Origin: Thiotrichaceae bacterium
Lineage (GTDB): Bacteria; Pseudomonadota; Gammaproteobacteria; Thiotrichales; Thiotrichaceae
Length of the DNA: 32,819 nt
Assembly (NCBI GenBank): GCA_015490895.1
Contig: WFWY01000149.1
Span: forward strand, 1 to 32,819
Direction: 5' to 3'
A model generated the notes under the pieces. It made no database searches. It saw only the letters and a list, made by a program, of their open reading frames with translations, and was not told the origin of the DNA. Positions 1 to 32,819 of the stretch are shown here, one piece after another. The position numbers were made by a program, and so were the translations under genes. Within the stretch, counting starts at the first letter, position 1. Every line of letters starts with the position of its first letter.

Positions 1-504
1 GGGAGCATCCTCTACAGCATCATCAGTTGCCGGTGTGGCGGCAGGCACACTCTCCTCTGAGCCCGCCCCCTCAGCAGAAGCCGAAACATCGGCTTCAGGC
101 ACATCACCAGGCTCAGCAGATGGCACATCGGTTTCAGACATATCACCCCGTTCGATGACAGGCTGAGCTGCATCTGGCACCTCAGGAACATCACCAGGCA
201 TGATGTCATCTACGGTTGGCGCCGTTGTTGCAGGCACCAAAGAATCTACGATACTACTGCCTGCTGTATCTCCCTGATGGCTCAACAGCCAGGCCAGTCC
301 CATAGAATTTAGAAAAAAGATGAGCGCCAGAATAGCGGTCGTCCGACTCAGAAAGTTCCCCGCACCGCGCGCACCAAATACAGAGCCCGATGCTCCACCA
401 CCAAAAGCCGCACCCGCATCAGCACCTTTGCCGTGCTGAACTAGCACCAGGCCAATAATACCAAGTGCAACCAGAATCTGGACAATCAAAAGTATGTTAT
501 ACAT
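1..504 (-). CDS. secG: SecG preprotein translocase subunit, long acidic tail (3' end cut by window)
   Basis: SecG is the small third subunit of the SecYEG channel in the inner membrane. The frame opens at an ATG (complement of 502-504) and stays open for 168 codons to base 1, so the C-terminus lies outside. Residues 1-23 are a hydrophobic helix ending in LVLVQHGKGADAG, followed by the Gly/Ala-rich stretch AAFGGGASGSVFGARGAGNF and a second helix at about 55-75, which is the standard SecG plan. After residue 76 comes a Pro/Ala-rich tail with 22 Asp/Glu and a single Arg (119) in 93 residues. E. coli SecG is about 110 residues in all, so this is an unusually long form. tpiA lies upstream on the same strand, the usual tpiA-secG order, but here a repeat element sits between them. 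Identity is secure; the tail length is unknown. Confidence 0.93.
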   Translation of the reverse strand, partial: MYNILLIVQILVALGIIGLVLVQHGKGADAGAAFGGGASGSVFGARGAGNFLSRTTAILALIFFLNSMGLAWLLSHQGDTAGSSIVDSLVPATTAPTVDDIMPGDVPEVPDAAQPVIERGDMSETDVPSAEPGDVPEADVSASAEGAGSEESVPAATPATDDAVEDAP

Positions 505-612
505 ATCAATTCTTCTTAACTATAAAATGGCGCCTGAAAGACGGAAATACCCGACAACAACCAGCACCACGATCAGCAGACAAATACCCGTCAGACACTA
601 TTCCAAAGACAG

Positions 613-783
613 ACCAGGAGCTTGCCCGAAAATAGGAAGCGTAGCGAAAACCACAGAAGTGTCACAAGGTGAGATTATTGGAAGAGGCGAATAGCTGTGG
701 CTATTTAACGATTTCAACAAACTCAGATTAGGATGCTCATGGGATTTACAGTAATAACTTCTTGGTTCTCGGACAACCCCCTA
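613..783. mobile_element. MITE-like inverted-repeat element, family 2, copy A
   Basis: This segment between tpiA and secG aligns along its length with 31441-31591. Shared blocks include AGCGTAGCGAAAA, AAGGTGAGATTATTG, AGGCGAATAGC, CTCAGATTA and CTCATGGG. Its ends are imperfect inverted repeats (left ACCAGGAGCTTGCCCGAAAA; right, read on the minus strand, CTAGGGGGTTGTCCGAGAA). It encodes no protein. The right boundary is fuzzy and overlaps the tpiA TAG stop codon. At 171 bp it is about 20 bp longer than copy B because of small insertions. It separates tpiA from secG, so read-through transcripts would carry it as a folded spacer. Confidence 0.75.
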
Positions 784-1527
784 GGCTGTACAAATCGCAA
801 GGAATGCTTCTGACGTTAATGAAGCACCACCGATCAAACCACCATCAATATCTTCCATAGCAAAAAGCTCCGCAGCATTACTACCGTTTACGCTTCCACC
901 ATACAAAATCTGTACCTTTTCTGCCACATCCTCATTTAACGCTGCAATCTTGCCGCGAATAAAGGCATGCACTTCCTGTGCCTGCTCAGGTGACGCTGTC
1001 TTCCCTGTACCAATTGCCCAAACAGGCTCATAGGCAATGACTGCATCAGCCAGCGACTCAACACCTGCCAAATTGATCACTGCATCGAGCTGTCTGGCGA
1101 CCACATTTTCCGTATCACCAGCTTCGCGCTCTTCAAGCAACTCTCCTACACACAAAATAGGTATCAAGCCTTCTTTTTGACCTGCAACATATTTGGCAGC
1201 GGTATCCTCATCTTTTTCACCATAAATACTACGACGCTCAGAGTGCCCGACAATCACATACTGACAACCAACATCTTTCAGCATCGCAGCAGAAACTTCA
1301 CCTGTAAATGCGCCGGATTCCTGGTCTGCAACATCCTGGGCTCCCAGGCCGATATTCGCCCCTTCAACCAGATCTGCAACCATTGGAATATAAACATAAG
1401 GAGGGCAAACAGCAACAGCCTTACCACCGACACCCGACATGCCATCAGCAATACCTTTAACGAGCGTTTGAATACTTTCTTTAGAACCATTCAGCTTCCA
1501 GTTACCAGCCACTAATGTTTGACGCAT
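781..1527 (-). CDS. tpiA: Triose-phosphate isomerase
   Basis: It interconverts dihydroxyacetone phosphate and glyceraldehyde-3-phosphate in glycolysis and gluconeogenesis, as a cytosolic dimeric TIM barrel. The 248-residue length is normal. Catalytic residues are visible: Asn9 and Lys11 in VAGNWKLNGS, the electrophile His95 in VIVGHSERR and the base Glu167 in AYEPVWAIGTGK, which also begins the mobile loop. The phosphate-binding YGGSVNGSNAAEL and GGLIGGASL segments follow. The gene ends in LAICTA and a TAG that coincides with the edge of a repeat element. glmM, a common upstream neighbour in gammaproteobacteria, is not there; avtA precedes it after a 277-base gap in which I see no gene. Confidence 0.98.
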   Translation of the reverse strand: MRQTLVAGNWKLNGSKESIQTLVKGIADGMSGVGGKAVAVCPPYVYIPMVADLVEGANIGLGAQDVADQESGAFTGEVSAAMLKDVGCQYVIVGHSERRSIYGEKDEDTAAKYVAGQKEGLIPILCVGELLEEREAGDTENVVARQLDAVINLAGVESLADAVIAYEPVWAIGTGKTASPEQAQEVHAFIRGKIAALNEDVAEKVQILYGGSVNGSNAAELFAMEDIDGGLIGGASLTSEAFLAICTA

Positions 1528-1804
1528 AGGAAATCCCCATATTGGATTACAGTTGTGATTAATTTAAGCGCGCAAGGGTACCGTTCTATATTAGAAAATG
1601 CAATTATTTTTATAGACGACAACCATCCTGCAACCTGTTCATCATCAGGGACGAGAGTAAAAGAGTAAAGAAATATTCCCGGCAGCATGTCCACGCATAC
1701 AATGCCTGTTGCACGCCCATCATTTATACTGACTGGCCAGATTACTATCGGTAGAGCGAAATTCAACCAAGCCCAAAGGAGACACTGCCGCTTGTGTGCA
1801 ACCC

Positions 1805-3082
1805 CTACAAATTCCCAGCGGTTTCAATATAGCTTTTAATGGCTTGCAGTCCATGTTTTAGCATGCTTTCATCCTTGGCGTAGTTAATGCGAATACACTG
1901 ATATTGATGCGCCCACTCTGCTGCACCTGGCTCCAGCCCCATAAAAGCATCATGCCCCGGGACAATATAAACACCTTGCTGCTTTAGATCAGCGTACAAC
2001 CGGTCGCTGTGCACTCCTATATCTTTAAACCAAAGCCACATGAAAAATGCACCTTCCAGCTTGTGTATATAGACGGGCAAACCTGCAAATATTTCGTTAA
2101 ATAACTGTACCGCTATCACTGCCTTTTGCTGATAATAAGGTTTGATCACCTGCTCACATAGCGGCAGTATCTGTTGTGTTTGCAACAACCGGGTAAGCAG
2201 GGTTGCACCGACACTATTGGGTGCCAGTGTCGTAATACCGGCGATACGACTAAGCGCCTGTATCCTCTCTTCATTCGCAATCACAATACCTGTTCGCAGA
2301 CCAGGCAAACCCAGCTTGGAAAGCGACATACACAGGATTGTATTGCTATTCCAGTTTAACCGGACATCGGTATAAATCGCGCCGGGGAATGGTTGACCGT
2401 AGGCATTATCAACAATTAGCGGAATCTGGTGCTTCTGCGCTAATTGATCCAGCTTCGCCAACTCCGCATCAGTGACAACATTACCCGTCGGATTAGTCGG
2501 TCGAGAAATACACAAAGCACCTGTACTATCACCGTCTTGCTGTAACAGCGTAGCAAGCCTCTCAAAATCAATCTGATATTTAAACTGTTGGTGTGCTAAC
2601 GTGTGTATCTCTGGCCTAATCGCCATAAACATATTTTCAACCAGCCCCTGGTCAGCATACCCTACATATTCAGGCACCAGCGGAAACAATATTTTTTTGA
2701 TGCTGCCATCCGGCATTTCCCCGGCTAACAAATTAAACAGGCTGAAAAAACTACTTTGGCTACCATTGGTCAGTGCAATATTAGAAGTGCCCAACGACCA
2801 GCCATAAGTCTGGTTAAACAGCGAAACCAGTGCCTGGATAAAGCCTTCATTACCTTGCGGGCCATCATACAGGCCCAACATATGTTCAGCTTGCTTCCCA
2901 TTGGCAACCCGTTGCAGTTCTTTAATAAAAACAGCCTGCGCCTCTGGAATCATTGCCGGATTACCGCCACCGAGCATGACAAAATCAGACTGACCGGACT
3001 GATTAGCTTTGCCCAGATCATCCATAAGCTGGGTAATGGCATTAGGCCGGGTGAATTTCTCACCAAATCTTGAGTAGTTCAT
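1805..3082 (-). CDS. avtA: Valine-pyruvate aminotransferase (AvtA type)
   Basis: This is a PLP-dependent fold-type I aminotransferase. AvtA transfers the amino group between L-alanine and 2-ketoisovalerate, linking the alanine and valine pools. The 425 residues follow E. coli AvtA (417) from the N-terminus: FGEKFTRPNAITQLMDDL, VMLGGGNPAMIPEAQ, YDGPQGNEGF and IALTNGSQSSFFSLFNL. SRPTNPTGNVVTDAEL (about 193-208) and IVDNAYGQPFPG are cofactor-pocket segments. Lys256 in CMSLSKLGLPGLRTG is the Schiff-base lysine. The N-terminal MNYSRFGEKF matches the family start. It is transcribed divergently from djlA with an 86-base spacer. Substrate preference is inferred from family resemblance; the AvtA subfamily is more specific than generic class I/II transaminases. 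Confidence 0.93.
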   Translation of the reverse strand: MNYSRFGEKFTRPNAITQLMDDLGKANQSGQSDFVMLGGGNPAMIPEAQAVFIKELQRVANGKQAEHMLGLYDGPQGNEGFIQALVSLFNQTYGWSLGTSNIALTNGSQSSFFSLFNLLAGEMPDGSIKKILFPLVPEYVGYADQGLVENMFMAIRPEIHTLAHQQFKYQIDFERLATLLQQDGDSTGALCISRPTNPTGNVVTDAELAKLDQLAQKHQIPLIVDNAYGQPFPGAIYTDVRLNWNSNTILCMSLSKLGLPGLRTGIVIANEERIQALSRIAGITTLAPNSVGATLLTRLLQTQQILPLCEQVIKPYYQQKAVIAVQLFNEIFAGLPVYIHKLEGAFFMWLWFKDIGVHSDRLYADLKQQGVYIVPGHDAFMGLEPGAAEWAHQYQCIRINYAKDESMLKHGLQAIKSYIETAGNL

Positions 3083-3168
3083 ACGATGAGTATATAGAAT
3101 GATCGCCCTTGATAAACCTCTTTATCGCCCCCATTCCCATAGTTCACAAAACACCATACTATTCATTC

Positions 3169-4041
3169 ATGCATCTCATAAAATATATCACCGCTGTTCT
3201 CGGCTTCTTTCTTTTCGGACGCAGTATTTTTGGCGCCATCATTGGTTTTCTCATTGGTGCTTTTATCAGCTTCAAACTCTCCGGCGGCTTGCTGGGAAAA
3301 CTGAGTGGCTTTGGCAACCTGGGAGGTATAACAGGCATGAAAACCCAGCGCCAGTCACTTTTTTTTGAAACAGTTTTCACCTTGATGGGCAAGCTGGCAA
3401 AAGCTGACGGACGTGTTTCTGAAGCAGAAATCGCTCACGTCGAACAGTTTATGCGTCAACTTAACATGAGTGCCGAACACCGCAAACAGGCCATTGCTTA
3501 TTTCAAGGCAGGCGCCCAACCCGAGTTCACCATTGAGCCCCTGATTCAGGCTTTTAATACCACTACTGCTGCATCCCCCAACCTGAAACAGATGCTGATG
3601 ATTTACCTGATACGCGTAGCATTGGCTGACGGACAACTGCATGACAAGGAAGCCAGACTGCTAGAGAGTATTGCCCAGCAGCTTGGTTATGCGCCCCGGT
3701 TTCTGGAACAGCTGCTCGCCATGCTACATGGACAGGATCAGTTCTCAGGCGGCTCCTACCAGCATCACAACACCGGTGGTCAATCCGGTGGCCAATCTTC
3801 ACGCTATACAGACTATACCGCTGCCGGAGCACTAGAGGCAGCTTACCAGGCACTGGGCGTTAGCAAAACCGATACGGATGCACACATCAAAAAAACCTAC
3901 CGCCGACTGGTACGCGAATATCACCCCGACAAACTGATAGGGCAAGGCCTGCCTGAAGCCATGATCAAGGAAGCCACCGAGCGCTCAAAGGAAATCCAGG
4001 CAGCCTATGACCTGATCAAGAAGAACCGGGGCATGAAGTAG
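3169..4041 (+). CDS. djlA: Membrane-anchored DnaJ-like co-chaperone DjlA
   Basis: DjlA is an inner-membrane J-domain protein that stimulates DnaK from the cytoplasmic face. The 290 residues contain, in order, a glycine-rich N-terminal membrane helix (about 6-33), a central helical TerB-like domain (about 55-185), a Gly/Gln/Ser-rich linker and a C-terminal J domain with the HPD tripeptide in REYHPDKLIGQGLPEAMIKE, the same extended motif as E. coli DjlA (271 residues). I chose ATG 3169, giving MHLIKYITAVLGFFLFGR, because it matches the length of the family membrane segment. A TTG at 3109 would add 20 residues that look unlike the family. No strong Shine-Dalgarno is visible at either. An inverted-repeat element begins 42 bases after the stop. 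Confidence 0.93.
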   Translation: MHLIKYITAVLGFFLFGRSIFGAIIGFLIGAFISFKLSGGLLGKLSGFGNLGGITGMKTQRQSLFFETVFTLMGKLAKADGRVSEAEIAHVEQFMRQLNMSAEHRKQAIAYFKAGAQPEFTIEPLIQAFNTTTAASPNLKQMLMIYLIRVALADGQLHDKEARLLESIAQQLGYAPRFLEQLLAMLHGQDQFSGGSYQHHNTGGQSGGQSSRYTDYTAAGALEAAYQALGVSKTDTDAHIKKTYRRLVREYHPDKLIGQGLPEAMIKEATERSKEIQAAYDLIKKNRGMK

Positions 4042-4083
4042 TACTGCAACAATGACAAAACGAGCAGAAAATGCAAAGCAGCC

Positions 4084-4200
4084 AGGAGCTTGTCGGACTT
4101 GACCGTTTGAAGTGAAGATTCGTGGGGGCGAACCGGATAGGCTCAGTTGATCGCTATCTACGGGTTTGCAGCCAAACAGCGTTAAACCCGACAGACTCCT
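4084..4200. mobile_element. Short inverted-repeat element, type 3
   Basis: This is a 117-bp segment with imperfect terminal inverted repeats of roughly 25 bp: the left end reads AGGAGCTTGTCGGACTTGAC and the right end on the opposite strand reads AGGAGTCTGTCGGGTTTAAC, with GTTTG shared a few bases further in. It has no coding capacity. It occupies the spacer after djlA and before the glycosidase-like gene. No second copy was found here. The terminal sequence differs from families 1 and 2, though all three share an AGGAG start. I infer a MITE-like or REP-like element. Confidence 0.6.
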
Positions 4201-4254
4201 ATTAACTAAACACTATCGTCAGACTCTTCATTTACCGGTTTTCTAAAGATTTCA

Positions 4255-4263
4255 TGCTAGAAT
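4255..4263 (+). promoter_or_regulatory. Candidate extended -10 promoter
   Basis: TGC followed by TAGAAT forms an extended -10 box (TGnTAtAAT, one mismatch). It would start transcription near 4270, about 30 bases before the ATG of the 869-residue protein. No convincing -35 box is seen, which extended -10 promoters can tolerate. It lies just outside the type 3 repeat element. Confidence 0.4.
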
Positions 4264-4300
4264 CTGCGAACTCAAAAAGTGGTAGCTGTTAAATAAATCA

Positions 4301-6910
4301 ATGATTATATCCCGACGATTACTTTTTTTACTCGTTCTGCTGGTCATCCTAATACTGTCCATTTTTATGGCACGGCAGGCGCTAACATCAAAGCGGGGGG
4401 CGTTCTATGTTAAGGAATTCTGGGTCGAAAAACGTGCCAACGGGGAGGAAGAGCCTCGTATGCAAGCCTACCCGGTGACCGGTCTGAACTATAAATCAGG
4501 CCTGCGCCGCAGCACAACACAGAAAGGAGGTGTCTTCAAATACAAGGAGGGCAAGGATATTCTGTTTTCCATCGGTACGCTGAATATCGGTATTGCCAAA
4601 GGACAGCCAGAAATTACCCAGGAGTCCTTTCACGCAATAAAAAGTAAAAACCTGGCATACCTGCTCTATGCCCTGGATGAAGATGGTAACAGAGATAACG
4701 GTATACAAATTACGGCAAACAGCATCCCCCAGTCGGGACTGGATATTGACCTGTCTTTACCGGTAGATGAGTTTACAAAAAAACTCACCCAAAAACTGAC
4801 CCAAAGTGGTTACTTCACTCTACAGCTCAGGGATGGAAGATCACTACCAGTCTCTGGCCTTCATTTCACATCAGGCATCGAAGTCGGGAAAACCACCGCA
4901 CAGGGAGAATTCACTTACCAGCAAAACAAGAAAATTACTTTTAGCGTCAATAAAACCGATATCGATACGATTCGGGGGGAACTGACACTCCACCCAGACA
5001 GCTTTGACCCCCCCATTACACACAACCTGCACCAATATTTACTCTCAGTGGATGAAGATGCAAACACAGATAACGGTATCCAACTATCAACCATTGCAGA
5101 ATCCTTCCAGGTTGATTTTTCCCTGCCTCGTGAACAGTTTGAGCATGCTCTGGCCAAAGCCCTGAACCGGGTAAACCGCCAGCCTGTGCCCTTTTTCTCT
5201 CCTGTGCTAGGTATTAATGTTGAAGCAGCACAGGCTGAAGCGGATACGGTTGGGCAGCCCATGCCTTTTGTCGACATCTTCCGTACCGCACGACCCTTTC
5301 AGGAGTTTTCAGAAGAAGGTGTACTTTACGATGATAACGGCTGGCCGGTTGAGATCCCCCAGGGGAAGAAAGTCTATACCCTGATTTTACAGAGTCTTCC
5401 AGAAGGTGCCATTCCCTATGGACACTATACCGTTCTTTATGATGGTGTTGGCACATTAGCTTATGATGGTGTCGCAAAACGTATCGATTTTACCGCCAAT
5501 AAAGATATTATTGATATCAACCCGAAAAACTCAACCGTTAACCGCCTGATCTTGCGTATCACAGATACCAGCAAAGACGACCCGATCCGCAATATCCGCA
5601 TCATCATGCCGGGTGGAATTTGTGAAGGTATGCCCCTGCTGCGCGTGGATAATGACAGTGAATGTGCTATCGGGCAATACCGCTCTTTTGAGAGCATGCT
5701 GCAAGACCGTAACATGATTGTATTTAACCCGGACTACCTGCGAGTACTGAAAAACTTTCGGGTATTACGTATGATGAACCTGATGGAGGCCAGTCAGCAC
5801 ATCCCCAAATCCTGCTACCAGTTTAAAGACGACGATTTTCGGGACTGTGTCCTGCAACCTCTTACCTGGGATATGCGTGCCAAAATGACTGATGCGGTAT
5901 GGGGAGGCTCGCACCGCACCGATGCCACACTGAAGCATGGCGTCCCCATTGAGGTACTGGTAAAACTTGCCAATACGCTAAAAGCAGAGCCCTGGTTTAC
6001 CATTCCACATCATGCTGATGATGACTACGTAGAAGAATTCGCTGACTATGTTGCGACAGAGCTGGATAAAACATTAAAAGCCTGGGTTGAATACAGCAAT
6101 GAAACCTGGAATGACCGCTTTTGGGGAACCTATTACGTGCGCTATAAAGGCCGCCTGATGGAACTGGATGAAGATAAAAACCCGTTTCGGGAAGGTTATC
6201 GTTTTTATGCCCGGCGTGCTGTCGAAATCTTCAAAATATGGGAAGAATCTTTTGAGGACACCGGGCGCCTGATGCGCGTTGCAGGCAGCTACCAGAATTC
6301 GACTGACCTCTCCCGCAATATCCTGGAATATGAAGATGCCCACGAACATATTGATGCACTGGCTATCGCACCCTATTTCCATGCCTGTAGTACACGACAA
6401 CACCGTGAATGCAAGAACCTGCTCACTGTTACCCAGCTACTACCCGAGGTAAAAAGTGTCGATGATATTTTTGAAGCACTACATAACCCGGCTGACCCTT
6501 ATGGGGTTCCTGCCACCATAAAACTCATTCACAAGCAGGCTAAAATTGCCAAAGAGTTTAATATAGCGCTTGTGGCTTACGAAGGTGGACAACATCTGGC
6601 GGTAAACTGGGCAGACAAGGGGCGCTCACAAAAGCAAAAAGAGCGCCTTAGCCAGCTCTTTAAAGAAGCCAACGAAGACGCCCGTATGGGTGAGATTTAT
6701 ACCGAACTGCTTAATAGCTGGAAAGAGGCGGGTGGCACAGTATTTAACGTCTTCAATATGCCCCAGACCTGGCACCGCTGGGGTTCATGGGGAATCAAAA
6801 CACACCTGAATCAACCACGAGAAGAGGCTGTCAAATACAATGCGCTAATGATGTTTCAGGAACAGCAGGGTGAATGCTGGTGGCCCGAATGCCACTCCCT
6901 GGATAAATGA
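4301..6910 (+). CDS. Membrane-anchored protein with tandem surface-type domains and a glycosidase-like C-terminal barrel
   Basis: No gene name is recognised. The 869 residues divide into three parts. Residues 5-23 are one N-terminal hydrophobic anchor. Two related domains follow at about 55-155 and 180-285; each begins V(T/S)GL..(K/T)SG, continues TT..G.F.Y...K.I.FS, and ends in a LLY/LLS-(L/V)DEDxNxDNGIQ motif, a pattern known from repeats in bacterial surface proteins. From about 410 to the end is a domain with YSNETWN (Glu601) and AYEGGQH (Glu761). Proteins with such motif pairs resemble clan GH-A glycosidases, in which two glutamates act as acid/base and nucleophile. SCYQF..DCVLQ, CSTRQHRECKN and GECWWPEC add several cysteines, suggesting an exported protein with disulfides. 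Substrate is unknown. It is flanked by djlA and hflD without an evident operon partner. Confidence 0.7.
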   Translation: MIISRRLLFLLVLLVILILSIFMARQALTSKRGAFYVKEFWVEKRANGEEEPRMQAYPVTGLNYKSGLRRSTTQKGGVFKYKEGKDILFSIGTLNIGIAKGQPEITQESFHAIKSKNLAYLLYALDEDGNRDNGIQITANSIPQSGLDIDLSLPVDEFTKKLTQKLTQSGYFTLQLRDGRSLPVSGLHFTSGIEVGKTTAQGEFTYQQNKKITFSVNKTDIDTIRGELTLHPDSFDPPITHNLHQYLLSVDEDANTDNGIQLSTIAESFQVDFSLPREQFEHALAKALNRVNRQPVPFFSPVLGINVEAAQAEADTVGQPMPFVDIFRTARPFQEFSEEGVLYDDNGWPVEIPQGKKVYTLILQSLPEGAIPYGHYTVLYDGVGTLAYDGVAKRIDFTANKDIIDINPKNSTVNRLILRITDTSKDDPIRNIRIIMPGGICEGMPLLRVDNDSECAIGQYRSFESMLQDRNMIVFNPDYLRVLKNFRVLRMMNLMEASQHIPKSCYQFKDDDFRDCVLQPLTWDMRAKMTDAVWGGSHRTDATLKHGVPIEVLVKLANTLKAEPWFTIPHHADDDYVEEFADYVATELDKTLKAWVEYSNETWNDRFWGTYYVRYKGRLMELDEDKNPFREGYRFYARRAVEIFKIWEESFEDTGRLMRVAGSYQNSTDLSRNILEYEDAHEHIDALAIAPYFHACSTRQHRECKNLLTVTQLLPEVKSVDDIFEALHNPADPYGVPATIKLIHKQAKIAKEFNIALVAYEGGQHLAVNWADKGRSQKQKERLSQLFKEANEDARMGEIYTELLNSWKEAGGTVFNVFNMPQTWHRWGSWGIKTHLNQPREEAVKYNALMMFQEQQGECWWPECHSLDK

Positions 6911-7070
6911 AATAGTCATCCGGCAGAAAACACATCCGTTGTGGGCATGTTAATACATCCCCACCACAACCTTTTTCCGGATACCCACCAAATAGCTCCC
7001 TTTCCATTCAGAGAGTTTATGGTAGGCTTTACCGCTTAAAACAGCGCAACTCCCAATCAATCAGGAACCT

Positions 7071-7724
7071 ATGGAAAAAAATACGGACAACCGAACCATT
7101 GCACTCTCCGCCTTATTCCAGTGCGTCGAGGGTGTCAGACAAATTGCACACAATGGCACCGTAGATCAGGAACTTTTTCAAACCTGCCTCAACAGTGTTG
7201 CAACAGAAAATACCGACACCATCCTGGATATTTATGGTGGCATTGAACACCTTAAAACTGGCTTCCAGGTACTGACCTTCCAACTCGGCACAGGCCAGAT
7301 GACCCCCGATGGAAAACAAAAAAACCTGGAAACTACACGCTACGCTATCAACCTGCTACACCTTGAAAAAAAACTGGATGCCCACCCGGAACTCTTTGAG
7401 ACCCTACTTAAAGGTATTGAAGATGTACAGCGACAACTCAAACACTTTTCCATAACCGATGAAACCATTATCAACCGAATGGCTGAAATTTACTCTGATA
7501 CCATTAGTCAGTTAGGGCCACGTATTATGGTCAAGGGAGATCAAAACCACCTGGGGAAAAAAGACAATGCAGCGAAAATACGCGCCCTGCTGCTTGCCGG
7601 AATCCGTGCTGCCCTGCTTTGGCGACAAGCCGGTGGCAACCGCTGGAAACTCTTGCTGGAACGCGGCAAAATGCAACGTACAGCAAATGATTTTCTCGAT
7701 CTTGCCAACGATAGCAACCCGTGA
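7071..7724 (+). CDS. hflD: HflD (YcfC) family peripheral membrane protein
   Basis: HflD is a helical protein at the inner membrane. In E. coli it is known for affecting lambda lysogenisation through the CII protein; its general role is unclear. The 217 residues match the family (213 in E. coli) throughout: ALSALFQCVEGVRQIAHNG, LNSVATENTDTILDIYGG, RYAINLLHLEKKLDAHPE, VQRQLKHFSI, ISQLGPRIMVKG and the conserved RALLLAGIRAALLWRQAGG near the C-terminus. AGGAACC before the ATG is a plausible ribosome binding site. In many gammaproteobacteria hflD follows mnmA and precedes purB; neither is here, so the gene is displaced from its usual context. The following VOC gene may be cotranscribed. Confidence 0.93.
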   Translation: MEKNTDNRTIALSALFQCVEGVRQIAHNGTVDQELFQTCLNSVATENTDTILDIYGGIEHLKTGFQVLTFQLGTGQMTPDGKQKNLETTRYAINLLHLEKKLDAHPELFETLLKGIEDVQRQLKHFSITDETIINRMAEIYSDTISQLGPRIMVKGDQNHLGKKDNAAKIRALLLAGIRAALLWRQAGGNRWKLLLERGKMQRTANDFLDLANDSNP

Positions 7725-7747
7725 TAAGCAAACCAAAGCCCATAACA

Positions 7748-8143
7748 ATGAATGATAAAATAGCCATTCAGCACATCCATCATGTCAGCTTTATCGTAGA
7801 AAACGTGGCAGTCTCGCTGGAGTTTTACTGCAACCTACTGGGATTAGAGAAAAAATCCACCCGTCCCAATATGGACTTTGCCGGTGCCTGGTTAAAGGTC
7901 AATGAGCAGCAGGAAATCCACTTGCTTGAGCTGAACAACCCGGATCCCACCAGAGGCCGCCCCGCTCATGGTGGGCGTGATCGCCATGCAGCATTTAGCG
8001 TTGCAAACCTGGCACCGCTGAAAAGCAGGCTGAAAAAACAGCGTATTGACTATACACTAAGTCGATCTGGACGAGCAGCTCTATTTACCAGGGATCCAGA
8101 CGGTAACGCCCTGGAGTTTATTGAAACCCGGGCTCCCAGTTGA
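7748..8143 (+). CDS. VOC-superfamily (glyoxalase/dioxygenase-fold) protein
   Basis: This 131-residue single VOC module has the expected pairs of beta-alpha-beta-beta-beta units. HIHHVSFIVENVAVSLEFYC starts the first, with a candidate metal-ligand histidine; QEIHLLEL follows. DRHAAFSVANLAPLKSRL starts the second, and FTRDPDGNALEFIE supplies the terminal glutamate. These are typical positions for a divalent-metal site, as in glyoxalase I, fosfomycin-resistance proteins and small dioxygenases; sequence alone does not tell which. I chose the ATG at 7748. An upstream GTG at 7721 overlaps the hflD stop (GTGA) and would add nine residues; it cannot be excluded and would imply translational coupling. 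Confidence 0.85.
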   Translation: MNDKIAIQHIHHVSFIVENVAVSLEFYCNLLGLEKKSTRPNMDFAGAWLKVNEQQEIHLLELNNPDPTRGRPAHGGRDRHAAFSVANLAPLKSRLKKQRIDYTLSRSGRAALFTRDPDGNALEFIETRAPS

Positions 8144-8263
8144 ACAGCTTGTAGTGTAAAAATTAAAAGAACGATTGAAACAGGTTATCAATAACTTCAT
8201 GCTGGCGAAGCACTCAAGCGAGAGCTCCAGGCTGAAACCAGCCAATAACAAGGAAACACAACC

Positions 8264-8722
8264 ATGGGTAACCCCAAAAATGTAACAGACACTAGCAACC
8301 ACCCTTATTTCAAAATCTTTAGTGGTGCTTTTAGCGGAGTACTGAGGTGGGAGCAACTTGATGAGCTATGGCAGCGTGTCAGACAGGATGCCGGTGACTG
8401 GTATATCTATGCCGTAGGCGACGCACCTCCTACATCACCCGCATCCAGCGAGCAACTGCATCAGTTTATTCCAGAAATTGATGCATTACTACATAAAGAG
8501 CATGATGAAGACTACTGCGGCATTGTCTACGCCGATAATCGCGAAGCACCTCGTTTCATCAAGATTTTCGACCCCAATAATATTGGCACCAGCTGTAGTA
8601 GCGGCCACCATCCCCCACCCTTACCAGGCTGGATACTCTCCAAAATGAAGCCGATCGACTTACCCAATGCGTTTCCCCAGACCGGCAGCCGCAAACGCTG
8701 GTGGAGCACAATTTTCAGGTAA
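8264..8722 (+). CDS. Conserved hypothetical protein (152 aa)
   Basis: I recognise this as a gammaproteobacterial conserved hypothetical type but know no function. It starts MGNPKNVTDTSNHPYFKIF and contains GVLRWEQLDELWQRV, WYIYAVGDAPP (about 46-56), a Gln/His-rich helix, a YCGIVYADN strand segment and FIKIFDPNNIGTSCSSG, then a Pro-rich stretch and an Arg/Trp-rich end. There is no signal peptide or membrane helix, so it is likely cytosolic. AAGGAAA sits eight bases before the ATG. A small GGCTG/CAGCC hairpin lies in the 120-base spacer after the VOC gene. It converges with chrA, leaving 57 bases between stops. Confidence 0.8.
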   Translation: MGNPKNVTDTSNHPYFKIFSGAFSGVLRWEQLDELWQRVRQDAGDWYIYAVGDAPPTSPASSEQLHQFIPEIDALLHKEHDEDYCGIVYADNREAPRFIKIFDPNNIGTSCSSGHHPPPLPGWILSKMKPIDLPNAFPQTGSRKRWWSTIFR

Positions 8723-8779
8723 TAGCTGATTCGTAGCTTCCCTGCGACACAGTGACCACCAGACAGAAACAGGCTAAAT

Positions 8780-10123
8780 TCAAATCACAAACGAATAGCC
8801 AAAACCAATAATCGCACAAGCTGCAATTACGGTCACTATTCCCAGCTTAAAACGATACAGGGCAACAAAGGCAGCAATGCCCAATACAGCAGCAAACCAC
8901 TCAAACTGACCGGCAAAGCCTTGCGGCCACAACACATGGTATGCAAAAAACACTGCCAGATTTAATATTACCCCAACCACTGCCGCAGTAATCCCGGTTA
9001 ATGGGGCTGTAAACTTAACATCGTTTCGGGTCGCTTCAATAGCTGGGCCACCAATAAAAATAAACATAAACGAGGGCAGGAAGGTAAAAAAGGTAGCAAC
9101 CGTTGCACCCACTGCCCCTGCCACCGGCAGCATGTCCGGCCCAAATACCTCTTTAGTCCAGCCACCGACAAAACCTACAAAAGCAATAACCATAATGAGT
9201 GGCCCTGGTGTTGTCTCTCCCAGAGCCAGGCCGTCGATCATTTGTGTGCCAGTCAGCCAGCCATAGTGTTCGACTCCCCCCTGATACACATAAGGCAATA
9301 CCGCATAAGCGCCCCCAAAAGTCACCATGGCTGCCTTGGTGAAAAACCATCCCATCTGTGTGAATGCACCATCCCAGCCATAAGTACGAGACAGAAAAAA
9401 CATCACAACCATCCACATCAACAACCCAGTAGCCAGAAACATGAGTACACGACTCCACTTAAACCGGGCATGCGACGGCGCTGGCGTGTCTTCATCAATA
9501 ATAGCAGGGCCATAGACAGCACCAGAATGACCGTGGTGACTTCCTGATTGAAACATTTCTGGAGCGAACCGTGACCCGATATAACCGATAATACCGGCAC
9601 CCAGAACAATATAGGGAAACGGAATATCCAGAGCAAAAATAGCAATGAAGGCTAGTATGGCCATCACCCGCAAAACATAGTTACTTAAAGCCTTTGAGCC
9701 GATACGAAATGCGGCAAATAACACAATCGCTGTTACCGCCGGTTTTATACCATACAAGATTCCCGCGATAGCCGGTACATTACCATACGCAAGATAGATC
9801 CAGGTAAGCCCGCTTAAAATAAATAATGAAGGTAAAACAAAAAGTACACCTGCTGCAATGCCTCCCCACACACCATGCATTAACCAGCCAATATAAGTTG
9901 CCAACTGCTGCGCCTCTGGTCCTGGCAATACCATGGTATAGTTCAGGGCGTGCAAAAAACGGGACTCTGAAATCCAGCGACGCTTTTCAACCAGCTCCTG
10001 GTGCATCATACTAATCTGGCCAGCGGGCCCACCGAAGCTGATAAACCCCAGCTTCAGCCAGTAGAGAAATGCTTCCATAAAAGAAACGGGATCAGGGCGT
10101 GTCGCAATATCCTCTGTCGTCAC
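8780..10123 (-). CDS. chrA: Chromate transporter, two-domain ChrA type
   Basis: ChrA proteins of the CHR family export chromate from the cytoplasm. The 447 residues comprise two homologous CHR domains. The first has FISFGGPAGQISMMHQELVE and MVLPGPEAQQLATYIG; the second has VTFGGAYAVLPYVYQGGV and LALGETTPGPLIMVIAFVG. Around ten or more hydrophobic segments are evident, with a charged loop rich in His/Ser (GSHHGHSG, about 196-203) between the halves. Length and layout fit the long-chain group. It is divergent from a two-component pair across 210 bases. Family membership is firm; some members may carry other oxyanions or lack a resistance phenotype. Confidence 0.93.
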   Translation of the reverse strand: MTTEDIATRPDPVSFMEAFLYWLKLGFISFGGPAGQISMMHQELVEKRRWISESRFLHALNYTMVLPGPEAQQLATYIGWLMHGVWGGIAAGVLFVLPSLFILSGLTWIYLAYGNVPAIAGILYGIKPAVTAIVLFAAFRIGSKALSNYVLRVMAILAFIAIFALDIPFPYIVLGAGIIGYIGSRFAPEMFQSGSHHGHSGAVYGPAIIDEDTPAPSHARFKWSRVLMFLATGLLMWMVVMFFLSRTYGWDGAFTQMGWFFTKAAMVTFGGAYAVLPYVYQGGVEHYGWLTGTQMIDGLALGETTPGPLIMVIAFVGFVGGWTKEVFGPDMLPVAGAVGATVATFFTFLPSFMFIFIGGPAIEATRNDVKFTAPLTGITAAVVGVILNLAVFFAYHVLWPQGFAGQFEWFAAVLGIAAFVALYRFKLGIVTVIAACAIIGFGYSFVI

Positions 10124-10243
10124 CTTCGTTTTCCTTGTGCTGATATTAAAAAAGAGGTGAGTTTAACAGCATGTCTTTCTGATTACTGCATTTCTGTGGA
10201 ATGTTTCTGCATAGTGATTCAAGACCAGTCGAGACCCTCTCCT

Positions 10244-10264
10244 TGATAATTTGTATGTTTATCA
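10244..10264. promoter_or_regulatory. Candidate operator palindrome between chrA and the response regulator
   Basis: TGATAA and TTATCA form a 6-bp inverted repeat separated by nine bases, with one helical turn between arm centres. It lies in the 210-base divergent spacer, 120 bases from the chrA start and 70 from the regulator start. That is a suitable place for binding by the neighbouring OmpR-type regulator, but it could be chance in AT-rich DNA. Confidence 0.25.
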
Positions 10265-10333
10265 ACCATGTCGGACACACCCGGTGCATGCTATATTATT
10301 ACATACCTACAGCAATCACCCGGTTGAGATACC

Positions 10334-11038
10334 ATGAATTCCAGGATAAAAACGATTCTTGTTGTTGATGATGACCCACATATTCGCGAGGTCATTCGCT
10401 TTGCCCTGGAGAAAGCCGGTCTACAGATACAGCTCGCCAGCGATGGCAAGCAGGCTCTGGATGACATTGCCAGAGGAGATATTGACCTCATTGTACTGGA
10501 TATCAATATGCCGGAAATGGATGGACTGGAGTGTTGTCGCGAACTTCGCAAAACCTCTGACATTCCCATCCTGTTTTTATCTTCACGTGATGAGGAAGTC
10601 GACAGGATACTGGGCCTGGAAATGGGTGGAGACGATTATGTAACCAAGCCTTTCAGCCCCAGAGAGCTTGTTGCCCGTATCAAGGCTATTTTAAAACGCA
10701 CACAAGTCTTTGAGCGCAAGAAAGACAAGCAAAAAACTGTCTTGCAAACAGGCCGTCTACGCATGGATATGGAACAACATGCCGTCTGGTGGGATAACGC
10801 CAGTGTTTCCCTCACTGCAACAGAATTTGCCATCCTCGCTCAATTTCTGCGACAACCACAACGTGTTTTTAGCCGAAACGCCATCATGAATGGTGCTTAT
10901 CAATATAATATCCATGTCAGTGACCGCACGATTGACAGCCATATCCGTCATATCCGCGCCAAATTCCTCAATGCAGGTTGCTCGCAGGTAATCGAGACAT
11001 TGCATGGTGTCGGTTACAAACTCAGCCCATGTCAGTAG
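10334..11038 (+). CDS. OmpR/PhoB-family response regulator
   Basis: This is a 234-residue two-component regulator. The receiver domain (about 7-120) has the acidic pocket in VVDDD (Asp12, Asp13), the phosphoacceptor Asp56 in IVLDINMPEMDG, Ser83 in LFLSSRDEE and Lys105 in DDYVTKPFSPREL. The C-terminal winged-helix domain (about 135-232) has LTATEFAILAQFLRQPQRVF and the DNA-reading DRTIDSHIRHIRAKF, ending VIETLHGVGYKL. The kinase gene follows after nine bases, so the two form one operon. The target genes are not shown by sequence; the divergent chrA is the nearest candidate. It resembles the CreB/BaeR area of the family, but I do not assign a name. Confidence 0.93.
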   Translation: MNSRIKTILVVDDDPHIREVIRFALEKAGLQIQLASDGKQALDDIARGDIDLIVLDINMPEMDGLECCRELRKTSDIPILFLSSRDEEVDRILGLEMGGDDYVTKPFSPRELVARIKAILKRTQVFERKKDKQKTVLQTGRLRMDMEQHAVWWDNASVSLTATEFAILAQFLRQPQRVFSRNAIMNGAYQYNIHVSDRTIDSHIRHIRAKFLNAGCSQVIETLHGVGYKLSPCQ

Positions 11039-11047
11039 TTCTGTACC

Positions 11048-12601
11048 ATGCCAATTAACGCTTATCCCAAGTTAAGACGGCTCTTTAGACTCCGCACAAT
11101 TCTGCTTATTGTCATGCTCTCCGTTTTGATATTGCCACTGGGGAGTATTTATTTCCTGAGGTTTTATGAAAACGAACTGGTACGCAAAACAGAACTGGAG
11201 CTAATCAGCCAGTCTGCTGCACTGGCAGCGACCTACCGCCAGATGATTCAGCAAAACCACCCCAACCCTGAGGCAGGCTACCACCCTATTCCAGCACAAC
11301 TGGATTTATCTTCATACCCTGTGCTACCGCCTCGTCCAGCAGGAAAGCTTACCGTTGACAAAGCGCACCCCCTGGCGCTACAAGCAGGCCAGCACATGCA
11401 AACTATTCTGGCCATGACTCAACAAATAACGCTGGCAGGCATGCGACTACTGGATAACCAGGGTATTGTGATAGCAGGACAAAACGAAGTCGGCCTGTCA
11501 CTTGTGCATATCCCCGAGATACAGCGTGCTCTTCAGGGAGAGTATACACCTGTGATCCGCAAGCGCATTTCAAAAGAGCCCGAACCTCCTGTTGCATCAT
11601 TAAGTCGTGGCACCAAAATCCGTATTTTTACGGCTTTTCCAATTCTGGATCAAGGCAAGGTTTATGGAGTAGTTTATCTGTCTCGCACCCCGCAAAACAT
11701 ACTCAAACACCTGTATGCCCGAAAAGAAAAAGTGCTACTTCTCACCCTGCTGGTACTGGGGCTCACGGGGCTGTTAGTGCTCTTTATCTCTTCCCGGCTA
11801 TCTCGCCCGATAAGGGAGTTAATCGAACAAACCAAGAGACTCACCAAAGGTGATATAAAAACAGTGGAACTGTTGCATCAGCCAGGCACTTACGAGCTGG
11901 CAGAGCTTTCCAAAAGCTTTACCGAGATGTCTAAAACACTCTATGAGCGTTCTACCTATATCAACAAATTTGCCTCGCACGTTTCTCATGAGTTCAAAAC
12001 GCCCCTTACTTCCATGCAAGGCACCATGGAGCTATTACAGGAACATATTGACGATATGCCCGTTGAGCAACGCCAACGATTTTTTGACAACCTGCAAAAA
12101 GATACCCAACGCCTGCAACGACTGGTCAACCGCCTACTGGAACAGGCACGCGCAGATTCCACCCAGGCGTCCTCTGCCACTTCTCTGCTTGTAGATATCC
12201 TGCAAGAACTTCACTCCCACTATGCCAGCCAGGGACTGGAGATTCTCTATAACCCGGATGCCGTGAACGTCACCTTCAACATTGCACCAGAGCAACTAAG
12301 AATGATACTCAACAACCTGTTTGACAATAGCCTGCATCACGCAGCCACGCAAATCACCGTTACCCTGAAAAATGAACCCGAGCAATGCATTCTCACCCTT
12401 GTTGATAATGGTACAGGTATCTCACCCGCTAACCGCAAACGTATCTTTACACCCTTTTTCACAACACGGCGCGAGCAAGGAGGAACAGGCCTGGGACTGG
12501 GAATTGTTGAGTCTCTGCTAAAGGCGTGGAACGGGAAAATTACCTTGTGTGAATCAGATCAGGGAGCCTGTTTTAAAATCACCCTGTTATCAGCTTCCTA
12601 A
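11048..12601 (+). CDS. Membrane sensor histidine kinase, partner of the upstream regulator
   Basis: The 517 residues carry a first membrane helix (about 17-37), a periplasmic sensor region of roughly 190 residues (about 38-226), a second helix (about 227-248) and a HAMP segment beginning SRLSRPIRELIEQTKRL. A dimerisation/phosphoacceptor domain follows with His314 in FASHVSHEFKTPLTSM. The ATPase domain has the N box LNNLFDNSLHH (about 421-431), the G1 box DNGTGI (453-458), TPFFTT and the G2 box GGTGLGLGIV. All residues needed for activity are present. The periplasmic part contains two conserved-looking stretches (AGMRLLDNQGIVIAGQ; VYGVVYLSRTP) reminiscent of a PAS-like/CACHE fold, so it may bind a small ligand; that is inference. 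It converges with folA. Confidence 0.92.
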   Translation: MPINAYPKLRRLFRLRTILLIVMLSVLILPLGSIYFLRFYENELVRKTELELISQSAALAATYRQMIQQNHPNPEAGYHPIPAQLDLSSYPVLPPRPAGKLTVDKAHPLALQAGQHMQTILAMTQQITLAGMRLLDNQGIVIAGQNEVGLSLVHIPEIQRALQGEYTPVIRKRISKEPEPPVASLSRGTKIRIFTAFPILDQGKVYGVVYLSRTPQNILKHLYARKEKVLLLTLLVLGLTGLLVLFISSRLSRPIRELIEQTKRLTKGDIKTVELLHQPGTYELAELSKSFTEMSKTLYERSTYINKFASHVSHEFKTPLTSMQGTMELLQEHIDDMPVEQRQRFFDNLQKDTQRLQRLVNRLLEQARADSTQASSATSLLVDILQELHSHYASQGLEILYNPDAVNVTFNIAPEQLRMILNNLFDNSLHHAATQITVTLKNEPEQCILTLVDNGTGISPANRKRIFTPFFTTRREQGGTGLGLGIVESLLKAWNGKITLCESDQGACFKITLLSAS

Positions 12602-12641
12602 TATCGCAACGAGCCCGTGCAAATGGAGATGTTAACTATAA

Positions 12642-13130
12642 CTAGCCAAGCCGCTCTAACTGCTGAAATGAATAAGCATAGGCATGGCGCTCATCCGCAG
12701 CACGGTCTTCACGATAAACCTCTTTCCAGTCAGCTACCGAATAGTAATCAGGAAAAAAAGCATCGCCTTTTACTTCTGCATCGACCAGTGTTAGATAAAG
12801 TCTTTGTGCATATGGCAGAAATAACTCATAAACCATCTCGCCACCAATCACCATTATTTCCTCTGCATCTTCCGCCAGAGCTATAGCCGCTTGCGGCGAA
12901 GAAACCACTTCGCAATCATGCAGCTGGAAATCCGGATTTCTTGAAAGTATGATATTTTGACGACCTGGTAAGGGCTTACCAATAGATTCATGCGTCTTCC
13001 GCCCCATAACAATGGGCTTCCCCATTGTATTTTTTTTAAACCAGACCATGTCCTCAGGAAGATGCCAGGGCAACTGGTTCTGGTGACCGATGACCCGGTT
13101 ATTTGACATACCTGCGATCATGGATAGCAT
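12642..13130 (-). CDS. folA: Dihydrofolate reductase
   Basis: It reduces dihydrofolate to tetrahydrofolate with NADPH, the target of trimethoprim. The 162 residues match E. coli FolA (159) in register. Asp27 is the catalytic acid in LPWHLPEDMVWF, IGHQNQLPW forms the Met20-type loop, and IVMGRKTHESIGKPLPGR and EIMVIGGEMVYELFLPYA are the NADPH-binding segments; FFPDY follows. The gene starts seven bases after the sspB stop, so it is probably the last gene of sspA-sspB-folA. No trimethoprim-resistance signature can be judged by eye. Confidence 0.97.
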   Translation of the reverse strand: MLSMIAGMSNNRVIGHQNQLPWHLPEDMVWFKKNTMGKPIVMGRKTHESIGKPLPGRQNIILSRNPDFQLHDCEVVSSPQAAIALAEDAEEIMVIGGEMVYELFLPYAQRLYLTLVDAEVKGDAFFPDYYSVADWKEVYREDRAADERHAYAYSFQQLERLG

Positions 13131-13137
13131 ACCAATC

Positions 13138-13533
13138 TCACTTCACTACACGCAATTTGGGACGCTGGTCATTCTCAGGTTTTGGCGGTTCAGGATCCCC
13201 ATCAGGGAAATCAAAGCCTTCTTCATCCTTAAACATGGTTCCCTGGCCATTTTCTTTGGCATAGATGCCCAGCACAGCTTTCATAGGAATATAGATATGA
13301 AACGGTGTACCTCCAAAGCGGGCACTAAAAACCACTTCATCATTTTCCAGCACAAGGTTCTGTATTGCAGAAGGGTTCAGGTTCAAAATAATCCGGCCAT
13401 CCTGAACATATTGCATCGGTACACTCACACCTTCTTCTTCTGCATTTACCAGCAAATGCGGTGTCATGTTATTATCAAGCAACCATTCATAGATCGCTCT
13501 TAGTAAATAAGGTCTGCTAGGCGTCATGTTCAC
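13138..13533 (-). CDS. sspB: SspB, ClpXP specificity-enhancing adaptor
   Basis: SspB tethers ssrA-tagged, ribosome-rescued polypeptides to the ClpXP protease. The 131-residue protein has the conserved substrate-binding domain (about 5-110), starting RPYLLRAIYEWLLDNNMTPH and including VSVPMQYVQDGRIILNLNPS, FSARFGGTPFHIYIPMKAVL and IYAKENGQGTMF. An acidic, Pro-rich linker follows, and the extreme C-terminus RPKLRVVK is the short motif that docks on the ClpX N-domain. It is directly downstream of sspA (18-base gap), the classical arrangement. Confidence 0.97.
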   Translation of the reverse strand: MNMTPSRPYLLRAIYEWLLDNNMTPHLLVNAEEEGVSVPMQYVQDGRIILNLNPSAIQNLVLENDEVVFSARFGGTPFHIYIPMKAVLGIYAKENGQGTMFKDEEGFDFPDGDPEPPKPENDQRPKLRVVK

Positions 13534-13551
13534 CTTCTATCGATAGATCAA

Positions 13552-14181
13552 CTAGGGTCGAATTGCTTTTTCTGCTGCTGTAAGACTCAGCTGGAAGGTA
13601 TCGCGGGAAAAAATCCGATCCATATACTCCAGAATAGGCTTGGCTTCTTTGCCCGGCAAGTCAATACCATACTTGGGCAGACGCCAAAGGATAGGCGCGA
13701 TGGTACAATCAACCAGGGTAAAATCATCATTCAGGAAGAATGGCTTAACAGTGAATACTTCAGCTGCAGACAGTACCCCGTTACGCAAGATGGTTCTGGC
13801 AGTATCTGCACGCTTGGCATCACCAGACTCCAGATCTTCAATGAGAGTGAACCAGTCTTTCTCAATACGAAACAGTGCCAAACGGGAGTGTGCGCGGGAT
13901 ACAGGATCAATCGGCAACAAGGGAGGATGTGGAAAGCGCTCATCCAGATACTCCATAATGATGTTAGCATCATAAAGCACCAGCTTACGATCCAGCAAGC
14001 ACGGCAGTGAACTGTAGGGGTTTAATTCTTCCAGATCTTCAGGAATATTATCTGGATCCGTTTCAATAATATCGACAACAATATCTTTCTCTGCCAACAC
14101 GATTCTGACGCGATGATTGTCAGGGTCATCCGGTACAGAGAACAGGGTCATTACAGAACGACGATTAGCGATAGCAGCCAT
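13552..14181 (-). CDS. sspA: SspA, stringent starvation protein A
   Basis: SspA is a GST-fold protein that binds RNA polymerase and promotes stationary-phase and acid-stress transcription in relatives. The 209 residues comprise a thioredoxin-like N-terminal half (SVMTLFSVPDDPDNHRVRIV, NPYSSLPCLLDRKLVLYDAN) and an all-helical C-terminal half. The family-diagnostic surface motif is present in YLDERFPHPPLLPIDPVSRA. As is typical of SspA there is no obvious catalytic Ser/Cys for glutathione chemistry. It follows petC beyond a hairpin terminator and precedes sspB. Confidence 0.97.
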   Translation of the reverse strand: MAAIANRRSVMTLFSVPDDPDNHRVRIVLAEKDIVVDIIETDPDNIPEDLEELNPYSSLPCLLDRKLVLYDANIIMEYLDERFPHPPLLPIDPVSRAHSRLALFRIEKDWFTLIEDLESGDAKRADTARTILRNGVLSAAEVFTVKPFFLNDDFTLVDCTIAPILWRLPKYGIDLPGKEAKPILEYMDRIFSRDTFQLSLTAAEKAIRP

Positions 14182-14307
14182 TTAATACTCCAAATCATAC
14201 AAACCCAGGGTGGCTTCCCGTTTGTCAATACGAGACGCCCTTGATCAGTAGAAAACCAGCGAATTTTTCGCTTACAACAAGCGACAGCGTTATACAGGAT
14301 TATAAAC

Positions 14308-14340
14308 AAAAAAGCTACTCCGAAGGGTACGGAGTAGCTT
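14308..14340 (-). terminator. Rho-independent terminator after petABC
   Basis: AAGCTACTCCG (14312-14322) pairs perfectly with CGGAGTAGCTT (14330-14340) around a seven-base loop. On the minus strand the stem is followed by a T run (complement of 14308-14313). It lies 35 bases beyond the petC stop and isolates the bc1 operon from sspAB. Confidence 0.9.
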
Positions 14341-14374
14341 GTAAGCCGGGAATGTCGGAAACCCGTAAAGATTT

Positions 14375-15154
14375 CTAGTGAATATCTTTCCAGAATTCTT
14401 TTTTCAACAGATAGGCAATTCCGATAAACACCACCAGCAAGATCATCGCAAAGACACCATACTTCTTGCGTACCAGTTGTGCGGGCTCACCCACATAGGT
14501 CAAAAAGTTGGTGATATCACGCACTACTACGTCATATTCTTCCGGCGACATTTTACCCGCAGAAACCAGTTTCAAACCGTGTTCATCATGTGCTTGCCAG
14601 CCTTGCAACTCCCAAAGCACATGTGGCATACCTACATTTGGGAAAACCGTATTATTCACACCGGTTGGACGCTCAGAATCCAGATAAAACCCTTTCAGGT
14701 AGTTATAAATCCAGTCAGAACCTCTTAAGCGTGATACGACAGACAAATCAGGAGGCGGCGCACCGAACCATCTGGCGGCATCCTTTTCAGGGATGGAGCT
14801 TAGCATTAATGAACCGAGACTACTTGGCTTACCGTCTTCATCTGTTGTGAAAATCAAGTTTTCTGTCACCAGTTTGGCATTGGCATCAGCAATCATATCT
14901 GCCTCTTTGCCGCTTTTTCCTGTTTTAGCCGGAACGACGGGAAGCCCCATATCCGTGGCAAGACGATTGTAGCGCGAAGCTTTGACACCATGACAGCCCA
15001 TGCAATAGTTCACGAAGTATTTAGCGCCATTTTGCAGGCTCTTGTGGTCATGCACATCAATATTGGCAGGCTCAAGGTGAGCCCCGCCTCCACTGGCCAT
15101 CAGAGACATGGGGAGCAGCAGTGTCGCTGCAAATGCAATTACTTGTTTTCTCAT
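14375..15154 (-). CDS. petC: Cytochrome c1 subunit of the bc1 complex
   Basis: It accepts electrons from the Rieske protein and passes them to soluble cytochrome c or an oxidase. The 259 residues have an N-terminal signal sequence (about 1-20, MRKQVIAFAATLLLPMSLMA), the heme c site C51-M-G-C54-H55, the candidate sixth-ligand methionine in FPNVGMPHVLWELQG, and a C-terminal anchor helix (about 233-250) followed by KKEFWKDIH. Its start overlaps the petB stop by four bases, implying coupled translation. Confidence 0.97.
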   Translation of the reverse strand: MRKQVIAFAATLLLPMSLMASGGGAHLEPANIDVHDHKSLQNGAKYFVNYCMGCHGVKASRYNRLATDMGLPVVPAKTGKSGKEADMIADANAKLVTENLIFTTDEDGKPSSLGSLMLSSIPEKDAARWFGAPPPDLSVVSRLRGSDWIYNYLKGFYLDSERPTGVNNTVFPNVGMPHVLWELQGWQAHDEHGLKLVSAGKMSPEEYDVVVRDITNFLTYVGEPAQLVRKKYGVFAMILLVVFIGIAYLLKKEFWKDIH

Positions 15155-16545
15155 GATGTCACCCTTTCCGGAACTATTTTTTCAGCATTAAATGATTTGA
15201 GCACCTTGGGCAATAGCAAGGTTAACGCCAGATAACCTATAGGGAAAACCCACTGCCATGCAATTTGTACGGCATCATCTGTCGCTTCCGGGTTATATCT
15301 GACCCAATCAATACCAAACACGACAGCCGCCAGGATAATAAACCACATAAAGTAGTTCGCCTTGCCAGGCTTGCTGTGAATCCAGAGCACCACGAAGAAC
15401 AGGAAATAGATCTCCGTCATGCGTGTGCCCAGTTCTTTCAATACAGGGATTACCGGCTTCACGCCCAGATAACCCAAAACCAGAAAACAGACTGCAAACA
15501 GCAGGATATTAATGGTATGTGCCTTGTTCCGGTAACGCCATGATTTGATCGGATTACGATCAATCCAGGGTAGCAGGAATAACAGTACAATCGCACCAAA
15601 CATGGCGAGAGTGCCGGCAAAGGGAGTGATCGTTACCGCACGCAGTACCGTATAAAATGGGGTGAAATACCAAACCGGTGCGATATGCTCAGGCGTTTTC
15701 AGTGCATTGGCAGGCTCAAAATTGGCATGCTCCAGGAAGTAACCGCCCATTTCTGGCGCAAAAAAGATAATCGCAAAGAACGCTAACAGGAAGACACCAA
15801 CACCGACAATATCTTTTACGGTATAGTAAGGATGAAAAGGAATACCATCCAGGGGAATACCATTTTCATCCTTCAACTTTTTGATCTCAACACCATCAGG
15901 GTTGTTTGAACCTACTACATGCAAAGCGACAATGTGGACAAATACCAGGCCAACCAGTACCAGGGGTAATGCAGCCACATGCAAAGCAAAGAGCCGATTC
16001 AAGGTCGCATCGGCAATCACATAGTCACCCCGTATCCAGGTAGACAGATCAGCACCAATAACAGGAACGGTGTTAAACAGATTGATAATAACCTGGGCAC
16101 CCCAGTAAGACATATTCCCCCAGGGCAACAGGTAACCCATAAAGGCCTCTGCCATGAGAGCCAGGTAAATTGCCATACCAATCAGCCAGACCAGTTCACG
16201 AGGCCCTTTATAAGAGCCATAGATCAGCCCTCTAAACATGTGCAGATAAATGACAATAAAGAAGGCCGAGGCACCGGTAGAATGCATGTAGCGAATAAAC
16301 CAGCCGCCGGGTACATCACGCATGATGTACTCAACCGACAAGTAAGCCATCGTTTCATCTGGCTTGTAATGCATGGTCAGGAAAATGCCACTGACAATCT
16401 GTATAACCAGCACCAGCAAGGCCAGCGAACCAAAGAAATACCAAAAATTGAAATTTTTGGGTGCGTAATATTCTGCCAGATGCTCATTCCATACCTTTGT
16501 TAATGGAAAACGTGCATCAATCCAGTTCAATAAACCTTGCATCAT
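15151..16545 (-). CDS. petB: Cytochrome b subunit of the bc1 complex
   Basis: This is the quinol-oxidising membrane subunit. The 464 residues contain the heme ligand pairs His88/His102 (YMHSTGASAFFIVIYLHMFRG) and His189/His204 (ALHVAALPLVLVGLVFVHIV), and GSNNPDGVEIKK after helix D. The second pair is spaced by 15 residues, one more than in mitochondrial cytochrome b, because of an extra residue before the proline. The Qo-site tetrapeptide is PVWY (290-293) rather than PEWY, a variant I know from beta- and gammaproteobacteria. Long hydrophobic helices continue to the C-terminus, with the last near residues 430-450. Four-base overlaps with both petA and petC support a tight operon. Confidence 0.97.
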   Translation of the reverse strand: MMQGLLNWIDARFPLTKVWNEHLAEYYAPKNFNFWYFFGSLALLVLVIQIVSGIFLTMHYKPDETMAYLSVEYIMRDVPGGWFIRYMHSTGASAFFIVIYLHMFRGLIYGSYKGPRELVWLIGMAIYLALMAEAFMGYLLPWGNMSYWGAQVIINLFNTVPVIGADLSTWIRGDYVIADATLNRLFALHVAALPLVLVGLVFVHIVALHVVGSNNPDGVEIKKLKDENGIPLDGIPFHPYYTVKDIVGVGVFLLAFFAIIFFAPEMGGYFLEHANFEPANALKTPEHIAPVWYFTPFYTVLRAVTITPFAGTLAMFGAIVLLFLLPWIDRNPIKSWRYRNKAHTINILLFAVCFLVLGYLGVKPVIPVLKELGTRMTEIYFLFFVVLWIHSKPGKANYFMWFIILAAVVFGIDWVRYNPEATDDAVQIAWQWVFPIGYLALTLLLPKVLKSFNAEKIVPERVTS

Positions 16546-17150
16546 ACTGCCTCCCCGTTCTCATCCAGACCAACAATAATCGTATTCTCATCCTTGAAAG
16601 AATATACCGGAACAACCAGGTTCGTTGGTGCAGGTACATTTTTGAAAACCCGCCCGGCCAGGTCAAACCGTGAGCCATGACAGGGACAGTACCAACCACC
16701 TTTCCAGTCGCTACCCAGGTCTGGGGGAGCAAGTTCGGGACGAAACGTGGGAGAACATCCCAAATGCGTACAAATTCCGATTAAAACCAGGTATTTTTCC
16801 TTGCCTTCTCGAGTACGGAGAGGGTTCTGGGCATAGGCTGGCTGCTGTGTAGCAACCTCCGAAGCCGGATCACGTAACAGGTTATCATTCCCCGGCAGGT
16901 CTTCCAGCATCTTCTTGGTACGATTAACTATCCATATTGGTTTTTTACGCCAAATGACACGGACTAGTTGCCCCTCCTGAATCTTATTTAAATTCACCTC
17001 AACCGGCGCACCAGCAGCTTTGGCTCGCTCACTTGGATTCCAAGAATTCAAAAAGGGAGCGGCCATGGCGACTGTACCTACCGCACCTACCACAGAGGTG
17101 GCAGCGATCAGGAAACGCCTACGCCCCTTATCTACTTCAGAGTTCTCCAT
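16542..17150 (-). CDS. petA: Rieske iron-sulfur subunit of the bc1 complex
   Basis: It shuttles electrons from the Qo site to cytochrome c1. The 202 residues start with a Tat-type signal anchor (GRRRFLIAATSVVGAVGTVA). The 2Fe-2S ligands are Cys127 and His129 in CTHLGCSP and Cys155 and His158 in WYCPCHGSRFD, with Cys132 and Cys157 placed for the stabilising disulfide. It is the first gene of petABC; the 201 bases upstream, up to the Nif3-family gene, should hold the promoter, but I could not assign one with confidence. Confidence 0.97.
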   Translation of the reverse strand: MENSEVDKGRRRFLIAATSVVGAVGTVAMAAPFLNSWNPSERAKAAGAPVEVNLNKIQEGQLVRVIWRKKPIWIVNRTKKMLEDLPGNDNLLRDPASEVATQQPAYAQNPLRTREGKEKYLVLIGICTHLGCSPTFRPELAPPDLGSDWKGGWYCPCHGSRFDLAGRVFKNVPAPTNLVVPVYSFKDENTIIVGLDENGEAV

Positions 17151-17351
17151 AGAAAATTACTCCCGAAAAATTTTACGCTTTAAAAATACGTGTTTCACAC
17201 ATAACCCGTTGAGAAACAGACAGCTGGGTGCTTCTGTGTGGTGGACAGATTTAGCCCACTTATAAAGCGCCATAGAATGTCTTAACAATGGCTTAAGGTC
17301 AAGCTAAAAATAGCCTTCTATGATGACAGCCTCATTATCCATAGGCAATAC

Positions 17352-18101
17352 TTATGCTGGGTTATCAATATCTATAAATTGATAATCCAGTGCAAACTGG
17401 CTAGCCAAATGTTGCCCCAGCGCCTGTACACCGTAGCGCTCAGTAGCATGATGCCCTGCCGCAATATAATGTACACCCAGCTCCCTGGCCTCATGCGCCG
17501 TATTCTCTGAAATCTCACCACTCAAATAGGTATCCGCACCTAAAGCAGCAGCTTTTTGCAGATATTTTTGCGCCCCTCCGCTGCACCAGGCTATACGCTG
17601 CACTCTATGATCACCAGCAGGAATGACCAGAGGCTTGCGTGCCAGCACCTGCTCGACTTTATCAGTAAAATTATCTAATGAAGTGGGGCTTTCCAGTGAA
17701 CCGATATTGCCAACACCCTGTTCGTCCATAACCGCTTCGGCAAACAGCCCCAAAAGCCCGGCCAAACATGCGTTATTACCCAGCTTCGGGTGTGCGTCCA
17801 GTGGCAAATGGTAGCCCAGCAAGCTGATGTCATGCTGAATTAACTTGCGAATACGCCGTCCTTTCATGCCCGTAATACAGGGATCTTCCCCTTTCCAGAA
17901 ATAGCCATGATGCACAAGAATAGCATCTGCCTGCTGTACAATCGCGGCATCAATCAGTGCTTCGCAAGCCGTCACCCCAGCTACCAGCTTGCCTACTTCG
18001 ACACGACCTTCAACCTGTAAACCATTCGGTGCATAATCCTTAAACTCGTGAATGCGGAGCTGCTGGTTCGTGTAGTCAACAATATCCTGCAATAATGCCA
18101 T
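17352..18101 (-). CDS. Nif3-like dinuclear metal center protein (YbgI family)
   Basis: The 249 residues match YbgI (247 in E. coli), a toroidal hexamer with two metals per subunit and no settled biochemical role. Predicted metal ligands are visible: HHGYFWKGEDP (His64/His65), HLPLDAHPKLGNN (the Asp in the centre) and AGHHATERYGVQALG near the C-terminus. NGLQVEG near residue 30 is a family marker. It ends 201 bases upstream of petA in the same direction. It is sometimes annotated as GTP cyclohydrolase I type 2 or as involved in tRNA or DNA metabolism; these names are not supported by sequence alone. Confidence 0.92.
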   Translation of the reverse strand: MALLQDIVDYTNQQLRIHEFKDYAPNGLQVEGRVEVGKLVAGVTACEALIDAAIVQQADAILVHHGYFWKGEDPCITGMKGRRIRKLIQHDISLLGYHLPLDAHPKLGNNACLAGLLGLFAEAVMDEQGVGNIGSLESPTSLDNFTDKVEQVLARKPLVIPAGDHRVQRIAWCSGGAQKYLQKAAALGADTYLSGEISENTAHEARELGVHYIAAGHHATERYGVQALGQHLASQFALDYQFIDIDNPA

Positions 18102-18164
18102 GCGGAATTTCCTGCATACTGAAAAAGTACGTACTATATTACTTTTTTTCAGGGAGACTCAAGC

Positions 18165-18500
18165 ATGCCTTTGATTCATATTGAAACCAACCAGCCTTTA
18201 CACGACAACACCCTACTGGAGGAAGTCTCACAAACTGTTGCCGCTCTACTGGGCAAACCGGAAAGCTATGTCATGGTGAAATACACAGAAAACCCGAAGA
18301 TGCTCTTTGCTGGCGACACTCAACCACTAGCCTACCTGCAACTCAAAAGTCTGGGGCTACCTGAGGGGGAAACCGGTCACTTTTCCCAGACCCTGTGCAA
18401 CATGATGCAAACCCTCTTTGATATCGCTCCAGACCGCACTTATATTGAGTTCTCCAGCCCACCCCGTCACTACTGGGGCTGGAACAACACTACCTTTTAA
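18165..18500 (+). CDS. MIF/tautomerase-superfamily protein
   Basis: The 111-residue protein has the macrophage migration inhibitory factor fold. Pro2, the catalytic base once the initiator Met is removed, is kept in MPLIHIETNQPL. LLEEVSQTVAALLGKPESYVMVKY and the C-terminal DRTYIEFSSPPRHYWGWN match bacterial MIF-like phenylpyruvate or dopachrome tautomerases in length and layout. The strand IEF and the following Pro/Trp tail fit the trimer interface. The substrate is unknown. It stands alone in this orientation, between divergent Nif3 and convergent ygiQ genes; AGGGAGA before the ATG is a good ribosome binding site. Confidence 0.9.
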   Translation: MPLIHIETNQPLHDNTLLEEVSQTVAALLGKPESYVMVKYTENPKMLFAGDTQPLAYLQLKSLGLPEGETGHFSQTLCNMMQTLFDIAPDRTYIEFSSPPRHYWGWNNTTF

Positions 18501-18528
18501 TAGCATGATAACAGCTTCAGTTGCTCGA

Positions 18529-20739
18529 CTAATCTGGAGGCAACCCCGTATGCTGGGTACGTATTTTTCTGCCCTTGCTGTTTTTTCTACCTAGTCGCTT
18601 TCGGTGAGCTCCGGTGGTGTTTTTTCTTCGATGTGACTGGTACTTTTTGCTCTTTTCGTCAGGTTCATACGCAGGTATTAACTGCTTGTGACCACTTCCG
18701 ATAAGCTCTGTGCGCCCCATTGCCTTGAGTGTTTTGCGAATGAGAGGCCAGTTTTCAGGATCATGGTAACGCAACAGGGCTTTATGCAATTTACGTTGCT
18801 GTGAGGATTTTACCGTCTCCACCCCGCTACTCTTATACGTCACCTTCTGCAATGGGTTTTTTCCGGTATGGTACATGGTCGTTGCCGTCGCCATGGGTGA
18901 AGGATAAAAAGCCTGTACTTGATCCGCCCGGAAATCGTGCTGCTTTAGCCACAATGCTAAATTCAACATATCCTCATCGGTGGTACCTGGATGAGCCGCA
19001 ATAAAATAAGGGATTAAATACTGTTCCTTGCCTGCCTCCCGCGTGTATTTTTCGAACATTTCCTTGAAACGATCATAAGTACCTATCCCCGGTTTCATCA
19101 TTTTGGATAAAGGCCCTTGCTCAGTATGCTCCGGTGCTATTTTCAGATACCCCCCTACATGGTGTGTTACCAGCTCCCTGACATATTCAGAGTCTTCAAC
19201 CGCAAGATCATATCTTAACCCGGAACTGATCAGGACTTTTTTAATGCCCGGCAGTGCTCTAGCCTCACGATAAAGCTCGATGAGTGGCCGGTGGTTGGTA
19301 TTTAAATTCGAACAGATACCAGGATAAACACAGCTGGGCTTACGACAGGACGCTTCAATCTTAGGGTCTTTGCAGGCCAGTCTGTACATATTCGCCGTCG
19401 GCCCGCCAAGGTCAGAAATTACCCCGGTAAACCCCGGGACTTTATCACGAATCGCTTCAACCTCTCGCAAAATAGAGTCTCTGGAGCGGTTCTGGATAAC
19501 CCGCCCCTCATGCTCAGTAATTGAACAGAATGTACACCCGCCAAAACAGCCCCGCATAATATTGACCGAAAAACGAATCATTTCATAAGCAGGAATGCGT
19601 CTTCCCTGATAGACAGGATGCGGCTGGCGTGCATAAGGCAGATCAAACACACCATCCATTTCATCAGTTGACAGCGGAAAGGGCGGCGGATTTATCCATA
19701 AATCTACATGCCCGTGTTTCTGTACCAGCGCTCGTGCATTACCCGGGTTGGTTTCCAGATGCAAAACACGATTAGCATGTGCATAAAGTGCCCTGTCATT
19801 ACGAACCTTTTCGAAGGAAGGCAAACGAATCACCGTTCTCTCTCTTTTCAAACCGGCACGGGGATGAAAGTTCAACTTGTGCTCATCAGGACGCTTGGGA
19901 CGCGAGGGTACGTCATCCAGCCATTTAGCATTGCGCTGTTCCAGCTCACACTCACTTAAATCCCGGGTATTCACATAGGGGTTAATAATGCGATCTATCT
20001 TGCCTGGCTGGTCAATACGGGTGGAATCTATCTCCTGCCACCCCCTGGGTGTATCGCGACGAATAAAAGCGGTCCCACGAATATCGGTCATCTGCACAAT
20101 GGGCTCACCCCTGGAAAGACGATGCGCGACCTCCACCACCGCACGCTCGGCATTCCCATAAATCAGCATGTCTGCTGTGGCGTCCAGCAAAATGGAATGC
20201 CGCACCTTTTCCTGCCAGTAGTCAAAATGGGCAATACGACGTAACGAGGCTTCAATTCCTCCCAGAATAACAGGAACATGGGAATAGGCTTCTTTACAGC
20301 GCTGCGAATATACCAGTGAAGCCCGGTCAGGGCGTTTGCCCCCCAGACCACCAGGCGTATATGCATCATCTGAACGAGGCTTGCGATCAGCCGTATAACG
20401 GTTGATCATGGAATCCATATTTCCCGCAGCCACACCAAAAAACAAATTAGGCTCACCTAATACTTCAAAAGCGGTTTTGGATGTCCAGTCCGGCTGGGCA
20501 ATAATACCAACGCGAAAACCTTGTGCCTCCAGCAAACGTCCGATAATAGCCATACCGAAAGAAGGGTGATCCACATAGGCATCACCGGTAACAATGATAA
20601 TGTCACAGGAATCCCAACCCAGCTCATCCATTTCCTCCCGCGACATGGGCAAGTAAGGGGAGACACCATAACACTCCGCCCAATATTGAGGATACTCAAA
20701 CAAAGTGGTTTTAACTTGATGGGAAGCAACAGTGGGCAT
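18529..20739 (-). CDS. ygiQ: YgiQ-family radical SAM protein
   Basis: The 736 residues agree with E. coli YgiQ (about 739). An N-terminal cobalamin-binding-like region (about 1-190) opens with [20 protein letters not shown] and [13 protein letters not shown]. The radical SAM core carries the 4Fe-4S motif Cys398-x3-Cys402-x2-Cys405 in [17 protein letters not shown], followed by [18 protein letters not shown] and [16 protein letters not shown]. The C-terminal 60 residues are very basic and low in complexity, ending in [14 protein letters not shown] and a short tail, suggestive of RNA binding. The reaction is unknown. It stands downstream of the rplS terminator and is probably transcribed alone. 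Confidence 0.93.
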
Positions 20740-20841
20740 GAAGTCGGGCTACACGGTATTTATAAAGAAGGGGTCGGATTATAGCGTAAAAGTGCTCGCA
20801 GTGGTGATTACCACCCGAATCATCAGGCAAAGCCAGACACA

Positions 20842-20877
20842 AAAAAACCTTGTTTGAATAGCCAAACAAGGTTTTTT
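20842..20877. terminator. Strong bidirectional-type hairpin terminator after rplS
   Basis: A 15-bp perfect stem pairs AAAAAACCTTGTTTG (20842-20856) with CAAACAAGGTTTTTT (20863-20877) around a six-base loop. Both strands end in a T run. It lies about 80 bases beyond the rplS stop and 100 bases before the ygiQ start, so its main role is to end the rpsP-rimM-trmD-rplS transcript. Confidence 0.92.
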
Positions 20878-20958
20878 CAGAAGCCGTTGAGCTTGACCAG
20901 TCCACCTGGGAGGTTACACGCCGTTATCGTACAACCTGTTAATACCGAATAAACAGGC

Positions 20959-21303
20959 TTATACTTTTTCCTTGATACGTGCTGCTCTACCTGTCAGTCC
21001 ACGCAAGTAATACAGCTTGGCACGACGCACATCACCACGACGCTTAAGTTCGATACTATTAATCGCCTTGCTGTGCAACATAAAAGTTCTCTCTACACCC
21101 TCACCGTGAGAGATCTTTCGCACCGTGAAAGATGAATTCAGTCCGCGGTTACGCCGAGCAATCACAACACCTTCAAACGCCTGAACACGCTCACGGTTAC
21201 CTTCTCTGACATTCACATTCACAACGACGGTATCACCCGGACTAAACTCAGTGATGTCGCTTCTCATTTGCTCGTTTTCAATCTCTTGAATAATACTGCT
21301 CAT
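20959..21303 (-). CDS. rplS: 50S ribosomal protein L19
   Basis: The 114 residues have the L19 signatures [59 protein letters not shown] and [21 protein letters not shown]19 sits at the 30S/50S interface. It is the last gene of the operon, 33 bases after trmD, with a strong hairpin terminator beyond. Confidence 0.98.
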
Positions 21304-21336
21304 CTTTCTAACCTCTATTACTCGGCGCAGCCCATG

Positions 21337-22092
21337 TTACTGGTGTTGCCGTAAAAATACTTCAAGCAGAGTTTTGTCCTGCTCACTTAATTCCCGTTTT
21401 TCCAGCAGGTCGGGACGTCTGGCATACGTTCTACCTAATGCTTGCATACGTCGCCACTGGGCAATTTTCACGTGATCTCCACTTTTTAACACCGTGGGTA
21501 TCGACAGACCTTCCAGCTCTTCTGGTCGCGTATAATGTGGGCAATCCAGTAAACCTTTCGAGAAGGAATCCTGATCAGCCGACTGCTCATGCCCCAGGGC
21601 TCCGGGTAATAACCGCGTTAGCGCATCAATCAGCACCATGGCACCGAGTTCACCACCACTGAGGATATAGTCACCTATCGACCACTCCTCATCCACTTCC
21701 AGCTGAATCACCCTTTCATCAATGCCTTCATAACGACCGCACAGCAGAATCAACCCTGCCTCATCTGTAGCATTTACCATCCCGCTCATGCGTTTAAGCA
21801 TGTCCTGATGTACCGTTTGACCCTGCGGACTCAAATACACCACTTTGCTAGAAGACGCCTGCTGCCGGGCAGCACGTACTGCTGACAACAAAACATCAGC
21901 CTTCATGACCATTCCCGGGCCACCACCGTAAGGTCGATCATCGACTGTTCGGTGATTATCCATTGCATAATCCCGCGGATTAATACAATGCAATTCAATC
22001 AGTCCCTGCTCAGCCGCCCTGCTAACGACACCATATTCAGTAACGCTTCGCACCATCTCAGGGAACAGGGTGATAATATCAAAGCGCATCAT
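21337..22092 (-). CDS. trmD: tRNA (guanine-N1-)-methyltransferase TrmD
   Basis: TrmD methylates G37 of tRNAs to m1G, preventing frameshifting. The SPOUT knot segments are visible: [89 protein letters not shown], and the catalytic-lid [21 protein letters not shown]. The frame runs further upstream, but the ATGATG at 22092-22087 gives the family N-terminus, preceded by AAGGGTGG; I took the first ATG. The rimM stop TAA overlaps that ribosome binding site, so translation is likely coupled. About 251 residues, normal for the family. Confidence 0.96.
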
Positions 22093-22102
22093 ATAACCAC
22101 CC

Positions 22103-22618
22103 TTAAAAGTCAGGATCCCAGTCCACCACCAGGCGTGACCGCTGTACATCGACTGATTTGATCACATCATTCTCTACCCAGGGAATCATGTGTTCCTTAT
22201 TATTTTCAGCCTTTACGACCAACACATCATTACTGCCGGTATTAAAAACCCAGTCGACCATACCGAGTAAGGCATTATCTAAAGTGAAAACCGACATACC
22301 TTCCAGGTCTGCCCAATAATAGGTATCACTTGACAAATCCGGCAACTGATCACGCTGAATGCCAATATCCGTACCAACAAGACTAAAAGCCTGATCCCGA
22401 CTATCAACACCTTCCAGCAGTGCTATCACTCCCTTGCCTTGTCTCTGCCCCTTGATAATCTGTACAGCCTGCCAGCCATCTTTTTTTAGCAGATAAACAG
22501 GGGAATATTTTACTATCTGTTGCAAAGGTGAGGTATGCGAATAAATTTTCACCCAACCCTTAACACCAAACACACCTGAGATTCTCCCAAGAATCATCAT
22601 GTTTTCAAGGGTCTTCAT
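22103..22618 (-). CDS. rimM: Ribosome maturation factor RimM
   Basis: RimM assists 16S rRNA processing and assembly of the 30S head through S19. At 172 residues it has the N-terminal barrel ([20 protein letters not shown]) and the C-terminal PRC barrel ([47 protein letters not shown]). The frame extends upstream into rpsP; I chose the ATG at 22618 ([12 protein letters not shown]), which leaves 16 bases after the rpsP stop. The nearer ATGs giving MMILGR or MILGR are possible alternatives; none has a clear Shine-Dalgarno. Confidence 0.95.
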
Positions 22619-22634
22619 GCAAACAGGGGGCGGC

Positions 22635-22925
22635 TTAAACTTCCGCTTTTTCCTCTTTTTTGCTATCTGTACCCTTATTTTCTGTGCTTGCAAACTCTTT
22701 TATTAGTTTCGCAACACGATCAGAGGTCTGAGAGCCTTTGGAAATCCAGTGATCCACACGTTCTGTATCAATACGCAAGCGCACTTCCTGGCCTCTTGCC
22801 ATAGGGTTGAAAAAACCAACCTGCTCAATATAACCACTATCACGTGGCTTACGTGAATCGGTGACAACAATTTTATAAAAGGGACGTTTCTTGGAACCGC
22901 CTCTCGCCAAACGAATAGTGACCAT
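22635..22925 (-). CDS. rpsP: 30S ribosomal protein S16
   Basis: The 96 residues start [20 protein letters not shown] and continue [21 protein letters not shown], the S16 signatures. The C-terminal 20 residues form a Lys/Glu-rich tail ([13 protein letters not shown]), as often seen. It is the first gene of rpsP-rimM-trmD-rplS. ffh, the frequent upstream neighbour, is not present; a small secreted-protein gene diverges instead. Confidence 0.98.
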
Positions 22926-22988
22926 AGTTTAATAAAACCTTCGTTAATGTCATTAAGGTGGCGTCATCCACCCAAAAATAGTCGCGTG

Positions 22989-23016
22989 ATTGTACAGATT
23001 TTTCGTAAAATGTGAA
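22989..23016 (-). promoter_or_regulatory. Candidate sigma-70 promoter of the rpsP operon
   Basis: On the minus strand TTCACA (23016-23011) and TACAAT (22994-22989) are 16 bases apart, each one mismatch from consensus. Transcription would begin near 22982, giving a leader of about 57 bases before rpsP. Confidence 0.55.
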
Positions 23017-23118
23017 GTAAAAATCCCTTCTCAGCCTGTTTTTTTCCCCAAAGGTTTATCAAAAAACAAAATGCTTACTTTTTATCCATTTTATCTACCC
23101 ATCAGACAATACTGAAAG

Positions 23119-23124
23119 TATAAT
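23119..23124 (+). promoter_or_regulatory. Candidate -10 box of the small secreted-protein gene
   Basis: A perfect TATAAT lies 41 bases before the ATG at 23165. No good -35 box is found at the right distance, so the assignment rests on the -10 alone. Confidence 0.35.
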
Positions 23125-23164
23125 TGATATATACACCTTACTATTACCCTCCCTTGGGATCACC

Positions 23165-23458
23165 ATGAGACAAATCTTTCACTCCTTATCACTACTGATC
23201 GCAACAGCTCTACTTACTTCTGTATGCTACGCAGACTCTCCCAGCCTTGCAAAAAATAACCTCGAGTTGGCAACAACAACAACTATCAACGCGACAACAC
23301 TATCAGCTGATCCTATTCTGCTCACGCCCACTTCAAGCATGAAAAGCATAGTGAAAAAGGTACAAAACCTTTCACAAGGTGCGGGACTATTTGGAAAAAA
23401 GATAAAAACAGTAATTAGAAAAGATCTGATTGGTTTTCAGTACACCACACAGTGGTAA
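23165..23458 (+). CDS. Small exported protein of unknown function (97 aa)
   Basis: Not recognised. Residues 1-23 form a classical signal peptide (MRQIFHSLSLLIATALLTSV then CYA-DS), with a cleavage site expected after CYA. The mature part of about 73 residues has a Thr/Ala-rich first half (ATTTTINATTLSADP) and a basic, amphipathic second half (KSIVKKVQNL, LFGKKIKTVIRKDL) ending GFQYTTQW. It contains no cysteine after the signal. GGGAT before the ATG may serve as ribosome binding site. It diverges from the rpsP operon and is followed by about 350 bases without a gene. A basic secreted peptide could act at the envelope, but nothing in the sequence shows it. Confidence 0.6.
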   Translation: MRQIFHSLSLLIATALLTSVCYADSPSLAKNNLELATTTTINATTLSADPILLTPTSSMKSIVKKVQNLSQGAGLFGKKIKTVIRKDLIGFQYTTQW

Positions 23459-23629
23459 TAGCACACAACAATAGATAGCCCCGCTGCCTTCTTTATCTTG
23501 CCTGACGCCTGACTTACAAGACCTGTGCATGAAAGATGGGGCAAATAACAAACGACACTCTTCTTATTTGCCTTCCTTCTCACACAAATCACACAAAATC
23601 TCACCACGACTAACCGGCGAAAACATTAA

Positions 23630-23789
23630 GGAGACTCTGAATAAGTCTGGCCGGAATTTCTAAGGCCAGGAACTTATCAGGCTTGTGATAAAAAGGTTAA
23701 CAATAGCCGTAGCTATTGGTCACTTTTATAGCGAAAAAATGGCAATATTTCAGCCCCAGGAAAACGACTGGGACTTAATCAGAGTCTCC
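23630..23789. mobile_element. MITE-like element, family 1, copy 1a
   Basis: A 160-bp non-coding element bounded by GGAGACTCTGAATAAGTC and its near-perfect inverse (GACTTAATCAGAGTCTCC). It is flanked by TTAA on the left and CTAA on the right, consistent with a short target duplication (TAA conserved). The right half (from about CTATTGGTCACTTTTATAGC) matches copy 1b. It ends 17 bases from the stop of the minus-strand gene at 23807. The rest of the 23459-23806 gap shows no gene. Confidence 0.8.
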
Positions 23790-23806
23790 CTAAGAATTAC
23801 ACAGCT

Positions 23807-24259
23807 TTAGACAACAAGAGACTCTATTTTGTCCTGTTCAGCCTCTATCTCCCTGATTACCGGATATAGGTGACTGGCTTCATCATTGATACGCTGTAAT
23901 ATTAATTTGAAAATATCTTCAGATTCCTGCACAAAACGCACATGATTCCTCACCCGTAACTTTTTATTATGGCACCAGGTTTGCTTATACTGACTAAACA
24001 AACGCTTGATACCACAGGAGCCTGCCATAAAGCGGTAAGCGGTTTTCTTCACGTTTTCATCACTAGAAACCAACATACGGTGATAAACACTGGTTTCTAC
24101 CAATTTAAAATAACTATCGACTTTATTGGAATAACTAAAAAACAAATTGCAGGTAGTTTCCATTTCTACAAACGATGTATCCGTTATCAATCGTCTAAGT
24201 ATATAAGTCAGTTCCTTGATGTGCTGGTGATGTTTTTTTATCTGGCGGTATGTTGTCAT
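23807..24259 (-). CDS. Helical hypothetical protein, possibly hemerythrin-like
   Basis: No confident family. The 150-residue protein is predicted by eye to be nearly all alpha-helical, in about four helices. It starts HHQHIKELTYILRRLI; a second helix ends in FKLVETSVYHRML, the position of the E..LYPxL motif of hemerythrins; a last helix has ILQRINDEASHLYPVI, with the typical LYP ending. Other positions that should hold iron-binding histidines are Asn/Lys/Tyr, so if the fold is right the di-iron site is probably incomplete. Cysteines at 37, 82 and 96 are scattered. No signal or membrane segment. It stands alone, flanked by repeats, with low-GC DNA on both sides. Confidence 0.6.
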   Translation of the reverse strand: MTTYRQIKKHHQHIKELTYILRRLITDTSFVEMETTCNLFFSYSNKVDSYFKLVETSVYHRMLVSSDENVKKTAYRFMAGSCGIKRLFSQYKQTWCHNKKLRVRNHVRFVQESEDIFKLILQRINDEASHLYPVIREIEAEQDKIESLVV

Positions 24260-24857
24260 TTTCTCATCCTCGGCCTGGTTGGCATTTATTTTTTATTAAT
24301 TTAATTTCGTGGCCAGGAGCCTGGCAGATCCAGAACTACTACAGTGGTCACTCACTTGGGGGTAAGGGTTGTATCTTTGAGGTATTAACCTGAGGTGCTC
24401 AGTGAAAAGGAATGAAGCATAAAGCAGCTTTATCAAAAAGCTGTATTCACCGACGCTTAATCAGAGTCTTCTTAACGATATACTCAGCTGAGAGCTCTCA
24501 ATTCAAGACGACGCTAATGGCATTAATAAGTAACGAGCCCTGGAAGGCAATTATTATACAAACTTGACCTTTATCAAAAATGAACCTTGCCTCTATAGAC
24601 CGAACTAATTTCAACTTATTCAAAGGGGTGATTCCTCCTCTCAGAGATATTCTATAAAATACAATCACCGCATAAAGAAAGAAGCACTTTTATTTATCAA
24701 TATTTTCATTGACACCCCCACACCTCCTCATAAAGAACTGGACTTCATCCAAAGTTCCCTCAACAATGTCACACGATAAAACCTGGATTGGGGAATACTT
24801 ATCAAGCAACCTCTTAAACACGCTCATACCTTCATACTGTTACTGACCAGCTTCATC
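24260..24857. other. Gene-poor interval of about 600 bases
   Basis: No protein-coding gene is supported, except that the reading frame of the next gene stays open back to 24780. The interval holds a GCCAGG/CCTGGC palindrome (about 24312-24325), a family 1 end at 24456-24471 and an AAGCAGCTTT..AAAAGCTG hairpin near 24421-24443. The DNA from about 24550 to 24720 is AT-rich, with promoter-like stretches but no clear -35/-10 pair. Confidence 0.5.
24456..24471. repeat. Family 1 element, isolated end (copy 1e)
   Basis: CTTAATCAGAGTCTTC followed by TTAA matches the right terminus and flank of family 1 elements. The matching left end is missing or too diverged (a weak candidate begins near 24390), so this is likely a decayed remnant. 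Confidence 0.5.
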
Positions 24858-25532
24858 TTGTCGTTAGCTGCAAGCTGGTGGATACTCGCCAGCGTGCAGT
24901 TCGCCTATCCTCTGCTGTATGATCACGCCGGTATTGGAAAAAATATTACCCTTTACGCACCGCATAACAAAATTAAACCTAACTTTGATCAAAGTCCGCG
25001 CGAGGAACATATCGCCCTGTTTAAAGGAATAGTTAGCAGCATTCATCAGCAAGGCAAGGGACTGGAAACGCTCAGCTACCAAACACACCATGGTCAGCGC
25101 ACCCCATTACTGACTAAAAGCGAAATTATCCATCTGACCGATGTCGCCCTGTTATTAACGACCTTAAAGAAAGTAATTATGGTTACGTTGCTGATCTGGA
25201 TGATTGCAACAGCCATCGCCATAAAACAACACCGCTTGCTTCCCAGGCCTCGCATCCTTCTTGCTTATGCCGCTTTATTGCCAGTAGTTACTCTAATCAT
25301 CTTGCTGGCAGGCGCTGAGAAAGTCTTTTACGACTTTCATACACTGCTCTTTCCCGCAGATCACCAGTGGTTCTTTTACTACGAAGAGTCGCTGATGAGC
25401 ATGATGATGAAAGCGCCTGATTTATTTGCCTATATTGCCATTATGCTCGTTGTTCTGGGTATCTTGCTAACAGGGTTCTTACTCTGGGGGATGCAACAGC
25501 TACTACGCGCACTCAGCACCCGCCATGCCTGA
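24858..25532 (+). CDS. DUF1461/TIGR01906-like integral membrane protein
   Basis: The 224-residue frame has four hydrophobic helices (about 3-21, 106-123, 133-152, 189-215) and a soluble loop after the first. EIIHLTDVALLLTTLKKVI (about 89-107) carries the H-x-x-DV motif, and FYDFHTLLFPADHQWFFYYEESL resembles the second conserved loop; both are typical of the DUF1461 family, whose function is unknown. The only standard start in frame is TTG 24858, without a Shine-Dalgarno, yet the frame is open upstream to 24780 and reads KQPLKHAHTFILLLTSFIL, an excellent basic-plus-hydrophobic N-terminus. The true start is therefore doubtful (see findings). The stop overlaps the next gene by eight bases, so the two are probably cotranslated. 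Confidence 0.75.
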   Translation: MSLAASWWILASVQFAYPLLYDHAGIGKNITLYAPHNKIKPNFDQSPREEHIALFKGIVSSIHQQGKGLETLSYQTHHGQRTPLLTKSEIIHLTDVALLLTTLKKVIMVTLLIWMIATAIAIKQHRLLPRPRILLAYAALLPVVTLIILLAGAEKVFYDFHTLLFPADHQWFFYYEESLMSMMMKAPDLFAYIAIMLVVLGILLTGFLLWGMQQLLRALSTRHA

Positions 25533-26388
25533 CTTTTTGCTAACTCTGGTTATACTATCCGGGCTTTTGCTGACGGCAATCGTTGTCTTACATTTAGTGT
25601 TTAAAGCACCACGCCTCCAAACAAACAGGACACCTCGGCATTATGGCATGGACTACCAGACCCACATTATCCCTACAGAAAAAGGAAAGTCTCTTTCCAG
25701 CTGGTTCATTCAAAATAACCCTACAGCCCCTACTCTGGTCATTCTGCATGGCTGGGGAGGAAATGCAGCCTTGATGCTTCCACTGGCTCTTCCTTTTTAT
25801 TTGCACGGCTTTAATATCGTTTTATTTGACGCCCGCAACCATGGCCACAGCGACTCTGACACCTATTCGTCCATGCCGCGCTTTGCCGAAGATTTGCACC
25901 ATATCATTGCATGGACAAAACAAAGAACATCCGAGAGTATTCTGTTACTGGGTCACTCTGTTGGTGCCGCTGCTGTGCTACTAGAAGCATCGCGCCGCAA
26001 GGATATTAGTGCAGTGATCAGTATTGCGACCTTTGCTCACCCCCAATGGCTTATGCGGCGCTACCTACAAAAATTTCACCTGCCCAGAGTCATTATTCGA
26101 GTTATACTACGCTATATTGAATGGGTGATTGGCTATCGCTTTGCTGCTATCGCACCCTTACATACCCTGTGCCGTATTCCCTGTCCTGTTTTATTGGTAC
26201 ATGGTACCCGTGACAATACCATCCCGGTCAGTGATGCCCATATCTTGAAAAAACAATGTCCTGACTCTTCGGTTGAACTATTGCTCATCGAAGGCGCTGA
26301 TCATGACTCAGTCGAAATGGTGGAGCAATACGGCACACTTTTATTAAACTTTCTTGAACGCCACCATGTTTGCAAAAGTGAGTACTGA
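25525..26388 (+). CDS. Alpha/beta-hydrolase with N-terminal membrane anchor
   Basis: The 287 residues open with a hydrophobic helix (about 4-27), followed by a serine-hydrolase fold. LVILHGWGGN (71-80) holds the oxyanion region, LLLGHSVGAAA has the nucleophile Ser145, VHGTRDNTIP the acid Asp230 and EGADHDSV the base His260. FDARNHGHSD after strand 4 is usual in esterases and lipases of the BAAT/YqkD-like group. Likely an inner-membrane-tethered esterase or thioesterase; the substrate is unknown. It overlaps the DUF1461-like gene by eight bases, suggesting that the two act together at the membrane. Confidence 0.87.
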   Translation: MPDFLLTLVILSGLLLTAIVVLHLVFKAPRLQTNRTPRHYGMDYQTHIIPTEKGKSLSSWFIQNNPTAPTLVILHGWGGNAALMLPLALPFYLHGFNIVLFDARNHGHSDSDTYSSMPRFAEDLHHIIAWTKQRTSESILLLGHSVGAAAVLLEASRRKDISAVISIATFAHPQWLMRRYLQKFHLPRVIIRVILRYIEWVIGYRFAAIAPLHTLCRIPCPVLLVHGTRDNTIPVSDAHILKKQCPDSSVELLLIEGADHDSVEMVEQYGTLLLNFLERHHVCKSEY

Positions 26389-26479
26389 TCAGAACAGTTA
26401 CGTTATTTATTGCCTAAATTGACTCAAAAACTTGAGCTGTGTGTAGCACATATCTTCTATGCTTTAGGGAGTCTGCCAA

Positions 26480-26515
26480 GGAGCCTGGTCAAGTCCCAGT
26501 CGTTTTTCCTGAGGC
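26480..26515. repeat. Family 1 element, end fragment (copy 1f)
   Basis: GGAGCCTGGTCAAGTCCCAG and the following TCGTTTTTCCTGA match the inverse of the right end of copy 1a with a small deletion. It lies in the 292-base gap before the FAD oxidoreductase, which otherwise holds an ATGAAACT/AGTTTCAT hairpin near 26579-26601 and no gene. Confidence 0.5.
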
Positions 26516-26647
26516 GATTATTCATATTTACCCTGTCCCGCTATGAAAGCCAGGAGTACAGCTCCTACTGCCACGACACGATGAAACTATGGAAAGTTTC
26601 ATGGAGTGAATGAAAAGGAGGTTGTTCATGCTTTGCAATCCCACTAA

Positions 26648-26662
26648 GGAACCTCTGATTAA
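26648..26662. repeat. Family 1 element, end fragment upstream of the oxidoreductase
   Basis: CTAAGGAACCTCTGATTAAAAC repeats the outer end of family 1, in the same orientation as the fragment at 26480, so the two do not bound one intact element. It ends about 19 bases before the oxidoreductase ATG, so it sits in its 5' leader. Confidence 0.5.
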
Positions 26663-26680
26663 AACTTTAAAGGAATAACC

Positions 26681-27814
26681 ATGACACATCAGCAAACTAT
26701 CGAAATCTCAGGCGCAGGACCGGCGGGGATGGCCGCAGCACTCGCCATTACCAGCAAAAGAAAACAGGCACTCGTTTATGAAAAACGCTCCGATGTCGGC
26801 AAGCGATTCCATGGTGATTTTCAGGGCCTGGAGAACTGGACAACCCGGCAAGATGTCATTGAGGAACTTGCCTTACTAGGGATTCAGCCTACGTTCAAAC
26901 ATACCCCTGTTCGCGAAGTCGTGTGCTTTGACCCTGCTGGTTCAGAAAAAATATTTCGCTCGGAAAAGCCCCTGTTTTACCTGGTACAACGCGGTGGCGA
27001 CCGTCATAGCCTGGATCATTCACTCAAGCAACAGGCCATACAGGCGGGAGTCGATATTCGTTTCAACACCCGTGCAACCCGTCTGCCTGGGGGTGGTATT
27101 GTCACTGAAGGCCCCCATCGGGCTGATATTATCGCGACAGGTTATCTGTTTGATACAGACATGGCCAATGGCATGTACGCTGTCGTATCCGATGACCTTG
27201 CACCCAAAGGGTATGCCTATCTACTCATCCATGAAGGACGAGGAACATTATCAACATGCCTGTTTAAAGGCTTCCACAGTGAGCGCCAGTACCTTGAACG
27301 TTGCGTGGACTTCTTCACCTCAGCAACGGGGCTGCGAATGCAGAACCCACGCCGCTTTGGTGGGTTGGGGAATGCAGCACTCCCCAGAAAAGTCCGAAAA
27401 AACAATATTCTTTATGCAGGTGAAGCAGCTGGTTTTCAGGATCCTTTATTCGGCTTCGGTATTCGCTGGGCTATACTCTCAGGGGTAGCTGCCGGGAAGG
27501 CACTAGCCAATGGCGCGCTCTCCCAGTATGAGCAAGTGGTGAAGCAACGCCTGAAACCCTATCAGCAGGTCGCTGCAACCAACCGCTGGTTTTATGAACG
27601 CCTGGGAAACCGTGGCTATCATCAAACACTAAAGCACGTCCCGGCAAACAGTGATATCCGCCACTGGATGTATCGCGCCTATGCTCCACGCTTGTGGAAA
27701 CGTCTCTGGTACCAGTGGGTTGCTTCTCGCAACACCCCTCCATTACTGGACTTTGATGAGAATTGCGACTGCACCTGGTGTCGCTGCAAACGACGCAGTC
27801 AAACCGCTTATTAA
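26681..27814 (+). CDS. FAD-dependent oxidoreductase of the geranylgeranyl-reductase type with a C-terminal Cys cluster
   Basis: The 377 residues begin with a dinucleotide-binding fold, ISGAGPAGMAAALAI (GxGxxG at 11-16), with the usual acidic YEKRSDVGKRFHGDF further on. LYAGEAAGFQDPLFGFGIRWA (about 242-264) is the second FAD-contacting motif, as in geranylgeranyl reductases and other group A flavin monooxygenase relatives. The C-terminal 20 residues contain Cys362-x-Cys364-x2-Cys367-x-Cys369 followed by basic residues, which looks like a metal or iron-sulfur binding knuckle. The role could be lipid or isoprenoid hydrogenation or halogenase-like chemistry; the sequence does not decide. AAAGGAATAACC precedes the ATG. 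The TAA stop is part of the TTAA flank of a family 1 element. Confidence 0.85.
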   Translation: MTHQQTIEISGAGPAGMAAALAITSKRKQALVYEKRSDVGKRFHGDFQGLENWTTRQDVIEELALLGIQPTFKHTPVREVVCFDPAGSEKIFRSEKPLFYLVQRGGDRHSLDHSLKQQAIQAGVDIRFNTRATRLPGGGIVTEGPHRADIIATGYLFDTDMANGMYAVVSDDLAPKGYAYLLIHEGRGTLSTCLFKGFHSERQYLERCVDFFTSATGLRMQNPRRFGGLGNAALPRKVRKNNILYAGEAAGFQDPLFGFGIRWAILSGVAAGKALANGALSQYEQVVKQRLKPYQQVAATNRWFYERLGNRGYHQTLKHVPANSDIRHWMYRAYAPRLWKRLWYQWVASRNTPPLLDFDENCDCTWCRCKRRSQTAY

Positions 27815-27893
27815 GGAGACTCTGAATAAGTCATGAGCGATTTTCTCGAAACTGGAATCGCCCATTTTCTACTTAAAAATCTCCCTGATAGAA
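27815..27893. mobile_element. Family 1 element, half copy 1d
   Basis: GGAGACTCTGAATAAGTCAT begins directly after the oxidoreductase stop. The next 79 bases match the inverse of the right half of copy 1c, including CCCATTTT and AAAAATCTCCCTGATAGAA. The other half is missing, so it is truncated near its centre. The remaining bases to 28024 show no gene. Confidence 0.75.
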
Positions 27894-28024
27894 CAACCAT
27901 GGGAAGGAATGATGAGAGTTAAGCTGTCAGGTTACTGGTCGTCATTGCTATTTACTGTACAACATTACTTTTGGAACGATTGATACCGTAACATGCCACC
28001 TCAGGAAAGCCGTCGAATGCTGCA

Positions 28025-30469
28025 TTAATAACTTTGGTACCGGTTCAAATCAAACAGTCCGGCACGTACTGGCTGATCCCTTGCCATACGCCTCTGAAAC
28101 CAGTCGGCTGTACTCCAAAAATTACTGTCCGTCCGGTGTACCCCGTATTTTTCAACAAATTTCTCGTAATCCTGATGATTGCGAATAGCAGCGCAATCTT
28201 CCGCAAACTGTTCAATATTTTCCAGTTTAACCGAAAAAAAGAAATTGGGGTAAGAACCTTCCAACCAATTTACAACAGTCATGGTGTCTTGCTCCACGTC
28301 TGCACGATCACGCTCATGCTCGTCCGCCAGGAAAGAGGTCACATTTTTATAGGCTTTATTACGAACCAGGGTATAGGCCAGTTCGTGCTCAGGGTTATCC
28401 GCACTCACCCGTACGAAACTTACGTCAGCGAGCGCATGCAGCTTTTCACCCCGCATTTCAGCAATTTTTTCCATCGCTTTATCCACTCTATTTTTAACCT
28501 CAGCTGTTTGCTGGCTCTGTGCCTGGGAGCAAAAGTGCTGCCCGCACCGGTTGATGTCATCAGAATGACGCGTCAAATGCATCAGATGTCGTTTGATGTA
28601 ACCATATAGCTCGTTTTGTGGATCATAGGTCTGGTATCCTGCCACAGACTCTACCTTGAGCCAGTCTTCAGGCGGTGTGAAATAGGTTTTCACGTTACCC
28701 CGTAAACCACTATACCAGCTATCCCGAATGGATTTGCGCTGCCTGGCCGGTAAAAAAGCCAAAAAATGATCTTCCCCTTCCATACGCAAGAAATCCATAT
28801 ACACTCGTGTATTGACTTGATGCACCAGATTACCGTACACATTAAAACCGGCTACCAATAAATAATGAATACGCTCAAAGAGCGGGTAATCAAGTACCCA
28901 GGTCGTTTCGGGGTTACTACCCACCAGCCCATAAGCAACCGAGCCACTATCAAAGTGCCTGAACACTGTCAGTGCTGCATTGGGGTTATTATGAGATGCT
29001 CCCTTGCCATCCCAGATATAATTCATGGCATGCTGAATATTATGCGTATTGATCTTTTCAAATAATGCCTGCTTGGTTAATAAATAACGTCGCTGTCGTT
29101 GCCAGTAGTCCGTCCAGATACTAAACAGATTTAATGAGCTTTGGCGGTCGGCAGGCAGCTGTAAATCATCAGCCATGGCACCTATAAACTGGGCATCATT
29201 GGTAAAAACATCCTGTTCCGGATCAAAAAACAACACCCAAAACTGGTCTTCAATCACATTCAGAGCAATCTGCCCTCGGCAAACGGGGCCTTTGACAAAG
29301 CCTTCAATGAAGAAACGACTGTCGTCCAGCAAGAAACGATAACGTGACTTTAAGGGCAACTGCCTAAAGGTTTTAAATGGGTTGGAAGCAACTTCAGGCA
29401 TGTAAGAAGGCAAAGAATCGACCGTATAGTCCGGTTGCAGAAAAAGTTCACGGTAGCGTGTCATACGTTTGGGTGAGAACTCATAGACCAGATGGCTTTT
29501 AACGACAATGCTGGGTTGATACCTGACCAGACGGTAATAAAAGGAAGTCATCCCCGGATCATCATACGGGCGAACTGTTGGTATTTCACTGGTAGCCTGA
29601 CCAGGTGGCGTACTAGAACGAATTAAGCGATAAAATTCACGTGCTGGCGAACCTGAAAAATGAATGTGAGCGTGAAACAGATGCTCATATAAATAACGGC
29701 TCATCAGGCGCTGCTTATTGCCAGGCTGGTTAAGAAATTGTTCCCATAACACAACTTGTGGCAAAACACTTGTTGAGGGCGGTGTTGCCACAGGCACGGG
29801 TGAACCTTGAGCAATCCATGTCACCAGAGACTGGTATTCCGCTTTACTTAAGCTGGCCATTGCATAGGGCATACCCCAGAGCGGGTGCTCTTTTACATAC
29901 TCATTGACAGTCTCTATTGAAGCACAGCGTTGCTCCCTCTCAAGCCCCAGGGTAAAACTGTCTGGCAGGGCATCCAGCTCGGGTAAGGGGTGTTGCTGTT
30001 TCAGTAACAAAAGCCGGTAAAGTACCGAGTTTTTCAAATAGCTCTGCGGACTTGACGCGTGTTCAGCCAGAACCGGGTGAAACCCCCTGTTTCGCCATTC
30101 CGCTACGTTTCTAGCATCCACATACAAGCGGGTCGGCTGGGCAGCCTTGATACGTTTCGGATTATAAACCCGTGCTTCCGTAGCGCCACGCTGTATCCCA
30201 TCAGGTGACGACAACTTTAACTGGCAAGGTGCATCGTAACAGCCATGGCAAACCACGCAACGCTGTTCCAGCAAGGGCTTAATCTGCTGGTTGTAATCTA
30301 CAGGCGTTTGCAAAGGCAGTACCGCCAGGTCAGCAGCAATATACCTGACCAGTTCTTTCTCTCTATGCTCGGTGGAATGTAGGGACTGGTAAATAAAATA
30401 GCCGACCAGCGACACAAAAAGAATAAACAACAAAGAGGAGGTATACGATGGCTGATATCGAATAGTCAT
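28025..30469 (-). CDS. cti: Fatty acid cis/trans isomerase
   Basis: Cti is a periplasmic heme-c enzyme that converts cis- to trans-unsaturated fatty acids in existing phospholipids, stiffening the membrane within minutes of solvent, heat or salt stress. The frame extends to 30559, but ATG 30469 gives MTIRYQPSYTSSLLFILFVS, a proper signal or anchor (helix about 9-28), and an 814-residue protein. The heme site is C71-V-V-C74-H75, followed by a further CysGly..Cys pair (Cys77, Cys82). Other conserved-looking segments are RFFIEGFVKGPVCRGQIALN, EDQFWVLFFDPE and YPLFERIHYLLVAGFNVYGN. It is slightly longer than the Pseudomonas enzymes (about 760-770). It is divergent from the cold-shock gene, with which it may share stress-related control. 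Confidence 0.93.
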   Translation of the reverse strand: MTIRYQPSYTSSLLFILFVSLVGYFIYQSLHSTEHREKELVRYIAADLAVLPLQTPVDYNQQIKPLLEQRCVVCHGCYDAPCQLKLSSPDGIQRGATEARVYNPKRIKAAQPTRLYVDARNVAEWRNRGFHPVLAEHASSPQSYLKNSVLYRLLLLKQQHPLPELDALPDSFTLGLEREQRCASIETVNEYVKEHPLWGMPYAMASLSKAEYQSLVTWIAQGSPVPVATPPSTSVLPQVVLWEQFLNQPGNKQRLMSRYLYEHLFHAHIHFSGSPAREFYRLIRSSTPPGQATSEIPTVRPYDDPGMTSFYYRLVRYQPSIVVKSHLVYEFSPKRMTRYRELFLQPDYTVDSLPSYMPEVASNPFKTFRQLPLKSRYRFLLDDSRFFIEGFVKGPVCRGQIALNVIEDQFWVLFFDPEQDVFTNDAQFIGAMADDLQLPADRQSSLNLFSIWTDYWQRQRRYLLTKQALFEKINTHNIQHAMNYIWDGKGASHNNPNAALTVFRHFDSGSVAYGLVGSNPETTWVLDYPLFERIHYLLVAGFNVYGNLVHQVNTRVYMDFLRMEGEDHFLAFLPARQRKSIRDSWYSGLRGNVKTYFTPPEDWLKVESVAGYQTYDPQNELYGYIKRHLMHLTRHSDDINRCGQHFCSQAQSQQTAEVKNRVDKAMEKIAEMRGEKLHALADVSFVRVSADNPEHELAYTLVRNKAYKNVTSFLADEHERDRADVEQDTMTVVNWLEGSYPNFFFSVKLENIEQFAEDCAAIRNHQDYEKFVEKYGVHRTDSNFWSTADWFQRRMARDQPVRAGLFDLNRYQSY

Positions 30470-30574
30470 GATCGCATGGTAGCAGAAAGCATTTGAAGAA
30501 CCTCTTTTTATTCGGATCACCCCCCCTGTGAGATAGAAATTAAATAAATACATATACAAAACACAAAATTGGTA

Positions 30575-30580
30575 TATAAT
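30575..30580 (+). promoter_or_regulatory. Candidate -10 box of the cold-shock gene
   Basis: A perfect TATAAT within TTGGTATATAATAG. The sequence upstream is strongly A-rich, with no good -35. If used, transcription would start near 30587, leaving a leader of about 265 bases before the csp ATG. Confidence 0.45.
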
Positions 30581-30586
30581 AGTCGG

Positions 30587-30851
30587 CAGATTTGTGAGCC
30601 ATTAAGTAAATTGGTAGCTAACAGATCGAATTTCGCTAGTTTATTTAGGAAGTACCCGATCAAGACATAAGTCGTTTTCACAAGGCTGAAATCCCCCGGT
30701 TTTGCCAATCTCAGCAAATGGTATTTTCTGTTTCTTTTGTTTGGTACTTTCTGTTTATTTCATCCTCCAGAATTCACCCCCTCTTGATCTACTTCCTTGA
30801 AACGGCACATTTGTAACGCCGATATTTATCAGCAATACCGAAGAGAAAATT
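30587..30851 (+). promoter_or_regulatory. Probable long 5' leader of the cold-shock mRNA
   Basis: This 265-base stretch between the candidate start site and the csp ATG holds no gene. Long structured leaders are typical of CspA-family mRNAs, where temperature-dependent refolding controls translation. It contains runs such as CTTTTGTTTGGTACTTTCTG and, near the gene, GAAGAGAAAATT before the ATG as the likely ribosome binding region. The leader function is inferred from the family; I have not folded it. Confidence 0.45.
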
Positions 30852-31061
30852 ATGTCAGAAGCAATAGAAGGAACCGTTAAGTGGTTCAACGATGAAAAAG
30901 GTTTTGGTTTCATCGAGCAGGAAGGTGGAAGTGATGTATTCGTTCATCACACTGCAATCAATGGTACAGGTCGTAAAACACTGCAAGACGGCCAAAAAGT
31001 TACTATGGAAGTTACAGAAGGTCAGAAAGGTCTACAGGCAGAGAATGTAACACCTTTGTAA
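30852..31061 (+). CDS. CspA-family cold-shock protein
   Basis: The 69-residue single cold-shock domain binds single-stranded RNA/DNA and melts mRNA structure. RNP1 is KGFGFIEQ (about 17-24) and RNP2 is DVFVHHTAI (about 29-37), after the GTVKWFNDE start. [21 protein letters not shown] and AENVTPL complete the five-stranded barrel. Which paralogue (cspA, cspC, cspD-like) cannot be told. A family 1 element begins 11 bases after the stop. Confidence 0.95.
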
Positions 31062-31072
31062 CTTCTTCTTAA

Positions 31073-31231
31073 GGAGCCTCTGATTAAGCCTGAGTGGAAT
31101 TTCTCGATTGTAGAACTGTTCAGTTTTTACTTTAGAATGAAGCTAATAGTCACTCTATTGGTTACTTTTATAGCGAAAAAATGATGATGTTTCAACTTCA
31201 GGAAAACGGCCGGGACTTGATCAGAGTCTCC
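31073..31231. mobile_element. MITE-like element, family 1, copy 1b
   Basis: A 159-bp element from GGAGCCTCTGATTAAGCC to TTGATCAGAGTCTCC, flanked on both sides by a perfect TTAA, as expected for a 4-bp target duplication. Its left half matches copy 1c (GTGGAATTTCTCGATTG) and its right half matches copy 1a (ACTTTTATAGCGAAAAAATG). There is no coding capacity. Confidence 0.85.
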
Positions 31232-31440
31232 TTAAATTGTGCCCTTGATTATGCATCTACATGTGTGACGAGGGTGTAACACCCCTCCCTATCCAGCCTT
31301 TCCCCAGTTCCACCCCTTCATCATCCAGTAACACTCAACTGGCAACCATATTCGTTACCCTCGACAACCCTGATACAGGAACAAATACAAACCTCGAACC
31401 ACTCCAGGTTCAAAGTAAGTACCTGTCCCGGTATATTTTT

Positions 31441-31591
31441 ACCAGGAGACTGTCCGAGAATAGGCAGCGTAGCGAAAATCACAGGAGTCTCATAAGGTGA
31501 GATTATTGAAAAAGGCGAATAGCCGTCTAAGCTCAGATTATGATATTCATGGGGTCTGCAATAGCTTCCTGGTTTTCGGACAGGCCCTGGT
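31441..31591. mobile_element. MITE-like element, family 2, copy B
   Basis: A 151-bp element whose ends, ACCAGGAGACTGTCCGAGAA on the left and ACCAGGGCCTGTCCGAAAAC read on the other strand from the right, form a good terminal inverted repeat. The flanking bases extend it to TACCAGG..CCTGGTA. It aligns with 613-783. It lies 71 bases upstream of the terC-family ATG. Confidence 0.8.
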
Positions 31592-31662
31592 ACAATACCA
31601 ACCATTGACAGCAGCTCTCTCTGCCGGTAGGTTTCACACGCAAAAATAAACAAGGCGCGACT

Positions 31663-32463
31663 ATGGAAACATTATTTACGATAGAAAACCTGTTCACCCT
31701 GGGCTTATTGATTATGCTACAGGCCGTTCTCGGCTTTGATAATCTTCTCTATATCTCCCTGGAGTCAAAAAGAGTAGCACCAGAAAAACAGGCCAGGCTA
31801 CGAAGAATGGGGATAGGCATCGCGGTCGGGTTACGGGTAATCCTGCTTTATGTGGTCATGAAAGTTCTCTCTCTTTTTCAGGACACACTATTTGGTATTA
31901 ACTGGGCTGGCTTCGTCAAGGGGCAGTTTAATCTGCATAGTCTGGTTGTTCTGATCGGCGGGGTCTTTATCCTCTATACTGCAGTGAAAGAAATTAGCCA
32001 CATGCTGTCACTTGAAGAAAACGAGCAAATAGAACGTAAGCCGAGGTCTTACGGGCTGGCACTCTTCTGGATCGTTGCCATGAATGTTGTTTTTTCATTC
32101 GATTCTATACTAAGTGCGATGGCATTAAGTGATAACTACTATGTCATGGCGGCAGCTATTATCATCGGCGGAGTTTTGATGATCTGGCTTGCAGACGGTG
32201 TGAGTGCTTTTTTACAGAAAAATCGTATGTACGAAGTTGTGGGATTGTTTATCCTCTTTTTGGTCGGGGTCATGCTAATTTCAGAGGGAGGGCATATCGC
32301 CCAACTCACCCTGTTTGGCCATCCTATCGAACCACTCAGTAAAACAACCTTTTACTTTGTGATTGTAGTGATGGTGCTGGTTGATATTGTACAGTCACGT
32401 TATCAAAAGAAGCTCATCGCAGCAAAGCAAAAAAACAGCTCCCCTGTCCAGAAGGCTGTCTGA
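31663..32463 (+). CDS. TerC-family integral membrane protein
   Basis: The 266 residues form about seven membrane helices. The family-defining acidic sites are in LQAVLGFDNLLYISL (Asp26) and VVFSFDSILSAMAL. TerC proteins are linked to tellurite resistance, manganese efflux and calcium or metal homeostasis during protein export, depending on the subgroup. VLIGGVFILYTAVKEISHML and YEVVGLFILFLVGVMLISEG match the YgdQ/YoaE-like core without the C-terminal CBS domains. A basic C-terminal tail ends it. It is flanked by family 2 upstream and family 1 downstream, and no metal-responsive riboswitch was recognised. Confidence 0.88.
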   Translation: METLFTIENLFTLGLLIMLQAVLGFDNLLYISLESKRVAPEKQARLRRMGIGIAVGLRVILLYVVMKVLSLFQDTLFGINWAGFVKGQFNLHSLVVLIGGVFILYTAVKEISHMLSLEENEQIERKPRSYGLALFWIVAMNVVFSFDSILSAMALSDNYYVMAAAIIIGGVLMIWLADGVSAFLQKNRMYEVVGLFILFLVGVMLISEGGHIAQLTLFGHPIEPLSKTTFYFVIVVMVLVDIVQSRYQKKLIAAKQKNSSPVQKAV

Positions 32464-32479
32464 GAGTAGAAAAGCTACT

Positions 32480-32639
32480 GGAGCCTCTGATTAAGTCCGA
32501 GTGGAATTTCTCGATTGATAGAATTGTCCAGTTTTTGCTTGGAAATAGAGCTAATCGTCATTCTATCAGGGAGATTTTTAAGCAAAAAATGGGCGATTCT
32601 AACTTCGAGAAAACCACTCACGACTTATTCAGAGGTTCC
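32480..32639. mobile_element. MITE-like element, family 1, copy 1c
   Basis: A 160-bp element with inverted repeats that match imperfectly over about 45 bp at each end (left GGAGCCTCTGATTAAGTC; right end on the other strand GGAACCTCTGAATAAGTC). It is flanked by TACT on both sides, a perfect 4-bp duplication. It starts 16 bases after the terC-family stop. Confidence 0.85.
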
Positions 32640-32652
32640 TACTGCAAATCCC

Positions 32653-32689
32653 ATGCCCCTAAGCTGAACTTAGGGAGCATATGGTTTTT
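32653..32689 (+). terminator. Hairpin followed by a T run, possible terminator
   Basis: ATGCCCCTAAG pairs with CTTAGGGAGCAT (one bulged A) around a CTGAA loop, with TTTTT at 32685-32689 after a four-to-five-base gap. It could end the terC transcript, although the stem is only moderately GC-rich and the T run is short. Confidence 0.4.
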
Positions 32690-32730
32690 GCCACGCTTCC
32701 TGTCTCTGGACAACCTTCCAGCCGGATATA

Positions 32731-32819
32731 ATGCCTCAATCGCCCAACCCTTACCCGATGTTAGACACCCCACAAGGTATAACCACTACTTTACAAGGCA
32801 ACATGACTATATCATGGAG
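32731..32819 (+). CDS. Possible start of a gene cut by the right edge
   Basis: An ATG opens a frame of 29 codons that reaches the window end, beginning MPQSPNPYPMLDTPQGITTT. No Shine-Dalgarno is evident and the product is not recognised. The context (after a possible terminator) allows a gene start here, but the stretch is too short to distinguish from chance. Confidence 0.22.
   Translation, partial: MPQSPNPYPMLDTPQGITTTLQGNMTISW

Follow-up and report, generated by a model that had tools for sequence, protein, structure and literature searches.

PslG is a GH39 endoglycosidase of the Psl exopolysaccharide cluster, and the rhizobial enzymes ExoK and ExsH are of the GH16 type, with a jelly-roll fold unrelated to the (beta/alpha)8 barrel. 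The PslG glycosyl hydrolase is encoded with exopolysaccharide synthesis genes, and its loss is reported to lead to long chains of cells (PMC9075953). As described in PMC1403797, the rhizobial endoglycanases ExoK, ExsH and PlyA trim the polymer that the producer itself makes; ExsH is secreted by PrsDE and PlyA is attached to the surface, and a plyA mutation left processing unaffected while a plyB mutation affected it. A system of another kind is SslE/AcfD (YghJ), a lipoprotein metalloprotease whose N-terminal sequence, by a statement in PMC8881592, has been identified in no proteins other than SslE and SslE homologues.

Here we describe a gene in a window of 32,819 nucleotides (the whole stretch of DNA that was analysed) from a bacterium of the Thiotrichaceae, the host family below. 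The best-known genus of this family makes sheathed filaments and rosettes, and chemical work later than a 2011 genome paper reportedly found glucosamine in the sheath polymer. Within the open-licence literature, we found no enzymes that trim the sheath or slime coat of a growing filament. In the 2011 paper, on the Thiothrix nivea genome, the structure of the sheath layers is called unknown (PMC3368414).

A single open reading frame spans 4301..6910 (+). This complete gene encodes a protein of 869 aa, P0001, made of an anchor, two SslE/AcfD-type repeats and a clan GH-A-like catalytic domain; the longest reverse-strand frame listed within the same positions is 120 aa. Full-length orthologues were present in all five other genomes of the host genus, at 56-75% identity, and hflD followed the orthologue in 6/6 genomes of the genus, the window counted. 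As judged from the sequences, this conservation across the genus also marks the gene as real. Matches in the window among frames near the gene include djlA, DUF489/hflD and a chromate transporter. The DUF489 neighbour is what we take to be hflD, and further neighbours are presumably genes for triosephosphate isomerase, an aminotransferase and a glyoxalase-like protein. A preliminary description of the locus had reported no carbohydrate-gene neighbours, which holds for the window as far as it was read, the nearby frames being of other kinds. Promoter and terminator scans around the gene gave scores no better than those of shuffled sequences.

The N-terminal part of P0001 begins with a strongly hydrophobic segment at residues 7-24 (4319..4372, +), read from the translation and predicted to be a signal anchor or an uncleaved export signal. 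This agrees with the single N-terminal helix proposed earlier, and P0001 also passes a crude hydropathy rule for such segments. Two repeats follow, at residues 55-139 (4463..4717, +) and 180-264 (4838..5092, +). They align with 35% identity across 85 aa (E 6e-19), a value that shows homology and not chance likeness, as the preliminary description had supposed for its two domains. The DEDxNxDNGIQ motifs that it had recorded were located as DEDGNRDNGIQ at residues 126-136 (4676..4708, +), with NGIQ unchanged across six orthologues, and as DEDANTDNGIQ at residues 251-261 (5051..5083, +), with NGI unchanged across the same number. We would guess that these loops resemble calcium-binding loops.

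Both repeats are modules of the SslE/AcfD N-terminal type by sequence comparison. The NCBIfam model NF037974 (SslE/AcfD) matched P0001 with E 4.4e-8, its best stretch being residues 55-122, with a score of 31.4 bits where the cut-off for the family is 800. In addition, a profile of the six orthologues matched residues 283-352 of the AcfD homologue of known structure 23px (E 2.1e-5). No Pfam match to an M60 protease domain was found in P0001, unlike SslE/AcfD, and a reading of P0001 as an M60 protease from the NCBIfam match was dropped, the N-terminal module alone being common to SslE and P0001. Set against the statement in PMC8881592, the joining of an SslE-type module to a glycosidase barrel looks new. 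The fold of the module is less clear: the model of the repeat pair reached a pLDDT of 72.9 and its fold matches were weak (best Z 3.9, to the NTE domain of a sugar transporter; Foldseek best E 0.055), with resemblance also to transthyretin- and CnaB-like folds, and for these reasons we assign it no fold.

Related N-terminal sequence was present in four sister copies (L100, L132, L106 and L110) from four genomes of three other genera, and also in L031, from the same genus as the window. The likeness in these five copies is weaker and in part limited to the second repeat; with the NCBIfam SslE model, it was confirmed for L100 and L132 and not for L106. Since copies of three other genera carry related sequence, the layout is probably older than the genus.

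The catalytic domain occupies residues 296-869 (5186..6907, +). We modelled it with AlphaFold2 from a 30-row alignment, which holds 30 of 36 references: the duplicates L026 and L027, the split sequence L025 and two edge pieces of L005 and L007 were excluded, and the window sequence replaces L001. The result is a (beta/alpha)8 barrel with a pLDDT of 91.6 and a pTM of 0.93, in line with the barrel-like domain proposed from sequence. Barrel strands were read in order from the DSSP string of the model, and in domain numbering (to which 295 is added for protein numbering) they lie at 9-11, 193-195, 268-273, 299-303, 362-367, 391-394, 461-469 and 520-522. Between strands 1 and 2 sits a beta-sandwich insert at residues ~349-449 (5345..5647, +; ~54-154 in domain numbering), two glycines of which are unchanged throughout the 30-row alignment. 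The domain with the barrel begins near residue 300 rather than at 410, the bound given earlier, because barrel strand 1 (304-306) precedes the insert.

Among the solved structures listed as matches, where a closer fold elsewhere is possible, the nearest folds belong to clan GH-A, the clan with which the preliminary description had suggested comparison. The best Foldseek match was a GH51 arabinofuranosidase (E 1.6e-8). A second structure aligner also placed GH51 at the top (2vrq, Z 24.7, rmsd 3.2 A for 305 aligned residues, at 14% identity), followed by GH79 (5bwi, Z 22.5, 13% identity) and then by GH10, GH39 and GH5 near Z 20.

The two glutamates singled out beforehand, in YSNETWN and AYEGGQH, were both confirmed, and the model puts them where a clan GH-A enzyme would have them. 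Glu601 (6101..6103, +), the predicted acid/base, is preceded by Asn600 and comes after strand 4; at domain position 306, it stands three residues beyond the end of strand 299-303. Glu761 (6581..6583, +), the predicted nucleophile, is domain position 466, inside strand 7 (461-469). By the model, the clan GH-A signature of Asn-Glu after strand 4 and Glu at strand 7 is present. To quantify conservation, we used 120 distinct domains, each 350 aa or longer, which remained from 155 aligned matches after removal of exact duplicates and shorter pieces; seven host-family genomes are represented by their listed copies, and the others by the best-scoring copies alone. Asn600, Glu601, Tyr760, Gly763 and Arg490 were kept in 120/120 of them and Glu761 in 119/120, the sole exception being L073, with Ala at the nucleophile position. 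L073 is also a long-branch row in the tree, and no priming transferase lies within 300 kb of it in its genome.

A name for this family was sought in Pfam, NCBIfam and the PDB. Neither P0001 nor, at E 0.1, any of 30 members matched a glycosidase model of Pfam or NCBIfam, and a PDB profile search with the catalytic domain returned as its best match an unrelated protein (E 0.32). The earlier remark that no glycosidase family could be named is borne out, and judged against these three libraries the family is apparently without a name. In the open-licence literature we found no papers on it. Membership in GH51 was ruled out: the Pfam model matched 0/30 members, and hhalign gave a probability of 0.3% against seven GH51 rows (L144 and six of the 12 listed plasmid matches), a shallow alignment. 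GH39 was ruled out likewise, with 0/30 members in Pfam and an hhalign probability of 0.1% against six rows (from six of 12 loci) that were shallow and partly poor. The GH79 Pfam model matched 0/30 members.

P0001 resembles the GH51 alpha-L-arabinofuranosidases in its best structural match and in an Asn-Glu pair that is unchanged in the seven GH51 rows aligned, where the Glu serves as acid/base. It differs from them in sequence, by the identity and profile probability given above, and in the beta-sandwich between strands 1 and 2, a feature of the P0001 family. The GH79 beta-glucuronidases and heparanases share the clan and form the second structural group, and differ by their low identity and by the lack of a Pfam match. 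In the GH51 profile comparison, the stretch before strand 3 was plausibly paired and the catalytic glutamates were unpaired. Because this mapping by sequence failed, the assignment of the glutamates draws on the model and on conservation, which together make a strong case for the predicted residues. The outcomes that the preliminary description had named as refuting its reading did not come about: the predicted fold is a barrel, and both glutamates are conserved. Overall, the predicted structure supports the anatomy and the enzyme class first proposed, and P0001 is apparently a member of a conserved unclassified family with a distinctive insertion and an SslE partner module.

The family profile matched 63/63 sampled genomes of the host GTDB family, including 46/46 of good quality and 8/8 genera; the order-level sample consists of the same 63 genomes. 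Matches per genome numbered 3-15, some of which may be fragments of one gene. Relatives are present in Leucothrix pacifica and Thiothrix caldifontis. Outside the family, matches were rare: 11/369 genomes of the class sample matched, three of them from the host family (8/366 others), and 13/398 of the phylum sample, the host included (12/397 others). Relatives also occur in Planctomycetota and Verrucomicrobiota. In a FastTree of the 120 domains, the host-family copies formed one clade of 72 rows and another of nine (support 100 each), and the larger clade contains two groups; of the seven genomes for which the listed copies were taken, six contribute copies to each group. P0001 falls in a group of six rows (support 100), the neighbours of which are single copies from G028, G037, G052 and G055 at a support of 88 only. 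Tree groups that span genera, together with hflD following the orthologue in every genome of the genus, argue for an old retention of the copies.

Copies in the host family are mostly dispersed. With PF02397, the priming sugar transferase family, as a marker, the five genomes G000, G006, G028, G052 and G055 have 45 match places between them, none with the marker within 20 kb on the same contig, and the nearest lay at ~21 kb, in G006. The window's own genome is fragmented (2.78 Mb in 171 contigs); none of its matches is on a contig that also has PF02397.

A different picture emerged elsewhere. The same marker and limit were applied to the 12 non-host proteobacterial carrier genomes of the phylum sample, which have 2-9 PF02397 places each. 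In nine of the 12, the family gene and PF02397 lay on one contig, 2.6-17.5 kb apart, where 0.36 genomes were expected; the three without linkage were G327, G338 and G401. Under independence, the chance of at least nine linked genomes is ~2e-12, and the true strength of the linkage is below what this figure says because eight of the nine share one family. One of the nine, in L074, shares its cluster with a priming transferase and another transferase of the WecG type, two glycosyltransferases, two rhamnose-type sugar-nucleotide genes and a gene of the O-antigen ligase/polymerase type.

Plasmids gave a similar result. Relatives occurred in 25 plasmid records, 15 of which were examined (H1-H4, H7-H10, H12, H13, H15-H17, H21 and H22), and 13 of these had gene tables (H1 and H4 had none). 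Nine of the 13 loci (H7, H9, H10, H12, H13, H15, H16, H17 and H21) lay among polysaccharide-synthesis genes, of the glycosyltransferase, flippase, chain-length or sugar-nucleotide kinds, and H2 did so in part. H13 is on plasmid pTB2 of Roseobacter denitrificans, a member of the Rhodobacterales. No polysaccharide cluster was present at H3, H8 or H22, the last having one glycosyltransferase ~5 kb away.

Taking these observations together, we assign a probability of about 0.6 to the following reading: P0001 is an exported, membrane-anchored, retaining GH-A endo-glycosidase of a family unnamed in the libraries searched, and it cuts a surface polysaccharide made by the cell itself. Catalysis, the retaining mechanism, the envelope location, the endo action and the substrate are what we infer here from the computed layout, fold, conservation, distribution and linkage. 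The protein would be exported and tethered to the membrane by its N-terminus, and the two SslE/AcfD-type repeats would hold it at the cell surface or set its position there, serving as spacers. Glu601 would act as acid/base and Glu761 as nucleophile of a retaining glycoside hydrolase, cutting within the chains of a slime, sheath or holdfast polysaccharide. Such cleavage may set chain length and permit filament growth and separation.

By reading, each of the seven complete copies of the own genome starts with a hydrophobic or signal-like segment, one with a lipobox-like LAAC, and the crude hydropathy rule found a hydrophobic segment upstream of the domain in 102/120 cases. Among the 18/120 cases that fail this rule are L003, a copy of the own genome, and L008, a copy at a contig edge. 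Accessory domains, namely CBM9, RTX repeats and, in one fusion, GH16, fit an extracellular role on carbohydrate. CBM9 domains occur on two of the own genome's sister copies, and a bacterial Ig domain on one. Several relatives are RTX-tailed, and one Paracoccus protein bears GH16 together with RTX repeats.

The step to a self-made polymer is taken by analogy, because the host-family copies and the window have no polysaccharide genes nearby. It draws on relatives that lie close to synthesis genes, on the old retention of several copies and on the PslG and ExoK/ExsH/PlyA analogues; the relatives elsewhere among exopolysaccharide genes lend indirect support to a substrate that may be the cell's own exopolysaccharide. 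Like PslG, relatives of the P0001 family are found among exopolysaccharide synthesis genes; unlike PslG, the window gene is outside any synthesis cluster, and the GH39 profile probability is as low as given above. RTX tails recall ExsH, ExoK and PlyA, while the barrel sets the P0001 family apart from ExoK and ExsH.

An unlikely alternative is that the enzyme forages, digesting a polysaccharide from outside (algal, biofilm or animal mucus) whose sugars are then eaten. The two CBM9-bearing sister copies would suit this, as would the relatives in Planctomycetota and Verrucomicrobiota, many members of which degrade polysaccharides. At 12 loci of these and similar phyla, 107 Pfam families were recorded, and the 25 commonest include no polysaccharide-synthesis family, which counts against the self-made-polymer reading; sulfatases made up two of 90 neighbouring frames, which were chosen by length and include some spurious ones. 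Two Paracoccus plasmid relatives also have transporter genes close by, including that of a galactofuranose ABC transporter. On the other hand, every sampled host-family genome keeps several copies in groups older than genera, the frames next to the window gene include no uptake or further hydrolase gene that we could recognise, and the linkage elsewhere, at 9/13 examined plasmid loci and in 9/12 genomes, is to synthesis genes.

It is distinctly improbable, by our estimate, that the same active site serves mainly for transfer and joins or branches the sheath polysaccharide of the cell itself. Transglycosylation is within the reach of retaining GH-A enzymes, the fold, residue and distribution evidence fits such a transglycosylase equally, and a structural role would agree with several ancient copies; no sequence feature separates transfer from hydrolysis. 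Finally, a non-catalytic surface protein that binds polysaccharide on an old hydrolase barrel, as the anchor and SslE-type repeats (suggestive of a scaffold) and the lost nucleophile of the distant relative L073 might hint, is very improbable given the catalytic pair retained in 119/120 distinct domains. Across the family, such conservation makes it unlikely that the barrel is dead or serves only for binding.

Returning to the endo-glycosidase reading, it concerns a family that extends across several phyla and keeps its catalytic pair intact, yet has no Pfam or NCBIfam match. Some relatives lie among exopolysaccharide genes in culturable Rhodobacterales and in a Shinella strain, so that the activity could be tested in bacteria that are easy to work with. 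Tentatively, and with a good deal of doubt, we suggest that this unclassified GH-A family with a beta-sandwich between strands 1 and 2 may, through several ancient copies, supply the glycanases or transglycosylases that mature the sheath or slime of filamentous sulfur bacteria, the SslE-type repeats being the surface-holding module of one orthologous group. The genes would then be candidates for the trimming of the sheath or slime coat during filament growth and, if this is true, bacterial sheath assembly and filament separation would gain named enzymes to test.

In two Rhodobacterales-type loci, L068 and L090, a large luciferase-like monooxygenase protein and glycosyltransferases lie near the relative of the glycosidase-like protein. 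The monooxygenase protein of L068 carries AMP-binding and carrier domains, and a phosphopantetheinyl transferase is also present at this locus; in L090, a polyketide synthase accompanies the monooxygenase protein. This unusual mixture of genes suggests a lipid- or polyketide-modified glycan. On a Paracoccus marcusii plasmid, a GH16 domain, the GH-A-like domain of this family and RTX repeats are joined in one protein of 2302 aa (L077:10468-17373). In a distant relative from genome G338 (L073:8856-10916, minus strand), the nucleophile Glu is replaced by Ala, and no priming transferase (PF02397) was found nearby. This relative is perhaps a binding-only offshoot.

Elsewhere in the window, part of the frame at 24858-25532 (plus strand) matched the lipoprotein intramolecular transacylase Lit (E 7e-11), and searches of Pfam and NCBIfam at E 0.001 gave no hit for the 152-aa frame at 8264-8722 (plus strand).

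The SslE/AcfD-type repeat was also encountered in other settings. In L132:2311-4884, a sister copy from another genus of the host family, the N-terminal region weakly matched an anammox S-layer glycoprotein model (E 9e-5) and also matched SslE. The S-layer match hints at a repeat common to surface-layer proteins. In the window's own genome (contig C75), the repeat occurs near the N-terminus of a CueO-like multicopper oxidase (L139:1-2157). The SslE/AcfD-type module may therefore serve generally at the surface of the host organism.
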